Shown in pieces: positions 1 to 64,000 of a stretch of 64,000 bases of DNA. The notes under the pieces were generated by a model, which was not told the DNA's origin, made no database searches, and was given only the letters and a program-made list of their open reading frames with translations. This DNA comes from Ornithobacterium rhinotracheale. GTDB lineage: Bacteria > Bacteroidota > Bacteroidia > Flavobacteriales > Weeksellaceae. The position numbers and the translations under genes are program-made. Location of the stretch: assembly GCF_022832975.1 (NCBI RefSeq), contig NZ_CP094846.1, positions 1,337,501 to 1,401,500 on the forward strand. Reading direction: 5' to 3'. Each line of letters opens with the position of its first letter. The first letter of the stretch is position 1.

Positions 1-13
1 TTAAACATAAATG

Positions 14-21
14 CAAAGGTA
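14..21 (-). promoter_or_regulatory. Predicted -7 box of a divergent gene leaving the window
   Basis: Read on the minus strand, this is TACCTTTG, a match to the Bacteroidota -7 consensus TAnnTTTG. Five bases further on the minus strand an ATG (bases 8-6) opens a reading frame that runs off the left edge. The spacing suggests an almost leaderless transcript. No product can be named from two codons. No clear -33 TTG was seen. Confidence 0.35.
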
Positions 22-206
22 TGAAAATGTTAAAGATACGAAAACTTTTCGGTTTGAAAAATGCGATTTTCAATGTTTTTTATCAATGATTAAATTTTGG
101 TTGAATTAATATTTTTAAACTAAGGAGAATCAAAATTTTCTAACTAAATTAAAACCCAAAAAATGCTTAAAATTCCATTTTTTTACCCAAAAAACTTGAA
201 ATTTCG

Positions 207-214
207 TATTTTTG
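207..214 (+). promoter_or_regulatory. Predicted -7 promoter box of upp
   Basis: TATTTTTG matches the TAnnTTTG -7 consensus and lies 17 bases before the ATG at 232. It falls inside the longer possible reading frame that begins at 163, so transcription probably starts after that earlier ATG. This supports 232 as the true start. A clear -33 element is not obvious. Confidence 0.45.
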
Positions 215-231
215 CTAAAATATACTTGCTT

Positions 232-891
232 ATGACTTCGTTAAAATACACCGACTTATCTGATAATCAATCTATTTTAAATTCTTGGGTCAATCAGCTC
301 AGAAATGTGGAAGTTCAAAACGATCGCATGCGTTTCCGCAGAAATTTAGAGCGTATTGGCGAAGTTGGTGCATTAGAAATCAGTAAAAAATTAAAATTTA
401 AAGCCTGCGAAATCAAAACGCCACTTGGCGTGAAACCTTCGGTGGAGCTTGAAACTCAGCCCGTGGTAATGACCATTTTGCGCGCGGGCTTGCCACTGTA
501 TCAAGGGGTGCTAAATTATTTTGACTATGCCGATAGCGGTTTTGTAGCAGCCTATCGCAAGCACAACGCCGAGGGCTTTGAGATTAAGCAAGATTATGTA
601 ACCTGCCCAGATATTTCTAATCGCCCCCTAATCGTGGTAGACCCAATGCTTGCCACGGGAGCCTCCCTCTGTGAAGCGATTCATGCTGTGCTGGAATTGG
701 CTCAGCCTTCTGAATTGCATATTTTATGTGCCATTGCGGCGACACAAGGGATTCAAAAAATCAACGAAGAATTGCCCCAAGCGCATTTGTGGTGTGCCAC
801 TGTGGATGATAAATTAGACGAAAAAGGCTACATCGTTCCAGGATTGGGCGATGCTGGAGATTTATGTTTTGGCCCTAAATTGCAATCTTAA
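232..891 (+). CDS. upp: Uracil phosphoribosyltransferase
   Basis: Converts uracil and PRPP to UMP in pyrimidine salvage, in the cytoplasm. The PRPP-binding loop reads DPMLATGAS near residues 136-144; family members usually have DPMLATGGS. The C-terminal uracil-binding segment is VPGLGDAGD. The frame is open from an ATG at 163, but the family is about 210 aa and the preceding 23 residues are basic and aromatic with no conserved match. The ATG at 232 gives 219 aa and sits just after a good -7 box. It converges with rsmE, leaving only 9 bp between the stops. Family assignment is firm; the start is inferred. Confidence 0.93.
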   Translation: MTSLKYTDLSDNQSILNSWVNQLRNVEVQNDRMRFRRNLERIGEVGALEISKKLKFKACEIKTPLGVKPSVELETQPVVMTILRAGLPLYQGVLNYFDYADSGFVAAYRKHNAEGFEIKQDYVTCPDISNRPLIVVDPMLATGASLCEAIHAVLELAQPSELHILCAIAATQGIQKINEELPQAHLWCATVDDKLDEKGYIVPGLGDAGDLCFGPKLQS

Positions 892-900
892 TTTTTAATA

Positions 901-1608
901 TTATTTATTTACCCAATTGGCAATAAAAGCCGTGTTGAGTGCAGCTGTTTCTGTACGCATTCTTTGGTTGCCAAGGCTAATGGGGATAAAATTTTGCACC
1001 GTAGCCAATTCTATTTCATTTGCCGAAAAATCACCTTCGGGACCGATGATAAATAAATAATCTTTTTTGGGCAAAATGCAGTCTTTAATATCTTTTCGGG
1101 CAAAATCGGAGTTGCAGTGTGCAATGAATTTTTGCCCTTGGAAGCCATCATACTTTGCTATAAAATCGCTAAATTTAATCAAGTCGTGGAGCTGCGTATT
1201 TTCAGCCTTGAGCGATTGCTTAATGGCAGCCGTTGCCACGCGCTGCATTCTATCGAGTTTAAGATTTCGGCGCTCGGAATGGAATGTTTCAAGGAAGCTC
1301 ACTTCATCAATGCCGATTTCAATGGCTTTTTCAAGGAACCACTCGGTGCGGTCGATGTTTTTGGTTGGTGCAATGCCCACATGCAATTTGTAGTTTCGGG
1401 ATTGATTGTAATTCGTTTTTTCTGTGATTTGCAGCAGTGTGTTTTTGGGGTGCACTTGCGAAATGGTAGCCCAAAACATTTCGCCTTTGCCTTCGGTAAA
1501 AAGTACTACATCACCTACTTTTAGCCTTAGGACTTTGGCTAAATGGTGGCTTTCGTTTTCGTTTAAAAGTGCTTGATTTCCTTGTTTAATCCCGATGAAT
1601 AAATGCAT
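901..1608 (-). CDS. rsmE: 16S rRNA (uracil-1498-N3)-methyltransferase RsmE
   Basis: SPOUT-class methyltransferase that makes m3U1498 in 16S rRNA. At 235 aa it has the normal family length. The N-terminal part is the PUA-like RNA-binding domain (LAKVLRLKVGD around residues 23-33). The C-terminal SAM-binding knot shows IIGPEGDFS and LGNQRMRTETAALN; the usual form of the last motif is LGxRILRTETA, so QRM in place of RIL is a small deviation. It lies 3 bp downstream of tsaD on the same strand and is probably cotranscribed with it as a translation-related pair. Confidence 0.93.
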   Translation of the reverse strand: MHLFIGIKQGNQALLNENESHHLAKVLRLKVGDVVLFTEGKGEMFWATISQVHPKNTLLQITEKTNYNQSRNYKLHVGIAPTKNIDRTEWFLEKAIEIGIDEVSFLETFHSERRNLKLDRMQRVATAAIKQSLKAENTQLHDLIKFSDFIAKYDGFQGQKFIAHCNSDFARKDIKDCILPKKDYLFIIGPEGDFSANEIELATVQNFIPISLGNQRMRTETAALNTAFIANWVNK

Positions 1609-1611
1609 AAA

Positions 1612-2625
1612 TTAAAGTTTGTATCTTGCTATGGTTTTGGCGTTTATATCTGAAAATTCTTGCGCTTGGTACTTGATGCTGCCCACCATGGCAATCATGG
1701 CAGCATTGTCGGTGGTGTATTCAAATTTTGGGATATAAGTTGTAAAACCTAATTTTTCTAGATTTTTGATTTTTTTGCGCAGTTCGCTATTGGCAGAAAC
1801 ACCGCCTGCGAGTGCAATATGTTTGATGTTTAAATCTTGTGCCGCTTGCAATAATTTTTCTACACACATTTCGGTAATCGTATGCTGAACGCTTGCGCAC
1901 AAGTCGTTTAAATTTTCTTCTACAAAATTTGGATTTTTCTGTTTTTCTTTGTTCAAGAAATTCATCACGCCCGTTTTAAGCCCACTAAAACTGAAATCAT
2001 AACCAGGCATTTTAGGTTTGGTAAAAACGAATTTTTCAGGATTTCCCGTCTGGGCTAAACGATCCATCACAGGACCCGCAGGGTATGGGAGCCCCAGCAC
2101 TTTGCCAATTTTGTCAAAAGCCTCGCCCGCGGCGTCATCTTTGGTCTCGCCCAAAACTTCCAATTCCGTGTAGCTCGAAATCTTTACGATTTGTGTATGC
2201 CCGCCACTCAGAGTGAGGCACAAAAACGGGAAACTAGGACGCTGCTCATTGGCATCGCTTATGAAATGTGCAAAAATATGTGCTTGCATGTGATTTACCT
2301 CGATAAGTGGTATGTTTAGAGCGATTGACATAGATTTTGCAAAGCTGCTACCCACTAAAAGTGAGCCCAATAATCCAGGTCCGCGCGTGTAAGCTATTGC
2401 AGTTAAATCTTTTTGTGTTACTTTTGCATTATTCAACGCTGTGGCTACCACGGGAACTATGTTTTGCTGGTGCGCACGAGATGCCAATTCTGGCACCACG
2501 CCGCCGTATTGTTCATGTACCTTTTGGCTTGCTATAATGTTGGATAAGATAGTGTTACCTTTGATAACCGCTGCCGAAGTGTCGTCGCAAGAAGATTCTA
2601 TGGCAAGTGTGATTGGTTCGCTCAT
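1612..2625 (-). CDS. tsaD: tRNA N6-adenosine threonylcarbamoyltransferase TsaD
   Basis: Catalytic subunit that transfers threonylcarbamoyl to A37 of ANN-decoding tRNAs, acting with TsaB and TsaE. The protein begins SEPITLAIESSCDDTSAA, the typical N-terminus of the ASKHA-fold family. The metal-binding HMQAH motif follows near residue 110, and GGVSANSELR lies in the C-terminal half. I chose the ATG at 2625 (337 aa, usual family size). The frame stays open to 2751, but that extension has no family similarity and overlaps the divergent TamB-like gene. The gap to that gene is 38 bp, so the two divergent promoters must be very compact or overlap. Confidence 0.95.
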   Translation of the reverse strand: MSEPITLAIESSCDDTSAAVIKGNTILSNIIASQKVHEQYGGVVPELASRAHQQNIVPVVATALNNAKVTQKDLTAIAYTRGPGLLGSLLVGSSFAKSMSIALNIPLIEVNHMQAHIFAHFISDANEQRPSFPFLCLTLSGGHTQIVKISSYTELEVLGETKDDAAGEAFDKIGKVLGLPYPAGPVMDRLAQTGNPEKFVFTKPKMPGYDFSFSGLKTGVMNFLNKEKQKNPNFVEENLNDLCASVQHTITEMCVEKLLQAAQDLNIKHIALAGGVSANSELRKKIKNLEKLGFTTYIPKFEYTTDNAAMIAMVGSIKYQAQEFSDINAKTIARYKL

Positions 2626-2663
2626 AGAGACAAAGTTAAAGTTTAAAATTGAATATATAAACC

Positions 2664-5600
2664 TTGAAAAAGTTTTTTCGCTATATTTTAATATTTTTTG
2701 CCATAATTTCACTTCTGGTAGTGGGGTTGTTTTTTGCGATTCAAATCCCATCTGTTCAGTCCAAAATCATCAGTAAAGTTGTAGAAAAAGTAAACCAAGA
2801 TTTCGGCACCTCCATCAGTGTGGGAGGAGTGGATATTGATTTCTGGGGAGACATCGTTTTAAGTGATATTTCAGCTAAAGATTACAAGCAAAACGATTTT
2901 ATCGACATTAAAAAAGTAACGGCAGACATCAGCTTGTGGGATATTTATCACGATTCCAACAATGTAGCGGTGAAAAGCTTGGTGCTGGATCAAGCACGCG
3001 TTAAGGTGCTGACTTATAAGGGGGATAGCGTTTCCAATTTTATGCGATTTCTCGATGTTTTTGCTACGGGAGATACCACCGAATCTCATTTTAAACTTCG
3101 AGGAAACATCGAAATCAACGAAAGTGCACTTTCTATCATTAATGATAATTTAGACGAAAAAAGCCGTGTTTGGCTCGATGCAACTCAATTAAACGGGCTG
3201 GTGAAGGGCTTTAAAATGCACGACGATATTTACGAAGCAGATATTAGAAATTTGAGTTTTTTAGCTAAGAAAAATGGCGAAAATTTCGAATTAAAGAAAT
3301 TAGCTTCGAAATTTAAAATGGATAATTCTGGGTTTTATTTTGATGATTTAACCTTCAATACCGAATCGTCTTTTTTGCAAGGACATATCCGATTGCTCAC
3401 GCCTACCGAAAATGCTTTTTCAGATTTTAGCAATAAAGTAGATTGGGACTTGGAATTGGGTAAGGATAATGTGCTCGGATTCAAGGATATTCGTTATTTT
3501 GTACCCGATTGGGACTCAAGCGAAGAAATCCAAATTTCGGGAAAAGCAACGGGGAGTTTAAATAATTTAAACCTTGCCGAATTAAACTTAGCCAACGGGA
3601 AAACGAAAATAAAAACGCCTGTCATTAATCTTCAGAATATGATTGATGGCGATATCGGGGTGTTTTCAAACGAATTGAATGTCAGTACTTCGTACAACGA
3701 ATTGGTGCGAATTTTACCCACTTTTATAGATAAAAACATTACGCCATACATCAAGCGATTTGGAGAAATGAATTATGGAGGAGCTTTTAATCTTGACGAC
3801 CAATTGGTGTATGCCAAAGGGAATTTGCAATCAGCTTTGGGACAGGCTTTTGTGAATTTAAACATGTATGATTATCGCAAAGAAAATCCTACTTATAATG
3901 GATTTATCAATACGCCAAATTTTGATTTAAGACAGCTTACAGAAATGAAAATGCTCGATAAGGTTTCGGGCGAAATCGATTTTAAAGGAGAAAGTTTCGA
4001 TATTAATAAAATGACGCTCACGGCCAAAGGAAAAATCAATTATTTGGATTTGATGGGCGAGCGTTACAATAATATAAGTTTAGATGGGGTATTGAATAAA
4101 AGTACCTATAATGGTTTCCTATCAATTAACGACCCAGGCAAAGCACAATTGGATTATCAAGGATTTTTTGATTTTAGCCAAAAAGAAATCAAAGCAGATT
4201 TTAAATCCAATGTATCTTATGTGAACTTAAATTATTTTAAACTTACCGATAAGAGAAACTCATGGATTAAAGCTACGGTGGAGGGCAATGCAAGATTCTC
4301 GGATATCAATGATTTGCAAGGGGATTTTGTGATGGATCAAATTACCTTTAATTCAGATACTTTGCTTGTAAATCTACCAAAAACAGATTTGTCATTCTCG
4401 AAAACCCCAAACGGAGAAAAACTCATCGATTTGCAAATGCCTAATTATTTGACCGCCATTATGGAAGGTCAGTTTAATATTGATGAATTAGGAGATATCA
4501 TGCAAAATGGTGTGGGGAATTTCTTGGTAGATTATAAGAAGAAAAAAGTATCTAAAGGTCAGCATCTGAATTATTTAGTCATTGTAGAAGATGATTTAAT
4601 CAATTATTTCTTGCCAAACTTGCGCGTGAAGCCGCAAACACTTGCCGCAGGGGTGATTGATAATGATAATGATGTGTTTCAAGTAGATTTCCGCTCGCCC
4701 AGTATTCGCTACAAAGACTATATGGCGCAAGACATACATTTAGCAGCGGCAGCAGGCGAACAAAAAACTATAGAGCTTACAAGTGAAAAACTAAAAATTG
4801 AAAATATTCTCTTTTCGAGTTTAAGGCTAGATGGCAAAACAGAAAACGATACGCTCAATGCTAAAATGCACTTTTTTGCGGGCGAACAAAAAGCAACGGA
4901 ATTTAATTTAAACTTCTACCAAACTTTTGACGATGAGCATAAAATCAAAGTTGGTTTTTCGCCATCGAAATTTAATTTAGAAGGAGTAGAATGGCACATT
5001 AATCCAGAAAATTCTACCGAAAGCAATTACGCAAGCATCGATTTTGAAAAAAATATTTATAGAGTTTCGGATTTTGTACTGCAATCAGATAATCAATATT
5101 TAAAAATTAATGGAGATTATTTTACATCAGAGAAATTTAATTTTCAGGCCGAAATTGAAAACATCCTTTTAGAAAAAGCTATCCCAAAATCGTATATGGC
5201 TGGGATGAATCTCAAAGGGATTGCTAATGGAACGATTGATATTAAAAAAGATAATAATCAATTAGAACCGATTGCAGATTTAAAAATAGATTCCATTAAA
5301 TTAGACAATCGATTGATCGGAAACTTTACTACAGAAACCAAATATGATGTAGATGCACAAACATTTAATATCATAGGAAGTTTGGATAAATTCAATAATA
5401 ATACACTTTTTGTAAGTGGTGATATTAAAAACACCAATGCAGAACCAGAACTAGATTTGGTGGCAAACTTCGATGATTTTGATGTAGATATTTTAGGAGT
5501 TTTCTTGGATGAAGTAATGACCGATTGGAAAGGAAAACTATCGGGCGATGTAGCGCTAAAAGGTAAATTAATGGATCCCTCTATCTCTGGAGAGGTAACA

Positions 5601-7175
5601 ATGAAAGATTTAGGCTTTAGGGTTGTTTATCTAGGAACGCGATACCAGTTCAACGGAGAGAATGAGCTAGTATTGAATAAACAGCCAGGGTTTAATGGGC
5701 AATTGGAGCTTGATAACGTAACCTTTACAGAAACTACTTCCAAAACTAAAGGTGTAGTAGATGGCTCTTTGATTTTCTCAGATTTATCGAGCTGGTTCCT
5801 AGATTTGGATTTTAAGACAGATAAGCTTTTGGTAATCAATACCAGTGTGAAAGATAATGAGATGTTTTATGGCCGCGTTTTGGCAAAAGGTGAGTTCTTT
5901 ATGTTTGGACCTGCAAGCGATTTAGTAGTATCAGGCAGAAATTTAAAAGTGTTGCCAGGTTCCGTAATAAATCTAAACACCTCAAGTACCAAAAATGTAG
6001 GAGAAAATAGATTTATACAATTTTACTCCGTAGATGAAGCAGGAAATCTAGTGCAAGATGAAAAGCAAGAACAAAGAGTTTCTGGATTCTCAATGGATTT
6101 AAGGCTAAATGTAGATGCAGGTACCACGGTGAACTTAGTTCTAGATGAAAAATCCGATGATAAAATCGAAGCACAAGGACATGCTAAAAACTTTAAAATA
6201 GCTATGAACCGCGCTGGGAATTTGAGTATCGATGGAGAATACATAATTACAGATGGAGTCTATAACTATCGCCAGAGTGTAATTATAGACAAAAAATTTG
6301 ACATTGAGAAAGGAGGCTATATCCGATTTAATGGAAATCCTTACAACGCCCAAATGAGCCTGCGTGCGATTTACTCCAGAAGCGTGAGCAATACAGGAGC
6401 ATACTTAGGAGCCACTTATTTGCAACCTACCTTGGTAGATGTTGTAGCCTCGATAAATGGCGATTTAAAGAAGACAAATATTGATTTAGGCATAGAAATC
6501 CCAGATGCCAATAGCCAAATCCAAAGCATGCTTGATAGTAAAATCAAAGGAAATGTAGATGAAAGAATCCGCCAAGTAGGTTCCATATTGGTGCTAGGTA
6601 GATTTGATGTAAATGAAAGTATTACAACCTCCACCGCCACCGATGCAGCAGCCTCTTCCGCCTTCGAGTTATTGGGAAGACAAGTAGGAAATGCTTTTTC
6701 AAGCATTATACCTGGATTAGAAATCAACCCGACATATTTGCAAGCCTCTGATAGCCGAAATCAAGCCGATAGAATTCAAACACAATTCAATTTAGCCATC
6801 AATCCAAGATTGAAAATTAATGGAGCTGTAGGAACACCTCTAGGCTCTCAGTTCAACGAAGAAGTCACCACCTCACTAGAATTAGATTATGATATATCTA
6901 AAAGATTAGATGGAGGCTTGCGTTTAAGAGCTTTCTCTAGACCCTCAACCATAGGACTGGAAAATTACAATGTAAATAATACCTATGCACAAAGCTATGG
7001 TGCTGGTATAGTATATCATAGAGCATTTAATAAATTCAGAGAATTGTTTGCGAAAAAAACAGACGAGGAGAAAGAGAAAAAAAATGAAAAAGACAAAAAA
7101 ACAAACAAAGCTGTAATTGATAGCGCAAATAGACAAAAGAAAAAAACAGTTCAATTTGAGGAGGAAAACAAATAA
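2664..7175 (+). CDS. TamB-like translocation/assembly module protein (DUF490)
   Basis: Very large envelope protein (1503 aa) with an N-terminal signal anchor (residues 5-28, IIS LLVVGLFFAIQ region) and a long beta-strand-rich body of repeated short amphipathic segments. The C-terminal third (about 1000-1480) has the DUF490/TamB pattern, including GxLxLxDVTF-like strands and an SMLDSKIKGNVDE region. TamB-like proteins bridge inner and outer membranes and are linked to lipid transport and outer-membrane assembly. The start codon is TTG; it fits the hydrophobic anchor directly after MKKF. The tail is highly charged (EKEKKNEKDKK). I see no BamA-like partner next to it; tsaD is divergent. Confidence 0.85.
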   Translation: MKKFFRYILIFFAIISLLVVGLFFAIQIPSVQSKIISKVVEKVNQDFGTSISVGGVDIDFWGDIVLSDISAKDYKQNDFIDIKKVTADISLWDIYHDSNNVAVKSLVLDQARVKVLTYKGDSVSNFMRFLDVFATGDTTESHFKLRGNIEINESALSIINDNLDEKSRVWLDATQLNGLVKGFKMHDDIYEADIRNLSFLAKKNGENFELKKLASKFKMDNSGFYFDDLTFNTESSFLQGHIRLLTPTENAFSDFSNKVDWDLELGKDNVLGFKDIRYFVPDWDSSEEIQISGKATGSLNNLNLAELNLANGKTKIKTPVINLQNMIDGDIGVFSNELNVSTSYNELVRILPTFIDKNITPYIKRFGEMNYGGAFNLDDQLVYAKGNLQSALGQAFVNLNMYDYRKENPTYNGFINTPNFDLRQLTEMKMLDKVSGEIDFKGESFDINKMTLTAKGKINYLDLMGERYNNISLDGVLNKSTYNGFLSINDPGKAQLDYQGFFDFSQKEIKADFKSNVSYVNLNYFKLTDKRNSWIKATVEGNARFSDINDLQGDFVMDQITFNSDTLLVNLPKTDLSFSKTPNGEKLIDLQMPNYLTAIMEGQFNIDELGDIMQNGVGNFLVDYKKKKVSKGQHLNYLVIVEDDLINYFLPNLRVKPQTLAAGVIDNDNDVFQVDFRSPSIRYKDYMAQDIHLAAAAGEQKTIELTSEKLKIENILFSSLRLDGKTENDTLNAKMHFFAGEQKATEFNLNFYQTFDDEHKIKVGFSPSKFNLEGVEWHINPENSTESNYASIDFEKNIYRVSDFVLQSDNQYLKINGDYFTSEKFNFQAEIENILLEKAIPKSYMAGMNLKGIANGTIDIKKDNNQLEPIADLKIDSIKLDNRLIGNFTTETKYDVDAQTFNIIGSLDKFNNNTLFVSGDIKNTNAEPELDLVANFDDFDVDILGVFLDEVMTDWKGKLSGDVALKGKLMDPSISGEVTMKDLGFRVVYLGTRYQFNGENELVLNKQPGFNGQLELDNVTFTETTSKTKGVVDGSLIFSDLSSWFLDLDFKTDKLLVINTSVKDNEMFYGRVLAKGEFFMFGPASDLVVSGRNLKVLPGSVINLNTSSTKNVGENRFIQFYSVDEAGNLVQDEKQEQRVSGFSMDLRLNVDAGTTVNLVLDEKSDDKIEAQGHAKNFKIAMNRAGNLSIDGEYIITDGVYNYRQSVIIDKKFDIEKGGYIRFNGNPYNAQMSLRAIYSRSVSNTGAYLGATYLQPTLVDVVASINGDLKKTNIDLGIEIPDANSQIQSMLDSKIKGNVDERIRQVGSILVLGRFDVNESITTSTATDAAASSAFELLGRQVGNAFSSIIPGLEINPTYLQASDSRNQADRIQTQFNLAINPRLKINGAVGTPLGSQFNEEVTTSLELDYDISKRLDGGLRLRAFSRPSTIGLENYNVNNTYAQSYGAGIVYHRAFNKFRELFAKKTDEEKEKKNEKDKKTNKAVIDSANRQKKKTVQFEEENK

Positions 7176-7295
7176 CAGATTTGTATATTCTATGATATAA
7201 ATATGATATTTGCTTTATTATTGAGAAATTCGCAATAAATATTAGTTTAGTTGGTTAATTCTTATTAAATTTGTTACAATTAAAATATCTGAATT

Positions 7296-7772
7296 ATGAG
7301 ACCAACTTACAAAATCGATGAAGTAGATAAGCGAATCTTACGCTATCTTATAGAAAATACACGTATGCCATTTACGGAAATTGCAAAGAAAATGGATGTT
7401 TCGGCAGGAACAATTCATGTTCGTGTAAAAAAATTAGAAGATGCAGGAATCATTAAGGGATCTACCTTAAACATAGATTATGCAAAAATGGGATATGACT
7501 TTGTAGCTTATGTAGGAATTATGCTCACAAAATCAAACCGAATCCAAGAAGTCTTGCAACGCCTTAAAAAAATACCAAACATTACTGTAGCTAGCGTGAT
7601 ATCTGGAAAATACAATATCTTCTGTAAAATCCGTGCAAAAGATACCAGAGATGCCAAAGAAGTAATCTATAAAATAGATGAAATAGAAGATGTGCTAAGA
7701 ACTGAATCTATGATTTCTCTAGATGAGGAAATTAATGATAAAACAAGATTATTGAGTTCAATTTTTATGTGA
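7296..7772 (+). CDS. Lrp/AsnC family transcriptional regulator
   Basis: Feast/famine regulator of 158 aa. The N-terminal winged helix-turn-helix (residues 5-60) starts with KIDEVDKRILRYLIENTRMP and continues ITEIAKKMDVSAGT-like; the C-terminal RAM domain (about 70-150) contains the Val/Ile-rich strands that bind amino acids and drive octamer formation. A TAAATTTG box at 7266-7273 fits a -7 element 22 bases before the ATG. The gene stands alone between the TamB-like gene and a bidirectional terminator. Target genes and ligand cannot be told from the sequence. Confidence 0.92.
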   Translation: MRPTYKIDEVDKRILRYLIENTRMPFTEIAKKMDVSAGTIHVRVKKLEDAGIIKGSTLNIDYAKMGYDFVAYVGIMLTKSNRIQEVLQRLKKIPNITVASVISGKYNIFCKIRAKDTRDAKEVIYKIDEIEDVLRTESMISLDEEINDKTRLLSSIFM

Positions 7773-7810
7773 AAATTAAAACTAACTCATTCAATCAGTC
7801 AGAAAAAAAA

Positions 7811-7839
7811 CCTACAAATTACAAATTTGTAGGTTTTTT
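7811..7839. terminator. Bidirectional intrinsic terminator between lrp and marC
   Basis: A 10-bp perfect stem (CCTACAAATT at 7811-7820, AATTTGTAGG at 7824-7833) with loop ACA, preceded by A8 and followed by T6. It can end the Lrp transcript on the plus strand and the MarC transcript on the minus strand. Confidence 0.85.
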
Positions 7840-7863
7840 ATTAATTTTAAATATCAAATTATT

Positions 7864-8466
7864 TTAATTAAATGCAGCTCCAAAAAGCTCTGGCCAGTTT
7901 TCTGAAAAGATTTTTACCGACATGGCCAAAAGAATAATCCCTGAGATTTTATGCACAATCACAACACCCGTATCGCCCAATAATCGCCCAATGTATTTAG
8001 AGTTTCGCATGATTACATAAACAATGATTAAATTGATAATAATTCCTCCAATAATCGCCTCTACATGGTATAAGGATCTAAGCGCCAAAATAGTAGTAAG
8101 CACCCCTGGACCCGCCAACAAAGGAAATGCAATAGGCACAATAGAAACACTATCTGGAATCTCAGTTTTATGGAAATTTACGCCCAAAATCATTTCTACA
8201 GCAAGCACAAAAAGCACAAACGAGCCCGCAACAGCAAAAGCGGGTAGTGGAATCCCCATAAATGTAAACAATGCATTACCCACAAAAAGAAAGATAATCA
8301 TAAGCAGAGCAGCCACAATACTAGCCTTTTCTGCATTGATTTCGCCCACTTTTTTCTCAAGTCCTATAATGATTGGTAAATTACCTAAAATGTCGATAAT
8401 TGGAAACAATACAATCACAACTTTGCCTGTTTGTTTTACAATTTTTAAAATTAACTCTGTATCCAT
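7864..8466 (-). CDS. MarC family (UPF0056) membrane protein
   Basis: Integral membrane protein of about 200 aa with roughly six hydrophobic helices, including a first segment VVIVLFPIIDILGNLP typical of MarC/NAAT proteins and the motif FPLLAGPGVLTTIL in the middle. The family was once tied to multidrug resistance, but its substrate is unsettled. The frame extends to a TTG at 8508. That TTG, however, is the end of TATTTTTG, a good -7 promoter box on this strand, so the ATG at 8466 is the better start. It converges with lrp through a shared terminator. Confidence 0.88.
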   Translation of the reverse strand: MDTELILKIVKQTGKVVIVLFPIIDILGNLPIIIGLEKKVGEINAEKASIVAALLMIIFLFVGNALFTFMGIPLPAFAVAGSFVLFVLAVEMILGVNFHKTEIPDSVSIVPIAFPLLAGPGVLTTILALRSLYHVEAIIGGIIINLIIVYVIMRNSKYIGRLLGDTGVVIVHKISGIILLAMSVKIFSENWPELFGAAFN

Positions 8467-8632
8467 AAATCTACTATATTTAAATTGTGGTTGAAAAAAG
8501 AAATGCAAAAATATGATTTTTTTTCAAACGAAAAACCATTTACAGCCATTGTTTTTTATTCTAAAGAAAAAAAATATAATTAAATTAAAAAATTCGCAAA
8601 AATAGTTTATTTTTGAGCTGTAAATTTGTTTC

Positions 8633-9322
8633 ATGACAAAAGAAGAATACATCCGAAAATTTAAAAACGAAACCCAAGCCCCTGGCCGTCTTGCACTAGA
8701 CGAGCATTTGGAGAAATTTTATCCAAAAATGGATTTTAGGCATTATCCCACACAAGATGAAGATGCTTTTTATAATCCCAATTTAGATGCCTTGCAGGGT
8801 GTGAGCGTGTTTGATTGCAAAGAGCCAGTAAATCATAAACATTTGGTTTCTTATGGATTGAGTGAATTGTATTTCAACGAAAAAGCCTATGGCCAGAAAT
8901 TCAGCAAATGGGGATTTGAGCTTACTTTTAGGCTAAAACCATTTCAATTAGACGCCGATAACATAAATAAAGAATTCGGTGATCCCACTTGGGCGGTGCA
9001 GGTAATGAATAATTTGGCTCTATTTGTAAACGAAACGCAACATTGGTTTATGCCACATCAGTTTTTACCCATAAATGGACCGATTCGTTTGGAATGCGAT
9101 ACCGATATTACGGGTATTATTTTTGTAGAGGATTCGGTGTTGGGCAAAATTAAAACCGTGCATGGCGAAGTGCAGTTTCTGCAAATGGTAGGAATCACCA
9201 CGCCAGAATTGGAATTTTTGTTAGAAAATCCCAATTTGGATACAATTTTAAGCCTTGAAGAAAAGTTGAAAAAGGATAATCCTTTATTAATCACAGATTT
9301 AAATAGAAAATCAGTTATATGA
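8633..9322 (+). CDS. Suppressor-of-fused (SUFU) domain protein
   Basis: Soluble 229-aa protein resembling the bacterial SUFU family: WGFELTFRLK around residues 100-110, a W-A-V-Q-V-M-N-N-L-A stretch after it, and LQMVGITTPELE in the C-terminal part are characteristic. The biochemical role of bacterial SUFU proteins is not established. A TATTTTTG box at 8608-8615 lies 17 bases before the ATG. The stop codon overlaps the start of the next gene (ATGA), so the two are translationally coupled. Confidence 0.8.
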   Translation: MTKEEYIRKFKNETQAPGRLALDEHLEKFYPKMDFRHYPTQDEDAFYNPNLDALQGVSVFDCKEPVNHKHLVSYGLSELYFNEKAYGQKFSKWGFELTFRLKPFQLDADNINKEFGDPTWAVQVMNNLALFVNETQHWFMPHQFLPINGPIRLECDTDITGIIFVEDSVLGKIKTVHGEVQFLQMVGITTPELEFLLENPNLDTILSLEEKLKKDNPLLITDLNRKSVI

Positions 9323-9663
9323 ATTTAATTATCAATTTATTAGTAACCTCGGTTGTGGCTTATTTTTTAGCCAACAACTTGAGCGGTGTCCATATCCAAA
9401 GTTTTGGGACAGCCATTGTATTTGCCATTGTATTAGGGCTTTTAAGCGTTACGGTAAAACCTATTTTAAGCTTCTTCAGCCTACCACTTACTATACTTAC
9501 TTTGGGCTTATTCCTTTTAGTAATCAATGCTGTAATCATTTTGCTGTGTAGTGCATTAATCAGCGGATTTAATGTAGACGGATTTTGGTGGGCATTATTG
9601 TTCAGTTTAATTCTTTCAATACTTACGGCGTTTGTAAACTCACTTTTAGGTTTTGAAGCTTAA
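9319..9663 (+). CDS. Phage holin family IV-like (YvlD-type) small membrane protein
   Basis: 114 aa with four predicted membrane helices, in the pattern of the PF04020 family: N-terminal INLLVTSVVAYFLAN, then a central TVKPILSFFSLPLTILTLGLF segment with conserved prolines, and a last helix ending in NSLLGF. Despite the family name these are chromosomal membrane proteins of unknown role; no lysis cassette is nearby. Start overlaps the SUFU gene stop by 4 bp. Confidence 0.82.
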   Translation: MNLIINLLVTSVVAYFLANNLSGVHIQSFGTAIVFAIVLGLLSVTVKPILSFFSLPLTILTLGLFLLVINAVIILLCSALISGFNVDGFWWALLFSLILSILTAFVNSLLGFEA

Positions 9664-9684
9664 TCTCTAATTTTAAATAAAATT

Positions 9685-9719
9685 AAAAGGGTTCTTCACA
9701 ATGAAGAACCCTTTTTTTA
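9685..9719. terminator. Bidirectional terminator between the holin-like and MscS genes
   Basis: 14-bp perfect stem (AAAAGGGTTCTTCA at 9685-9698, TGAAGAACCCTTTT at 9702-9715), loop CAA, with further Ts to 9718. The flanking A and T runs allow it to act in both directions for the two convergent genes. Confidence 0.88.
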
Positions 9720-9736
9720 TGCTTGAAAAATATGAT

Positions 9737-11071
9737 TTATAATGATTTTTTGTCTTGATTAAAGAAATCAAATTGATCAAATGTGTCTTGTGAAACAGAA
9801 TGGTCAATCTTATTATGCAAATCTTCGAATATTTTTAAATCAAAATACTTAATCGCCGCAATTAAATGATCAAAAATATCGGATTGAATTTCTTCGTATT
9901 CACGCCAAATCGTGGTATTTGTAAAAGCATAGACCTCCACAGGAATCCCTTTTGAGGTGGGGGCTAATTGGCGCACCAATTGCGTTTTGGAATGATCGAT
10001 GCGGGGATGGTTGTCGAGATAGATTTCTACATATTTTCTAAAAAGCCCCAAATTGGTGAAATTTCGTCCATTAACAAGGAAGTTTTTATCGGCTTTATTT
10101 TCTTTATTATACTGATTGATTTCGTTTTGTCTTTCAATGATATAATCTTTAATTCCTTGTATCTTTAGGAATTTCTCTAATTCTTTTTCTGGGATAAAAC
10201 GCACCGTAGACTGGATAATGTTTATCGAGCGTTTAATCCTTCTACCGCCTGAATTTTCCATTCCGCGCCAGTTTTGAAACGAATTCTGAATCAATTTGTA
10301 GGTAGGAATCGTAGTAATCGTTTTGTCAAAATTCTGAACTTTTACGGTATTTAAATTAATTTCAATCACATCGCCATCGGCATTATATTCAGGCATTGTA
10401 ATCCAGTCACCAAGTCGCACCATATCATTGGTAGCCACCGTGATACTGGCAACAAATCCCATGATGGTGTCTTTGAAAATCAACAACAAAACCGCCGATG
10501 TTGCCCCTAAAACTCCTGCAAGCGTAGTGATGTCGTTGCCCGTGATAATCATATAGGAGAATACACATCCTATAAAAAGGAAAATGATATGGATCACTTG
10601 GCTCCAGCTCGACATAGGTTTGTATTTAAAGGCAGGGCGCTCGCGCAAAATATCGAAAAAGGATTTTATGATAGACATAATTATCCTGATGATGACAAAT
10701 ATGATGTAAACTTTTACAAGATTTGCCGCCATTTTGTGCAACGATTGGAAATCTCTAAAAACATACGGAATTGCATTGAGTGCAATTGGTACGGGGGCCA
10801 AAAGTGCTACATTGTGAGGAAAAGAATGTTTTCTTAAATATTTGAAAATAGGGAAGTTGGTTCTTTTTACCATCTGCTCCATAACTCCACGAAGGATAAA
10901 GCGCACGATGTATAGCACCACACAGACTATTATAAATAAAATTAAAGAAAGACTAAAAGCTACAGCATAACGATTAAATTCGTTCTGAAACCCTAATTCC
11001 ATTAAAGCTTTATGTAGCCAGTCATAAAAGTCATCAAATACAGAATTGCTATCGTTTGGAATTGGATTCAT
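9737..11071 (-). CDS. MscS-like mechanosensitive ion channel (YbdG-like)
   Basis: 444-aa inner-membrane channel. Five hydrophobic segments occupy about residues 20-195, the last (pore) segment reading LAGVLGATSAVLLLIFKDT. A beta domain follows with VRLGDWITMPEYNADGDV and IPTYKLIQNSFQNWRGM, the arrangement of the larger YbdG/MscM-type branch. It probably releases solutes upon hypo-osmotic shock. Its start codon directly follows the stop of the OstA-like gene upstream, so it is likely in the fur-ostA-mscS transcription unit. Confidence 0.9.
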   Translation of the reverse strand: MNPIPNDSNSVFDDFYDWLHKALMELGFQNEFNRYAVAFSLSLILFIIVCVVLYIVRFILRGVMEQMVKRTNFPIFKYLRKHSFPHNVALLAPVPIALNAIPYVFRDFQSLHKMAANLVKVYIIFVIIRIIMSIIKSFFDILRERPAFKYKPMSSWSQVIHIIFLFIGCVFSYMIITGNDITTLAGVLGATSAVLLLIFKDTIMGFVASITVATNDMVRLGDWITMPEYNADGDVIEINLNTVKVQNFDKTITTIPTYKLIQNSFQNWRGMENSGGRRIKRSINIIQSTVRFIPEKELEKFLKIQGIKDYIIERQNEINQYNKENKADKNFLVNGRNFTNLGLFRKYVEIYLDNHPRIDHSKTQLVRQLAPTSKGIPVEVYAFTNTTIWREYEEIQSDIFDHLIAAIKYFDLKIFEDLHNKIDHSVSQDTFDQFDFFNQDKKSL

Positions 11072-12712
11072 TTACTTTTTTTTATCGGGTAGGCTTTTAG
11101 GGGTTTCAGTTTTTTCGGATTCAGAAATTGTTGGAGGTTCTACCAACTTTTCATCTATCATAATATCTTGCCAGCGTTTAAAACGCTCTTTGCCACGCCA
11201 TAGGAATCCAGGAAGATATTGCTGATCTTCTGGCAATTCAGCAGGTGGGTAAAGTTTAGATTGTTGTCCAATTTTACACGAAATGATTTCCATTTTTCGG
11301 TCTTCGAAAGTAGCTTCAATGATTCCACAATCGGAGCGGTTGATGCCGAGCAATTCCTTCTGTTTCGTTTTCTTGTCTTCGTCTTCAAGAAATAGTGTAG
11401 ATTGCGCATTTCCAAAGGCTTGTACCCATTCAATTGAATCATTTCTAAACATGGCAGTCATGTTTTTAGATTTAATTTGGTTAAAATCTTTTGGACTTAG
11501 CGAATCTCTTTGTGCCATGGCAAAGGCATTGCCTTTTACTAATATAGAGTCTAATTGTTCGTATTTAGCATTGATGAAAACCAAAATAGTATCTCCTGTA
11601 ATTTGCTTGGCATCGCTCCACAAAATTGGATCGTTGAACATGCCAATATTCGAGTCTTTTTCAGAATACACAATAGAATCACTTTTTCCTTGCGCATTGG
11701 ATTTAAAGAATTTAGCTTTGTGATAAGCACGTACCAAGCTCATACTATCTCGTTTGGTAGCCAGCAGGGTATCGGCGTGAAGGTACAAGCTATCTTTTTC
11801 AAAAGCGCGCACTGCCAAAGCATTTTTAGTCACAAAAGCAGAATCCAATTCTTTGTAGAATTTAGCCACTTCACCTTTAATGTATCTTCGCTCTTCAGGG
11901 TCGTCAAGAAAAACATCGCCTTTTCCTTCGCCTTGCCCCGTCAATTGATTGTAGTATAAATCATCTGCCGTAATGGATTTTCCATCGCTGTATACCGATG
12001 ATCTTTCTTCCAAAAAAGCTTCCTTTTTATTTAAATAATATTTGCCGCGTGTGGTTTTAATGTATTGCGAACTATTTTTCTTACTTTGAATAGTTGTTTT
12101 GCCCAAAAATCGCACAAAACCCTCGTTGCTGTTGTATTCTACATTATCGCTATCGATGTAGTAATCCTCGTTGTTGATGATTACATTGCCGCCAAAAGTA
12201 TTGGTCTTAGTTGCCACATCATACACCCCAGATTGGCTCGTGATGGTGCTTTCTTTGCTCACAATGGTTCCGCCTGTGTTGTAAAAAGCCTTATTACTTT
12301 TTCGGTCGTATTCCAAGCGATCGGTATAGAGCGTTTGCTTGTCATCGCGTAGCACTACATGTTTTTCGGCAATGGCAATTTCGGTGTTTCCGTTGTATTC
12401 TACATAGCCCGCTGTGATGTCGTATTTTTCGTTTTGCATTTCTACATTAGAAAATGCTTCAAAATAATTTTCTTGTTGGTAAAATACAGCGCTGTCAGCT
12501 TTGAGTGTGGCGCCTTTATGTTTAAAAATTACATGGCCAGAAAATAATAAATTCCCGTTGTATTTTTCGGGAACTCTTTCAATTTTATCAGCATTTACAA
12601 GCTTTATCATTTCTTTTTTGCTTGTTTTCTTTTGGGCTAAAACAAGCGAACTAAACAATAAAACTAAAAATAGGCTAAAAATGTATTTTTTATTTTGGAT
12701 TGCGTTTGCCAT
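11072..12712 (-). CDS. OstA-like (LptA/LptD N-terminal domain) envelope protein
   Basis: 546-aa exported protein: signal peptide ending [10 protein letters not shown], then repeated beta segments of the OstA/LptA jelly-roll type ([30 protein letters not shown]-, [18 protein letters not shown]). Such Bacteroidota proteins are thought to take part in LPS transport to the outer membrane. I placed the start at the ATG at 12712, where the signal peptide begins; an upstream in-frame codon at 12736 adds a basic stretch. The start overlaps the 3' end of the Fur-family gene by 23 bp, and the stop abuts mscS. The C-terminus is basic and low in complexity. Confidence 0.82.
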
Positions 12713-13145
12713 AAAAGTAAAGCGAATGCGTTTCAATAGTTATATCAAAAACTTCTTCTATTGTATTTTTAATTGATTGAATTCTCGGGTCGCAAAATTC
12801 TAAAACTTCACCCGTGTCGGTGAGCAAAACATGGTCGTGCTGCTTGTCGAAATAGCATTTTTCGTAGCGCGCTTGCAAAGAATCACCAAAAAGATGTTTT
12901 CTCACAAGTTTAGCATCCATCAAAAGCTCAATAGTATTGTACAAGGTTGCACGGCTTACGCGGCATTTTTTTTCTTTCATTTTCATATAGAGCTCATCGA
13001 TGTCAAAATGCTCTTCTGTACTATAAATTTCCTCTAAAATAGCATAGCGTTCAGGTGTTTTACGATGTTTGTGCTCATCTAGAAAATGTGTAAGTACTTC
13101 TTTTACAATATCTATTTCTGATTTTTGTGGCGTATTTTCTTCCAT
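12690..13145 (-). CDS. Fur family transcriptional regulator lacking the CxxC zinc motif
   Basis: 151-aa metal-dependent or redox-responsive repressor. Winged helix at residues 15-85 with [14 protein letters not shown] and [14 protein letters not shown]; dimerisation domain follows with the metal-site motif KQHDHVLL (about 101-108). Canonical Fur then has CxxCG, but here the stretch is [10 protein letters not shown], so the structural zinc Cys pair is absent. C97 and C118 are the only cysteines in this half. Which metal or signal it senses is open (Fur, PerR or Zur type). It starts the fur-ostA-mscS run, which suggests possible autoregulation of envelope genes. Confidence 0.88.
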
Positions 13146-13194
13146 GTTCTAAAATTCTAATGACTCTGAAAAAACAAAAATATAAAAATTAAAA

Positions 13195-15396
13195 TTAATC
13201 TTGGCTTCTTTTTACTTTATTTACACCTTCAATTTTTCTAATTTCGGCTAAAATGGTTTCTAATTGATTTTTATGTGAAATTACAATTTCGATTTCACCA
13301 ATCATCATTCCCCCATCAGAGCGCACATTTACACTTTTCATCTCTACATTATTATTTTTAGAGAGGCATTTAGTGATATCGTTCAGCATACCATGGCGAT
13401 CGATTCCTTGTACTTTGATCGAGGTTTTGTATTCACGGCGGGAGGAATCAATCCATTTAGCCTCAAGTACACGATAGGAATAATTAGCACGAAGCTCTAT
13501 GGCATTGGGGCAAGTTTTTTTATGCACTTTGATTCCTCGATTTACGGTGATAAATCCAAAAACATCATCGCCTGGAATAGGGGCACAACAATTGGCTATT
13601 GTGTAGTCTAGTTTCTTTTCTTCGTCTCCAAACACCACTTGGTCTAGATGCTGTGGGGCGGTGATGACCTTTTTGTTACCACTACGAGTTTTGAATCGGT
13701 TTAGGAAACTAGCTACACCCGTTTTTTTGTCGGCAAAGCGTTTTAAATCTTGGTTGGTAATCACGCCATTTTGCACATGGAAAAATAAATCTTGCGAATT
13801 TCTTTCGTTAAAGAATGCTTGTAATTCATTTACCATACTTTCGTCAAGCGTTAAACGAAGGTGGCGCAGTTTTCTTTCCAAAATTTCACGACCTTCTTCT
13901 GATTTTTCTCGGCGTTCAGCGTTGAGCGAAGCCTTGATTTTGGTACGCGCACGCCCTGTTTTTACATAATCGAGCCAATCGGCTTTGGGGCGTTGATTTT
14001 GTGAGGCGATAATTTCAATTTGGTCGCCGTTGTTTAGTTCATAACTTAACGGACAAAGTTTTCCATTGACTTTGGCTCCCAGACAGCGGTCGCCCACCTT
14101 GGTGTGGATGGCGTAGGCAAAATCAATAGGGCAAGAACCTTTAGGCAAAGACATTACTTCACCTTTTGGTGTAAAGACAAAAATATCTTTGGTATAGAGA
14201 TTTAGTCTAAAATTATCGATAAATTCCGAAGTATTGCTATTTCGCTGATTTTCTATCACTTCGCGCACTTGAGCAATCCATTCTTCTACCTTGGAATCCT
14301 CGAGTTTATAATTTTCCTTGTATTTGTAGTGTGCCGCAATCCCTTTTTCGGCGATTTCGTCCATTCGTTCTGAGCGGATTTGCACTTCAACCCACTTTCC
14401 ACCTGGTCCCATTACGGTGATATGCAGCGACTCGTAGCCCGTAGATTTAGGCAGCGTAATCCAGTCCCGCAAGCGGGCGGGATTGGGCTTATAAATGGCG
14501 GTAATCAATGAATAAATCTTCCAAGCGATGAATTTCTCGTTCTTAAGGTCGGATTTATAAATAATGCGAATGGCAAATTTATCAAAAATCTCCTCAAAAG
14601 CCACATTTTGGCTTTTCATCTTTTTGTTGATGGAGAAAATGGATTTGGCGCGCCCCTTAATTTCATAATTTAAGCCCTCTTCGTCTAATTTTTCTGAAAT
14701 TACATTTTTGAAATCTTCAACATATTTATTTCGATCTTCTTCTTCGGCCTTTAATTTATTCGCAATTTCAAAATATTCTTCTGGTTTAGTGTATTTTAAG
14801 CTTAAATCTTCCAGCTCACTTTTGATATTGTAGAGCCCCATGCGGTGGGCGAGAGGCGCGTAGATGAAAATCGTTTCCGATGCTATTTTCATCTGCTTGC
14901 TCGGTGGCATGGATTCGAGTGTGCGCATATTATGCAAGCGGTCGGCAATTTTGATTAAAATCACCCGCACATCCTCGGAAAGTGTAAGCAATAGTTTCCT
15001 GAAATTCTCTGACTGAATAGATAAATCTTGGTCGTTTAGTACCGAAATTTTAGTGAGTCCATCAATGATTTTGGCAAATTTAGCCCCAAAAAGTTTTTCG
15101 ATGTCTTGCAAAGTATAATCGGTATCTTCTACCACATCGTGCATGAGCGCGCAACTGATGCTAGTAGCCCCAAGCCCAATTTCATCAGCCACGATTTGTG
15201 CTACGGCAATCGGATGGAATATATAGGGCTCACCACTTTTGCGTCGCTGGTTCTTGTGCGTATCCATGGCAAGGTCAAATGCCTTGCGTATGATTAATTT
15301 ATCCTCGTCAGATAAATGGCGATATGTATTTTTTAGCATATCTTTGTATCGCAAGGCGATTTCTTGAATTTCGGCTTGTTCTTGTTCCGGAGTCAT
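13195..15396 (-). CDS. Bifunctional (p)ppGpp synthetase/hydrolase (RelA/SpoT, Rsh)
   Basis: 733-aa stringent-response enzyme. Domains in order: HD hydrolase (residues 45-200; FHPIAVAQIV and ALMHDVVEDTD give the metal-binding His-Asp), synthetase (about 235-360; RLRDWITLPKSTGYESLH), TGS (about 395-460; FVFTPKGEVMSLPKGSCPIDFAYAIH), a helical and zinc-finger-like linker (NCCAPIPGDDVFGF) and a C-terminal ACT domain. An intact HD box and the RxRD form of the synthetase loop fit a bifunctional enzyme, like most single-copy Rsh proteins in this phylum. It is divergent from the outer-membrane barrel gene across 50 bp. Confidence 0.95.
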   Translation of the reverse strand: MTPEQEQAEIQEIALRYKDMLKNTYRHLSDEDKLIIRKAFDLAMDTHKNQRRKSGEPYIFHPIAVAQIVADEIGLGATSISCALMHDVVEDTDYTLQDIEKLFGAKFAKIIDGLTKISVLNDQDLSIQSENFRKLLLTLSEDVRVILIKIADRLHNMRTLESMPPSKQMKIASETIFIYAPLAHRMGLYNIKSELEDLSLKYTKPEEYFEIANKLKAEEEDRNKYVEDFKNVISEKLDEEGLNYEIKGRAKSIFSINKKMKSQNVAFEEIFDKFAIRIIYKSDLKNEKFIAWKIYSLITAIYKPNPARLRDWITLPKSTGYESLHITVMGPGGKWVEVQIRSERMDEIAEKGIAAHYKYKENYKLEDSKVEEWIAQVREVIENQRNSNTSEFIDNFRLNLYTKDIFVFTPKGEVMSLPKGSCPIDFAYAIHTKVGDRCLGAKVNGKLCPLSYELNNGDQIEIIASQNQRPKADWLDYVKTGRARTKIKASLNAERREKSEEGREILERKLRHLRLTLDESMVNELQAFFNERNSQDLFFHVQNGVITNQDLKRFADKKTGVASFLNRFKTRSGNKKVITAPQHLDQVVFGDEEKKLDYTIANCCAPIPGDDVFGFITVNRGIKVHKKTCPNAIELRANYSYRVLEAKWIDSSRREYKTSIKVQGIDRHGMLNDITKCLSKNNNVEMKSVNVRSDGGMMIGEIEIVISHKNQLETILAEIRKIEGVNKVKRSQD

Positions 15397-15446
15397 TTAA
15401 ATTTCTTACTTTTGGGGCATTCAAATTTAATTGAAAAATTTTAATT

Positions 15447-15980
15447 ATGAAAAATATTTTATTTACAGTAGCTCTTGCACTTGGAATGGTGACAGGTTAC
15501 GCTCAGCTAAACACTTATGGACAATATGGCCAAAACAATCAGCCAAATCGCTGGAGATTGGGTATGGGTGCTGGTCTTAGTTTTGGAAATCATAGCTATG
15601 TAGGGGTGGCAATTGCGCCTTCGCTTGGATATGATTTAGGCAATGGGCTAGAGGCTGGGGCTACCTTGGGGTATCAATACAACAAAAATGATTTTTACAA
15701 AAGTAACCTATTTTCAATGGGACCTTACTTAAATTATATGTTTATTCCGCAATTTTTCGGACGAGTACATTACGAATATTTTACAGGAAACCAAACCAAT
15801 AAAAGAAATGATTTTAAGCGAGACATCGATGAATCTGCATTGTGGATAGGGGGTGGATACCAAAGTAGAGGGCGTGTTTCGTTTAGAGCGGGAGTGATGT
15901 ACAATGTATTGTACAAAGAAAATGAAAGTATTTTCTCTTCTGCCGTAAGACCATTTGCTGGGGTAGTTTTATCTATGTAA
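15447..15980 (+). CDS. Outer-membrane beta-barrel protein
   Basis: 177 aa with a cleavable signal peptide (residues 1-20, ending VTGYAQ) followed by eight or so alternating amphipathic strands rich in Gly and Tyr (LGMGAGLSFGNHSYVGVAI, LGYDLGNGLEAGATLGYQY) and a terminal Met. It fits the small OmpW/OmpA-barrel-like class with no further domain. A TACTTTTG box at 15407-15414 with a TTG at 15382-15384 makes a plausible promoter inside the short divergent gap with rsh. Function unknown. Confidence 0.8.
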   Translation: MKNILFTVALALGMVTGYAQLNTYGQYGQNNQPNRWRLGMGAGLSFGNHSYVGVAIAPSLGYDLGNGLEAGATLGYQYNKNDFYKSNLFSMGPYLNYMFIPQFFGRVHYEYFTGNQTNKRNDFKRDIDESALWIGGGYQSRGRVSFRAGVMYNVLYKENESIFSSAVRPFAGVVLSM

Positions 15981-16017
15981 TCAATTAAAAAAAACTTTTT
16001 ATTTTAAAAACATTTGA

Positions 16018-16983
16018 ATGGATTTTAATTTAATTGTATGGATTTGCTTGTTTATTTTTATAGCAGGTCTATTAGCTTTTGATCTTTTGGTATTACACAA
16101 AAACGAAGATATTTCGCACAAGAAAACCGCTATAGAAACCCTTTTCTGGATTGCGATAGCCATGGGATTCTCGGGCGTACTTTATTTAATTTACAAAAAC
16201 GATTTGGTGCACAATCCCACGCATTTGACGCCGTATCGGGCAGCGGTAAAGTACATCACGGGATATTTGATTGAGCTTTCTTTAAGTGTAGATAACTTAT
16301 TTGTGATTGCGATGATCTTTACATCGTATAAAATTCCTTTAAAGTACCAGCACAAGGCACTTTTTTGGGGAATCATCGGGGCGATTGTCTTTCGCGGAAT
16401 TATGATTGCCGTGGGAGTAGTTTTATTTAACAAAGTAAGCTGGATTGTCTATGTATTCGGTGTATTTCTACTATTCACCGCGGTGAAAATGTTGTGGGAA
16501 GAAATCAATAATAATGAGGAAATAGAAGAAGAAACTTCTGCTCTAGATAGATTTATGCATAAGCATTTAAAAATGAGCCAAAATCTTGACGGAAATAAAT
16601 TTTTCACCATAGAAAATGGTGTAAAAGTAGCCACACCATTGTTTGGAGCCTTGGTGATTATTGAGCTTACTGATTTGCTTTTTGCCGTGGATAGCATTCC
16701 CGCGATTTTAGCCATTTCGCAGGATTCTTTGATTGTGTTCTGTGCTACGATCTTTGCCACATTAGGTTTGCGTTCTATGTACTTTTTCTTAGCCAATATG
16801 CTTGAAAGGTTTAAATACTTAAAATATAGTGTAATCGTAATTTTGTTCTACATTGGTGTCAAAATGCTACTCATTCACCATATCGAAATCCCTGAATGGT
16901 TTTCGTTGAGCGTGATTTTTGTGAGCATATTGGTGGGAATTATCGTATCTCTTAAAGCAGAAAAAAATGCAACAAAAGTTTAA
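16018..16983 (+). CDS. TerC family integral membrane protein
   Basis: 321 aa, about nine membrane helices. Key family features are visible: VLHKNEDISHKKTAIETLFWI near the start, ELSLSVDNLFVIAMIF (acidic residues in helix 3) and ELTDLLFAVDSIPAILAISQD in helix 6, the motifs shared by TerC and Alx. Members export Mn2+ or confer tellurite resistance; here metal export is the likelier role but is inferred. Its last 17 bases overlap the folA start, so terC, folA and the azurin gene form one overlapping unit. Confidence 0.92.
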   Translation: MDFNLIVWICLFIFIAGLLAFDLLVLHKNEDISHKKTAIETLFWIAIAMGFSGVLYLIYKNDLVHNPTHLTPYRAAVKYITGYLIELSLSVDNLFVIAMIFTSYKIPLKYQHKALFWGIIGAIVFRGIMIAVGVVLFNKVSWIVYVFGVFLLFTAVKMLWEEINNNEEIEEETSALDRFMHKHLKMSQNLDGNKFFTIENGVKVATPLFGALVIIELTDLLFAVDSIPAILAISQDSLIVFCATIFATLGLRSMYFFLANMLERFKYLKYSVIVILFYIGVKMLLIHHIEIPEWFSLSVIFVSILVGIIVSLKAEKNATKV

Positions 16984-17467
16984 ACTCATCAGTGTAGTAG
17001 CCGTGGCAGAAAACAATGTGATTGGCAAAGACGGCGGGCTCATTTGGCATATCCCAGAAGATTTAAAACACTTCAAAAAAACAACCATGGGACACCCCAT
17101 GATTATGGGGCGAAAAACCTTTGAATCTTTTTCAAAACCTTTGCCCAATCGTGTGCACATTGTGCTTTCCCGCGACCCAAAGCCCAATACTGAACAAGTA
17201 ATTTGGGTTGATGGTTTGAAGGAAGCTATTGCAACTGCAAAAAGTTTGGACACAGAAAAAGCCTATGTAATCGGTGGTGGCAATATTTATCGCCAAACCA
17301 TGGATTTAATCGACGAAATAGAAATCACTAGAATTCATGAAACTTATGAAGGAGATACGCATTTTCCAGCCATTGATGCCACTCAATTTGAACGAATAAA
17401 AGCTAAAGATTTAACAACGGAAAAAGGTATAAAACTAACTTTTGAAACTTATAAAAAAATAATATGA
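16967..17467 (+). CDS. folA: Dihydrofolate reductase
   Basis: Reduces dihydrofolate with NADPH for one-carbon metabolism. The 166-aa protein shows the standard motifs: AVAENNVIGKDGGLIWHIPEDL (Met20 loop region and catalytic Asp/Glu position), MIMGRKTFES (NADPH binding) and AYVIGGGNIYR, ending with an ITRI...EGDTHFP strand. It overlaps terC by 17 bp and its TGA overlaps the azurin ATG by 4 bp, so translation is probably coupled. No thymidylate synthase lies beside it in this window. Confidence 0.95.
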   Translation: MQQKFKLISVVAVAENNVIGKDGGLIWHIPEDLKHFKKTTMGHPMIMGRKTFESFSKPLPNRVHIVLSRDPKPNTEQVIWVDGLKEAIATAKSLDTEKAYVIGGGNIYRQTMDLIDEIEITRIHETYEGDTHFPAIDATQFERIKAKDLTTEKGIKLTFETYKKII

Positions 17468-17970
17468 AAAAGATAATTTTAATGTTAAGCGCAGCGGCTG
17501 TAATGTTCAGCTGTAGCAAAGAAAAAAGCTGCTGTACCGAAAAAGCAACAGAAAACAACGCACCAGCGATTGAAGCAGCTGCTCCAGAAGCCAAAGATAA
17601 TCAACTTAGTATCGAGGCAACAGATCAAATGAAGTTTAACAAAACCACATTGAAAGCCAAAGCTGGAGAGCCAATTACACTCACTTTAAAACATGTGGGC
17701 GAGCAAAGCAAAGAAACCATGGGACACAACTTTGTATTGCTTAAAAAAGGAACCGATGTAGATGCCTTCGGGCAAGCTGCTACCCAAGCAAAGGACACCG
17801 ATTTTATTCCGCAAGAAATGAAAGATGATGTAATTGCACACACACGCATTTTGGGCGGCGGCGAAGAAGACACCATTGAAATCCCCGCGTTGGACAAAGG
17901 CGAGTATGATTTCATTTGTTCATTCCCAGGGCACTATGTGATGATGCATGGTAAGCTAATTGTAGAATAA
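17464..17970 (+). CDS. Azurin-like copper lipoprotein
   Basis: Type-1 blue-copper electron carrier of 168 aa, predicted to be lipid-anchored. The signal peptide ends in a lipobox (VMFSC, residues 13-17). A Cys/Glu/Ala-rich spacer runs to about residue 45, then the azurin fold: NQLSIEATDQMKFN, the first ligand loop MGHNFVL, and CSFPGHYVMMHG, which gives the Cys, His and Met ligands in the canonical Cys-x4-His-x3-Met spacing. Partner redox proteins are not in the window. It ends the terC-folA-azurin unit and is followed by a terminator. Confidence 0.92.
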   Translation: MKKIILMLSAAAVMFSCSKEKSCCTEKATENNAPAIEAAAPEAKDNQLSIEATDQMKFNKTTLKAKAGEPITLTLKHVGEQSKETMGHNFVLLKKGTDVDAFGQAATQAKDTDFIPQEMKDDVIAHTRILGGGEEDTIEIPALDKGEYDFICSFPGHYVMMHGKLIVE

Positions 17971-17991
17971 AATTCTCAAAACAATAATTAT

Positions 17992-18020
17992 AAAGGAAGC
18001 AAAAAAAGCTTCCTTTTTTT
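17992..18020 (+). terminator. Intrinsic terminator after the azurin gene
   Basis: Stem AAAGGAAGC (17992-18000) and GCTTCCTTT (18008-18016), a 7-A loop, and Ts through 18020. It ends the terC-folA-azurin transcript. Confidence 0.85.
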
Positions 18021-18175
18021 GTTTGTAAAAAATCGGAATTTGGCATATTTTTTATTTTAAATAAAATTCCGAACCTTATTTCGTTTTTACTCGTTGTGAA
18101 ACAATAAATTTTAAATCCAGAGTAAAAAAAGCAGGAAAAATCATTTTCACGACATTTTGTGGCATTTCAATCGTG

Positions 18176-21100
18176 ATGCCGTATCTTTGTCCCGTTTTGA
18201 AAGAAATTACAATCCAACAGTGGTACAACGAGCACCAATCCAGTGATTTGGTGCATTCCCTCGTGCAATTTGTAGAAAAACAAGTGCATAGCAATCTGCA
18301 AATTAAGGGCTTGGTGGGCTCGTATTTTAGTCTTTTGACGGCGGCGGTTTTTAATCAAACCAAGAAAAATATACTTTTAATCTTTAACGATACCGAGGAA
18401 GCTGCCTACACGCTCAACGAGCTGGAAAGCGTATTTGGAAAAGAAAAAGTGTTGTATTTTCCAGCGTCTCATCGGCGTCCCTACGAGATTGAACAGACCA
18501 ATAATGCCAATGTGGTGCTGCGTACCGAGGTGCTTAATAAATTAGCCAATTCCACCAAAACTCAAATTATCGTAACCACCGCACAGGCACTTACCGAGAA
18601 AGTGGTAACCAAAAAAACGCTGAACACCAAAACGCAGAAAATCAAAGTAGGAGAGAAGCTTTCGGTGGAGTTTTTAAACGAAGTTTTGTTTTCGTATGAT
18701 TTTCACCGCACGGATTTTGTAACCGAGCCTGGGGAATTTTCGGTGCGAGGCGGAATTGTAGATATTTTTTCCTATTCAGATGACCAGCCGTATAGAATTT
18801 CGTTTTTTGGTGATGAGGTAGAAAGCATCAGAAAATTCGATTTAGAGAGTCAGCTTTCGGTGGAGAAGGTGCAGCACTTTACCGTGATACCCAATATGGA
18901 GAATAAGGCATTGGCAGAGAAAAGAGAATCTTTTTTAGACTTTTTGCCTAAAAACACTTTGATATTTGCCAAAAATCTGATTCTCTCGCAAGATCATATT
19001 GCCAAAAACTTTGATTTAGCCCAAGAAAATTTTAAAAATTTATCGGGAGAAATTCAGCATTTATCGCCCGAAGATTTATTTAATACCGCCGAGGAAATTG
19101 AAAATCAGTTGAAAAATAAATTTTTAATTGAATTTTCGCACCAAACTCTATTTGCCCCAATCGATGTTTTTGAGTTGCACCAATCGCCGCAACCTACCTT
19201 TAATAAGCAATTTGAATTGTTGATAGAAACCCTTGGACAACAACATAAGCAGGGCTATAAAAACTATATTTTTTGTTCGGGAGAAAAGCAAATTCAGCGA
19301 TTTGAGGAAATCTTTTCAGACATGGGCAAGCAGGTGCACTTTACGCCTGTTTTAGGCACTTTGCACGAGGGCTACATTCATCATGATGCCAAGATTTGTT
19401 GCTTTACCGATCACCAAATTTTTGAGCGCTACCATCGATTTAATTTAAGAAATAAATTCTCTAAAAGCGAGAGTATTACGCTTAAAGAACTCACAGCATT
19501 GCAAGTGGGCGATTATGTTACGCACATAGACCACGGCGTGGGCAAATTTGGCGGGCTTAAGCGTATCGATGTCAATGGCAAAATGCAGGAAAGCATTAAG
19601 CTCATTTACCAAGACAACGATGTGCTGTATGTGAGCATACACTCGCTGCATAAAATTAGCAAATTCAATGGAAAAGATGGCCGCCCCCCTAAAATCAATA
19701 AATTAGGTTCGCCCGCATGGCGAAATCTTAAAAACAAAACCAAGCGAAAAGTAAAAGAAGTTGCCTTTGATTTAATTAAACTTTACGCTAAACGAAAAAT
19801 GGAAAAAGGCTTTAGCTTTTCGCCAGATACTTATTTGCAAAACGAGCTGGAGGCATCTTTTATGTACGAAGACACGCCCGATCAGCTCAAAGCCACCGAG
19901 GAGGTGAAAGCCGATATGGAAAGTAGCCGATCAATGGATAGGCTCGTGTGTGGCGATGTGGGATTTGGCAAAACCGAGGTAGCGGTGCGTGCGGCATTCA
20001 AGGCGGCAACCGACGGAAAGCAAGTGGCGATTTTGGTGCCTACAACTATTTTGGCTTTTCAACATTATAACACATTTAGAGAGCGTTTAAAAGATTTTCC
20101 CGTGCGCGTGGAATATCTCAACCGATTTAGAACCACCAAGGAAAAAAACGCAATTTTAAAGGATTTAGAAGCAGGGAAAATCGATATTATTATCGGCACG
20201 CACCAATTGGTGAACAATAAAATTAAATATAAAGATTTGGGTTTGCTCATCGTGGATGAGGAGCATAAATTTGGCGTGTCTGTTAAAGATAAATTAAAGA
20301 CATTGCGTGCACATCTGGATACGCTTACGCTCACGGCAACACCGATTCCGCGCACTTTGCAATTCTCGCTGATGGCAGCGCGCGATTTAAGTGTGATTAA
20401 AACGCCTCCGCCAAACCGCCAACCTGTGCAAACGCAAATCATTGGGCTGAACGAAGAGGCGATTCGTGATGCGGTGTTTTATGAAATTCAGCGGGGTGGA
20501 CAGGTTTTTGTGATTTATAACCGAATCGCAGGTTTGCAAGAAATGGCGGGCATGCTCCAACGATTAATCCCTGAGGCTAAAATCGCCGTGGGGCACGGAC
20601 AAATGGAGGGCAAGAAATTAGAGAAAATCTTGCTCGATTTTATGGACGGAAAATACGATATTCTCGTTTCTACCACGATTGTGGAAAGTGGTGTCGATGT
20701 GCCAAATGCCAACACCATGCTGATTGTAGATGCGCAAAACTACGGCTTGGCAGAGCTACACCAAATGCGTGGAAGAGTGGGGCGCAGCAACCGAAAGGCC
20801 TTTTGCTACCTTATCACCCCACCGCTGGTTACGCTCACCCAAGAGGCACGCAAGAGATTGCAGGCCATTGAGCAATTCAGCGATTTGGGTTCAGGCTTTA
20901 ATATTGCCATGAAAGATTTAGAAATTCGTGGCGCGGGGAATTTGCTCGGTGCCGAACAAAGCGGATTTATGGCAGAAATGGGATTTGATACCTACCAAAA
21001 AATCTTAAACGAAGCCATTGAGGAATTAAAATATTCCGATGATTTCAAAGATTTATTCAACGATGAAAACCAAAAGCAACAAGACTTTGTTTCGGATTTT

Positions 21101-21562
21101 AATCTTGATGCCGACACCGAGATTTTAATCCCCTATGAATATGTGAACAATGTCGAGGAGCGTATGCTACTGTATCAACGCTTGGCGGAAATAGAAACGC
21201 CAGAACAATTAAAAGCCTATACCGAGGAGCTTACCGACCGATTTGGTGCTATGCCTACCGAGGTGGAGGAGTTGCTCCAATCCGTGGAATTGAAGTGGGA
21301 GGCTAAAAAACTGGGCATTGAAAAAATTGTTTTAAAACAACACCAAATGCTTTGCTATTTCATCAGCAATCCGCAGTCGCCATTCTTCGAGAGCGAGAAT
21401 TTTAGAAAAATTCCAGCCTTTATTGCCCAAAATCCGAGCCGTTGTAGCCTGCAAGAAAAAAAGCTCAAAGGCAACGATTTTAATACTTTAATTCTGAACA
21501 TTTCGCCTATTTCATCGGTGAGCGCCGCCAAAGAATGCCTGCTTGCCATATTAGGCACCTAA
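18176..21562 (+). CDS. mfd: Transcription-repair coupling factor Mfd
   Basis: Large DNA translocase (about 1128 aa) that removes RNA polymerase stalled at lesions and recruits UvrA. Order of domains: UvrB-like N-terminal region (FSVRGGIVDIFSY near residue 185), RNA-polymerase-interacting RID/CarD-like domain (DYVTHIDHGVGKFGGLKRI near 440-460), helicase motor with Walker A VGFGKTEVA, VDEEHKFGV and TATPIPRTL, RecG-like TRG region and a C-terminal D7 domain. The start is uncertain: GTG 18173, ATG 18176 or TTG 18197 are all in frame, and a promoter box at 18182-18189 favours the last. The 3' end is followed by a GC-rich hairpin and repeats. Confidence 0.95.
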   Translation: MPYLCPVLKEITIQQWYNEHQSSDLVHSLVQFVEKQVHSNLQIKGLVGSYFSLLTAAVFNQTKKNILLIFNDTEEAAYTLNELESVFGKEKVLYFPASHRRPYEIEQTNNANVVLRTEVLNKLANSTKTQIIVTTAQALTEKVVTKKTLNTKTQKIKVGEKLSVEFLNEVLFSYDFHRTDFVTEPGEFSVRGGIVDIFSYSDDQPYRISFFGDEVESIRKFDLESQLSVEKVQHFTVIPNMENKALAEKRESFLDFLPKNTLIFAKNLILSQDHIAKNFDLAQENFKNLSGEIQHLSPEDLFNTAEEIENQLKNKFLIEFSHQTLFAPIDVFELHQSPQPTFNKQFELLIETLGQQHKQGYKNYIFCSGEKQIQRFEEIFSDMGKQVHFTPVLGTLHEGYIHHDAKICCFTDHQIFERYHRFNLRNKFSKSESITLKELTALQVGDYVTHIDHGVGKFGGLKRIDVNGKMQESIKLIYQDNDVLYVSIHSLHKISKFNGKDGRPPKINKLGSPAWRNLKNKTKRKVKEVAFDLIKLYAKRKMEKGFSFSPDTYLQNELEASFMYEDTPDQLKATEEVKADMESSRSMDRLVCGDVGFGKTEVAVRAAFKAATDGKQVAILVPTTILAFQHYNTFRERLKDFPVRVEYLNRFRTTKEKNAILKDLEAGKIDIIIGTHQLVNNKIKYKDLGLLIVDEEHKFGVSVKDKLKTLRAHLDTLTLTATPIPRTLQFSLMAARDLSVIKTPPPNRQPVQTQIIGLNEEAIRDAVFYEIQRGGQVFVIYNRIAGLQEMAGMLQRLIPEAKIAVGHGQMEGKKLEKILLDFMDGKYDILVSTTIVESGVDVPNANTMLIVDAQNYGLAELHQMRGRVGRSNRKAFCYLITPPLVTLTQEARKRLQAIEQFSDLGSGFNIAMKDLEIRGAGNLLGAEQSGFMAEMGFDTYQKILNEAIEELKYSDDFKDLFNDENQKQQDFVSDFNLDADTEILIPYEYVNNVEERMLLYQRLAEIETPEQLKAYTEELTDRFGAMPTEVEELLQSVELKWEAKKLGIEKIVLKQHQMLCYFISNPQSPFFESENFRKIPAFIAQNPSRCSLQEKKLKGNDFNTLILNISPISSVSAAKECLLAILGT
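18182..18189 (+). promoter_or_regulatory. Predicted -7 promoter box of mfd
   Basis: TATCTTTG matches TAnnTTTG; a TTTTG at 18155-18159 could serve as the -33 element with a slightly long spacer. The box lies downstream of the GTG/ATG pair at 18173-18178. If it is the real promoter, translation must start later, most simply at the in-frame TTG at 18197, giving an almost leaderless mRNA. Confidence 0.45.
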
Positions 21563-21564
21563 GA

Positions 21565-21597
21565 GCCCTCGCCCCTCGCTTCGCGAGGGGCGAGGGC
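21565..21597. repeat. GC-rich perfect hairpin downstream of mfd
   Basis: A 15-bp perfect inverted repeat (GCCCTCGCCCCTCGC at 21565-21579, its complement at 21583-21597) with loop TTC starts 2 bases after the mfd stop. It is far more GC-rich than the surroundings. No immediate T run follows; T-rich DNA begins about 10 bases later. It may be a terminator, an mRNA 3'-end stabiliser or a REP-like element. Confidence 0.7.
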
Positions 21598-21672
21598 GTA
21601 TGCCCACTTTTATACTTTTATTTTTCCCTAAAAAAACTATATTTGTATAGCTCACAGTAGTGCAAAAGCCCC

Positions 21673-21847
21673 GACGAGCGTTTAGGCGGTGCCCCAGCTT
21701 GGGAAAGCCCCCCGACGAGCGTTTAGGCGGTGCCCCAGCTTGGGAAAGCCCCTCGACGAGCGTTTAGGCGGTGCCCCAGCTTGGGAAAGCCCCTCGACGA
21801 GCGTTTAAGTGGTGCCCCAGCTTGGGAAAGCCCCCCGACGAGCGTTT
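21673..21847. repeat. 41-bp tandem repeat array, about 4.3 copies
   Basis: Units begin with GACGAGCGTTT at 21673, 21714, 21755, 21796 and 21837, giving an exact 41-bp period. Each unit continues through GGTGCCCCAGCTTGGGAAAG, which contains the small palindrome CCCAGCTTGGG. Copies differ by a few substitutions (for example AGGCGG versus AAGTGG in the fourth). The fifth copy is partial. Because 41 is not a multiple of 3, any frame across it shifts register each unit, so coding is unlikely. The unit is GC-rich in an AT-rich region. Confidence 0.92.
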
Positions 21848-21911
21848 TGGGACGCTTAGCAAGCTATGAGCTAAAAAGAAATAAATGTATAATCTTAAAA
21901 TTTTTTAAACG

Positions 21912-21926
21912 ATGATTTTAGAAAAA
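21912..21926 (+). pseudogene. First five codons of the DUF6261 gene, left of the IS
   Basis: ATG ATT TTA GAA AAA directly precedes the left end of the IS1380 element. If the IS and one copy of the 5-bp AAAAA duplication are removed, this joins in frame to AGT TTG CAC at 23529 to give M-I-L-E-K-S-L-H-R-V-R, a plausible N-terminus for the DUF6261 gene whose body lies on the other side of the IS. Confidence 0.7.
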
Positions 21927-23523
21927 CCTAAAATCCGCAACTATCATCCAATACACGATTAAGGGTAGATTTATGAGTCGTTAGTAGTAGCTTTCAGTAA
22001 AAAGCAACAGCACAACATCAATATGTAGCCAACATCCCCTTACCCCACGATGCGACTTGAGGAAATACGCAGATTCTAACCGGAAAGAAAGGATTCTTAT
22101 CCGAATTCTGTTTTGAAGGGTTTTGCATAAGCGCGGTTCTCTGTGTAGATATTCAGCACGTATTGCCTTGCAGTCATGATCCACTTGGCAGGTACGGAGA
22201 TGAATCTGAAGACAAAAGCCTTTATGCGACTCGTTTTCTTGAGCCCAAAAGCCTTGGTGTCAAGCCTGCTCATGATGGTCTTGTAGAAATTGTGTATCAA
22301 TGCAGTAAGCAGAAGAAAGACAGTATTCTCCGCCATGAATGACTTGGGGAGCCTGCTCCAACCGAATCCGTTGTTCATGTCGTCAAAGATACGTTCCTTG
22401 CCGCCACGCAGATTGTAGAATTCAACAATGTCCCTTGTCGATGACTTGTAATCGTTGGTCAGAATACAACGGTAAGTGTATTCGCCTTCCCATAGGTCAA
22501 GGTCGCCACTGTTGCGTCTTTGTCTCTGGATGACAAGACGATAGCACTTGCCTTCCCATTTCTCAACGAGAATGGAATTGAGTTCGAACTGGATGCCGTT
22601 AATCTCCTCCGTCTTCCATCCTCTCAGAGCAAAGATGTCATTGTAGAGCGAACTGCATCGGTTGGCACGGATGTAGAAATGTTTGCAATGCTTCTCTATC
22701 TCACTGACGATTTCCTTCGAGCAGGAACCGCAGTCTGCCCTGAAGCGATTTACACGGATGTTCTGGGATTCCAGAAGAGCGAAGAATCTCTTATGGGTGT
22801 CTGCCTGATGAAAACGCACATTCGTGTTGCCATCGCTGTTCTCGATATAGACTATCTTGTCACCGATAACATATACGCCAGGCCTGTAGCCGAGGAACTT
22901 TTTGTAGGTCGGTTTTGCATCATACTTCTCCGTTTCAAGAAACTGATGGTCAAAGTCAACATCGTATTCCTCAATTTCCTTCAACTCGCCTGTAGAAACC
23001 AAAGCGTTTATAAGCAATGTGTTGAGTTTGTCTGCAGTATTGAAATCATAGGTCTTGCCTTGGTCGGAAGTATAGGAGATGTTTTCCTGTGTCAGTTCCT
23101 TGATGGCTCTGAGGATGGTATCAGAGCTGCATGTACGAAGGGTAGGATGATACGAGAGATGGCGCATCAGTTGTGACGTTACATCTTCCACGCATGAGCC
23201 GCCACAGAAATAAACGCTCATCAGCGAACGGACTATCTCGCTGAACTGATATCCGAAGATACTGCTGCATCTCTGACCCAGTGTTGAGTCGATAACGGGT
23301 GAAAGCATGGAGTCAAATTTCTCCATGATTGAAAAAATTCCTCCAAAAGGTGTGAGTTTCTCAGATTTAATTTGTATTTTTGCCATGTCATATTAGAGTT
23401 TTGCTTGTTTTCTTTTTGCAACACTAAGATAAGTGAAAATTCTGACACGGCAAAATCCTGGGCAACTTTTTGTTGCTCAGGAACTTATAAATTAATTTAA
23501 ATCAAAGTGTTGCGGAATTAAGG
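21927..23523 (-). mobile_element. IS1380-family insertion sequence, complete
   Basis: A 1597-bp element bounded by imperfect terminal inverted repeats: CCTAAAATCCGCAAC at 21927-21941 and GTTGCGGAATTAAGG at 23509-23523 (13 of 15 bases pair). AAAAA flanks both sides (21922-21926 and 23524-23528), consistent with the short target duplications of the family. It carries one full-length transposase gene on the minus strand. The coding DNA uses more G/C-ending codons than its neighbours, which suggests recent arrival, perhaps from a Bacteroides- or Prevotella-like donor. I cannot give the ISfinder name. Confidence 0.88.
22097..23386 (-). CDS. IS1380 family transposase
   Basis: 429-aa DDE transposase, apparently intact. 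After the N-terminal KLTPFGGIFSIMEKFD, catalytic-region features follow: VDFDHQFLETEKYD (first Asp region, around residue 140), FRADCGSCSKEIV (second Asp, around 220), and LRGGKERIFDDMNNGFGWSRLPKSF with downstream AENTVFLLLTALIHNFYK (Glu region). The start ATG at 23386 lies 123 bases inside the right inverted repeat. No frameshift or stop interrupts it, so the element may still be mobile. Confidence 0.92.
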   Translation of the reverse strand: MAKIQIKSEKLTPFGGIFSIMEKFDSMLSPVIDSTLGQRCSSIFGYQFSEIVRSLMSVYFCGGSCVEDVTSQLMRHLSYHPTLRTCSSDTILRAIKELTQENISYTSDQGKTYDFNTADKLNTLLINALVSTGELKEIEEYDVDFDHQFLETEKYDAKPTYKKFLGYRPGVYVIGDKIVYIENSDGNTNVRFHQADTHKRFFALLESQNIRVNRFRADCGSCSKEIVSEIEKHCKHFYIRANRCSSLYNDIFALRGWKTEEINGIQFELNSILVEKWEGKCYRLVIQRQRRNSGDLDLWEGEYTYRCILTNDYKSSTRDIVEFYNLRGGKERIFDDMNNGFGWSRLPKSFMAENTVFLLLTALIHNFYKTIMSRLDTKAFGLKKTSRIKAFVFRFISVPAKWIMTARQYVLNIYTENRAYAKPFKTEFG

Positions 23524-23528
23524 AAAAA

Positions 23529-24191
23529 AGTTTGCACCGAGTGCGCATGATGGAATTTTTTCAACTGATGAGTGATTTGAAAACTTTCCTAGACAAAGAG
23601 AATGCCGAAAGCCTCAAAATCCAAGCCGTGAAAACGAATTTTGAGCAAAAGTTAGTGGCATTAGACCAAGCCTTAAAACCGCTTGCCAAAAGTAGTTTTA
23701 CCCAAGAAATTCAGGAGCTCGATGAGCAACGAGACCATTACCTCTCGGGCTTAATCCTGCATTGCAAGGCATACAGCCTTTCGCCCACCCCTGCCCAGCG
23801 CGAGCACGCCCAAAAACTTATGCTCGAAATAGAAAAATACGGCAAAAGGATACAGCACAAGCCCCTGCAAGAGGAAAGCGGAATCATTGTGAACCTTTTG
23901 GGCGATTTGGCAACGCCTGCGCTCGACACCGCCATCAAGGGCATAGGAGCCAGCTTTTGGGTAGATGCCATTAAAACCACCAACAATGCCCTAGTGCAGC
24001 GCTACAACCAACGCACCGAGGAGCGTGGCGCCATATCGCTTGGCAAAGCCAAACAGGCTCGCCAACAGATGACCGAGGCGTTTACCCAGCTAGTAAAAAC
24101 CCTCAATGCGCTGGCGCTGATTCATGGCGAGGAGGCTTACCAGAATTTGGCAAATAATTTTAATGAACGCATTAAAAAGGCTTTGCTTTAA
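23529..24191 (+). pseudogene. DUF6261 family protein gene, 5' end separated by the IS
   Basis: About 220 codons of a helical, Gln- and Ala-rich soluble protein. The stretch SLHRVRMMEFFQLMSDLKTF matches the N-terminal pattern of DUF6261 proteins (Leu-Arg-Asn-x-Glu-x-x-Gln-Phe-like), and ALIHGEEAYQNLANNFNERI matches the usual C-terminus. Function is unknown; the family is abundant in Bacteroidota. The IS1380 insertion removed the first five codons. Residual translation could begin at TTG 23532 or ATG 23547, driven by an outward IS promoter, so the product may be nearly complete. It is followed by a terminator shared with the convergent operon. Confidence 0.75.
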
Positions 24192-24222
24192 AATGGGAAC
24201 CCCTTTTGCGTATAGCAACAAA

Positions 24223-24249
24223 AAACGGCCGATACTATATCGGCCGTTT
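24223..24249. terminator. Terminator hairpin between DUF6261 gene and secreted-protein operon
   Basis: 12-bp stem AAACGGCCGATA (24223-24234) and TATCGGCCGTTT (24238-24249) with loop CTA, flanked by A and T runs. It lies between two convergent genes and could end both transcripts. Confidence 0.82.
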
Positions 24250-24295
24250 CCCTTTTTCTGAAAAAAATAGTTTTGAAAAAAACTTTATTATTAGG

Positions 24296-25006
24296 CTACT
24301 TTTTCGCTTTTAAATACTCAATAGGGTTGGAATAGCCAGTTCCTTGATCCCACTGCCCGACTTGTCTGTCTTTATCTACGGAACCTTCGGCTTCTCCTAA
24401 ATCGATTAAAGATCCGCTGTCTACATACAATATATTGAATTTCCAATAAAAAGAATCTTTTCCTTCTCTCGCATATTTTCCTGCATCCCAATCACCTTTT
24501 AAGCCCCCAATGAATGGGTCTGCACCCTCATAATCGGCTTTTATATGCCAATTGCCATCATCACCTGGTTCTACTGATACGGTTTCAGCAATGTTTCCGC
24601 CGTAGCCGTTATTTGCGTGTTTTATTCCATATCTAACCCCTTTTTTTTCATTTTCGTCGTAGTAAGCGTTTCCAAAGAAAGAGGAAACTAAAATGGCAGT
24701 ATATTGGTTAGTTGGCACATTGGTATTGGCATCATAGATCCAATCTTGGTTAGAGTTGGTGGTAATTCTATAAGAAACATTGTTGAAAACCTTTTTGTCT
24801 CCTGAGGCAATTACGAGCCTACGGGTATTTTTATCAATCAATAGGTTGTAGGTTTGTTCTTGTAGGCCAGCCATAGGCACAGCTTCTAAACTCACATTCC
24901 CATTTACCTCTAAGGCAGCTTGTGGGGTTTCGGTATTGACTCCCACTCTTTGTGCCATGGCATTGGCAGAAAACAATGCAACGGCTATGTATAATATCTT
25001 TTTCAT
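24296..25006 (-). CDS. Secreted protein of unknown function, paralog 3 of an operon
   Basis: 236 aa. Signal peptide to about residue 19 (SANAMAQ), then VGVNTETPQAALEVNG, a short beta motif like the GIGTxxPxxxLxV repeats in fibre-type and S74-associated proteins. A middle domain has NSNQDWIYDANTNVPTNQYTAILVSSF, shared with the two upstream genes, and an aromatic C-terminal half (GNWHIKADYEGADPF, FYWKFNILYVDS). There is no type IX secretion sorting domain or lipobox that I can see. Last gene of a three-gene unit (39 bp from the previous gene). Function not recognised. Confidence 0.75.
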   Translation of the reverse strand: MKKILYIAVALFSANAMAQRVGVNTETPQAALEVNGNVSLEAVPMAGLQEQTYNLLIDKNTRRLVIASGDKKVFNNVSYRITTNSNQDWIYDANTNVPTNQYTAILVSSFFGNAYYDENEKKGVRYGIKHANNGYGGNIAETVSVEPGDDGNWHIKADYEGADPFIGGLKGDWDAGKYAREGKDSFYWKFNILYVDSGSLIDLGEAEGSVDKDRQVGQWDQGTGYSNPIEYLKAKK

Positions 25007-25045
25007 TTTATATAAATTCTATAATTTAATGCTTTATGTTTTAAT

Positions 25046-25723
25046 TTATGGCAGTGGGTTTGTAGCAAATCCCCCGTTGCTATTATTATCTAGCGTAACA
25101 GCGCCAAGCCCACCAATTGGTGCGATATAGCGAGTATCTATGGCTACTAATCTAATTTTCCAATAGTACTTACTTCTCTTATCACGAGGATAGCCTTCTT
25201 TGTAATCTGCACGAATTGTCCAAGTAGGGTCTGGCAGATTGGAATCATACCCCACTGTGATTTGCGCAATAGGGTTTGAGTCTTCTTTCCAATAATATTG
25301 TTTGTCTAACTCCGCAGCCCTGTTGGTATTTGCGTTATAAAGGTTAGCTGTGGTATTGAATAATAAATAATCTTTTACAGGGATATTGGTGTCAAATTTT
25401 TTTATAAAACCGTAGCCTGTTTGAAGCGAGGTTAATTTCATTACAAAGGAGTACATACTTCTTGCTTTTTCCTCGGCATTGGCATGGATTTCTTTTTGGC
25501 CTTCGCCTGCTCTTTGGTTTCTGAATAGGGGCATAGCTGGAGAAGATCCGTCGTACACATCTGGTTTTTCAACTCTTAGGGTTCCACGAATGTCTAAGGT
25601 AGCTTGTGGGGTGGCATTGGCATCGTTTGCATTGATTGCCACACCGCCTGTATGTTGTTTTTGTGCATATAGCCCGAGTGAGCTTGCCATAAACAAGGCA
25701 CTCAATATATATTTTTTATTCAT
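25046..25723 (-). CDS. Secreted protein of unknown function, paralog 2 of an operon
   Basis: 225 aa. Signal peptide ends near SLGLYAQ. The N-terminal segment GGVAINANDANATPQATLDIRG is a looser version of the VGVNTETP motif of its neighbours. The core has FIKKFDTNIPVKDYLLF, which lines up with NQDWI...TNVP...Y...LV in the flanking genes, then DPTWTIRADYKEGYPRDKRSKYYWKIRLVAIDT, which matches the other two in order and spacing. It is 31 bp from the upstream and 39 bp from the downstream gene. I do not recognise the family. Confidence 0.75.
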   Translation of the reverse strand: MNKKYILSALFMASSLGLYAQKQHTGGVAINANDANATPQATLDIRGTLRVEKPDVYDGSSPAMPLFRNQRAGEGQKEIHANAEEKARSMYSFVMKLTSLQTGYGFIKKFDTNIPVKDYLLFNTTANLYNANTNRAAELDKQYYWKEDSNPIAQITVGYDSNLPDPTWTIRADYKEGYPRDKRSKYYWKIRLVAIDTRYIAPIGGLGAVTLDNNSNGGFATNPLP

Positions 25724-25754
25724 TGTGATTCTATTTTGTTTTAGGTAAAAAAAA

Positions 25755-26420
25755 TTAGTTGAAAGGATTTGGTAAACTCACATCAGGGTTTCCGCCTAGC
25801 TCCTCATGCCAAGTAGTAGTTCCCTCTTGAGATGGTAGGGTTTTGATTTCGTTTAAATCTATGGCTAAAAGTGTAACAGTCCAAGTGAAACGCCCATCAT
25901 AGCCGCCAGTCCACCAATCAGGACGAGCATGAGGGTAGTCTATGGTTAGACGCCAAGTACCACTATCCTCAAACATCAAGGCTTTTCTAACAGGGTTTAT
26001 AAATAGAACGCCAGGATCAAGCTGACCATCTACATGTTTTATATCTAACCAGTTCTCATTTTGTAGGGCTTCAGGAAATGCATTAACAAGGATTACTTTA
26101 TACTTATCTGTAGGGATTTTGGTGTCAAAATTTTGGATCCAATCCTGGTTATTTATACAATTAACCTTAAATTTAAGTAGGTAATAAGGTTTTTTTTGGG
26201 TGTTGGCAGTCTTTACCTCTTTGGTTACTGGGTTCCACACAAGGGGCTGGTCGGTGGTAGCGGCTTGTGGGGTTTGGCGTATGATCATATTGCCATCGCC
26301 ATCGGTACCTGTTGCCACATGCAGGGTGGCTTCGGGGGTTTCGGTATTCACCCCTACCTTTTGCTGAGCGTGCAGGCAAATTGTGCCCACAGCCATCAGC
26401 GAGAATAAAAGTTTCTTCAT
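25755..26420 (-). CDS. Secreted protein of unknown function, paralog 1 of an operon
   Basis: 221 aa from the ATG at 26420. Signal peptide MKKLLFSLMAVGTICLHAQ, then KVGVNTETPEATLHVATG. The core NNQDWIQNFDTKIPTDKYKVILVNAF and the late GTWRLTIDYPHARPDWW with FTWTVTLLAIDLNE mirror the two downstream genes. The frame is open to 26531, but the added N-terminus contains no signal and overlaps the promoter box at 26466-26473, so 26420 is preferred. First gene of the unit. Function unknown; extracellular or outer-surface location is inferred from the signal peptide. Confidence 0.77.
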   Translation of the reverse strand: MKKLLFSLMAVGTICLHAQQKVGVNTETPEATLHVATGTDGDGNMIIRQTPQAATTDQPLVWNPVTKEVKTANTQKKPYYLLKFKVNCINNQDWIQNFDTKIPTDKYKVILVNAFPEALQNENWLDIKHVDGQLDPGVLFINPVRKALMFEDSGTWRLTIDYPHARPDWWTGGYDGRFTWTVTLLAIDLNEIKTLPSQEGTTTWHEELGGNPDVSLPNPFN

Positions 26421-26465
26421 ATTATTTTGTTTTTTTATGTTCCTCAATTTCATCATTAAGGGTTG

Positions 26466-26495
26466 CAAAGATATGTATAATGTACGTATTTCAAA
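26466..26495 (-). promoter_or_regulatory. Predicted promoter of the three-gene secreted-protein operon
   Basis: On the minus strand TTTG (26495-26492) is followed after 18 bases by TATCTTTG (26473-26466). This is a near-ideal Bacteroidota promoter (-33 TTTG, -7 TAnnTTTG) and leaves a leader of about 40 bases before the ATG at 26420. The remaining gap up to the ilvE terminator (26496-26683) holds nothing else I can name. Confidence 0.7.
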
Positions 26496-26683
26496 ATTTT
26501 TCAGCAGATATTTTTTGGTTTTAACACACAATGATATGTTAAAAAATATTTCTTTTATTCCGTTGTTAAGTAATAATCAATCACTTAGAGGGGTGTAATC
26601 TGTGCATTGTCGCCTTTTATTTATTTTGGGGGCTATGCTGTGTGGCTGGGCAATTAATAATAAGGCACTATATAAGGTATACA

Positions 26684-26715
26684 AAAAAAGCCATTCCGCA
26701 AAGAATGGCTTTTTT
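26684..26715. terminator. Intrinsic terminator downstream of ilvE
   Basis: 13-bp stem AAAAAAGCCATTC (26684-26696) and GAATGGCTTTTTT (26703-26715) with loop CGCAAA. For the minus-strand ilvE transcript the A run supplies the U tract. Confidence 0.88.
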
Positions 26716-26738
26716 GTGTAAATAAAAAAGTTAGAAAA

Positions 26739-27800
26739 TTAATATTTTTTCTCAACGAGCACACGCCAGCCAAATGGGTCTTCCGCCTTTCCATATTGGA
26801 TTTCGTTCATTTGCTGTTTAAGGATTGGGCCCCAAGCATCAATGTCCTCTAATTTAGGCAATTCAAGCACTTCATCAGGGTATCCTATGGCCTCAAAATT
26901 GTTAAGCACTACAGCGGTGCCACAGCCAAATACTTCTTTTAATTCGCCATTTTTGTGAGCTTCGTAAACTTCTTTTACAGAAACCGGACGCACTTCCACC
27001 TTCCAGCCGTTTTCTTTAGCCAAAGTAATTAAGCTATCGCGGGTTACGCCATTGAGTATGCGCTCGCTAGTGGGGGCGGTGAGCAAAGTATCGCCAATGC
27101 GCACAAAAATGTTCATGGTTCCAGCTTCTTCAAAATACTGGTGAGTGGCGGCATCGGTCCAGATGATTTGGTCGAACCCCTCCTCATTGGCAAGGGTAGT
27201 GGGGTAGAAGGAAGCACCGTAGTTACCAGCAGCCTTGGCAAAGCCCACACCACCATTAGCGGCACGCGAGTAGTGGTCTGCCACTTTCACGCGCAGAGGC
27301 TTGTTGTAGTAGTTTGGAGCATAAGAGCAAATAATGGCAAAGAGGAACTCGTGAGAGCCACGCGCAGAAATTACATCTTCGGTAGAGAAAAGCACAGGAC
27401 GAATGTAGAGGGAGGTTCCATAAGTTTCTGGCACCCAGTTTCTATCTACATCGATAAGGGCTTTTAAGCCATCCATAAACACTTCTTCTGGAATAGAAAC
27501 CATGCCTAGACGCTCAGCCGATTTGTTGATGCGTTCAAAGTTTTTCTCAGGACGGAAGAGGTACACCTCACCATTTTCGCCTTTGAAAGCCTTCATTCCC
27601 TCAAAGCAGGCCTGCCCATAGTGGAAGGCGTGCGTAGCAGGAGAAAAGCTTAAATTGCCAAACTCACGAATTTCAGGCTCGCCCCATTTGCCATCTTTGT
27701 ATTGGCAGATGAGCATATGGTCTGCAAAAGTTTTTCCGAAAACTTTACTTTCAAAAACTTCGGGCGTTAGTCGGGATTTTTCAATCTTTTGAATCTTCAT
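26739..27800 (-). CDS. ilvE: Branched-chain amino acid aminotransferase
   Basis: PLP-dependent fold-type IV enzyme that interconverts Val, Leu and Ile with their 2-oxo acids, using glutamate/2-oxoglutarate. 353 aa, the size of the longer (BCAT2-like) class. Visible motifs: FHYGQACFEGMKAFKG near residue 78, GFAKAAGNYGASFYP with the PLP-binding Lys around 195, and SERILNGVTRDSLITLA. A CAAAAATA on the plus strand (TATTTTTG on the minus) at 27839-27846 fits its -7 box. It is divergent from mnmD and stands alone. Confidence 0.95.
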   Translation of the reverse strand: MKIQKIEKSRLTPEVFESKVFGKTFADHMLICQYKDGKWGEPEIREFGNLSFSPATHAFHYGQACFEGMKAFKGENGEVYLFRPEKNFERINKSAERLGMVSIPEEVFMDGLKALIDVDRNWVPETYGTSLYIRPVLFSTEDVISARGSHEFLFAIICSYAPNYYNKPLRVKVADHYSRAANGGVGFAKAAGNYGASFYPTTLANEEGFDQIIWTDAATHQYFEEAGTMNIFVRIGDTLLTAPTSERILNGVTRDSLITLAKENGWKVEVRPVSVKEVYEAHKNGELKEVFGCGTAVVLNNFEAIGYPDEVLELPKLEDIDAWGPILKQQMNEIQYGKAEDPFGWRVLVEKKY

Positions 27801-27909
27801 AATCTATGCTTATAATAATTATACATCAAAATTTGAATCAAAAATAATCAAAAAAAACATACCACTAAGCATTTAATTTTATAAATTGCGTAAAAAATCA
27901 AAAAAAACT

Positions 27910-28587
27910 ATGCTTAAGCGCGAAATTTTGACCACTGCCGATGGCTCCAAAACGCTCTATATTCCCGAGTGGGACGAGCATTATCATTCCAAGCACGGCG
28001 CCTTGCAAGAAGCCCAGCATGTATTTATAGCCCATGGTTTAGCCCAATTTTGGGAGCAGGATTGTAGTATTTTGGAATTTGGTTTTGGAACAGGGCTAAA
28101 CGCTTTGCTCACATTGTTTTCGCCACATGGAAAAGTGAAATATCACACACTCGAAAAATATCCTATGATGCCCGATGAAGTGCAAGCGCTGGATTATCCC
28201 AAACTTTTTGCCGAATTTTATAAGCAAGAAGAAAATGCAATTTTGCCTATTTTTGAGAAAATTCATGCAGTGGAATGGGGCGAATACCAAGAAATTACGC
28301 CAGATTTTAGCCTAAAAAAGGAGCAAGCCGATTTTAAAGAGGTGGAGCTATCGGAGGAAATGTATAATTTGGTATATTTTGATGCCTTTGGGAAACGAGT
28401 GCAACCAGAATTATGGCACGAATCGATTTTTGAAAAAATATATAAATCACTTAAAAAGAACGGATTATTTACCACCTATGCCTGCAATGGCGATACCAAA
28501 CGCGCTTTGAAAGCCGTAGGTTTCAGCGTGGAAAAGAAACCTGGACCTCCAGGCAAACGAGAAATGATAAACGCATGGAAAGATTAG
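27910..28587 (+). CDS. mnmD: tRNA mnm5s2U34 methyltransferase MnmD
   Basis: SAM-dependent methyltransferase (225 aa) making the last step of 5-methylaminomethyl-2-thiouridine at the wobble base of tRNAs. Seen: ADGSKTLYIPEWDEHYHSKHGALQEA near residue 10-35, the SAM-binding ILEFGFGTGLNALLTLF near 56-72, and LVYFDAFGKRVQPELW with the conserved D-A-F. In E. coli this domain is fused to MnmC1; here it stands alone. The start at ATG 27910 is preferred to a TTG at 27886, which adds only basic residues. It overlaps the nudix gene by 13 bp. Confidence 0.9.
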   Translation: MLKREILTTADGSKTLYIPEWDEHYHSKHGALQEAQHVFIAHGLAQFWEQDCSILEFGFGTGLNALLTLFSPHGKVKYHTLEKYPMMPDEVQALDYPKLFAEFYKQEENAILPIFEKIHAVEWGEYQEITPDFSLKKEQADFKEVELSEEMYNLVYFDAFGKRVQPELWHESIFEKIYKSLKKNGLFTTYACNGDTKRALKAVGFSVEKKPGPPGKREMINAWKD

Positions 28588-29006
28588 ACGCATTCACGAT
28601 TAGAGTTTACGGAATTTTGATTCATAACAACCAATTAATGAGGCTGAAAGAGCCTTTTTGGGGAGAGGTTTTATACAAAATGCCAGGCGGTGGTTTGGAG
28701 TTTGGCGAAGGGACTTTGCAGTGCCTAGCACGCGAACTGAAAGAAGAGCTGAATTTAACGCTCGATCAAGCAGAACTTTTTTATGTGCAAGAGGATTTCA
28801 TTCGTTCAAAATTTAAAACCAATGAGCAGCTTTTTACGGTGTATTATAAAATTTCTTGCAAAGATTTAGCTGATTTACAAATCATTGATAAAAACATTGA
28901 GGAGGTAAATTGGATAGATTTAGACCAATTGTCGCCAGAAGATATGAGCCTTCCTGTGGATAAAATTGTGGTGGGTAAACTTAAAAGCCTTATCAAAGAA
29001 CTTTGA
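28575..29006 (+). CDS. NUDIX domain hydrolase
   Basis: 143-aa pyrophosphohydrolase of unknown substrate, probably a nucleotide or nucleotide-sugar. The Nudix box runs GGLEFGEGTLQCLARELKEE, matching G-x5-E-x7-R-E-U-x-E-E; the following position, normally Gly, is Asn (EELNL). The catalytic Glu residues are intact. It overlaps the end of mnmD by 13 bp and is likely cotranscribed with it. The substrate cannot be predicted. Confidence 0.9.
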   Translation: MERLDAFTIRVYGILIHNNQLMRLKEPFWGEVLYKMPGGGLEFGEGTLQCLARELKEELNLTLDQAELFYVQEDFIRSKFKTNEQLFTVYYKISCKDLADLQIIDKNIEEVNWIDLDQLSPEDMSLPVDKIVVGKLKSLIKEL

Positions 29007-29111
29007 CGAAGCTTTCAATAAAATACGAAGAATCAAAAAATAGCCCCAAATATCATTTTTTTAGCCTAATTAAAAAGTGTATTTTTGCTGTTTAATTAAA
29101 GGAAAAACGGA

Positions 29112-30239
29112 ATGGCAATAGAAATAAAAGAAGTAAGCAATGCAAGTGATTTAAAGCAGTTTATACAATTTCCTATGCAAATGTATAAGGAGAATCCCTA
29201 TTATGTTCCGCCTTTGATTAGCGAAGAACTTGCGGCACTAAGTCACGAAAAAAACGAATTGTACCAAGAAGGAAAAGCCAAATCTAAGTATTTTTTGGCG
29301 TACAAAAACGGCGAAATCGTGGGGCGTATTGCTGCAATGATTAATTACCAAGAGGTTAAAGAACAGGGCGTTCCGAGAGCAAGATTCGGTTGGTTCGATT
29401 TCATTGACGATAAAGAAGTGAGCCAAAAATTGCTTGAAAAAGCCATAGAATTTGGTAGAGCAGAGGGCTTGAAAGAAATCGAAGGTCCCGTAGGGCTTAC
29501 CAATCTCGATCGTGCAGGATTGCTCACCAAAGGGTTTGACAAAGTGGCGACTATGGTGACGCTGTACAATCATCCCTATTATGAGGAGCATTTGCTAGCG
29601 CACGGCTTTGAAACAGCCAAAGAATGGGTAGAATACGAGCTCTATATGCCAGAAACTTTGCCAGAAAAATTAAATAAATTCACGGATTTAATCCAAAAAC
29701 GATACAAAATCAAAATCAGAGAGTTAAAATCTAAACAAGATTTATTGCAAATCGTAGACCCAATGTTTGAGTTGCTTGATAAAACTTATGGGCATCTAAG
29801 TAGCTATGTGCCAATTACTAAAAAGCAAATTCAGCAGTACAAGGATAAATACATCAATTTCGTAATTCCAGATTTTGTAACCGTGATAGAAGACGAATCA
29901 AGGAGAATGATTGCTTTTGCAATCACAATGCCTTCGTATTCAAAAGCATTGCAGAAAGCCAACGGAAAATTGTTCCCATTTGGCTGGTACCATTTCTGGA
30001 AAGCCAGCAAGAAAAATGATGCAGCCGCCTTCTATTTAATCGGGATAGACCCAGAATATCAAGGCAAAGGCGTAACCGCAATTATTTTCTCTGAAATGTA
30101 CAAAACTTTCAAAAAATATGGAATTTCATATCTAGAAACCAATCCAGAATTAGCAGAAAATAAAAGCATACAAACTTTATGGAAAGATTATGACCCTGTG
30201 AACCACAAGCGTCGCAAAAGTTACCGAAAAGACATCTAA
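29112..30239 (+). CDS. GNAT family N-acetyltransferase-like protein
   Basis: 375-aa cytoplasmic protein. The N-terminal part has FPMQMYKENPYYVPPLISEE and GRIAAMINYQ; the C-terminal part has a GNAT acetyl-CoA-binding segment, IGIDPEYQGKGVTAIIFSEMYK (motif A, about residues 315-337), and a late YLETNPELAENKSIQTLWKDY. The family is common in Bacteroidota and its substrate is unknown. TATTTTTG at 29080-29087 gives a -7 box. The last 4 bases overlap the convergent XRE regulator stop. Middle region (about 120-260) has no clear domain. Confidence 0.82.
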   Translation: MAIEIKEVSNASDLKQFIQFPMQMYKENPYYVPPLISEELAALSHEKNELYQEGKAKSKYFLAYKNGEIVGRIAAMINYQEVKEQGVPRARFGWFDFIDDKEVSQKLLEKAIEFGRAEGLKEIEGPVGLTNLDRAGLLTKGFDKVATMVTLYNHPYYEEHLLAHGFETAKEWVEYELYMPETLPEKLNKFTDLIQKRYKIKIRELKSKQDLLQIVDPMFELLDKTYGHLSSYVPITKKQIQQYKDKYINFVIPDFVTVIEDESRRMIAFAITMPSYSKALQKANGKLFPFGWYHFWKASKKNDAAAFYLIGIDPEYQGKGVTAIIFSEMYKTFKKYGISYLETNPELAENKSIQTLWKDYDPVNHKRRKSYRKDI

Positions 30240-30736
30240 AGGCTTGGTTCGAAGCTTTCGAAGCTGCCATCATCATAAAAGCAAATTACTCGTGTGATTT
30301 GCTTTTCTTTTTTGGTAGCTACCACATTTTGCTCTTGAGGTTCTTGTTTCGGAGAGGGCAGAGCAGGGGTAGGATTTTTCTCTTCTTGAATTTCTTCATT
30401 TTTAACGCTTGTATTTGGCGAAATTTCGTCTTCTTGTACGCTTTCGTACGGAATATCGTCAAATAAAGAAGGTAAAATCGGCTTATTTTCCGTTTTTTTA
30501 CTCATAATTGCTTTATTTTCAATTTCATACATCGGTAATTTTTTTAGCATAAGATATTCCCACCTTAGTTCAGGAAATTTTTCTTTCACTTTTAGTAAAA
30601 AATCAAGGCTAGGATTATTTCTTCCCGATAGGATATGCGAGATAGAAGAGCGCTGCACATCAATTTTTTCGGCAAATTCTGCAGCGTTAAGATTGTAAAC
30701 TTCTAAAATATTTTCGATAACTTTTTTATAGTCCAT
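30236..30736 (-). CDS. XRE family transcriptional regulator with Pro/Glu linker
   Basis: 166 aa. The HTH (residues 5-60: YNLNAAEFAEKIDVQRSSIS, then HILSGRNNPSLDFLLKV) is of the lambda-repressor type. Residues 75-145 are low-complexity, rich in Pro, Glu and Gln. The tail ITRVICFYDDGSFESFEPSL may be a short interaction motif. The frame has a TTG at 30742, but this TTG belongs to the -7 box TATATTTG, so the ATG at 30736 is chosen. The 4-bp overlap with the GNAT gene stop is convergent. Probable autoregulation through the adjoining AT-rich gap. Confidence 0.87.
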   Translation of the reverse strand: MDYKKVIENILEVYNLNAAEFAEKIDVQRSSISHILSGRNNPSLDFLLKVKEKFPELRWEYLMLKKLPMYEIENKAIMSKKTENKPILPSLFDDIPYESVQEDEISPNTSVKNEEIQEEKNPTPALPSPKQEPQEQNVVATKKEKQITRVICFYDDGSFESFEPSL

Positions 30737-30739
30737 ATA

Positions 30740-30747
30740 CAAATATA
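30740..30747 (-). promoter_or_regulatory. Predicted -7 box of the XRE regulator, nearly leaderless
   Basis: TATATTTG on the minus strand ends 4 bases before the A of the ATG at 30736. Transcription would begin at about the start codon. The gap to the next promoter (30748-30967) is over 80 percent A+T and contains no gene. Confidence 0.5.
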
Positions 30748-30967
30748 AAAAATATTTTACAATATTAAAATGTATTTTCAGCTATTTTCACTTAAAGTAA
30801 ATTTAATATTTCACTTTAATTAAATGATATAAAAAATTAATATTCATATTTTTATATATCTAAATTATATTATTATTAAAAATAAATTCTTAGACTGACA
30901 AAATAGCATTTCGCTATATTTTTGAGTAATGTGAACATTTTTAATTGTTGTAATTTGTAAACATAAA

Positions 30968-30996
30968 TTGTAATTGAATTCAATTTTGTATCTTTA
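30968..30996 (+). promoter_or_regulatory. Predicted promoter of the M14 peptidase gene, nearly leaderless
   Basis: TTG at 30968-30970, an 18-base spacer, and TATCTTTA at 30989-30996 (one mismatch to TAnnTTTG). The ATG at 31001 follows after 4 bases, so a leaderless or near-leaderless mRNA is expected. Confidence 0.5.
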
Positions 30997-31000
30997 CTTT

Positions 31001-32125
31001 ATGAATTTAGAATCGCTATTTAATCAATATAATGTTTGGAAGGAAGGTGGGCTCAATCATCGCTATTTTCCACCACAGCTTGTCGAAGATTTATTACAAA
31101 GTAATGCATATCAATCTGAAATCATTGGTCAATCGTTTCAAGGTAGATCAATTCATAAGTTAACTTTGGGTATAGGTGAGCGCAAAGTGTTGCTATGGAG
31201 CCAAATGCACGGCAATGAGAGCAGTGCAACGCGTGCGATGTTTGATATCTTTAAACTGCTTACAAATCCTGATTTTAAAGAATTTTCAGATGAATTGTTG
31301 CAGAAAATTCAAATTGAATTTATTCCCCAGTTGAATCCCGATGGAGCATATGCTTATACCCGCAGGAATGCCATGGGGATAGATGTAAACAGAGACTTTT
31401 TGCAGACAGCAAGCCCTGAGATGCAAGTGCTACAAACACAAGTAAAATCAAAAGTTTACAAATGTTTATTTAATTTACACGACCAGAGAACGATATTCAA
31501 TGTTTACAATTCACAACAGCCTGCTACGCTATCCCTTTTAGCACCTGTGTCTGATAAGAAAGGAACGATTACAGATTCTCGTAAACAATCGATGCACTAT
31601 GTAAGTGAAATTTACAAAAGTTTACAAATGTATCAATTGAATATTGCTCGATTTAGTGATGAATTTTACCCCAAAGCGACGGGAGATAATTTTCAAAAAT
31701 GGGGAATTCCAATTATTTTGTTTGAGTCGGGACATTTTCCAAATGACTACCAACGAAACGAAACGAGAAAAATTACAGCTTTCGGAATTTTGGCAGGATT
31801 GTATAATATTGCATTCAATGATGAAATTGCAGAAGATGCTTTAGAAGTTTATCATGCAATTCCGCAAAATGACAACAAAGCGATAGACATCATTTATCGT
31901 TCGGTTGTGCTGACTGATGGCCAAAGAGAATTTGTAACAGATATAGGTGTGCAGTATGAAGAAGTGCTAAATCGTGAAAAGCAGGCCATTGACTTTGTAC
32001 CTAAAATATATGAAATAGGAGATTTGTCGGATCGCATTGCACACGAAACTAAACTCGCTGAGAATTGCGTGTTTCATAAGAACCCTAATCGAGTGCCCAA
32101 AATCGGCGAAATAATCGACTTATAG
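31001..32125 (+). CDS. M14 family zinc carboxypeptidase
   Basis: 374-aa metallopeptidase. Zinc ligands are visible as the HGNES motif (residues about 66-70) followed by LFNLHDQ with the third His near 162; NPDGAYAYTRRNAMGIDVNRD carries the substrate-binding Asn-Arg. No signal peptide is evident, so it is probably cytoplasmic and may act on peptidoglycan-derived or other peptides, as some Bacteroidota M14 enzymes do. The frame is open from 30974, but that adds hydrophobic residues (NSILYLYF) upstream of the promoter box; the ATG at 31001 is the better start. Confidence 0.87.
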   Translation: MNLESLFNQYNVWKEGGLNHRYFPPQLVEDLLQSNAYQSEIIGQSFQGRSIHKLTLGIGERKVLLWSQMHGNESSATRAMFDIFKLLTNPDFKEFSDELLQKIQIEFIPQLNPDGAYAYTRRNAMGIDVNRDFLQTASPEMQVLQTQVKSKVYKCLFNLHDQRTIFNVYNSQQPATLSLLAPVSDKKGTITDSRKQSMHYVSEIYKSLQMYQLNIARFSDEFYPKATGDNFQKWGIPIILFESGHFPNDYQRNETRKITAFGILAGLYNIAFNDEIAEDALEVYHAIPQNDNKAIDIIYRSVVLTDGQREFVTDIGVQYEEVLNREKQAIDFVPKIYEIGDLSDRIAHETKLAENCVFHKNPNRVPKIGEIIDL

Positions 32126-32131
32126 AAAAAC

Positions 32132-32163
32132 AAAAAAGGAAGTTTGTGCAAACTTCCTTTTTT
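32132..32163. terminator. Bidirectional terminator between M14 and PNP genes
   Basis: 15-bp perfect stem AAAAAAGGAAGTTTG (32132-32146) and its complement (32149-32163) with a TG loop. It separates two convergent genes and can act on both strands. Confidence 0.9.
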
Positions 32164-32187
32164 AATTATATAAAAATTCAATTTTTA

Positions 32188-33003
32188 TTAATTTTCTGCT
32201 ACGAGAGATTTCACTAATTTAATCACATTTGGCATTGCAACATTTGCAGCATTAAGCACTTCTTCATGAGAAACTGGAATACTGATTTCTGGTCCACCCA
32301 AATCGGTGATGACAGAAAGTGCCGCCACACGCATTCCTTGGTGTCTTGCCACAATCACTTCTGGCACAGTACTCATTCCTACTGCGTCACCGCCCAAGAT
32401 TCGCACCATTCCGTATTCGGCAGGAGTTTCAAAGGTAGGACCTTGCAAGCCTACATACACACCTTTTTTGATATCAATATTTTCTCTTTTAGCGATCTCG
32501 TCAAATTTGGCAATAAAATCATAATCATAAGCCTTGCTCATTTCTGGGAAACGAGGACCAAATTCTTCCATGTTTTGCCCTCTCAAAGGATGCTCTGGAA
32601 ACATGTTGATATGATCTCTAATCACCATAACATCACCTACTTTAAAATCTGGATTCACTCCGCCAGAAGCATTAGAAACGATTAAGTTCTTGATGCCTAA
32701 AAGATGAAAAACTCGGAAAGGAAAAGTTACCTCTTTCATGCTGTAGCCCTCATAGTAGTGGAATCTACCCGCCATTAGAAGCACTTTTTTGCCCTCAAGC
32801 GTACCAAAAATAAGCTCGCCGTTGTGTCCTTTTACCGTAGTTTGCGGAAAATCAGGAATTTCGGTGTAAGGGATTTTTACGATTGGCTTGACTTCATCTT
32901 TCAAAGCCCCAAGACCAGAGCCCAAAACAATCGCAAATTCAGGAATTTCTCCCCCGATTTTATCTTTAATGTAATTAGTTGCTTCTTGAATTTTTTTGTA
33001 CAT
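32188..33003 (-). CDS. Purine-nucleoside phosphorylase
   Basis: 271-aa trimeric-type enzyme that splits inosine and guanosine with phosphate in purine salvage. Motifs: IVLGSGLGAL (phosphate site, residues 23-32), FPQTTVKGHNGELIFG, LIVSNASGGVN, and GLQGPTFETPAEYGMVRILG with GMSTVPEVIVARHQGM (the purine-binding region). I use the ATG at 33003. The frame continues to 33087, but that extension reads across the end of lpxK and is not conserved. It overlaps lpxK by 29 bp on the same strand. Confidence 0.93.
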   Translation of the reverse strand: MYKKIQEATNYIKDKIGGEIPEFAIVLGSGLGALKDEVKPIVKIPYTEIPDFPQTTVKGHNGELIFGTLEGKKVLLMAGRFHYYEGYSMKEVTFPFRVFHLLGIKNLIVSNASGGVNPDFKVGDVMVIRDHINMFPEHPLRGQNMEEFGPRFPEMSKAYDYDFIAKFDEIAKRENIDIKKGVYVGLQGPTFETPAEYGMVRILGGDAVGMSTVPEVIVARHQGMRVAALSVITDLGGPEISIPVSHEEVLNAANVAMPNVIKLVKSLVAEN

Positions 33004-34015
33004 AATTGCTAATGATTTCGTTAAACTTATCTGGCTGATCGATGCCAATTGAAATCGGAAGATAGTACAATTTTTTGACAATTCCATGCTCTTGGCTCAA
33101 TCTCATGTAATCTTTTTCGGTTGTTAACATAATTTTAGGCGAAGGCAAGGATTCATAAGCACCGATAATTTCTTTGATGTCATTAGGCTTAAAGTCGTAA
33201 TGATCAGGATATTTTAAATGTTTCACCGAAACAAATTTGCTTTTTGCATGTTTCACTAAATCATCGCTTTTTGCAATTCCCGTGATAAGTAACGCATGGC
33301 AATCTTCTGCTTGGCGAATGTCTGCATTAAACGAAATATTGTATATCGTATCACTATAATTTATGTGAGAAAAGAAGACTTCTTGCTCTGGCAATAATTT
33401 CAATTCTCGTTTAATTTTTTCTTTTTCCTCTTCGCTTAAATCAGGCGGGCATTTTGTAACCACGATCACATTGGCACGCTTGGCACCACTGCGTGGCTCG
33501 CGCAGGTTTCCCATTGGCAGCACATAATCTCTGCTATACAACTCATTGTAATCGGTGAGCAAAATATAAAATCCAGCCTTGAGTGCACGATGCTGAAAAG
33601 CATCATCTAAAACCACAACATCCAAGGCAAATCGCTGAAATAATTCCTTAATAGCTTCTACACGATTTTCTCCCACACTCACGACAATTCTATTTTTAAA
33701 TCGATGAAAAAACATCATAGGTTCATCGCCGATTTGTCGCGCATTGGAATCGTAGTTTGCTACCAAAAATCCCGAAGTTCTGCGGCCATAGCCACGGCTG
33801 AGTGCGGCTACTCGGTAATTTTTTCTAAGCAAATCTAGTACATACACGGTATGTGGTGTTTTTCCTGTTCCGCCAGTCGATAAATTACCGATTACAATTA
33901 CAGGTTTTTTAAAACTTTTTACGGGGAATAGACCGATTTTGTATAATAAATTTCTAGTACTCGTTACTCCCCACCACATAGCCGATAGGGGCGCCAATAG
34001 TTTTCGCCAATTCAT
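32975..34015 (-). CDS. lpxK: Tetraacyldisaccharide 4'-kinase LpxK
   Basis: 346-aa inner-membrane-associated kinase that phosphorylates the 4' position of the lipid A disaccharide. The P-loop is VIGNLSTGGTGKTPHTVYV (residues 41-59); YGRRTSGF and VVLDDAFQHRAL (Asp-Asp-His-like active-site region near 143) follow. The N-terminal hydrophobic segment would anchor it to the membrane. It overlaps PNP by 29 bp. Together with kdsD and the OstA-like gene it points to LPS production. Confidence 0.95.
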   Translation of the reverse strand: MNWRKLLAPLSAMWWGVTSTRNLLYKIGLFPVKSFKKPVIVIGNLSTGGTGKTPHTVYVLDLLRKNYRVAALSRGYGRRTSGFLVANYDSNARQIGDEPMMFFHRFKNRIVVSVGENRVEAIKELFQRFALDVVVLDDAFQHRALKAGFYILLTDYNELYSRDYVLPMGNLREPRSGAKRANVIVVTKCPPDLSEEEKEKIKRELKLLPEQEVFFSHINYSDTIYNISFNADIRQAEDCHALLITGIAKSDDLVKHAKSKFVSVKHLKYPDHYDFKPNDIKEIIGAYESLPSPKIMLTTEKDYMRLSQEHGIVKKLYYLPISIGIDQPDKFNEIISNYVQKNSRSN

Positions 34016-34068
34016 AGTGCAAATATAATTTCGATAAAGGAATTTTTAAGAATGATTTTTAAAAGTTT

Positions 34069-34764
34069 TTAGATGAGAAAGGTGTTAAAAATAATACCTA
34101 CCAAAATCGCAAATAGTATACTGAACAAACTTCCCGTAATCTCGCGTGAAATCTGGTTTTTGTCACGATGCGAATTGGCAAAAATCACATATAAAAATTT
34201 AGCTATAATTAAAAATCCAATCGGTGGAAATTCGTTTAAAAATATAAAGGTTACAACAAGAAGTCTTTCTAAAACGCCAATGTATTTTCCCCAAGAATTG
34301 CTTGGTGAAAAATCGCTTGAATTTAATTTTTTTTGGTCTAAAAAACTCGAAATCAAAATAGAAGCAGGGCTTGTATTGATTATATAAGCGAGCAGAACAA
34401 TGGCTACGCGATATATTTGTTCATCGCCTGCACTTCTATAATATAAAGGAAATAGCAAATAGCCAAAAATGGCAATTTTGGTGATTTGTGAATATAAAAA
34501 TCGATAAAAATAGGATTTTTGTTTTAATAAAAATTGAACGACATCGATGAGTAAAAAAGCACCTATTACCCAAAGGGTGGTTGTCCAATATTTCCCGAAA
34601 TAATAAAAAATCGGCACACTTAGAGCTAGAACTATACCCAAGTGCAATAATAATTTGAGTGTAGAATCAATGCGTTTTAGTGGATTTTTGCTCCAAAAAA
34701 CGGGCGAAATAAAGAATTCTGTGAAGAAATAAAGTAAAAAAAGTGATAATAAATATTGGTACAT
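34069..34764 (-). CDS. DUF3307-like integral membrane protein
   Basis: 231 aa, about seven hydrophobic helices. The C-terminal half contains SWGKYIGVLERLLVVTFIFLNEF, the GxxIGxLERxL pattern seen in DUF3307 proteins. DUF3307 proteins often pair with SatD; no SatD is next to this gene. Lies between lpxK and the pta-ackA terminator on the same strand. Role unknown. Confidence 0.68.
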   Translation of the reverse strand: MYQYLLSLFLLYFFTEFFISPVFWSKNPLKRIDSTLKLLLHLGIVLALSVPIFYYFGKYWTTTLWVIGAFLLIDVVQFLLKQKSYFYRFLYSQITKIAIFGYLLFPLYYRSAGDEQIYRVAIVLLAYIINTSPASILISSFLDQKKLNSSDFSPSNSWGKYIGVLERLLVVTFIFLNEFPPIGFLIIAKFLYVIFANSHRDKNQISREITGSLFSILFAILVGIIFNTFLI

Positions 34765-34799
34765 AAATCTATGTCAAATGAAAAATTCTATGCAAAAGT

Positions 34800-34832
34800 A
34801 AGGTGGATTTTTCAGCTAGAAAAATCCACCTT
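34800..34832 (-). terminator. Hairpin after ackA
   Basis: 14-bp perfect stem AAGGTGGATTTTTC (34800-34813) and GAAAAATCCACCTT (34819-34832), loop AGCTA. For the minus-strand pta-ackA transcript only a short U-rich tail follows, so termination efficiency is uncertain. Confidence 0.7.
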
Positions 34833-34857
34833 CAAAAATTTATAAGAAGTTGTATAA

Positions 34858-36042
34858 TTATAGATTATACGCCTCTTGTGCCATTTCCAGCTCCTCGTTG
34901 GTCGGGATTACAAGCACTTTAATTTTTGAATCTTCTGTATTGATTTCGCGAGCTTCTCCACTGCGAATTTTGTTTTTCTCAGCATCAATTTTGATGCCTA
35001 AGTATTCCAAATCTTTAGTAGCTAATGATCTGAAGAAATCACTATTTTCACCAATTCCTGCAGTAAATACAAGTGCATCTACGCCATTTAATGCTGCGAT
35101 GTAGGCACCGATGTATTTTTTGATTCGGTAGGTGTTCATAGCTAGTGCTAATTGGCAATCTTTGTTTCCATTTTCTGCCTCAGATTCAATGTCTCGCATA
35201 TCGCTGTAGCCAGTTAAGCCCTTCATTCCGCTTTCTTTAGACAAGAAATTAGAAACTTCTTCTGGAGACCAGTTGTTTTGCTGTTGTAAAGTTACCACAA
35301 CAGAAGAATCGATTGATCCACAACGAGTTCCCATGATAAGTCCATCGTTTGGTCCATAGCCTAGAGAATGGTCTACCGCTTCACCCTTGTTCACAGCAGT
35401 CATAGAGCAACCATTTCCGAGGTGGATTGTGATTAATTTTTTAGAATCATCTTTTAAGTATTCGTAGGCTTTTCTAGTTACATATTTGTGAGAAATCCCG
35501 TGGAATCCGTAAAGTCTAATTCCAGTTTTGTCGGTTTTATCCTTTGGAATGGCGTAACGATATACAAATTCTGGCAAAGTTTTGAAGAATGAAGTATCAA
35601 ATACAGCTACTTGTGTAGCATTGCTAAATAATTTTTCGGCTACTTCAATTCCTTTTAAATTGGCAGGATTGTGTAGGGGAGCCAATGGGAAAAGACTTTT
35701 GATTTTTTCTTTTACCTCATCTGTGATTTTTACAGTTTCAGTAAACTCTTGCCCTCCATGCACTACACGGTGAGCTACAAGATCCACATCTTCCACATTG
35801 CTGATTACACCGATTTCTTTGTCGAGCAATCTCGCCGTAACTTCTTTCAGAGCCACTTCGTGGTTCGGAATTTCTAATTCATCAGAAAATTTACCTTTTT
35901 CTGTTTTGTAATGAATTGCAGAAACCTCAAGCCCGATACGCTCAACAAGCCCGTGTGCAAGCACTTTTTCTTGTGGCATTTCAAACAATTGAAATTTAAG
36001 CGATGAGCTTCCCGAATTGATTACTAATATTTTTTTATCCAT
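34858..36042 (-). CDS. ackA: Acetate kinase
   Basis: 394-aa ATP-dependent kinase that converts acetyl phosphate to acetate and ATP. ASKHA-fold signatures: VINSGSSSLKFQLFEMP at the N-terminus, VAHRVVHGGQEFTE near 88-101, ITIHLGNGCSMTAV near 201, and VFTAGIGENSDFFR near 318. It follows pta by 18 bp and forms the acetate overflow/energy pair with it. Confidence 0.96.
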   Translation of the reverse strand: MDKKILVINSGSSSLKFQLFEMPQEKVLAHGLVERIGLEVSAIHYKTEKGKFSDELEIPNHEVALKEVTARLLDKEIGVISNVEDVDLVAHRVVHGGQEFTETVKITDEVKEKIKSLFPLAPLHNPANLKGIEVAEKLFSNATQVAVFDTSFFKTLPEFVYRYAIPKDKTDKTGIRLYGFHGISHKYVTRKAYEYLKDDSKKLITIHLGNGCSMTAVNKGEAVDHSLGYGPNDGLIMGTRCGSIDSSVVVTLQQQNNWSPEEVSNFLSKESGMKGLTGYSDMRDIESEAENGNKDCQLALAMNTYRIKKYIGAYIAALNGVDALVFTAGIGENSDFFRSLATKDLEYLGIKIDAEKNKIRSGEAREINTEDSKIKVLVIPTNEELEMAQEAYNL

Positions 36043-36060
36043 TATACTATTATTTTATGA

Positions 36061-38148
36061 TTAAAAATCTTGTGCCTGAATCGCTGTGATGATTACAGTA
36101 TTGAAGATATCATCTACAGTACAACCTCTACTTAAATCGTTTACAGGGCGGTTAAGTCCTTGTAACATAGGTCCAATGGCGATAGCACCAGTTTCTCTTT
36201 GCACCGCTTTGTAGGTGTTGTTTCCTGTGTTCAAATCTGGGAAGATTAAGACAGAAGCTTGCCCTGCTACCTCAGAATCAGGCATTTTTTGACGACCTAC
36301 ATTGGCATCTACAGCCGCATCATACTGGATAGGACCTTCGATTTTCAAATCTGGGCGTTTTGCTTTTACCAATTCAGTTGCTTCTCGCACTTTGTCTACA
36401 TCGGCACCTTTTCCTGAGTTTCCAGAAGAGTAAGAGAGCATTGCCACTTTTGGTTCAATTCCAAAGGCTGCAGCACTATCGGCTGATGAAATAGCAATTT
36501 CTGCCAATTGCTCAGCAGTTGGGTTTGGATTGATAGCACAATCGCCGAATACAGAAACTCTATCTTCTAGACACATAAAGAATACAGAGCTCACAATTGA
36601 ACAACCTGGCTTTGTTTTGATAAATTGTAAGGCAGGGCGAATGGTGTGTTGCGTAGTGTGTACAGCTCCAGAAACCATTCCGTCGGCATCGCCTTTGTAA
36701 ATCATCATAGTACCAAAGTAGGAGACATCTCGCATAGTGTCTCTTGCCATATCCATATTTACCCCTTTGTGTTTTCTCAGCTCGTAGAATGTATTGGCAT
36801 AGTCCTCAAACTTATCAAAGTTTTCAGGGTCTACAATTTCCACATTATTAAAGTCTACTTGCAGATTTAGTTCTTTTAATTGCGCGTGTATTTGGTCGTG
36901 ATTGCCGAGTAGCACAATGTCCACAATTCCCAATTTTGAGAGCCTTTCAGTAGCCGTCAAAATTCTAGGGTCGCCAGATTCTGGTAAAACGATTTTTTTA
37001 CGTGCTTTTTTAGCCGTATCAATCAAGCTGTACTGGAACATCATAGGCGTTACCACTTGATTTTGATAGGAATTCATAGATTGTATAAAGTTTTCTGGCG
37101 AAACGAATTTTCCAAATGTATCTAAAGAAGATTGAATTTTAGTAATTTTTTCTTTTGAAACATTAGAGCGGATAGCACCAATTTTTTGAGTAGTTTCATA
37201 AGTTCCAGTTTTTACCGAAACGATAGGCACATTTTGTTGAGTACCCTCTATCAGTCGCATGATTGTTTCTTCTGGTTTAATTCCACCTGTCAAAACAATG
37301 CCTGCCACGCTTGGGTACTTGGCAGAGTGGTGCGCTTGCAAGGAGCCGAGAATGATGTCGGCACGGTCGCCCGGGGTGATTACAAGCCCATTTTGCTCTA
37401 AATGATTTAAAAAGTTGGGCAATTGCATAGCTCCCACAGCAAATTTCCCAGTGAGATTGCTTAAATTTTCTTTTCCAACGAGTACCTCGGCATCTAATTC
37501 AGCCACAATTTCCTCGATGCTTGGATTTTGCAATTCGGAGACGAGCGGAACGATGATTTTCTCCACATTTTCTGGTAAATATTTATCTAAATGTTGTTTT
37601 AAAGCCTCAACATTTTCCTCTTGAATTTTATTAGCTACAATTCCAATGACTTGAACATCACGATTTTGGAAAGACTTGTAAGCCATCTCAAGGTTTCTAT
37701 CAAACTCCTTAAAAGTTTTATCGATTCCAGTACTGATTAAAAGTACAGGTAAACCTAAGTTTTTAGCGATATTCACATTCCAATCAAACTCAAAAACGCT
37801 GCTACCACCCATAAAATCGGTACCTTCCACAAGGACGAAATCGTGGGTGCTTTCTAATTGTTTGTATTTAGCAATGATTTTTTCAAGAGAATCAGCGATT
37901 TTACCTGAATTTCTGTTGCGAATCAGCTCATCACGAGTTACCGCATAGCTTTCATCATAAGAAGAATTAAGCCCAAAATGACTTAAAATCGTTTCGATAT
38001 GATTGTCTTTTTCCTCCTCGCTAGCCACCACGGGTTTAAAGTAAGCTACCTTTGCCATTTTTCCGAGCAAAGATTGCATAAGTCCTAAAATAATCATTGA
38101 TTTACCACTGTGTGGCTCCAGTGTTGCAATGTATAATCCTTTATTCAT
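36061..38148 (-). CDS. pta: Phosphate acetyltransferase
   Basis: 695-aa long-form enzyme transferring acetyl from CoA to phosphate. Domains in order: BioD-like P-loop region (about 1-200; IATLEPHSGKSMIILGL), DRTGG-like regulatory region (about 220-330; GDRADIILGSLQAHHSAKYPS), and the catalytic Pta domain (about 375-690; IVLPESGDPRILTATERLS, DADGMVSGAVHTT, FPDLNTGNNTYK). A TAACTTTG box on the minus strand at 38181-38174 may be its promoter. The unit is pta-ackA. Confidence 0.95.
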   Translation of the reverse strand: MNKGLYIATLEPHSGKSMIILGLMQSLLGKMAKVAYFKPVVASEEEKDNHIETILSHFGLNSSYDESYAVTRDELIRNRNSGKIADSLEKIIAKYKQLESTHDFVLVEGTDFMGGSSVFEFDWNVNIAKNLGLPVLLISTGIDKTFKEFDRNLEMAYKSFQNRDVQVIGIVANKIQEENVEALKQHLDKYLPENVEKIIVPLVSELQNPSIEEIVAELDAEVLVGKENLSNLTGKFAVGAMQLPNFLNHLEQNGLVITPGDRADIILGSLQAHHSAKYPSVAGIVLTGGIKPEETIMRLIEGTQQNVPIVSVKTGTYETTQKIGAIRSNVSKEKITKIQSSLDTFGKFVSPENFIQSMNSYQNQVVTPMMFQYSLIDTAKKARKKIVLPESGDPRILTATERLSKLGIVDIVLLGNHDQIHAQLKELNLQVDFNNVEIVDPENFDKFEDYANTFYELRKHKGVNMDMARDTMRDVSYFGTMMIYKGDADGMVSGAVHTTQHTIRPALQFIKTKPGCSIVSSVFFMCLEDRVSVFGDCAINPNPTAEQLAEIAISSADSAAAFGIEPKVAMLSYSSGNSGKGADVDKVREATELVKAKRPDLKIEGPIQYDAAVDANVGRQKMPDSEVAGQASVLIFPDLNTGNNTYKAVQRETGAIAIGPMLQGLNRPVNDLSRGCTVDDIFNTVIITAIQAQDF

Positions 38149-38344
38149 TTTAAATTGAGTGTAAAATTCACCCCAAAGTTACGGATTTTCTTGCGTTTTT
38201 ACCCTCGATTTTTGGAAAAGATTTTAAATATTTTTAAATTCTTGCATTCTGGCTTTAATTTACTTTCTTTATGCACAGATTCTAGCACAGCACTTGGGCT
38301 GCTGCTATTGAATGTTTATTTTAATTCTGCTTAGAAATAGATAA

Positions 38345-39025
38345 TTAAGATTTACTTCCCTTTCTTAACGCCTCAATAATTGGGCGCAGATTTTCCCTTC
38401 TGCGAGTAGGGTTTTTATCGATAGGTTGATATTTTCCGCTGGCGATGCCTCGTTGCAAAATCACGGCTAAATATAAATCTTCGCGTGTTTTTTCGGGATC
38501 AAATTCCTTTTTTAAATCAATATTAAAAGCTCCGCCCGCAGTGTTCCATAAAAATGCCGAAAAGCCACCACGCAATTCTTTAATAATGTCGTAAGTTGTT
38601 TTGCCCGTTTCTTTATTAATCAGTTTACACAAAATCTGCCCACGAGAAGTCGAAAGTTGTTTCAATTTCTCTTCGTACTGGTCTGCCAATTCGTTGTAGC
38701 GTTTTTTGATGTAGCGTCTGCGTTCGCGTTTGCTAGTGATTTGGTCTGCACTGTCTTTTACCAAATAATATTCAGTCACCGCCTTTTGCAGAAAGGGATA
38801 GATGTCGTCTACACGGCGCTCGAGCCAGATGTAGTATTTTTTCTCGATGTCTTTGTTAAATTTTAAAGAATATGCGTTCACGTCTTGCAAAACGATTACA
38901 TGTCGACTCCAGTTTAGTGAATCGATCTCGCTATCGCTCACCTCCTTATCAAAGTCGGGATTCTGCACTTGTGCACCAATCAGTCCCGAGATTAGTGTAA
39001 TTCCTATGGCCAAAATTCTTTTCAT
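38345..39025 (-). CDS. DUF4294 domain-containing protein
   Basis: 226 aa with a signal peptide (ISGLIGAQ) and a highly charged helical body: WLERRVDDIYPFLQKAVTEY near residues 66-85 and a run of Arg/Lys-rich helices (SKRERRRYIKKRYNELADQYEEKLKQ). Matches the Flavobacteriia DUF4294 family, whose function is not known; a periplasmic location is inferred. Separated from the M42 peptidase by 67 bp on the other strand. Confidence 0.85.
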   Translation of the reverse strand: MKRILAIGITLISGLIGAQVQNPDFDKEVSDSEIDSLNWSRHVIVLQDVNAYSLKFNKDIEKKYYIWLERRVDDIYPFLQKAVTEYYLVKDSADQITSKRERRRYIKKRYNELADQYEEKLKQLSTSRGQILCKLINKETGKTTYDIIKELRGGFSAFLWNTAGGAFNIDLKKEFDPEKTREDLYLAVILQRGIASGKYQPIDKNPTRRRENLRPIIEALRKGSKS

Positions 39026-39092
39026 ATCACATGAGTGTTGTCAAAAATTATTCCTAACTTTCGAGTTCAAAAATAATTAAATTTAAAACTAA

Positions 39093-40181
39093 ATGAAAGA
39101 TACATTTTTTAAGGCTAAAAGTCTTGATTTTTTAGAAAAATATTTAAATGTAGCATCGCCTACGGGCTATGAATCTGCCGGGCAAAAAATCTGGATAGAT
39201 TACATCAAAAATTATGTAGACGAAGTGCGCACCGATGCCTATGGCACGGCTTACGGAATTATTAATCCCGAGGCGGAGTTTAAAGTAGTAATCGAGGCGC
39301 ATGCCGATGAAATTTCGTGGTTTGTAAACTATATTACAGATGACGGATTGATTTATGTCGTGCGAAATGGTGGCTCAGACCAAGCCATTGCGCCATCTAA
39401 ACGCGTAAATATCCATACCGAAAAGGGAATTGTGGAAGGCGTATTCGGCTGGCCAGCTATTCACACACGCCAGCATGGCAAAGACGAAGCTCCAAAAATC
39501 GAATCAATTTTTATTGATATCGGAGCCAAAGACAAAAAGGAAGTAGAGAAAATGGGCGTGCATGTGGGCTGTGTGATTACTTATCCCGATGAGTTTAAAA
39601 TCATGAACGATAGATATTTCTGTTGCCGTGCGCTCGACAATAGAATTGGTGGCTTTATGATTGCCGAAGTGGCGCGTTTACTCAAAGAAAACAAGAAAAA
39701 ATTGGATTTTGGGCTATACATTACCAATTCGGTGCAGGAAGAAGTGGGACTAAATGGAGCCAAAATGATTACCGAAACCATTAAGCCAAATGCTGCTATC
39801 ATTACCGATGTTACGCACGATACCACCACGCCGATGATTGATAAGAAAAAAGAAGGCGAACAAAAATGTGGAGATGGTCCCGTGATTGCCTATGCGCCAT
39901 CGGTGCACCATACATTGCGCACAATCATTGAAAAGGCCGCCAAAGACAACAAAATTCCGTTTCAGCGTGCGGCGCTTTCTCGCTACACAGGAACCGACAC
40001 CGATGCCTTTGCATACAGCAATGGCGGAGTGCCTTCAGCATTGTTGAGCTTGCCACTTCGTTATATGCATACTACGGTAGAAATGGTGCACAAAGATGAT
40101 GTGCAAAACTTAATCCAGCTGATGTATGAATCATTGCTAAAAATCGAGAATAATCATAATTTTAGCTATTTTCAAGACTAA
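39093..40181 (+). CDS. M42 family metallopeptidase (glutamyl aminopeptidase-like)
   Basis: 362-aa cytoplasmic aminopeptidase of the tetrahedral (TET) group. Metal-site residues are visible in IEAHADEISWFV (first His/Asp), CRALDNRIGGFM, SVQEEVGLNGAK (the catalytic Glu pair) and IITDVTHDTTTP, with the last His in LPLRYMHTTVEMV. The N-terminus LEKYLNVASPTGYES is typical. It acts on short peptides. Divergent from DUF4294 and followed by a terminator hairpin. Confidence 0.93.
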   Translation: MKDTFFKAKSLDFLEKYLNVASPTGYESAGQKIWIDYIKNYVDEVRTDAYGTAYGIINPEAEFKVVIEAHADEISWFVNYITDDGLIYVVRNGGSDQAIAPSKRVNIHTEKGIVEGVFGWPAIHTRQHGKDEAPKIESIFIDIGAKDKKEVEKMGVHVGCVITYPDEFKIMNDRYFCCRALDNRIGGFMIAEVARLLKENKKKLDFGLYITNSVQEEVGLNGAKMITETIKPNAAIITDVTHDTTTPMIDKKKEGEQKCGDGPVIAYAPSVHHTLRTIIEKAAKDNKIPFQRAALSRYTGTDTDAFAYSNGGVPSALLSLPLRYMHTTVEMVHKDDVQNLIQLMYESLLKIENNHNFSYFQD

Positions 40182-40206
40182 AAGCTGATTTTTTATCACA
40201 ATTCAC

Positions 40207-40254
40207 AGAATGACAAAATTTGTTTTTAAAGCATTTTTTGTCATTCTTTTTTTT
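40207..40254 (+). terminator. Terminator after the M42 peptidase
   Basis: Stem AGAATGACAAAA (40207-40218) and TTTTGTCATTCT (40236-40247) with a 17-base loop, followed by T8. It may also be related to the GTCATTCC repeats nearby, which share the TGACA/TGTCA core. Confidence 0.7.
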
Positions 40255-40263
40255 GTAACACTT

Positions 40264-40290
40264 GTCATTCCGAATCAAGTTCGGAATCTT
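40264..40290 (+). repeat. Palindromic intergenic repeat (GTCATTCC family), copy 1
   Basis: Contains ATTCCGAA (40267-40274), loop TCAAG, and TTCGGAAT (40280-40287), followed by CTTAGAAAAATCG. The same sequence with minor changes occurs at 41414, 41727 and 55972, and in inverted form at 41675 and 55922. Confidence 0.8.
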
Positions 40291-40424
40291 AGAAAAATCG
40301 TAATTTGAGTTTTTTTTTAAACCTACGATGGGCACAGAATGAACGATGAGAATAAAAAAATAAAGCCGTAAAAGATAGGGGCGGGCAGAAACCGCTCAAA
40401 AAATCATTAAAAAACCGAACCCCG

Positions 40425-40586
40425 CTAATTATTTTCTATAGCGTCATGTGGCATTTGTCTTTCATACAGAAAAGCGATAGAAACAATTAAAGTCGCTACA
40501 CCCACTGCGAGAAGTGCTAAGCCAAATAGCAAAGACGGAAAGAAAATTAATCCAATAACGAGTATGATAATACTAAAATATTTCAT
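40425..40586 (-). CDS. Small membrane protein, 53 aa
   Basis: An uninterrupted 53-codon frame on the minus strand between the M42 gene and a lipoprotein gene. It starts MKYFSIIILVIGLIFFPSLL and continues through a second hydrophobic stretch LALLAVGVATLIVSIAFL, ending YERQMPHDAIENN. That is two membrane helices with a short polar tail. No known family recognised. Coding is plausible because the frame has a clean ATG and typical membrane-protein composition, but it could be chance. Needs a conserved homologue to be certain. Confidence 0.5.
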   Translation of the reverse strand: MKYFSIIILVIGLIFFPSLLFGLALLAVGVATLIVSIAFLYERQMPHDAIENN

Positions 40587-40652
40587 AGCTCAATCTTTCC
40601 TACGAAGTTAGGAAAAAATTCTTGAATCTGAAACAATTAGTTCAATTTTTTA

Positions 40653-41294
40653 TTATTTAATAACCTTAATTGGAGCGCTGAGTAATTTTTTCTCATAAAG
40701 TGAAAATCCTGCAGGAATTTTGTCAGTATTTTGTGTAGATGGAGGACTTATGAGAAAATAAATATCTAAATTTTTTAATTTCTCGTAATTCACATTTGTA
40801 TTGACAAAATATACATTATAGAAATCATCGGGTAGCGGATTTTTAACTTCTATAATGATTGAAGAATGTTTAGGGATTTTAAATAAATTATTGTTATGTT
40901 GTTCAATTTCATTGAACATTTTGATGAACTTGTTATGATTATTTATTTGTTCAATTGTTGCAGCATCTGTAGAATCTATTGGAGGAATGGGTATGGCTAA
41001 ATCTGCAATAAAATACGATTGAAAATTAACAAATTGCCCATTTTTATCTTTGCCCATAATATACAATTTATTGTGAATTAATTTATCTTCTGGGGCAAAA
41101 TACTGTAGTTCAAAAGGATTAAACTTTATTATAAAATTTTCATCTGAGTTATTTTTAATTTTTATTTTAATTGTTGGCTGATTGAAGCTTATAGTATCTT
41201 GCTCACAAGAAATAGCAAGGTCTTCGGTTTTATTACAGGAAATAATCATCAAAAGAACAAATAATATTTCCAAAGAATAGCATTTACTCCACAT
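40653..41294 (-). CDS. Hypothetical lipoprotein
   Basis: 213 aa with a signal peptide ending in a lipobox (LMIISC, residues 15-20) after which the mature part begins NKTEDLAIS. A beta-rich region KIKIKNNSDENFIIKFNPFE around 45-65 is followed by a Pro-rich IPIPPIDS and an Asn-rich helix. Layout resembles the 271-aa lipoprotein at 54993, which also has a nearby GTCATTCC repeat, but similarity is weak. Function unknown. Stands alone with gene-poor DNA on both sides. Confidence 0.72.
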   Translation of the reverse strand: MWSKCYSLEILFVLLMIISCNKTEDLAISCEQDTISFNQPTIKIKIKNNSDENFIIKFNPFELQYFAPEDKLIHNKLYIMGKDKNGQFVNFQSYFIADLAIPIPPIDSTDAATIEQINNHNKFIKMFNEIEQHNNNLFKIPKHSSIIIEVKNPLPDDFYNVYFVNTNVNYEKLKNLDIYFLISPPSTQNTDKIPAGFSLYEKKLLSAPIKVIK

Positions 41295-41413
41295 GATATT
41301 AAATTTAATTTTTTGATGCTAACAATTTAAGAATAAAAACATAGATGAAAAAATTTTTTTGATTAAATATTGCAACTTAAAATTTTGTGTAAGGTTTAAG
41401 GAGGTAAGCGTGT

Positions 41414-41440
41414 GTCATTCCGAACTTGATTCGGAATCTC
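41414..41440 (+). repeat. Palindromic intergenic repeat, copy 2
   Basis: GTCATTCCGAACTTGATTCG then GAATCTC; stem ATTCCGAA/TTCGGAAT around CTTGA. A TAAAAATCGGAATTTG tail follows, as in the copy at 55972. It lies in a 589-bp stretch without genes (41295-41883). Confidence 0.82.
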
Positions 41441-41674
41441 TAAAAATCGGAATTTGATATATTTCAACAATAAATTTACGCGTAAATTGAATGAAACTTG
41501 GGTTTAGGGATTTTTAAAAAAGCGATTTAGTTGCGTGAAAAATCAAAATTTGGGTAGCGGCTTGGATGGTAGCAACTTCTAGCTTTAAAAATTCCGTGCC
41601 GTAGGTAAACCCCGTTTCATTCTTGAATTTTTGCTTCGTTTTGGTTCAAGCCAAAATGAAGATAAGGTAATTTA

Positions 41675-41752
41675 GACCCTAAATCAAGTTCAGGGTGACA
41701 AGGCGTTGTAAATTTTGTGTGGTAATGTCATCCCGAACACGATTTTGGAATC
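41675..41752. repeat. Inverted pair of the palindromic repeat (BIME-like)
   Basis: Two copies face each other: GACCCTAAATCAAGTTCAGG at 41675 (reading on the minus strand as GTCACCCTGAACTTGATT) and GTCATCCCGAACACGATTTT at 41727. The second has more substitutions. About 26 bases separate them. The arrangement is like bacterial interspersed mosaic elements. Confidence 0.75.
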
Positions 41753-41802
41753 TTTGTGAATTCTAAAATATTATATGTGAAATTTAAAACACTTATAAAG
41801 TT

Positions 41803-41846
41803 AAAATTCCGTGTGGGGTAGCACCTATTACCCCACACGGAATTTT
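41803..41846. terminator. 18-bp perfect hairpin downstream of tatC
   Basis: AAAATTCCGTGTGGGGTA (41803-41820) pairs perfectly with 41829-41846 around an 8-base loop. It lies 37 bases beyond the tatC stop and probably terminates the kdsD-tatC transcript, although the tail is only moderately U-rich. It could also be a repeat element. Confidence 0.72.
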
Positions 41847-41883
41847 GATTCTCACGCTTAAAAAAAACGATTTTTAGCCTAAT

Positions 41884-42717
41884 TTAAACATTGTTTTCAG
41901 TCAAAGTTCTTTCTTTATTCTTGTACACCCATTTCACGATTAAAATGCTCAATTCGTAAAGTAAAAGCAATGGAATAGAAGCGATTACCATACTTAAAAT
42001 ATCGGCTGGGGTAATGATTGCGGCAATGGTGAGTACGACCACAAAAGCGTGTTTTCGGTAGGTTTTCATGAAATTGGGCGTTACCAAATCAATTTTAGCC
42101 AAGAAATACACAAAAATAGGCAGCAAGAACACCACGCCCGTAGAAAGCGTTGTCTGTACAAAAACTGAAATATAACTCAATAATTTCCAATTGTTTTCCA
42201 CGCCAAACGGCTGAAAAAAGTACATGAAATGAACCGAAAGTGGCATGATAAAAAAGTAGCTGAATCCCACGCCAAACAAGAAAAACATCACGGTAAAAAA
42301 CATGGTGAGATTGCTATATTTTCGTTCCATAGGCGTGAGCCCAGGTTTTATGAATTGAAAAATTTCGTACACCACATAGGGCAGAGCGATGATGAGTCCC
42401 GCAACTAAAACCACACCGATAATCGCCGTGAATTGTCCGCCAAATTCAAGGTTGGTGAGTTCGGTCTGGATATCGAAATTCTTTGGGAAAAGATCGCCAT
42501 ACCCCGTGAAATTTCCAATTTTGTTGAACACCGTGTAGGTGATAAAATTTGATTTGAGTGGAGCCATGATAAAATCCAGAATCTGTTGCCAAAATACCGC
42601 TGCCAAAATTGCTCCTATAACCACGCCCACAAGCGCTCGCAGAAGATGTTTACGGAGTTCGGCGACATGATCCAGAAATGGCATATCGTCTTTTGATGTC
42701 GTATTGTTATTGTTCAC
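41884..42717 (-). CDS. tatC: Sec-independent protein translocase TatC
   Basis: 277-aa core subunit of the twin-arginine export receptor, six membrane helices. Typical features: N-terminal PFLDHVAELRKHLLRALVGVVIG (conserved cytoplasmic Glu/Leu-Arg), then FIKPGLTPMERKYSN with the conserved F-x-x-P-G-L-x-x-x-E and the FFFLFGVGFSYFFIMP helix. TatA is not in the window. The 5' end overlaps kdsD by 11 bp, so the two share an mRNA. Confidence 0.95.
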   Translation of the reverse strand: MNNNNTTSKDDMPFLDHVAELRKHLLRALVGVVIGAILAAVFWQQILDFIMAPLKSNFITYTVFNKIGNFTGYGDLFPKNFDIQTELTNLEFGGQFTAIIGVVLVAGLIIALPYVVYEIFQFIKPGLTPMERKYSNLTMFFTVMFFLFGVGFSYFFIMPLSVHFMYFFQPFGVENNWKLLSYISVFVQTTLSTGVVFLLPIFVYFLAKIDLVTPNFMKTYRKHAFVVVLTIAAIITPADILSMVIASIPLLLLYELSILIVKWVYKNKERTLTENNV

Positions 42718-43678
42718 TTAATCCTTCGTTTGTTAGTACATGGAAATCTATAATTCCAAAATAATCGTTGTTGTCATCCACTACTATAAGCTGCCCAATT
42801 TTGTTCTGGTTGATAATTTTAAGCGCATCCACCGCGAGCACATCCTTATGAATAGTTTTGGGCGCAAAAGTAGCAATATCATTTGCTTTTATACCTTTCA
42901 AATCAGAATATTTTTGCAACATTCGGCGCAAATCTCCGTCGGTAATCACGCCCACAATTTTGCCTTTTTGTTCCACCACGGTGATCCCGAATCGTCCCGA
43001 AGTAAGCGACTGAATCACTTCTTTTATGTCGGCATCGATGTCCACACGCGGTTTCTGGCTTGGGTCTACCATATCAGCCACTTTCCACGAAAGCTTTTTG
43101 CCCAATGAGCCCCCAGGGTGAAACACACCAAAATCTTCTTTGGTAAAGTTTTTCAGCTTTTTCAAAATCACGGCAATAATGTCGCAAATCACCAGCTGAA
43201 CGGTAGTACTCGTCGTAGGAGCCACATCCAAGTATCCCAATTCACGAGAAACCGTAGTATCGAGCACAATATCGGCGTTTTTGGCCAAATAAGACTGCAT
43301 ATTTCCTGTGATAGCAATCACTTGTGAGCATAGTTTTTTGATGGATGGAAGAGCATTTTTAATTTCTGCGGTATTTCCTGATTTAGAGAGTACTATGGCA
43401 ATATCTTCAGGAGCTAAAAGTCCCAAGTCGCCATGCAAAGCCTCGCCAGCATGCAAGAATTGGGCGCGCGTTCCTGTGCTGTTGAGCGTCGCTACCATTT
43501 TCTCGGCAATAGGCTTATTTTTGCCTACGCCCACTAGCACTAATTTTCCTTTGCAGTTTTTGCAAGTGTTAATGCAATTTACAAAAGATTCATTAAGGTT
43601 TTCGCCTAAATGTAGAATTTCTTTTGCTTGTAGTTGCAAGAGCTCTTTCGTGTATTTTAAAATTTCTTCTGATTTCAA
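42707..43678 (-). CDS. kdsD: KpsF/GutQ family arabinose-5-phosphate isomerase
   Basis: 323 aa converting ribulose 5-phosphate to arabinose 5-phosphate, the first step of KDO synthesis for LPS. SIS domain (about 40-170): KLVLVGVGKNKPIAEKMVAT, GEALHGDLGLL, ALSKSGNT-like VLSKSGNTAEI, PTTSTTVQL. Two CBS domains follow (about 205-320): FGITVVEQKGKIVGVITDGDLRRML and IGQLIVVDDNNDYFGIIDFH. The SIS-CBS order and length are usual. Overlaps tatC by 11 bp; divergent from recQ. Confidence 0.93.
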   Translation of the reverse strand: MKSEEILKYTKELLQLQAKEILHLGENLNESFVNCINTCKNCKGKLVLVGVGKNKPIAEKMVATLNSTGTRAQFLHAGEALHGDLGLLAPEDIAIVLSKSGNTAEIKNALPSIKKLCSQVIAITGNMQSYLAKNADIVLDTTVSRELGYLDVAPTTSTTVQLVICDIIAVILKKLKNFTKEDFGVFHPGGSLGKKLSWKVADMVDPSQKPRVDIDADIKEVIQSLTSGRFGITVVEQKGKIVGVITDGDLRRMLQKYSDLKGIKANDIATFAPKTIHKDVLAVDALKIINQNKIGQLIVVDDNNDYFGIIDFHVLTNEGLSEQ

Positions 43679-43756
43679 GGTGATAATATTTGTTGTTTAA
43701 AAAATTTATCGTACTTTTATATCTACAAATTTAAGAAGTCTTTTTGAATTTATATT

Positions 43757-45952
43757 ATGTCATCGAAAAATTATCAATTAAAAGCAGCTCTTAAAAAGCA
43801 TTTTGGCTTTAATTCATTTAAAGGGCAACAAGAAGAAATCATTACCTCTCTGCTCGATGGAAAGGATACCTTTGTGTTGATGCCAACTGGAGGAGGAAAG
43901 TCGCTTTGCTATCAGCTTCCTGCACTTATGCAAGAGGGAACGGCTATTGTGATTTCCCCATTGATTGCTTTGATGAAAAACCAAGTAGATGCCATAAGAG
44001 GGTTGCACGAGGAAGAGGGCATTGCACATGTACTGAACTCTTCGCTCAATCGTGCGCAAATCGCTAAAGTGCTGGATGATATTTCGACAGGTGTAACAAA
44101 ACTTCTTTATGTAGCCCCAGAATCTTTAACCAAAGAAGAGTATGTGAACTTTTTTAAAAATGTCAAAATTTCATTTTTTGCCATTGATGAAGCACACTGT
44201 ATATCGGAATGGGGGCACGACTTTAGACCCGAATATAGAAATATAAAGTCTATTATTCAAAAAATTGGAGAACAGCCGATTATTGCCCTTACAGCTACCG
44301 CAACACCAAAGGTACAAGAGGATATTCAGAAAACACTTGGCATGTCCGATGCGCTTGTGTATAAGGCTTCGTTCAACCGCCCGAATTTGTTTTACGAAGT
44401 ACGCCCTAAAGTAGACATCGATAAACAAATTATTAAATTCATTAAAACCAGAAAAGGACAATCGGGAATTATCTATTGCCTAAGCCGTAAAAAGGTAGAG
44501 GAAATGGCGCAAACGCTTGAGCTAAACGGAATTTCTGCATTGCCATATCACGCTGGATTGGATGCCAAAACGCGTGCCGAGCATCAAGATAAATTCTTAA
44601 TGCAGGATGTAGACATCATCGTCGCGACGATTGCCTTTGGTATGGGAATCGATAAGCCTGATGTGCGTTTTGTGATTCACTATGATTTTCCAAAAAGTTT
44701 GGAAGGCTATTATCAAGAGACAGGCCGTGCAGGCCGTGATGGAGGCGAAGGCTATTGCTTGGCGTTTTATGATTACAAAGACATTGAAAAACTTGAAAAA
44801 TTCCTTTCGGGAAAACCTGTTTCTGAGCGCGAAGTGGGATTGCAATTGCTCAACGAAGTAGTTTCGTATGCAGAAACTTCGATGTCGCGTAGAAAATTCT
44901 TACTACACTATTTTGGGGAAGAATTTGATGAGGTGAATGGAGAAGGCGCGGATATGGATGATAATATGCGCAATCCTAAAAAAATGATTGAAGTTTCTAA
45001 GGAACTCAAAATATTTTTGGAAATCATCGATAAAACCAATCAAAAATTGAAATTAAAAGATTTGGTAAAATTGCTCGTGGGCAAAAACACAGTAATTACT
45101 AAATCCTATTCACTAGAAACCGAAGATTTCTTCGGGATAGGGAAAGACTATTCAGAAAGTTTCTGGAGAAGTATTGGTCGCCAGTCGATTGTAAACGATT
45201 TTGTTGAAAAAGAAGTAGAATCGTATGGAATTTTAAAATTGAATCAAAAGGCGTTTGATTTTATTGTAAAACCTTACAAATTCGAAATGGCAGAAGATCA
45301 CGACTATGAGGCCTTGATGAATCAGCAAAATGATGAGCCTGCAGCAAGTGGTGGTGTGCTAGATGAAACATTGCTTAAATATTTACAAGAACAAAGAAAA
45401 AAATCATCTAAAAAACACGGAATTCCGCCTTTTGCAATTTTCCAAGATGCAAGTTTAGAAGATATGGCTTCACAATATCCTACAACCATGGAAGAGCTTA
45501 CCAATATTTTTGGCGTAGGAGACGGAAAAGCCAAGAAATTCGGAAAACCGTTCATCGAGCTAATTGAACGCTATGTAGAAGACAATGATATTGAAAAACC
45601 AAACGACATTGTCATTAAGCAAATTGCCAATAAGTCTACTAATAAGGTGTACATAATACAAAGTACCGATAGAAAAATGAACTTGGAAGACATTGCCAAG
45701 GCTAAAGGTATGAGCATGGAGGAACTTCTTTCTGAAATGGAAAGTATTGTATATCAAGGGACAAAAATCAATATTAATTATTATATTGAGGAAGTGATAG
45801 ATGAAGATTTGCAGGAGGAAATCATGGATTTCTTGATGGAAGATGCCGAAACTGATAGTTTGGCCGAATTGCTAGAAGAATTTGGCGATGCTCTAGATGA
45901 AGAAGAATTACGCCTTATGCGCATAAAATTCATTAGCGAAGTGGCAAACTAA
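43757..45952 (+). CDS. recQ: ATP-dependent DNA helicase RecQ
   Basis: 731-aa 3'-5' helicase for recombination and replication-fork repair. Motif I LMPTGGGKSLCYQLPA, motif II FAIDEAHCISEWGHDFRPEY, motif III ALTATATPKV, motif VI GYYQETGRAGRDG are intact. The RQC region follows, with a shortened Cys set. A HRDC-like domain (PTTMEELTNIFGVGDGKAKKFGKPFIELI) lies near 575-605, and an extra acidic C-terminal helix bundle (630-731) extends it, as in many Bacteroidota RecQ proteins. Divergent from kdsD; 21 bp upstream of the TauE-like gene. Confidence 0.95.
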   Translation: MSSKNYQLKAALKKHFGFNSFKGQQEEIITSLLDGKDTFVLMPTGGGKSLCYQLPALMQEGTAIVISPLIALMKNQVDAIRGLHEEEGIAHVLNSSLNRAQIAKVLDDISTGVTKLLYVAPESLTKEEYVNFFKNVKISFFAIDEAHCISEWGHDFRPEYRNIKSIIQKIGEQPIIALTATATPKVQEDIQKTLGMSDALVYKASFNRPNLFYEVRPKVDIDKQIIKFIKTRKGQSGIIYCLSRKKVEEMAQTLELNGISALPYHAGLDAKTRAEHQDKFLMQDVDIIVATIAFGMGIDKPDVRFVIHYDFPKSLEGYYQETGRAGRDGGEGYCLAFYDYKDIEKLEKFLSGKPVSEREVGLQLLNEVVSYAETSMSRRKFLLHYFGEEFDEVNGEGADMDDNMRNPKKMIEVSKELKIFLEIIDKTNQKLKLKDLVKLLVGKNTVITKSYSLETEDFFGIGKDYSESFWRSIGRQSIVNDFVEKEVESYGILKLNQKAFDFIVKPYKFEMAEDHDYEALMNQQNDEPAASGGVLDETLLKYLQEQRKKSSKKHGIPPFAIFQDASLEDMASQYPTTMEELTNIFGVGDGKAKKFGKPFIELIERYVEDNDIEKPNDIVIKQIANKSTNKVYIIQSTDRKMNLEDIAKAKGMSMEELLSEMESIVYQGTKININYYIEEVIDEDLQEEIMDFLMEDAETDSLAELLEEFGDALDEEELRLMRIKFISEVAN

Positions 45953-45973
45953 AATTTATTAAAAATAAAAAGA

Positions 45974-46342
45974 TTGGATCAAACATTATTACTCCTACTC
46001 ATAGGATTATTAGCAGGACTCATCGGTGGACTTGTGGGGATAGGTGGTGGATTAATCATCGTGCCGTTTTTAGTTTTTCTAATGGGAATGTCTCAGCATG
46101 AAGCGCAAGGAACTAGTTTAGCCACATTGTTGTTACCACTTAGTTTTCTATCGGTATATAGTTACAACAAAGCAGGTTTCATTAATTGGAAATATGTAAT
46201 GATACTCTCGCTCACCTTTATGATAGGAAGCTATTTTGGCGGAATGCTAGCTTTAAAATTAGACCAAAAAACACTTAAAAAAATATTTGGATTCATTATG
46301 ATTTTAGGTGCAGCCAAAATGTTTTGGGATTCCTACAAATAA
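45974..46342 (+). CDS. TauE/SafE family membrane protein, half-size
   Basis: 122 aa, four helices; typical repeat signature GLLAGLIGGLVGIGGGLIIV followed by a conserved loop AQGTSLATLLLPLSFLSVYSY and NWKYVMILSLTFMIGSYFGG. TauE/SafE exporters are usually about 250 aa with two such repeats, so this protein carries one and may dimerise. The start is a TTG (MDQTLLLLLI) because no ATG precedes the hydrophobic run. It may be a sulfite/sulfonate exporter; substrate is inference. 21 bp after recQ. Confidence 0.82.
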   Translation: MDQTLLLLLIGLLAGLIGGLVGIGGGLIIVPFLVFLMGMSQHEAQGTSLATLLLPLSFLSVYSYNKAGFINWKYVMILSLTFMIGSYFGGMLALKLDQKTLKKIFGFIMILGAAKMFWDSYK

Positions 46343-46426
46343 AACTTGCAAGTACTTTATAAAGTTAATAAAAATAAATAGCTTTGCATCTCGTTTAAAA
46401 AAGTAGAAATTCAAAGCATCTAATCA

Positions 46427-47875
46427 ATGCATAAAGTAATTAATTTTCTAAGGTATTATTTAAGGCTATCCACCGATCGAATTCATAGCCAAAAAATTAA
46501 AAACAACCTATTGCAAGCCATTCCGTTTTGGGTGGGAGCCGTTATCACGGCATTATTTGCAATTTTCTATGCAGGATTATTTAGGTATGCCGAGGAAGCT
46601 TTAAGCATGATTTTAAGCTGGCACAAATGGATGGTTTTCATTCTTTTACCCTCTGCTTTTTTGCTGTCTTGGTGGCTAGTTGTAAAATTTGCCCCATACG
46701 CCAAAGGGAGTGGAATCCCACAAGTGATGGCAGCGGTAGAACTTTCTACGCCAAAGAATCATAAGAAAATACCTAAATTACTTAGTTTAAGGGTTTTATG
46801 TGTTAAGATTATTTCTAGTGCCATCATGGTAGTGGGCGGTGGAGCTATAGGTAGAGAGGGACCTACGATTCAAATTTCAGGTTCTATTTATAAGAAAATC
46901 AACGAATTATTGCCCGCCTCTTGGCCAAAAATTTCAAGAAAAAACATGATTATGACGGGTGCTGCAGCTGGGCTTTCAGCCGCATTTAATACGCCACTTG
47001 GAGGAATTGTTTTTGCCATAGAAGAACTCACAAGAACTCACTTAAGTTACTTTAAAACAGCACTCTTTACGGGAGTTATTATCGCAGGTTTTTTAACACA
47101 AAGTATCACAGGTCCTTATCTCTATTTAGGATTTCCAAGAATTGATGATATTTCCTCTTGGATTATATTTTCGGTGCTATTGGTAGCCGTGATTTCTGGA
47201 ATTTTAAGTAGTTTGCTTTCGCAAGCAATGCTCAGCGTTTTAAAATTCAAAAAAACATTAAAAAATCAACGCCAAGAGGTTTATTTTTTATTAGTTTCCT
47301 CGCTAATTATTGCAACAATCGCCTATTTTATCAGCGAAGATATTTTAGGCTCTGGGAAAGAGTTAATGGAGCGTGTGCTCTTTACCGAAGAAAAAACACT
47401 ACCTTGGTATACCCCTGTTTTAAGAATGATAGGCACAGGGCTTTCGTTCACATCAGGGGCTGCGGGAGGTATTTTTGCCCCAGCATTGGGCGCAGGAGCC
47501 ACGGTAGGCTCTGTTGTAGCAGGGTGGTTTGCTTACACTTCATCAGAAATCAATTTGTTGATTTTAGTTGGGATGGTTTCGTTTTTGGTAGGCATCACGC
47601 GAGCTCCCTTTACATCGGCAATTCTTGTGATTGAAATGACCGACCGCCACAGCTTGATTTTCTATCTCATGTTTGCAGGTTTAGTTGCTTCGTTTGTAGC
47701 ATTTAACATCAACAGGCACTCGTTCTATGATGTGCTTAAAATGGGCTATTTAAAAGATTTAAACGACGAAGATAGAAAAGAAAAAGCTACCGCTTTGGCA
47801 ACTGAAACAGAAAAATTAAATGTAGCAACAGAAGTGCAAGGCGACAAAAGCGAAGAAGAAAGTATTAAAAAATAA
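46427..47875 (+). CDS. ClC family chloride channel/antiporter
   Basis: 482-aa membrane protein with the three ion-filter motifs: KGSGIPQVMAA, GREGPTIQISG and GGIFAPALGAGATVG. The gating Glu of GREGP is present, and IEELTRTHLSYF preserves the proton-path Glu position, so a Cl-/H+ antiporter like CLC-ec1 is likely. A charged tail of about 40 residues with no CBS domain ends it. It is 1 bp from dgkA (TAATG overlap), so they are cotranscribed. Confidence 0.92.
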   Translation: MHKVINFLRYYLRLSTDRIHSQKIKNNLLQAIPFWVGAVITALFAIFYAGLFRYAEEALSMILSWHKWMVFILLPSAFLLSWWLVVKFAPYAKGSGIPQVMAAVELSTPKNHKKIPKLLSLRVLCVKIISSAIMVVGGGAIGREGPTIQISGSIYKKINELLPASWPKISRKNMIMTGAAAGLSAAFNTPLGGIVFAIEELTRTHLSYFKTALFTGVIIAGFLTQSITGPYLYLGFPRIDDISSWIIFSVLLVAVISGILSSLLSQAMLSVLKFKKTLKNQRQEVYFLLVSSLIIATIAYFISEDILGSGKELMERVLFTEEKTLPWYTPVLRMIGTGLSFTSGAAGGIFAPALGAGATVGSVVAGWFAYTSSEINLLILVGMVSFLVGITRAPFTSAILVIEMTDRHSLIFYLMFAGLVASFVAFNINRHSFYDVLKMGYLKDLNDEDRKEKATALATETEKLNVATEVQGDKSEEESIKK

Positions 47876-48249
47876 TGAGCGACTTAATACGTTTTATAAA
47901 AACTAGAATTAAAAGTATTGGGTTTGCAATAGAAGGTTTTTTGACTTTGATAAAAGAACCCAATGTTAAAGTACACATATTTGCAAGCATATTAGTTATT
48001 ATTTTTGGCTTTTATTTTGAAATAACTACAGTTGAATGGGGGATTATTATCTTTTGTATTGCTTTGGTTTTAAGTTTAGAAGCTATAAATACAGCAATTG
48101 AAAATATAGCAGATTTCATTTCTCCTCAAAAAAACAATAAAATAAAAATCATTAAAGATGTTTCAGCGACAGCGGTTTTGATAGTCGCAATAGGAACTTT
48201 TATAATTGGTTTAATTATATTTATTCCGAAAATTTTGGCAAAAATATAG
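47875..48249 (+). CDS. Diacylglycerol/undecaprenol kinase family protein
   Basis: 124-aa membrane enzyme of the DgkA family: three helices and the motif SLEAINTAIENIADFISPQK near residues 62-82, which contains the conserved Glu-x-x-Asn-Thr-Ala and Asp. In this phylum and in Gram-positives such proteins may use undecaprenol rather than diacylglycerol; the substrate is not proven. Start overlaps the ClC gene stop by 1 base. Confidence 0.9.
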   Translation: MSDLIRFIKTRIKSIGFAIEGFLTLIKEPNVKVHIFASILVIIFGFYFEITTVEWGIIIFCIALVLSLEAINTAIENIADFISPQKNNKIKIIKDVSATAVLIVAIGTFIIGLIIFIPKILAKI

Positions 48250-48303
48250 TTTGAAAAATAATTTTTTTTTAATTTTGGTATACCTACTGAAAATATCCAA
48301 AAA

Positions 48304-48810
48304 ATGAAAAAAATCGTATTTTTTATATTTTTGAGTGTATTGATTTTCTCTTGTAAAAACAGCGATGATGACAATCATTTTGATGTCAATTTATTAAAGA
48401 ATAAAACTTGGATTGTGCAAAAAGAATTGTCCAATAAAGTTTGGAACGATACACTGATTTTCAATGCAAATCATACCTCCATTCTAAAAACTAAATTGAT
48501 AGATGGCTTGTGGAATAATACCGATGTTCAGATTTCTTCTCATTGGGAATTAAAGGGAAATCAAATCATTTTTTCAGATTTAAAGGTGAATTTAGTTTCA
48601 TCTAAATCTCCTTGGATCAAAGAAGATGTTGAATGGGAAAAGGCTGTTTTTGGCGGTATCATGTACGGCAAAAGCGATGAAATTGAAGCCAAAGAAAAAC
48701 CGACTTTCACTAAAAAAAATAAAGATATTTGGTATATTCAAAAACTCACCAAAAATCAATTGGTGGTACAAGACGATAATCGCCAGATTACGACTTATAC
48801 CGCTCTATAA
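48304..48810 (+). CDS. Hypothetical lipoprotein, possibly lipocalin-like
   Basis: 168 aa. Signal peptide ends LIFSCKNSDDD with a lipobox Cys at residue 17. The mature part has LLKNKTWIVQKELSN, a W near the start of the barrel, and several short beta strands (HWELKGNQIIFSDLKVN), so a lipocalin-like fold is conceivable. No certain family. Lies 54 bp after dgkA and probably has its own promoter. Confidence 0.7.
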   Translation: MKKIVFFIFLSVLIFSCKNSDDDNHFDVNLLKNKTWIVQKELSNKVWNDTLIFNANHTSILKTKLIDGLWNNTDVQISSHWELKGNQIIFSDLKVNLVSSKSPWIKEDVEWEKAVFGGIMYGKSDEIEAKEKPTFTKKNKDIWYIQKLTKNQLVVQDDNRQITTYTAL

Positions 48811-48891
48811 AATTATATAGAATTTATGATTTTTAAGGCTTAGGCTTTCTTTGGTTTTTCTTATTTTTGCTCAAAAGGAAGGGGGCAAAAA

Positions 48892-50148
48892 ATGAATTTT
48901 GATAGAATTAAAGAAAAACTAGAAATCCTAGCAGATGCTGCTAAATACGATGTTTCTTGCTCATCGAGCGGAGGCAATCGTAAAAACAAAGGCGGACTGG
49001 GCAATAGCCATGCATCGGGAATTTGCCACAGCTTTACCGAAGATGGCCGATGTATTTCTTTGCTTAAAATTCTATTGACCAATCATTGCATTTACGATTG
49101 CGCTTATTGCGTTTCGCGTCGTAGCAACGACATTAAGCGAGCAGCTTTCACGGTGGACGAGGTGGTGGATCTCACCATGAATTTTTATCGCCGAAACTAT
49201 ATCGAGGGATTATTTTTAAGTTCGGGGATTTTTAAAAATGCCGATACCACCATGGAGCGTTTGGTGCGCATTGCCAAAAAGTTACGCACCGAGCACAAAT
49301 TCAATGGGTATATTCATCTCAAGTCTATACCAGGAGCGAGCGAGGAGTTGATGCGCGAAGCGGGACTTTATGCAGATAGACTTTCGGTGAACTTAGAAAT
49401 CCCGACCGAACAAGGCTTAAAACTTTTGGCTCCCGAGAAATCGCACAAAGATTTGGTGAAACCTATGCGCACGATTAAACAAAATTTAGAAATTTATAAA
49501 TCGGAGCGAAAAATCATCAAAAGCACGCCTAAATTTGCACCTGCGGGGCAATCCACGCAAATGATTGTGGGAGCCACCAACGAAACGGATTTAAAAATAA
49601 TTCATGTCGCCAATTATTTTTACAAAAAATACGACATGCGTCGCGTATATTATTCTGGGTATGTGCCTGTTTTAGAAGATAATAGATTGCCTTCGCTTAA
49701 TACCCAAGTGCCCGTTCAGCGTGAGCATAGATTGTATCAAGCCGATTGGCTGATGCGTTTTTATGGATTTGATGCCAATGAAATTTTGGACAGCGAAGCA
49801 CCTTTTTTGGATTTAGAAATCGACCCAAAATTGGCATGGGCGATAAGACACCGCGCGCTTTTTCCCGTGAATATCAATACAGCTCCGAAGGAACTTTTGC
49901 TTAGGATTCCAGGCGTGGGTGTAAAATCGGTTTTGAAGATTTTAAAAGCCCGAAAATTCCAGAAATTAACCATAGAACATCTTAAAAAAATGGGTGTAGC
50001 GACCAATCGTGCCAAATTCTTCATCGAAGGAGCAAGTCCTAATCGTTTTAATCAATTTCTTGAAAAACAGAATTTAAGACAATTATTACTGAACGAAACC
50101 AAGTCTAAATGGTCGAACCTTTATGGTGAACAATTGTCTTTATTCTAA
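48892..50148 (+). CDS. Putative DNA modification/repair radical SAM protein
   Basis: 418-aa radical-SAM enzyme of the TIGR03916 type. The cluster motif CIYDCAYC (C-x3-C-x2-C) is at about residues 64-71, preceded by a Gly/Ser-rich SSSGGNRKNKGGLGN. A C-terminal helix-hairpin-helix (IPGVGVKSVLKILKARKFQKLTIEHLKKMG, about 345-375) suggests DNA binding. It is followed by the TIGR03915-like partner after 10 bp, the usual pairing in this system. TATTTTTG at 48862-48869 is a likely -7 box. The lesion it repairs is unknown to me. Confidence 0.88.
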   Translation: MNFDRIKEKLEILADAAKYDVSCSSSGGNRKNKGGLGNSHASGICHSFTEDGRCISLLKILLTNHCIYDCAYCVSRRSNDIKRAAFTVDEVVDLTMNFYRRNYIEGLFLSSGIFKNADTTMERLVRIAKKLRTEHKFNGYIHLKSIPGASEELMREAGLYADRLSVNLEIPTEQGLKLLAPEKSHKDLVKPMRTIKQNLEIYKSERKIIKSTPKFAPAGQSTQMIVGATNETDLKIIHVANYFYKKYDMRRVYYSGYVPVLEDNRLPSLNTQVPVQREHRLYQADWLMRFYGFDANEILDSEAPFLDLEIDPKLAWAIRHRALFPVNINTAPKELLLRIPGVGVKSVLKILKARKFQKLTIEHLKKMGVATNRAKFFIEGASPNRFNQFLEKQNLRQLLLNETKSKWSNLYGEQLSLF

Positions 50149-50158
50149 AAATGAAAGG

Positions 50159-50920
50159 ATGGTAAATCTCGTGTACGATGCAAGTTTTGAAGGGCTGATG
50201 ACGGCGATTTTTGAAGTGTTTGAATATCGCTATCGGTCTGTGGATATTTTGCCCGAAAACCGAGCCGCACAATTGGATTTGTTTGCTGAGCGGCACGATG
50301 TCATCACACAAACCGAAAAAGCAGAGCGTGTTCTCAAAAAATTAGAAGAAAATGTAGGCAAAAAAGGAATTTCTCAGTTGATATATGTTTTTATGTCTGA
50401 GCTGAATGAACGAGAATCTTTGATTTTACATTTGGTACAAAAATCGGTGAAAAACCCTAAAAAATATGTTTTTAATGATTTAGCCGATGACAAGATTTTA
50501 GCCATTGCCAAAATTTGCAAATCCGTGGGGCGAGAAGTACATCGCATGAAAGCTTTTGTTCGTTTTGAAAAGCTCCAAGACGAAACTTATTTTGCTCGTA
50601 TTGAGCCTGATTTTGATGTTTTGCCTATGCTTAAAAATCATTTTTATCATCGCTACCGAGATCAAAAATGGCTGATTTACGATGCGCGTAGAAATTATGG
50701 ATTGTTCTATGATTTAGAAACTTGCGAAATGATTTTCCCTACGGGAGATTTTGCCCAAAATCCCGAAGATTTGTGGCACACAGAGGAGCAAAACTATCAA
50801 AAATTGTGGCAACGCTATTTTGTGAAAACGGGCATTGAGGAGCGCAAAAACACTAAATTGCATTTGCAAAATATGCCCAAACGCTATTGGAAATATTTAA
50901 CCGAGAAGAAAATATACTAA
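50159..50920 (+). CDS. TIGR03915 family putative DNA repair protein
   Basis: 253 aa; starts VNLVYDASFEGLMTAIFEVFEYRY, the typical opening of the family, and ends with HLQNMPKRYWKYLTE. It resembles the uracil-DNA-glycosylase-like DUF4130 domain. The ATG at 50159 gives the conserved start; an upstream in-frame ATG at 50123 lies inside the rSAM gene. Its tight linkage to the radical-SAM gene suggests a two-step DNA repair or modification pathway. Followed by a strong terminator. Confidence 0.85.
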   Translation: MVNLVYDASFEGLMTAIFEVFEYRYRSVDILPENRAAQLDLFAERHDVITQTEKAERVLKKLEENVGKKGISQLIYVFMSELNERESLILHLVQKSVKNPKKYVFNDLADDKILAIAKICKSVGREVHRMKAFVRFEKLQDETYFARIEPDFDVLPMLKNHFYHRYRDQKWLIYDARRNYGLFYDLETCEMIFPTGDFAQNPEDLWHTEEQNYQKLWQRYFVKTGIEERKNTKLHLQNMPKRYWKYLTEKKIY

Positions 50921-50951
50921 AAAAGCGTTTTTCTACGAGAAAAACGCTTTT
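50921..50951. terminator. Bidirectional terminator after the rSAM/TIGR03915 pair
   Basis: 14-bp stem AAAAGCGTTTTTCT (50921-50934) and AGAAAAACGCTTTT (50938-50951), loop ACG, with A and T runs on either side. It lies between convergent genes and can serve both strands. Confidence 0.88.
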
Positions 50952-50984
50952 TAATAAACATCACAAAAATTAATTATATAAAAA

Positions 50985-51386
50985 TTATTTATTTAATTCT
51001 TCTTGCACAGTTTTGTAATATTCTTGCGCTTGGTTGTATTCAGCTTTGTTTTCTTGTGTTTTCAAAGTTTCAACAAGCGAAGTAATCTCAGCAGTAGCTT
51101 GGTTCAATTCATCTACATTTCCTGCAACTGATGCGTTTTTAGCTTTTTCAGCAGCAGCGTGTAAATCGTTTACCCAGCTTTGCAAAGTTTCGTCTTGTAA
51201 TTGTGGAGCCGCAGGGATTGAAGAATTTGCCAAATCTGCAGTCGCACCTTCTTCTGGCGCATCTGTGGTAACATCTTCTGTTGCAACATTTTCAGTAGAA
51301 ACAACTTCTTCTTTTTGAGTTTCTTTTTTACATGAAGCGAAAGCTACAAATGAAGCAACTCCTGCAAGTAATAATACTTTTTTCAT
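50985..51386 (-). CDS. Hypothetical lipoprotein with helical C-terminus
   Basis: 133 aa. Lipobox FASCKK with Cys at residue 19, an acidic Thr/Glu/Val-rich linker (about 20-65), then a helical region DLHAAAEKAKNASVAGNVDE and NKAEYNQAQEYYKTVQEELNK. Function not recognised. Promoter at 51412-51440 is strong, so it is likely well expressed. Monocistronic between the terminator and the ABC-transporter gene. Confidence 0.75.
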   Translation of the reverse strand: MKKVLLLAGVASFVAFASCKKETQKEEVVSTENVATEDVTTDAPEEGATADLANSSIPAAPQLQDETLQSWVNDLHAAAEKAKNASVAGNVDELNQATAEITSLVETLKTQENKAEYNQAQEYYKTVQEELNK

Positions 51387-51411
51387 ATCAAATCGTATTT
51401 AAATGTAGGCA

Positions 51412-51440
51412 CAAATGTACAAAAAATTTATTTTTTCAAA
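51412..51440 (-). promoter_or_regulatory. Predicted promoter of the lipoprotein gene at 50985
   Basis: On the minus strand TTTG (51440-51437), a 17-base spacer and TACATTTG (51419-51412) form a good -33/-7 pair, with a leader of about 20 bases. Confidence 0.65.
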
Positions 51441-51444
51441 AAAA

Positions 51445-53202
51445 TTAGGCCTGCGCATCTCGGAACTGCACTTTGTACAAATGTGCATAATAGCCATTTT
51501 GGTTCAATAATTCTTGATGTTTACCCATTTCTACGATTTTGCCATGTTCCATCACGATGATTTTATCGGCGTTTTGAATTGTGGCGAGACGGTGAGCAAT
51601 AATAATGGAAGTTCGGTTTTTGGTAATTTTTTCGGTTGCTTTTTGGATTAAATGCTCAGAAGCCGTATCGATTGAAGATGTCGCTTCGTCCAGCACCAAA
51701 ATCTCGGGCTTGTGCACATAGGCACGCAAAAATGAAATCAATTGGCGTTGTCCCACCGATAGGGTAGAACCACGCTCCGAAACTTTGTAATAATAGCCCC
51801 CAGGGAGCGTTTCGATAAACGGATGAATATCAATTTCTTTGGCGGCTTGAATGATGTCGTTTTCGCTGATGTTGTTGTCGCCAAGGCTGATATTGTTTAA
51901 AATCGTATCGTTGAACAAAAATACATCTTGCAACACCACGGCGATATGGCTACGCAGATTTTGCAAATTATAATCTCTAATGTCCACGCCATCAATGCAA
52001 ATGCTGCCTGATTTGATGTCATAAAAACGGCTCAAAAGATTGATAATAGTAGATTTTCCTGCGCCTGTAGCCCCTACGATAGCGATGCATTCGCCCGCTT
52101 TGGCTTCAAACGAAATACCTTTTAAAATTTCTTCGTCTGGAATGTATTCAAACACTACATTTTTAAATGAAATATTTCCTTGAATACTGCTTTTTTCGAC
52201 TTTGCTATCGTTTGGAATGGTTTCGTCTAAATCCATCATTTTGAATACACGCTCTGCACTCACAAGTCCGCGTTGTAGGTTGTTGAAACGCTCTGCCATT
52301 TGACGAATTGGGCGCACCAACATCGGGATAAACATGATAAAAGCAATGACCTCCCCAGGCGAAACATCTTTAAAATAAAAAGCACTCCAGCCCCCTAAAA
52401 TGATGACTAAACCAAGCGCCACCGATGAAACTAATTCCACCACAGGAAAGAGCAATGAGAAATAAAAAACAGTGGCTAAATACGCATCTCTCAGTTTTTT
52501 ATTTATGCCTTTAAATTTCTTAAATTCAGCATCTTCTCGATTAAAGAGCTGAATGATTTTCATCCCCGAAAGGCGTTCTTGTACAAAACTATTGAAAATC
52601 GCAGTTTGCGTTCTTTCTTCAGAGAATGTTCGTTTAATTGATTTTTGGAACAAACTGGTAACCACCGTCATAAGTGGTAAAATCACAATCACGACCAAGG
52701 CTAATTTCCAATTGGTGTAAAACATTACAGCCATGATGCACACAATGCGCAAAACATCTCCCAATACTACCAAAATCCCATCGGTAAAGACTTGCGAAAT
52801 GGTCTCAATGTCAGACACCGAACGAGTAACCAATGTCCCGTTTGGCGTTTTGTCAAAGAAACTTAATTTATACTGAATGATTTTGTTAAATAATTGAATT
52901 CTAAGTTTTTCAATCACCGTTTGTGCAATAATATTGGACATTAAAATAAAATAATATTGCAAAGCGATTTCCATGGTGATGATGATGCCCAAAATCACAC
53001 AGATTTTCAATAAATCGGCTACATTTTTATGTAAAATATAGGCATCAATGGCGTTTCCCGTAAGCAACGGGCGTGCAGACGATACCACCGATAAAAGAAT
53101 GGCAATGATAATAACGGAATAAAATCTTCTTTTGTCTTCGGTTCCTAAATTAAGTAATCGTTTTAGTTCGTTTAAATTAAATCTTTTGGCTCTACTACTC
53201 AT
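51445..53202 (-). CDS. ABC transporter, ATP-binding and permease (MsbA-like)
   Basis: 585-aa half-transporter: six helices (residues 25-310) and an ATPase domain (about 345-585) with Walker A GATGAGKSTI, signature LSVGQRQLISF, Walker B ILVLDEATSSID and H-loop IIIAHRLAT. It is of the exporter class that includes MsbA and multidrug pumps; the substrate (lipid, drug or peptide) is not certain. Start overlaps truA stop by 4 bp, so they are coexpressed. Confidence 0.9.
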   Translation of the reverse strand: MSSRAKRFNLNELKRLLNLGTEDKRRFYSVIIIAILLSVVSSARPLLTGNAIDAYILHKNVADLLKICVILGIIITMEIALQYYFILMSNIIAQTVIEKLRIQLFNKIIQYKLSFFDKTPNGTLVTRSVSDIETISQVFTDGILVVLGDVLRIVCIMAVMFYTNWKLALVVIVILPLMTVVTSLFQKSIKRTFSEERTQTAIFNSFVQERLSGMKIIQLFNREDAEFKKFKGINKKLRDAYLATVFYFSLLFPVVELVSSVALGLVIILGGWSAFYFKDVSPGEVIAFIMFIPMLVRPIRQMAERFNNLQRGLVSAERVFKMMDLDETIPNDSKVEKSSIQGNISFKNVVFEYIPDEEILKGISFEAKAGECIAIVGATGAGKSTIINLLSRFYDIKSGSICIDGVDIRDYNLQNLRSHIAVVLQDVFLFNDTILNNISLGDNNISENDIIQAAKEIDIHPFIETLPGGYYYKVSERGSTLSVGQRQLISFLRAYVHKPEILVLDEATSSIDTASEHLIQKATEKITKNRTSIIIAHRLATIQNADKIIVMEHGKIVEMGKHQELLNQNGYYAHLYKVQFRDAQA

Positions 53203-53942
53203 ACATAAAATAAATCAGACGGGTAGGCAACATGTGTTAAAAACAGACCTTGTGCCGGTGCCGATGCGGATGCAAAATTACGCCCTTTTTTTTCAATTAT
53301 CTGTTTAAATTCTGTGATATTTATCTTTCCTTTTCCCACTTCTACCATGGTGCCTACAATGGCGCGTACCATGTTTCGCAAGAATCTATCGGCACAAATC
53401 GTAAATTTCAATTCATCGCCATTTTGTTCCCAAATCGCTGAATAAATCTTGCAAATATTGGTTTTGGTATCGGCGTGCAATCGGGCAAAACTCGTGAAAT
53501 CTTCGTACAAAAAAAGCTGTTTAGCGGCTTCGTTCATGGCATCGATGTCTAGCGAGTGGTGTATGATCCAAGCGTTTTCGGTCTCAAAAACATTTTTTTG
53601 GGTAAAAATATAATATTCGTAGGTTCGGGATAGTGCATCAAACCTTGCGTGGGCATCTTCTTTCACGGGAATAATTTGGTGCACCGCAATGTCGTCGGGC
53701 AAAAATCGGTTTAATCTATTTTTTAAAACCTCGGGTTCTTGACAATCCAAATCGGCGTGAGCAAACATCTGTTTGGCGTGCACTCCCGCATCGGTTCTAC
53801 CTGCGCCCGTAACTTGGATAGGTGTTTTCAAAAGCGTAGAAAGTCGGTTTTCGAGCACTTCTTGCACCGTTACTGCATTGGGCTGAATCTGCCAACCGTG
53901 ATAATTTGTTCCTCTGTATGAAAATTCAATGAAATATCTCAA
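53199..53942 (-). CDS. truA: tRNA pseudouridine(38-40) synthase TruA
   Basis: 247-aa enzyme that makes pseudouridine at tRNA positions 38-40. The catalytic Asp is in AGRTDAGVHAKQ (residues about 46-57); RYFIEFSYRGTNYHGWQIQP is the usual N-terminus and FLRNMVRAIVGTMVEVG the C-terminal signature. It is upstream of the ABC transporter with a 4-bp overlap. Confidence 0.95.
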   Translation of the reverse strand: MRYFIEFSYRGTNYHGWQIQPNAVTVQEVLENRLSTLLKTPIQVTGAGRTDAGVHAKQMFAHADLDCQEPEVLKNRLNRFLPDDIAVHQIIPVKEDAHARFDALSRTYEYYIFTQKNVFETENAWIIHHSLDIDAMNEAAKQLFLYEDFTSFARLHADTKTNICKIYSAIWEQNGDELKFTICADRFLRNMVRAIVGTMVEVGKGKINITEFKQIIEKKGRNFASASAPAQGLFLTHVAYPSDLFYV

Positions 53943-53983
53943 AACTATTTTTTAACTTTATACCGCAAAAATACAACAACGAA

Positions 53984-54487
53984 TTGAAAAAAGTTTTATT
54001 ATTATCGGATACGCATGGTCATATAGACGACAGAATTTTGCACTACGCCCAAGATGTAGACGAAATTTGGCACGCGGGAGATATTGGGAATCAGAAAGTT
54101 GTAGAGGCTTTGACTAAAGAAAAAACATTCAGAGCCGTGTATGGAAATATAGATGATGCTCAAATGCGTGCACAATTCCCTGAAAATCTGTTTTTTGAAG
54201 TGGAAGGCGTAAAAGTTTTTATGACGCATATCGGGGGCTATCCGCCCAAATATAATTCTCGTTCTATAAAATTAATCAACGAGCATAAGCCTAAAATCTT
54301 TATTTCGGGGCATTCTCATATTTTAAAAGTAATGCCTGATAGTAAGCGAGATTTAATCCACATGAACCCTGGCGCAGCGGGCATTTACGGGTTTCATGAA
54401 ATTCGTACGATGTTGCGTTTCACGATAGACAATGGCAACATAGGTGGGCTAGAAGTCATTGAACTCGGAAAACGCGGAAAAATATGA
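53984..54487 (+). CDS. YfcE-type metallophosphoesterase
   Basis: 167-aa dinuclear metal phosphodiesterase. Metal-ligand motifs in order: LLSDTHG, WHAGDIGN, YGNIDD, MTHIGGYPP, ISGHSHI and MNPGAAG. The start is TTG at 53984 (MKKVLLLSDTHG); no ATG is available closer. Divergent from truA across 41 bp. Its substrate is unknown (YfcE homologues cleave phosphodiesters in vitro). Confidence 0.9.
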   Translation: MKKVLLLSDTHGHIDDRILHYAQDVDEIWHAGDIGNQKVVEALTKEKTFRAVYGNIDDAQMRAQFPENLFFEVEGVKVFMTHIGGYPPKYNSRSIKLINEHKPKIFISGHSHILKVMPDSKRDLIHMNPGAAGIYGFHEIRTMLRFTIDNGNIGGLEVIELGKRGKI

Positions 54488-54529
54488 ATTTGGTGGATTT
54501 TATTCATATTTGTTATTTTGGATTTGTAT

Positions 54530-54952
54530 TTACCATTTTTCACTACATGCTTCTAGAGGGGGACATTCATTTTTATTTATTCTTTCAACTCTTTTCGTAT
54601 CCAAGTCAATTTTATAATAATAGATTTCATTGTCTTTCAATGAGATAATAGTGGAATCTTCGGGAGACGGACTTACTTCTATAATTTCTTTTGTTATATT
54701 TTTATCATAACGTTGTTTTACATATAGTGATTTCCCTCTTCTTTTAAAAGCGATTACACTAGGATATACCAATGTTTTGTCATAAATAGTAATCCCATCT
54801 TCTTTTCGACCATAAAAAATTACATTTTTATATGGGCTTCCAATATCTATTGCCTCATATTTACTCATAAAGAAAATATCGTCAGTTATGTCTGATTTTG
54901 TTGAGCAACTAAAAAGAACAAAAAGTAGAATAGTGAATTTGTGTGGTTTCAT
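54530..54952 (-). CDS. Hypothetical lipoprotein
   Basis: 140 aa with lipobox LFSCSTK (Cys at about residue 16). The mature part has beta strands and a C-terminal ECPPLEACSEKW with two Cys. No recognised family. It is 40 bp downstream of the lipoprotein at 54993 on the same strand, so the pair may be cotranscribed. Confidence 0.68.
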   Translation of the reverse strand: MKPHKFTILLFVLFSCSTKSDITDDIFFMSKYEAIDIGSPYKNVIFYGRKEDGITIYDKTLVYPSVIAFKRRGKSLYVKQRYDKNITKEIIEVSPSPEDSTIISLKDNEIYYYKIDLDTKRVERINKNECPPLEACSEKW

Positions 54953-54992
54953 TTTACTATATAGTGATATTTGTGATTGAAAAAATTAAAGA

Positions 54993-55808
54993 TTAAAGAT
55001 TAACATTAAGATAGTTACTTTTTAGTTTTCCGTTAAAAATGTGAATACTCTTATTATTCAAGAAATCTAAATCCTTTTTTAGTAATAAATGGGTTTTAAT
55101 AAAATTGTAATCAGAATACAGTGTGAGGGAAATACTATCAATTGGTTCTTTAAAGAAATTGTCCAATTTATACGATATCTCCGAATAGAACATTTGGCTA
55201 AATCCATTATTGAAATGAATTTGATATGATTTTTCAGAATGTGGAGCAATTATATTTTTTTCTGATAGTAAATACTTATGTTTAAAAAACCAATTATATA
55301 TTTTTTTGTATTCTAAATTATTCTTTTTGAGTGAATCTATTTTTCTATTATTCATCTCTTCCCAAGCCCCATAAGTGGTATAAAATTTATTCATCTTTTC
55401 TTCATAGCTATTAATGCTATTTTTTTGAATTTTCATATTTTCTTCTTGTGATAATTCATTATCAACATCAATAAAACCAATCATCGGTTGCGAGAATTTT
55501 TTAGGAAGAGACACTTCTCCATTTTTATAAGTTGATACAAAAATACCTACAAGAGAATCGTTAGAAGCACCAGCCACTTGTTCTGTTGAAAACAAAGGAT
55601 ATTGTTCTGTAAATGGAAATAAAATGCTTTCAGCAGAATTATTTTGGATTGTAAAATAAATACTAAGTGAATCTTTATTCCGAGAAAATTTCAAGGAATC
55701 AATTCTTAAATCATACACTTTTCCTGTTTTTTTATCTAAATCCAACTCCCTTTCTTTGTTGCAAGATACAAAGGTGAAAAGCACTATAAGAAATAATATT
55801 TTTCTCAT
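54993..55808 (-). CDS. Hypothetical lipoprotein
   Basis: 271 aa with lipobox TFVSCNKERE (Cys at residue 16). The N-terminal half has beta-rich IQNNSAESILFPFTE and a Gly-Ile-Phe region; the middle is a helical Lys/Asn-rich stretch (KMNKFYTTYGAWEEMNNRKIDSLKK), and a beta C-terminus follows. Similar layout to the 213-aa lipoprotein at 40653. Both lie near GTCATTCC repeats. Function unknown. Confidence 0.7.
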   Translation of the reverse strand: MRKILFLIVLFTFVSCNKERELDLDKKTGKVYDLRIDSLKFSRNKDSLSIYFTIQNNSAESILFPFTEQYPLFSTEQVAGASNDSLVGIFVSTYKNGEVSLPKKFSQPMIGFIDVDNELSQEENMKIQKNSINSYEEKMNKFYTTYGAWEEMNNRKIDSLKKNNLEYKKIYNWFFKHKYLLSEKNIIAPHSEKSYQIHFNNGFSQMFYSEISYKLDNFFKEPIDSISLTLYSDYNFIKTHLLLKKDLDFLNNKSIHIFNGKLKSNYLNVNL

Positions 55809-55921
55809 CGTATTTAAATTTAAGAATTAGCGAAGACAATTTAGTGAAAAAATTTAATAATTGTGAAGAAAATCAAATTAAATTTTGATTATTAACTACT
55901 TAAATTTAATTGCATTGTTAA

Positions 55922-55998
55922 GACCCTGAATCAAGTTCAGGGTGACGGGCGTGTGAAAGAATATGCTTAATGTCATTCCGAACTTGATTCGGAATCTC
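55922..55998. repeat. Inverted pair of the palindromic repeat (BIME-like)
   Basis: GACCCTGAATCAAGTTCAGG at 55922 and GTCATTCCGAACTTGATTCG at 55972 face each other across about 25 bases; each is itself palindromic. The second carries the CAGAAAAATCGGAATTTG tail also seen at 41430. Lies in a 310-bp gap (55809-56118) between the lipoprotein and lon. Confidence 0.82.
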
Positions 55999-56068
55999 AG
56001 AAAAATCGGAATTTGGTGTATTTTTATACATATTCGTTGTTTTGAAATTAACGCTAAACCCCATAAAA

Positions 56069-56099
56069 AAATCCCTTAAAATCATATTTTAAGGGATTT
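56069..56099 (-). terminator. Terminator after lon
   Basis: 14-bp stem AAATCCCTTAAAAT (56069-56082) and ATTTTAAGGGATTT (56086-56099) with loop CAT. The A run at 56065-56070 gives a U tract on the minus strand. Confidence 0.85.
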
Positions 56100-56118
56100 T
56101 CTTTTATAATATTAAAAC

Positions 56119-58539
56119 TTATTTTAATAATGCAATATCAAGCACATCTTCCATTTTGTCTACATAATGGAAGGTAAGCCCTTTGATGTATTCGGGCTCA
56201 ATTTCTTCAATATCTTTTTTGTTTTGAACACAAAGGATAATTTCTTTGATACCTGCTCGTTTGGCAGCTAAGATTTTCTCCTTAATTCCACCCACTGGTA
56301 GCACTTTTCCACGCAAAGTGATTTCGCCCGTCATGGCAATATTATTCTTCACTTTTCTTTTGGTAAAGGTAGAAACGATACTTGTGAGCATGGTAATCCC
56401 TGCCGATGGTCCATCTTTTGGCACAGCACCTTCGGGCACATGCACATGCACATTTGATTTTTCAATTAATTCCGAATCTATGCCTAGTTTTTCGTGGTGT
56501 GCTTTCACATATTCGAGTGCAATTTGGGCAGATTCTTTCATCACTTTACCCAAATTTCCCGTCATAGAAAGTTGCCCTTTGCCATTAGACAAAATCGACT
56601 CGATAAACAAAATATCTCCGCCCACTTGTGTCCAAGCCAATCCCGTTACCACACCAGGAACATTGTTGTTTTCGTATTTATCTTTTTCGCGCGGAACGCC
56701 TAAAATTTCTTCGATTCGTGCAATCGTCATTTTAGGATCCACTTCTTTCTCCATGGCAGTATCTTTGGCAATGTTTCGCACCAATTTAGCAATGCGTTTC
56801 TCTAGTCCGCGCACGCCCGATTCTCTGGTGTAGCCATCGATGATAAACGCCAATTCCTTTTTGCCTAAACGAATTGCATTTTTAGGCAACCCGTGTTCGG
56901 TAAGTTGTTTTGGAACTAAATGTCTTTTAGCAATTTCTACCTTTTCTTCTACGGTGTAGCCATTCACTTCGATCATTTCCATACGATCGCGTAGGGGAGA
57001 AGGAATGTTTGCAATATTATTTGCCGTAGCGATAAATAACACACGAGACAAATCGTAACCAATTTCTAAATAATTGTCGTAGAAAGAAGTGTTTTGTTCA
57101 GGGTCTAGCACTTCGAGCATTGCCGAAGATGGGTCGCCGTGATTGCCTTGTCCTAATTTATCAATCTCATCTAAAACAAAAACGGGATTAGAAAAACCTG
57201 CTTTTTTGATGTTTTGCAAGATTCTACCTGGCATAGCACCAAGGTAAGTTTTTCGGTGTCCCCTAATTTCTGATTCGTCGTGCATCCCACCGAGCGACAT
57301 TCTCTGGTACGAGCGATTGAGTGCCGTAGCAATAGAACGACCAAGCGAAGTTTTTCCCACGCCTGGAGGCCCATACAAACAAATAATTGGCGATTTCATA
57401 TCACCTTTTAATTTAAGCACGGCAAGGTATTCCAAAATGCGTTCTTTCACCTTTTGGAGCCCGTAGTGATCTTTGTTTAAAACCTTCTCGGCATAGGCGA
57501 TGTCCAATTTATCTTGAGAAACTTTGTCCCAAGGCAAACTTAACATTAAATCCAAATAATTTCGCTGAATAGAATAATCTGGCGATTGTGGATTGAGTCT
57601 GCGTAGTCGATTTAATTCTTTATTAAAAGTTTTTGCAATTTCTTCTTTCCAAATCTGTTTCTTGGCGCGTTTTTTCAATTCTTGAAAATCATCTTCTGCA
57701 CTAAAGTCGCCCAACTCTTCTTGAATGGCTCTAATCTGCTGATTCAAGAAATATTCGCGTTGTTGCTGATCCATTTCCTTGTGTGCACGAGAATGGATTT
57801 TGTTTTTAAGCTCTTGCTTTTGCAGTGCAGTGTTTAGATGTTCGAGCGCAAGCATGGCACGCTCTTTTTGGTCGTTTTCTTCTAGTAATTTTTGTTTTTC
57901 TTTTAAGTCTAAATCAATGTTAGAGCTTACAAAATTCACCAAAAACGATGGGCTTTCAATGGAATTAATCGCATAGCCCGCTTCCGATGGCATATTGGGA
58001 TTAATTTTGGCAATGCGCAACGAAATTTCTTTAATCGAATCAATCAAAGTATTGTACACCACATCATCTTCCTTAGGTTTTTCTTCCTCCAAAAGATTAA
58101 TTTTTGCAATGAAATAAGGATTTTCAGTCAGCATTTCTACTAGTTCAAATCTTCTTAAACCTTGCAAAATCACAGTGATGTTGCCATTGGGCATTTTAAT
58201 TAATTTAAGGATTTTTGCCACACTGCCCACGCTAGCTAAATCCTTAGCTGATGGATTGTCGAGCGAAGTATCCTTTTGCGAAATTACCCCGATTAAATCC
58301 TTGTTATCGTATGCATCTTCTAGCAATTGGATAGATTTCTTGCGCCCTGCCGTAATGGGAATTACCACCCCAGGGAACAAAACCGTGTTGCGCAATGCCA
58401 AAATCGCTAATTCATCGGGCGTTTCGGTATTGAGAAGTGCCTCCTCGTCTTCCTTGCTTAAAAGTGGAATAAATTCGGATTCGATTGAAATGTTATCTTG
58501 AAATGTCAAATTGTCTAAATTCATGATGATTTGTGCCAT
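56119..58539 (-). CDS. lon: ATP-dependent protease Lon
   Basis: 806-aa hexameric AAA+ protease for damaged and regulatory proteins. N-terminal substrate domain (about 40-240; [20 protein letters not shown]), AAA module with Walker [15 protein letters not shown] and Walker [14 protein letters not shown], and the protease domain with catalytic Ser in [11 protein letters not shown] and Lys in [14 protein letters not shown]. The first ATG is at 58539; an ATG five codons in (58524) is also possible. Divergent from porT; a long AT-rich gap of 259 bp to the porT start holds the promoters. Confidence 0.96.
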
Positions 58540-58798
58540 TAATTTTCAAAAACCGCCGACGATTTGTCAGTCAAACACAAGATCGAAAATCGCTTTAGTA
58601 TTGAAAATCAACAGTATTAAATATTGTTTTTAGGTTAAAAAAATATGGGTACAAATATAAACAAAATTTATGCCTTGCGTGGTTTTATGTCATTTTTAAA
58701 TGTAGATGATGGTTAATACGGAAAAAAATATTTTTCAATGCAAATACATTCTTTTTTATTACTTTTGTTGTTTGATAATGAATTTAATTAAAAATACC

Positions 58799-59683
58799 AT
58801 GAAAAAAGCGATAAGTCTGTGTATGTTATTTTCCTTTTTAAGTCTAAACGCACAATGGAAAACTAACTATGGAAAAGAAGATTTTTTTGTAGAACACGAT
58901 GCTAAAAGACTTTCGTGGGGCTATTTTGTAGGGTTAAACCAATTCGACTTTAAAATTACCCCAAGATACGACTATGGAACAGATAGGAGCAATGTAGCAA
59001 AAGGAGAAACATATGTAGCGCATGGTACGAGTACAATACCTTTGCGAGTTGCAGAAAAAGGTGGAGCGGCCATCAACGAAAATGGAAACTTTCTTGTAAC
59101 GGTGGATTCCAAAATGGGATTTTCGGCAGGTTTAATGGGGCGACTAAAAGTAAATGAAAATATAGATTTATGGTTGCAACCAGGGATTCACTTTACCGAG
59201 CGCACTTTGCATTTTAATAATATAAAGGTGGGCGATGCTTATCCTATTTTGAAATATACCGAGGAAGGAGACCAACCAAGTAGAGAAGAGTACACCGTGA
59301 CCGAAGATGCCTTGGAACGAAATATAAAATCATCGTATGTAGATATTCCATTTGTCGTGGAATTTCATGGAAATCGCTGGTTTAACACGCGTCCTTATGT
59401 ACAGGCGGGATTGGGCTATGCGATTAATTTACAAGCGCAAGAAAACAATACAGATGACAATTATGGCGGAATTTTCAGAATGAAAACACACAATTTCAAC
59501 TGGCAAGCCGAAATGGGAATCAATATTTATTTCAGAAGATTTAAATTAACTCCTTCGGTAAAAGGAATGTTCTTCTTCAACGATGAATTAGTGCCAGACA
59601 ATGCAGGAACGCCAAACATCTGGGCAAACACTATGAGCTCTCTCAAAACACGCGCATTTGTATTTTCACTAAAATTTGAATAA
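58799..59683 (+). CDS. Outer-membrane beta-barrel protein, PorT family
   Basis: 294 aa from the ATG at 58799. Signal peptide MKKAISLCMLFSFLSLNAQ, then a barrel with KRLSWGYFVGLNQFDFKI, SKMGFSAGLMGRLKVNENID, PGIHFTERTLHFNN and FVVEFHGNRWFNTRPYVQAGLGY. This pattern matches PorT/SprT, a protein needed for type IX secretion and gliding in Bacteroidota. TACTTTTG at 58760-58767 is a likely -7 box; the extra upstream ATGs (58706) lie before it and are not used. Other por/gld genes are not in the window. Confidence 0.8.
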   Translation: MKKAISLCMLFSFLSLNAQWKTNYGKEDFFVEHDAKRLSWGYFVGLNQFDFKITPRYDYGTDRSNVAKGETYVAHGTSTIPLRVAEKGGAAINENGNFLVTVDSKMGFSAGLMGRLKVNENIDLWLQPGIHFTERTLHFNNIKVGDAYPILKYTEEGDQPSREEYTVTEDALERNIKSSYVDIPFVVEFHGNRWFNTRPYVQAGLGYAINLQAQENNTDDNYGGIFRMKTHNFNWQAEMGINIYFRRFKLTPSVKGMFFFNDELVPDNAGTPNIWANTMSSLKTRAFVFSLKFE

Positions 59684-59739
59684 TTAAAAAAAAGATAAAA
59701 AATACTAAATTTCATTGATTTAGAGATTTTTAAACATAA

Positions 59740-61887
59740 ATGAAGATTCCACAAAAGACCTTAGAAGATTTAGAATTTAATAAAGTTTTACTTGAGGTAG
59801 AAAAATACGCCAAAACCGAACGCGTAAAAAGAGTAATCAGAAAACACAAACCACTCGCAAGCCACAAAACCATACTTTTTAGGCTAAAGGCTACCAACGA
59901 ATACCTTTCGGCCATGCAATCAAGCAACCGATTTCCATTTAGCGAGTACGACGATATACGAGAAGATTTAGACAAAATCGAAGTTGAAAATTACCAACTT
60001 TCGGCGGATATTTTTTTAGCTATAAAATCTCAAATGCTTCAAATTCAGGAATTAATGAAATTCTTGGAGAAGTTTAATGATTATTATCCGATTTTTTATA
60101 AAACCATTTCAAAACTTACTTTTCAAAGAGAAGTTTTGGAACACATCGATTCTGTTTTTGATAAGCATGGCGAAATCAAAGACGATGCATCTAAAGAATT
60201 ATTTCAGATAAGAAAACAGCTAAAAATCGTCAATCAGCAATTGAGCGATCGATTCAAAGGAGCGTCCAGAGCTTATTCCGAATTTTTAGATGACATCCGA
60301 GAATCTGTTATCGATGGCCGCCGAGTGCTTGCCGTACTTGCTACGCACAGAAAAAAGGTGCCTGGGCGTATGGTGGGCAGTAGCAAAACGGGGTCTATTG
60401 CCTTTATAGAGCCAGAATCGGTATTGCGCTCGCAGCGAGAATTAGACGAATTGCACGAAGACGAAAAAAATGAAATTCGCAAGATTTTGCGTGCACTCAC
60501 GGCGACGGTTTCGGTGTATCAAGACGATTTGATTGATTACCAAAATTTCCTTTTTCAGTTAGATTTAATTGCGGCGCAAGCGCAGTACGCCGATGAAATC
60601 AATGCTGTTTTGCCACAAATCAATAAAGATAAAAAACTTGATTTAAAACAGGCGTATCATCCGCTATTGTATGCCAAACATCGTAACGAGAAAAAGAAAA
60701 TCATACCACAGTCGGTGACTTTTAATAAGAAAAACCGAATTATGGTGATTTCTGGACCCAATGCGGGCGGAAAAAGTATTACGCTCAAAACAATTGGTCT
60801 ACTGCAACTTATGCTGCAATCGGGCTTATTGGTTCCTGTGCACGAAAAAAGTAATTTTTGCTTTTTTAAAAATATTTTCACCGATATTGGGGACAATCAG
60901 TCCATTGAAAATCAATTAAGTACTTATTCTTATCGATTGAAGCAAATGCATTATTTCTTGTACAACGCCGATGCCGAAACTTTGCTGCTCATCGATGAAT
61001 TTGGTACAGGCTCCGACCCTGAATTGGGTGGCGCCTTGGCTGAAGTTTTTTTGGAAGAGTTTTACGATATGGGCGCGTATGGCGTATTTACGACGCACTA
61101 TACCAATATTAAAATTCTGGTGGAACAATTGCCCGAAGCCGAAAATGCAAGTATGCTTTTTGATGAAAAAACGCTTGAGCCAATGTATTTGCTCGAATCG
61201 GGGCAAGCGGGGAGTTCATTTACATTTGAGGTGGCCGAGAAAAATAAAATTCCGTACCGATTAATTAACAAAGCTAAAAAGAAAATTGAGCGTAATAAAG
61301 TGAGACTCGACAAAACTATTTTAAAACTTCAGCAAGAAAAATTTCATGTGCAAAAGACCAAAAATGCACTCGAAGAGCTGAAAGAAAAATCGCATGACAA
61401 GCACTCTCAATTGGAAGAAACGCATGATAAAATTTATGCTAAATTAGTTGATTTTCAGCGATTGTATGAGTCTGAACAAAAGAACATTCAGCTGGGACAA
61501 AAACTAACTGAAATGGCGGATGTTTATTTCAAAAACAGAAGTAGAAAACAATTGATTACTAAATTTTTGAAATTGATTGAAATCGAAAATGCGAAGAAAA
61601 ATCCGAAACATTTTGACGAGAAGAAAAAAGAAAAACGAATCAAACAAAAATTGCGTCGAGAGCTTGAAAAAAAAGCCGATAGGATAGAGGAGACACAGCA
61701 AAAAATAGAGGAAGAAAAGCAAAAAGAAACCCAAATGCGTATTGCTTCTATGAAAGTGGGCGACCGAGTTCGTATCAAAGGTAGCTCGAGCGTAGGAAGC
61801 ATCGAAGCAATTGATAAAAAGCAAGTTGTGATAAACTATGGCAAGTTTAGAACTAAAATTAACATAGAGGAAATAGAAAAAATATAG
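59740..61887 (+). CDS. MutS2-like DNA-binding ATPase without Smr domain
   Basis: 715 aa. Clamp and lever region (about 1-320), then the ATPase with ISGPNAGGKSITLKTIGLL (Walker A), LLLIDEFGTGSDPELGG (Walker B) and FTTHYTNIK. A long coiled coil (about 500-660, Lys/Glu-rich) and a short KOW-like beta end, VGDRVRIKGSSSVGSIEAI, follow. Full MutS2 proteins have a C-terminal Smr nuclease domain of about 80 aa; this one ends before it. Role may be in recombination control or rescue of stalled ribosomes, as for MutS2 homologues. Directly upstream of tRNA-Gln. Confidence 0.87.
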   Translation: MKIPQKTLEDLEFNKVLLEVEKYAKTERVKRVIRKHKPLASHKTILFRLKATNEYLSAMQSSNRFPFSEYDDIREDLDKIEVENYQLSADIFLAIKSQMLQIQELMKFLEKFNDYYPIFYKTISKLTFQREVLEHIDSVFDKHGEIKDDASKELFQIRKQLKIVNQQLSDRFKGASRAYSEFLDDIRESVIDGRRVLAVLATHRKKVPGRMVGSSKTGSIAFIEPESVLRSQRELDELHEDEKNEIRKILRALTATVSVYQDDLIDYQNFLFQLDLIAAQAQYADEINAVLPQINKDKKLDLKQAYHPLLYAKHRNEKKKIIPQSVTFNKKNRIMVISGPNAGGKSITLKTIGLLQLMLQSGLLVPVHEKSNFCFFKNIFTDIGDNQSIENQLSTYSYRLKQMHYFLYNADAETLLLIDEFGTGSDPELGGALAEVFLEEFYDMGAYGVFTTHYTNIKILVEQLPEAENASMLFDEKTLEPMYLLESGQAGSSFTFEVAEKNKIPYRLINKAKKKIERNKVRLDKTILKLQQEKFHVQKTKNALEELKEKSHDKHSQLEETHDKIYAKLVDFQRLYESEQKNIQLGQKLTEMADVYFKNRSRKQLITKFLKLIEIENAKKNPKHFDEKKKEKRIKQKLRRELEKKADRIEETQQKIEEEKQKETQMRIASMKVGDRVRIKGSSSVGSIEAIDKKQVVINYGKFRTKINIEEIEKI

Positions 61888-61904
61888 GAAATTTATAATT
61901 TTAT

Positions 61905-61935
61905 TTTGCAGATTTAATTTTTATTTCTATATTTG
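61905..61935 (+). promoter_or_regulatory. Promoter of tRNA-Gln
   Basis: TTTG (61905-61908), a 19-base spacer and TATATTTG (61928-61935) form a textbook Bacteroidota promoter, 17 bases before the tRNA. Confidence 0.8.
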
Positions 61936-61952
61936 CAGTCCAATTGAAACGG

Positions 61953-62023
61953 AGACCCATGGTGTAACGGTAGCACACCGGTTTTTGGTGCCGTTTGTCG
62001 GGGTTCGAATCCCTGTGGGTCTA
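61953..62023 (+). tRNA. tRNA-Gln (TTG anticodon)
   Basis: Acceptor AGACCCA (61953-61959) pairs with TGGGTCT (62016-62022). A D arm (GTGT/GCAC) precedes the anticodon stem CCGGT/GCCGT, whose loop TTTTGGT places TTG at 34-36. T arm CGGGG-TTCGAAT-CCCTG. The outermost anticodon-stem pair (27-43) is a C-T mismatch. CCA is not encoded. Length 71 bases. Terminator and accessory DNA follow. Confidence 0.95.
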
Positions 62024-62024
62024 C

Positions 62025-62051
62025 AAAACCACCTGATTATCAGGTGGTTTT
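62025..62051 (+). terminator. Terminator after tRNA-Gln
   Basis: 12-bp stem AAAACCACCTGA (62025-62036) and TCAGGTGGTTTT (62040-62051) with loop TTA, followed by a T-rich tail. Confidence 0.9.
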
Positions 62052-62058
62052 ATTTTTT

Positions 62059-62099
62059 ACAGCCATTTTCACAGCCACTTTCGGTGTGAAAATGGCTGT
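62059..62099. terminator. Second hairpin downstream of tRNA-Gln
   Basis: ACAGCCATTTTCACA (62059-62073) and its exact complement (62085-62099), 15 bp, around an 11-base loop. Extra T bases follow. May be a second terminator or a structure at the border of the accessory islet. The 286 bases after it (62100-62385) are AT-rich without a supported gene; bases 62311-62385 extend the next reading frame but lack conservation evidence. Confidence 0.7.
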
Positions 62100-62385
62100 T
62101 TTATTAAGTTTGAGTGTATAAGATATATTTTGATTTTCTTATTTATTTTATTGAAATATAAACTTTTATGTATTTTGTCTTGACTTAAACTTTTCATTCC
62201 AGTTGTATTGATTTCAGCAAAAAATGATTTAATACGAAAATTAAATTATTGTTTTAGACTTATTTAATTATTTACTATATTAGCTACGGTTAAGATGACA
62301 TACATTGTAAATGCTCAATTACTTGTCAAGCAATTGGGAATTTATGCAAGTCCAAATTTTATCAAATTACGCAAAAATTAAAATA

Positions 62386-62850
62386 ATGAATAGATTGTCA
62401 ATAATGGTATGTTTAGGTGTTTTAGTATTTAGCTGCTCTCCTAATCTTAAAAATAATTCTAATACGAACAAATCGAAACAAATACACGAACTTGCAGTTT
62501 TTAACTTTTCGGAAATTCCAAAAGATTTATTGGTGAATTTGAATAAAATGGGAGTCGATAGTTCTCCAATACTCAATGAGTATGAAGGAAAATATCTAAA
62601 TTTTATTTTTAAGATATCTCCACAGGATTTTAATCTTATTGGTAAAAAGGTCGGTTTTATAAGAGGTAAAATAGATTATTTCAAAGACACACGGGAGCGT
62701 TTTAACAATAATTCCTCAATTGTTGGTGGCAGTAGTTTATATATATTTGATTCTATCCAGAAAAATCAAAGTGGTGGATATGATGCGGCGATTGTTTATT
62801 GGAGTAAATTTTCACTTCCGATAGAAGAAGTAATTAAACGATTGAAATAA
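62386..62850 (+). CDS. Hypothetical lipoprotein
   Basis: 154 aa from the ATG at 62386. Lipobox VLVFSCSPN (Cys at residue 17). The mature part has FNFSEIPKDLLVNLNKMGVD and ISPQDFNLIGKKVGFIRGKID, and a C-terminal AAIVYWSKFSLPIEEVIKRLK. No known family. An ATG at 62311 is in frame, but its 25 extra residues precede the signal peptide. First gene of an AT-rich islet beyond tRNA-Gln. Confidence 0.68.
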   Translation: MNRLSIMVCLGVLVFSCSPNLKNNSNTNKSKQIHELAVFNFSEIPKDLLVNLNKMGVDSSPILNEYEGKYLNFIFKISPQDFNLIGKKVGFIRGKIDYFKDTRERFNNNSSIVGGSSLYIFDSIQKNQSGGYDAAIVYWSKFSLPIEEVIKRLK

Positions 62851-62852
62851 AT

Positions 62853-62978
62853 GAGAGGGGTGGGCTATTCAAGAATTTAGGATTTACCTTTGGGAAGTTA
62901 AACCCACCTACTTTTATTTTAGGTACTACTTATGGTGTATTAGATACGGAAGGTTTATTAGAATTTCAAACAAATTAA
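62853..62978 (+). pseudogene. Possible C-terminal gene remnant
   Basis: A short open stretch without a start codon reads LFKNLGFTFGKLNPPTFILG and on to TTYGVLDTEGLLEFQTN before a TAA at 62976-62978. Its composition looks coding and unlike the surrounding AT-rich spacer. It could be the tail of a lost gene, such as an exported or polymorphic protein. Too short to name; could be chance. Confidence 0.3.
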
Positions 62979-63027
62979 GATTTGTGTTAAAAAATTTTTA
63001 ATATTCAATTATTACATTTTTTATAGA

Positions 63028-63387
63028 ATGAAACAATACTATAATGATGTAATGGAATCTTTTATATCTTTTTGCGCGATATACATTTTTATTTTTTACG
63101 CTATCGAATTATACATACAAGTAATTTATGGCTATTCTATAATTAGAGACTATTTTTCATATTATAAATATCCTGAATACTTTAGTCGATTAGTTATAAT
63201 GCCCTCCATCACAAGTCCTATCCCTATATTTGTGTATTTGCATTATAGATTTAACAAAGAGAAAATAAATAGATATTTTAAAGTATTTGAGAGGGAAAAT
63301 CTCCAAAAAAGAAAAAGAAATGGTAGATTAGTGATTGGGTTTATAACCGTAATTATAATCAGTTTATTTCTCACCATTATTTTATAG
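63028..63387 (+). CDS. Small membrane protein of unknown function
   Basis: 119 aa with three hydrophobic segments: IYIFIFYAIELYIQVIYGY (residues 19-37), LVIMPSITSPIPIFVYL and a C-terminal VIGFITVIIISLFLTIIL. A basic loop FERENLQKRKRNGR separates the last two. No family recognised. Orphan gene in the post-tRNA islet; likely real because of the clean membrane pattern, but could be a drifted remnant. Confidence 0.6.
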   Translation: MKQYYNDVMESFISFCAIYIFIFYAIELYIQVIYGYSIIRDYFSYYKYPEYFSRLVIMPSITSPIPIFVYLHYRFNKEKINRYFKVFERENLQKRKRNGRLVIGFITVIIISLFLTIIL

Positions 63388-63487
63388 ATTGTTTTGATAA
63401 ATGGATTTTCAATATTCCCTAATAAAAAAATTCTAAATGGGGAGTTTTGAATTAACACCTCAAATAAAAAAATAGTCATTATAATAG

Positions 63488-63582
63488 TTTGAGACTTTTC
63501 TGTCTCAAAAAGCGAACGATAAAAAATACTTTTTTCTTCAAAAATTAAAAGCAGTATATTTGTCTCATTATTGGTCTCAAAA
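63488..63582. promoter_or_regulatory. GTCTC repeat cluster around a -7 box, operator-like
   Basis: TTTGAGAC (63488-63495) and GTCTCAAA (63502-63509) form an 8-bp inverted repeat. TGTCTCA recurs at 63561-63567, overlapping the -7 box TATATTTG (63555-63562), and GGTCTCAAAA lies at 63573-63582. The arrangement resembles operator sites for a dimeric repressor over a promoter. No regulator gene follows within 300 bases; only a 16-residue frame from a GTG at 63621. The rest of 63388-63882 holds this cluster and the possible MITE, but no gene I can support. Confidence 0.4.
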
Positions 63583-63670
63583 AAGAATTATAATAAGACT
63601 TATTTTATAAGACAATTATTGTGGAAAAATTAGAAAAGCTAATAATGAAAGGTTTAGCCATTATTCAATA

Positions 63671-63805
63671 GTGTAAATCGTCAGCAAAAAGTTTACCAGT
63701 TTAGGTTAAAAATAGTATAGTTAAAAAAAGAAAAAACTAACTTTACAAAAACCACTTAGAACATACTATATTAGTATCGGTAAACTTTAGTTTGGCGACC
63801 TACAC
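63671..63805. mobile_element. Possible MITE or inverted-repeat element, 135 bp
   Basis: The 27-bp end at 63671-63697 and the reverse complement of 63779-63805 agree at 20 of 27 positions, including GTGTA at the outer edge and AAAGTTTACC at the inner edge. A second pair, TAGTATAG (63713-63720) and CTATATTA (63766-63773), lies inside. No reading frame is present. It may be a non-autonomous transposable element or a structured RNA. No clear target duplication was seen. Confidence 0.4.
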
Positions 63806-63882
63806 GACGGTTAAATACAAGAATTTTAAATAAATTCTGAACAGAAAATCTTATTTTTACACATTCAAAAAATCAATAGAAA

Positions 63883-64000
63883 ATGTCTGTAAAATTAATT
63901 TCAGATACAGCACACTACACCGAAGTCATTTTACGCGCATCTAAAGTAAGGCGTTCGCTATGGATTGGCACTGCCGACATCAAGGATCTTTATACCGATT
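63883..64000 (+). CDS. Phospholipase D-like protein, partial (runs off window)
   Basis: Begins MSVKLISDTAHYTEVILRAS and continues KVRRSLWIGTADIKDLYTD to the window edge (39 codons). The opening resembles bacterial PLD-like proteins in which a short strand and a helix precede the first HKD half, with phrases like WIGTADIKDLY. The HKD motif itself is outside the window, so catalytic function is unproven. It lies at the far end of the islet. Confidence 0.5.
   Translation, partial: MSVKLISDTAHYTEVILRASKVRRSLWIGTADIKDLYTD

Follow-up and report, generated by a model that had tools for sequence, protein, structure and literature searches.

A minus-strand operon at positions 24296-26420 of the window, the 64,000-nucleotide stretch of Ornithobacterium rhinotracheale DNA that was analysed, encodes three homologous secreted proteins, A, B and C (221, 225 and 236 amino acids). 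Our slightly favoured reading is that they are surface proteins, short and trimeric with a stalk and a tip, that make up one functional unit, probably with a role in recognition or adhesion.

The genes are transcribed in the order A (P0003, 25755-26420), B (P0002, 25046-25723) and C (P0001, 24296-25006), all on the minus strand and separated by gaps of 31 bp and 39 bp; all three are open reading frames, and A has an 81% identical match in a same-genus genome. Each protein starts with a signal-peptide-like stretch, read by eye, that ends in A-Q. In searches of the window's own genome, C recovered A at E 2.3e-16 and A recovered C at E 5.4e-17, a homology which is beyond chance at the level of sequence. 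B is the most diverged of the three, being reached from C only at E 0.14, and is tied to A and C through the conserved W..(D/A)DY and W.I.L.AID blocks. Core profile scores were 2.4e-37 for A, 1.1e-34 for C and 2.3e-34 for B, all three sequences belonging to that profile, and relatives of B were linked to the family by profile comparison. The original prediction of three diverged secreted paralogs in one operon, with signal peptides, short gaps and common tryptophan-containing blocks, is thus borne out, while two of its details hold for A and C but not for B: in place of the NQDWI core B has GYGFIKKFDTNIP, and the VGVNTETP-type motif, intact in A and C, is interrupted in B by an insertion.

The trio sits between an ilvE-like aminotransferase gene, named from its sequence, and a convergent DUF6261 gene. 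A strong promoter and a strong terminator had also been predicted. A possible promoter, TTTG-N18-TATCTTTG, lies on the minus strand at 26466-26495, approximately 45 bp before gene A, and matches the Bacteroidetes-type consensus. The full pattern was found 7 times in the window against 4.3 expected, with 17 of 100 shuffles reaching 7, and since it is not enriched over shuffles the match before A counts as weak evidence; a sigma-70 scan of the window gave no excess (6 sites versus 7.7 in shuffles). Such a promoter preceded A in 1 of the 58 named loci described below and is therefore not general. With respect to the terminator, a hairpin between C and the DUF6261 gene (24223-24249) had a folding z of -3.87, with 0 of 200 shuffles as good, but the terminator scan of the window gave 3 sites versus 2.9 in shuffles.

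The segment at 21538-26682, which holds an IS-like transposase gene, the DUF6261 gene and the trio, is absent from the same-genus genome G002, in which nothing separates an mfd-like gene from the ilvE-like gene (both named from their sequences). The transposase-like gene, of IS type by reading, lies on the minus strand at 22097-23386, adjoins the DUF6261 gene and had no PADLOC match; the stretch around it (21927-23522) is missing at the same place in a second same-genus genome, G001. In the interval from the mfd-like gene to the DUF6261 gene, overlapping BLAST pieces against G001 at about 21665-21850 hint at a short tandem repeat with a unit of about 40 bp.

As had been predicted, the three proteins are without recognised function. 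Neither Pfam nor NCBIfam gave a match to A, B or C up to E 1, and HMM searches returned no known fimbrial or enzyme family, with nothing above the curated cut-offs of Pfam, NCBIfam, PHROGs or PADLOC for 39 family members and P0001-P0003. The predicted lack of a visible sorting domain was also upheld, no T9SS sorting-domain model being matched in A, B, C or the 39 members; T9SS_sortase_N, which hit 4 of the 39 (best E 0.0071), is the PorU sortase model and not a sorting domain. Other weak hits among the 39 members were disbelieved, namely DarA_N (one member, E 0.0037), GH43_C (one, 0.0075), Prophage_tailD1 (one, 0.062), Cas5t (three, 0.011) and two more at 0.07, and so were Bindin on one single-gene relative (E 0.033), PDB sequences for P0003 alone (E 0.63 and 1.1) and two PDB chains matched by the family profile outside the motif (E 0.9). 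Peptidase_S74 was found neither among the 39 members (E up to 0.1) nor in P0001-P0003 (E up to 1). The one plasmid match was weak and fell on the N-part of a single-gene protein. Type V (FimA/Mfa1) fimbriae of Bacteroidota have a matching fimbrillin model and a lipoprotein signal with a cysteine; here no such family matched, and the residue after the likely cleavage site is, by eye, glutamine. The binary insecticidal pair of Chryseobacterium consists, in the available part of PMC9937505, of proteins of 580 and 467 amino acids, one without any InterPro feature and the other with a lipoprotein signal, and from that description a relation to the trio was set aside on size and layout. No description of the trio was found in the open-licence papers searched.

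The link to trimeric stalks comes from the N-terminal segment. The capping-loop motif of this stalk-like module reads VGVNTETPEATL in A (residues 22-33 of P0003, 26322-26357) and VGVNTETPQAAL in C (residues 21-32 of P0001, 24911-24946), and B carries a degenerate form with an insertion, VAINANDANATPQATLDI (residues 28-45 of P0002, 25589-25642), all on the minus strand. Of 76 family rows, 57 carried the strict motif, where shuffled sequences averaged 0.005; window A and C have it and window B fails it. Two motifs preceded the same core in two of four single-gene relatives. When PDB sequences were searched with a family profile of 39 members, matches were obtained to 8ond (bd2133; whole-sequence E 3e-8, best single stretch 0.015), 8ojn (Bd3182; E 5e-4, single stretch 0.78) and MyRF 7dc3 (E 0.0011, single stretch 0.0032), and all five matches under E 0.2 fell on the motif. 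The match is short and its single-stretch E-values are weak (0.0032 to 0.78 among the better ones). When the profile was built from the window-genus A proteins alone, bd2133 was reached at only E 0.27, and neither P0001 alone nor P0003 alone had a stalk match in PDB sequences, so that the link depends on the family profile together with the motif.

In the available part of PMC10769870, this motif is the consensus capping loop of the trimeric beta-helix fibres of the MAT superfamily, and its authors report that it finds MyRF, whose stalk is a triangular prism of three chains in the corresponding part of PMC8326128. The consensus as printed in PMC10769870, V-G-G/N-pi-X-X-P-X-X-X-L, is one position shorter than the aligned chains, and by our own count the 8ojn match is the 14-residue loop R656-H669 named in that text. 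The N-terminal third of A and B was poorly predicted by AlphaFold2, as would be expected if the segment folds only as a trimer. A VGINTxxPxAxLDV segment was also observed right after a signal-peptide-like start on many unrelated secreted Weeksellaceae proteins (loci L018, L022, L026, L028, L032, L035, L067 and others), hinting at a widespread stalk-type module in the family; because so many unrelated proteins carry it, the module says little on the trio's own job.

The C-terminal cores, proposed as tip domains, lie on the minus strand at 25755-26195 (A), 25046-25465 (B) and 24296-24796 (C, from sequence and profile only). Single-chain AlphaFold2 models of A and B had mean pLDDT of 64.0 and 62.7; from residue 81 to residue 190 of A, six blocks of ten residues were at pLDDT 80-95 and the loops around residues 121-140 below 50. 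Both modelled cores consisted almost wholly of beta strands, which followed one another in the same order, so the differing folds against which structure prediction had been proposed as a check were not seen. The C-terminal domain is predicted to be a beta-sandwich and has no clear solved match. A Foldseek-type PDB structure search with the A model gave none at E≤1e-3 (best E 0.02), the core profile alone gave nothing against PDB sequences up to E 1, and viral models (BFVD) gave none for A at E 1e-3 (best E 2.9e-3). In VIA, used for A and as the sole structure comparison for B, the best Z-scores of 6.1 for A and 6.0 for B are in the ordinary range for such models. The folds listed by VIA at Z around 5-6 (CBM3, cohesins, adaptins, integrin, tailspike) and the BFVD matches were set aside as lying in the common range for beta-sandwiches.

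The layout of the trio is like that of the non-S74 branch of MATs (Bd2133, Bd1334), which have a signal peptide, a capping-loop motif (VGINTAAP and VGVGTTAPTSAL in the solved chains) and, as far as the available text of PMC10769870 goes, a beta-sandwich at the C-terminus instead of the S74 chaperone, that of the trio being a predicted one. The same text gives the MATs of Bdellovibrio bacteriovorus as typically about 1,000 amino acids long, with a beta-rich domain of about 130 amino acids after the signal peptide in all 21 of them, and with tips that include beta-sandwiches, those of Bd2133 and Bd1334 having no PDB homologue at that time. In contrast, the trio proteins are 221-236 amino acids long, carry the motif within a few residues of the signal peptide, have no domain of about 130 residues, and are three paralogs kept in one operon. 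Because the base domain is missing, the trio was not filed as a MAT member, even though its putative trimers would work in the manner of a MAT fibre. MyRF (7dc3) is alike in the VGINTxxPxxxLxVxG segment that aligns with the family profile at E 0.0011 and unlike in being a membrane-bound transcription factor of eukaryotes, one whose self-cleaving domain is of the S74 type, a domain that the trio does not have. While S74 phage tail fibres and endosialidases have trimeric beta-helix stalks related to MAT stalks (PMC10769870, available part), the trio has no S74 domain and no phage context.

A search seeded on A proteins alone yielded 58 named Weeksellaceae loci, comprising 56 from Chryseobacterium, one Cruoricaptor ignavus assembly and one Kaistella palustris, with four strains present twice. 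Exactly three adjacent members were found in 57 of the 58, L135 having four pieces; with start codons picked by a rule, A-B spacing was 0-20 bp in 57/57 and B-C spacing -1 to 10 bp in 48/57. The fetched flank held nusG, with the trio lying after it, in 50/58 and rplK in 49/58. Elsewhere the trio kept its order too, in neighbourhoods with nrdB/nrdA-, ilvE-, ruvA/sprA- or galactose-type genes, whose names were read from sequence. The search for synteny in other Flavobacteriia that had been proposed thus gave a fixed order across genera. Co-transcription of the trio with ribosomal genes in Chryseobacterium is unsupported, the gap from nusG to A being at least 279 bp in all 50 loci with nusG found and C being followed by its own hairpin in the one downstream Chryseobacterium stretch inspected; the available part of PMC13063519 merely lists the nusG and rplK genes as a housekeeping cassette.

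In total 97 loci were scanned for members, the 58 from the A-seeded search and 39 picked by hand, and at least three places appear under two identifiers (L098/L118, L109/L174, L111/L175). The trio was present in 26 of the hand-picked loci (L108 and L116 partly by eye), and in the other 13 the genes stood singly, in pairs or at a distance from one another, several having longer N-parts, or nothing matched. The core profile matched 89 of 246 family genomes and 10 of 33 genera, and all its hits in the order sample (21/296) and the phylum sample (6/296) were inside the family. It also had no match in the same-genus genomes G002 and G003. The full-length profile A1 matched G003 at 1.4e-12, probably through the N-part alone given the lack of a core match there. 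Further genes were seen between C and rplK in some loci, and ten loci, all from Chryseobacterium, had two extra genes there of about 518-561 amino acids (L123, L132, L133, L143, L147, L149, L153, L157, L159 and L173). Small genes of about 140-155 amino acids with a start like MxFKxIxIGxxI, possibly regulators, were found near single or trio members in the flanks of L101, L102, L103 and L117.

A tree of 76 proteins required 9 changes for the labels A, B, C and single against 38.2 in shuffles, with 0 of 200 shuffles as low; a quick tree, some of whose rows had an untrimmed or missing N-end (e.g. L166 A, L111 C, L198 B), gave 8. First, second and third genes formed separate clades within each large set. 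Holding all first-position rows together, as a single origin would have it, was not rejected (p-AU 0.092), whereas the same constraint was rejected for second-position (p-AU 0.005) and third-position rows (0.026). With long branches in play, either trios arose more than once or distant rows are misplaced; whichever the origin, the sequences indicate three distinct sisters kept in fixed order for a long time.

The window's genome carries a second set, X1-X2-X3, at G000:C1:391703-394015 (L010:5704-8016), before ruvA- and sprA-like genes. Pairwise identity was 40% for A-X1, 30% for B-X2 and 33% for C-X3, and the same pairings were supported by SH-aLRT values of 91, 93 and 94 on the quick tree and by 100/89, 99/92 and 100/95 on the tree of 76 proteins. 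As each window gene pairs with the gene of the same position, the duplication took in the entire trio. X1 and X2 form a single open frame of 483 amino acids (L010:5704-7155), inside which lies a signal-peptide-like stretch; the frame reflects either a natural fusion or the loss of a stop codon. The duplication of the trio as a unit and the order kept across genera agree with the original prediction that the three proteins likely work together, and that A, B and C are diverged paralogs acting together is well supported.

Between the window and G001, A, B and C were 80-86% identical while six of six neighbours were 96-100% identical. The dN/dS values were 0.67 for A, 0.74 for B and 0.56 for C, as compared with 0.00-0.10 in five of the six neighbouring genes; the sixth, DUF6261, had 0.41 on a dS of 0.014. 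In this species pair dN was about six times higher in the cores (0.152) than in the N-parts (0.024). Synonymous change was also higher in the cores (dS 0.223 versus 0.071), so that dN/dS, at 0.68 and 0.35 and below 1 in both, differs only two-fold. The raised dS suggests that exchange of divergent alleles, as well as selection, has shaped the cores, as judged from this one species pair. In contrast, trios of Chryseobacterium were strongly constrained, with median dN/dS of 0.068, 0.086 and 0.058 (137, 214 and 108 pairs among the first 26 named loci, at dS 0.1 to 1.2). Judged by these comparisons the trio is common and constrained in Chryseobacterium, whereas its absence from G002, the lack of a core match in G003, the second trio and the divergence from G001 make it, in the window's genus, accessory, duplicated in one genome and fast-changing.

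The idea of surface-fibre subunits or adhesins, put forward in the original prediction, gains from the likeness that the profile search revealed between the N-terminal motif and solved trimeric stalks, while surface location, trimerisation and binding are steps that we infer. The Sec signal peptide, read by eye, would export each protein, and the VGVNTETP-type segment would supply the capping loop and strand of a three-chain beta-helix and so trimerise it. The C-terminal beta-sandwich would then be an exposed tip touching a glycan, a surface protein, a host or a rival, and the three tips would act together at a fixed ratio set by the tight gene coupling. The assembly would be either an A:B:C heterotrimer or, nearly as likely, three homotrimers in one structure.

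Only tentatively, at distinctly less than even confidence, do we propose a one-of-each heterotrimeric surface fibre in which A, B and C would each contribute one chain of a MAT-like stalk and one face of a composite tip. It is attractive in that there are three chains for a three-fold stalk. If true, it would account for there being three paralogs, for an order and coupling that persist when the locus moves and for the age of the position-specific clades, and the composite tip would be one that changes fast in the window's genus, as recognition surfaces do. In C1q, three chains from neighbouring genes form heterotrimeric heads. The trio has no collagen stalk, and the likeness is in logic only, that of three paralogous chains, clustered genes and, as proposed for the trio, one trimeric head; in that logic a heterotrimer would be a bacterial counterpart to C1q.

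It is possible, if rather unlikely, that the proteins are instead three separate homotrimeric adhesins for three different targets, the operon then being a small repertoire and not a single complex. Single-gene relatives with the same core do exist, some with longer two-motif N-parts, and the solved MAT tips are described, in the available part of PMC10769870, as trimers of one chain type. A repertoire should nevertheless vary in number and order, yet three in a fixed order is the rule (57 of the 58 named loci).

An improbable reading takes the proteins as secreted soluble effectors or toxins, or as a periplasmic complex, with the N-terminal motif serving as an export or processing tag and not as a stalk. 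No anchor is visible in A, B or C and, as stated, no sorting domain, and many unrelated secreted proteins carry the motif just behind their signal peptide; however, it matches segments from the stalks of solved trimers, no family of toxins, enzymes or defence proteins was found above cut-off, and no partner gene travels with the trio in the loci inspected. That the genes are what is left of phage tail-fibre genes retained on the chromosome is very improbable indeed: although the N-terminal motif is also found in phage-type fibres and the N-part of C had weak hits to two PHROGs of unknown function (phrog_28668 on residues 10-42, E 0.0044; phrog_5906 on residues 15-94, E 0.0065), none of 50,697 phage records was matched in tblastn by A or by one single-gene relative, no relative of the core was confirmed when viral contigs were scanned (12 contigs matched the part before the core), the flanks inspected were cellular genes, and the trio is under purifying selection in Chryseobacterium.

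As short stalk-and-tip surface proteins, the products of this unannotated, deeply conserved three-gene unit would represent a three-paralog version, reduced in length, of the trimeric fibre proteins of Bdellovibrio and phages. The trio raises the question of whether a bacterium builds a heterotrimeric fibre from three dedicated chains, and of what ligand its tip would bind, and it draws attention to a capping-loop module that many secreted Weeksellaceae proteins without annotation carry.
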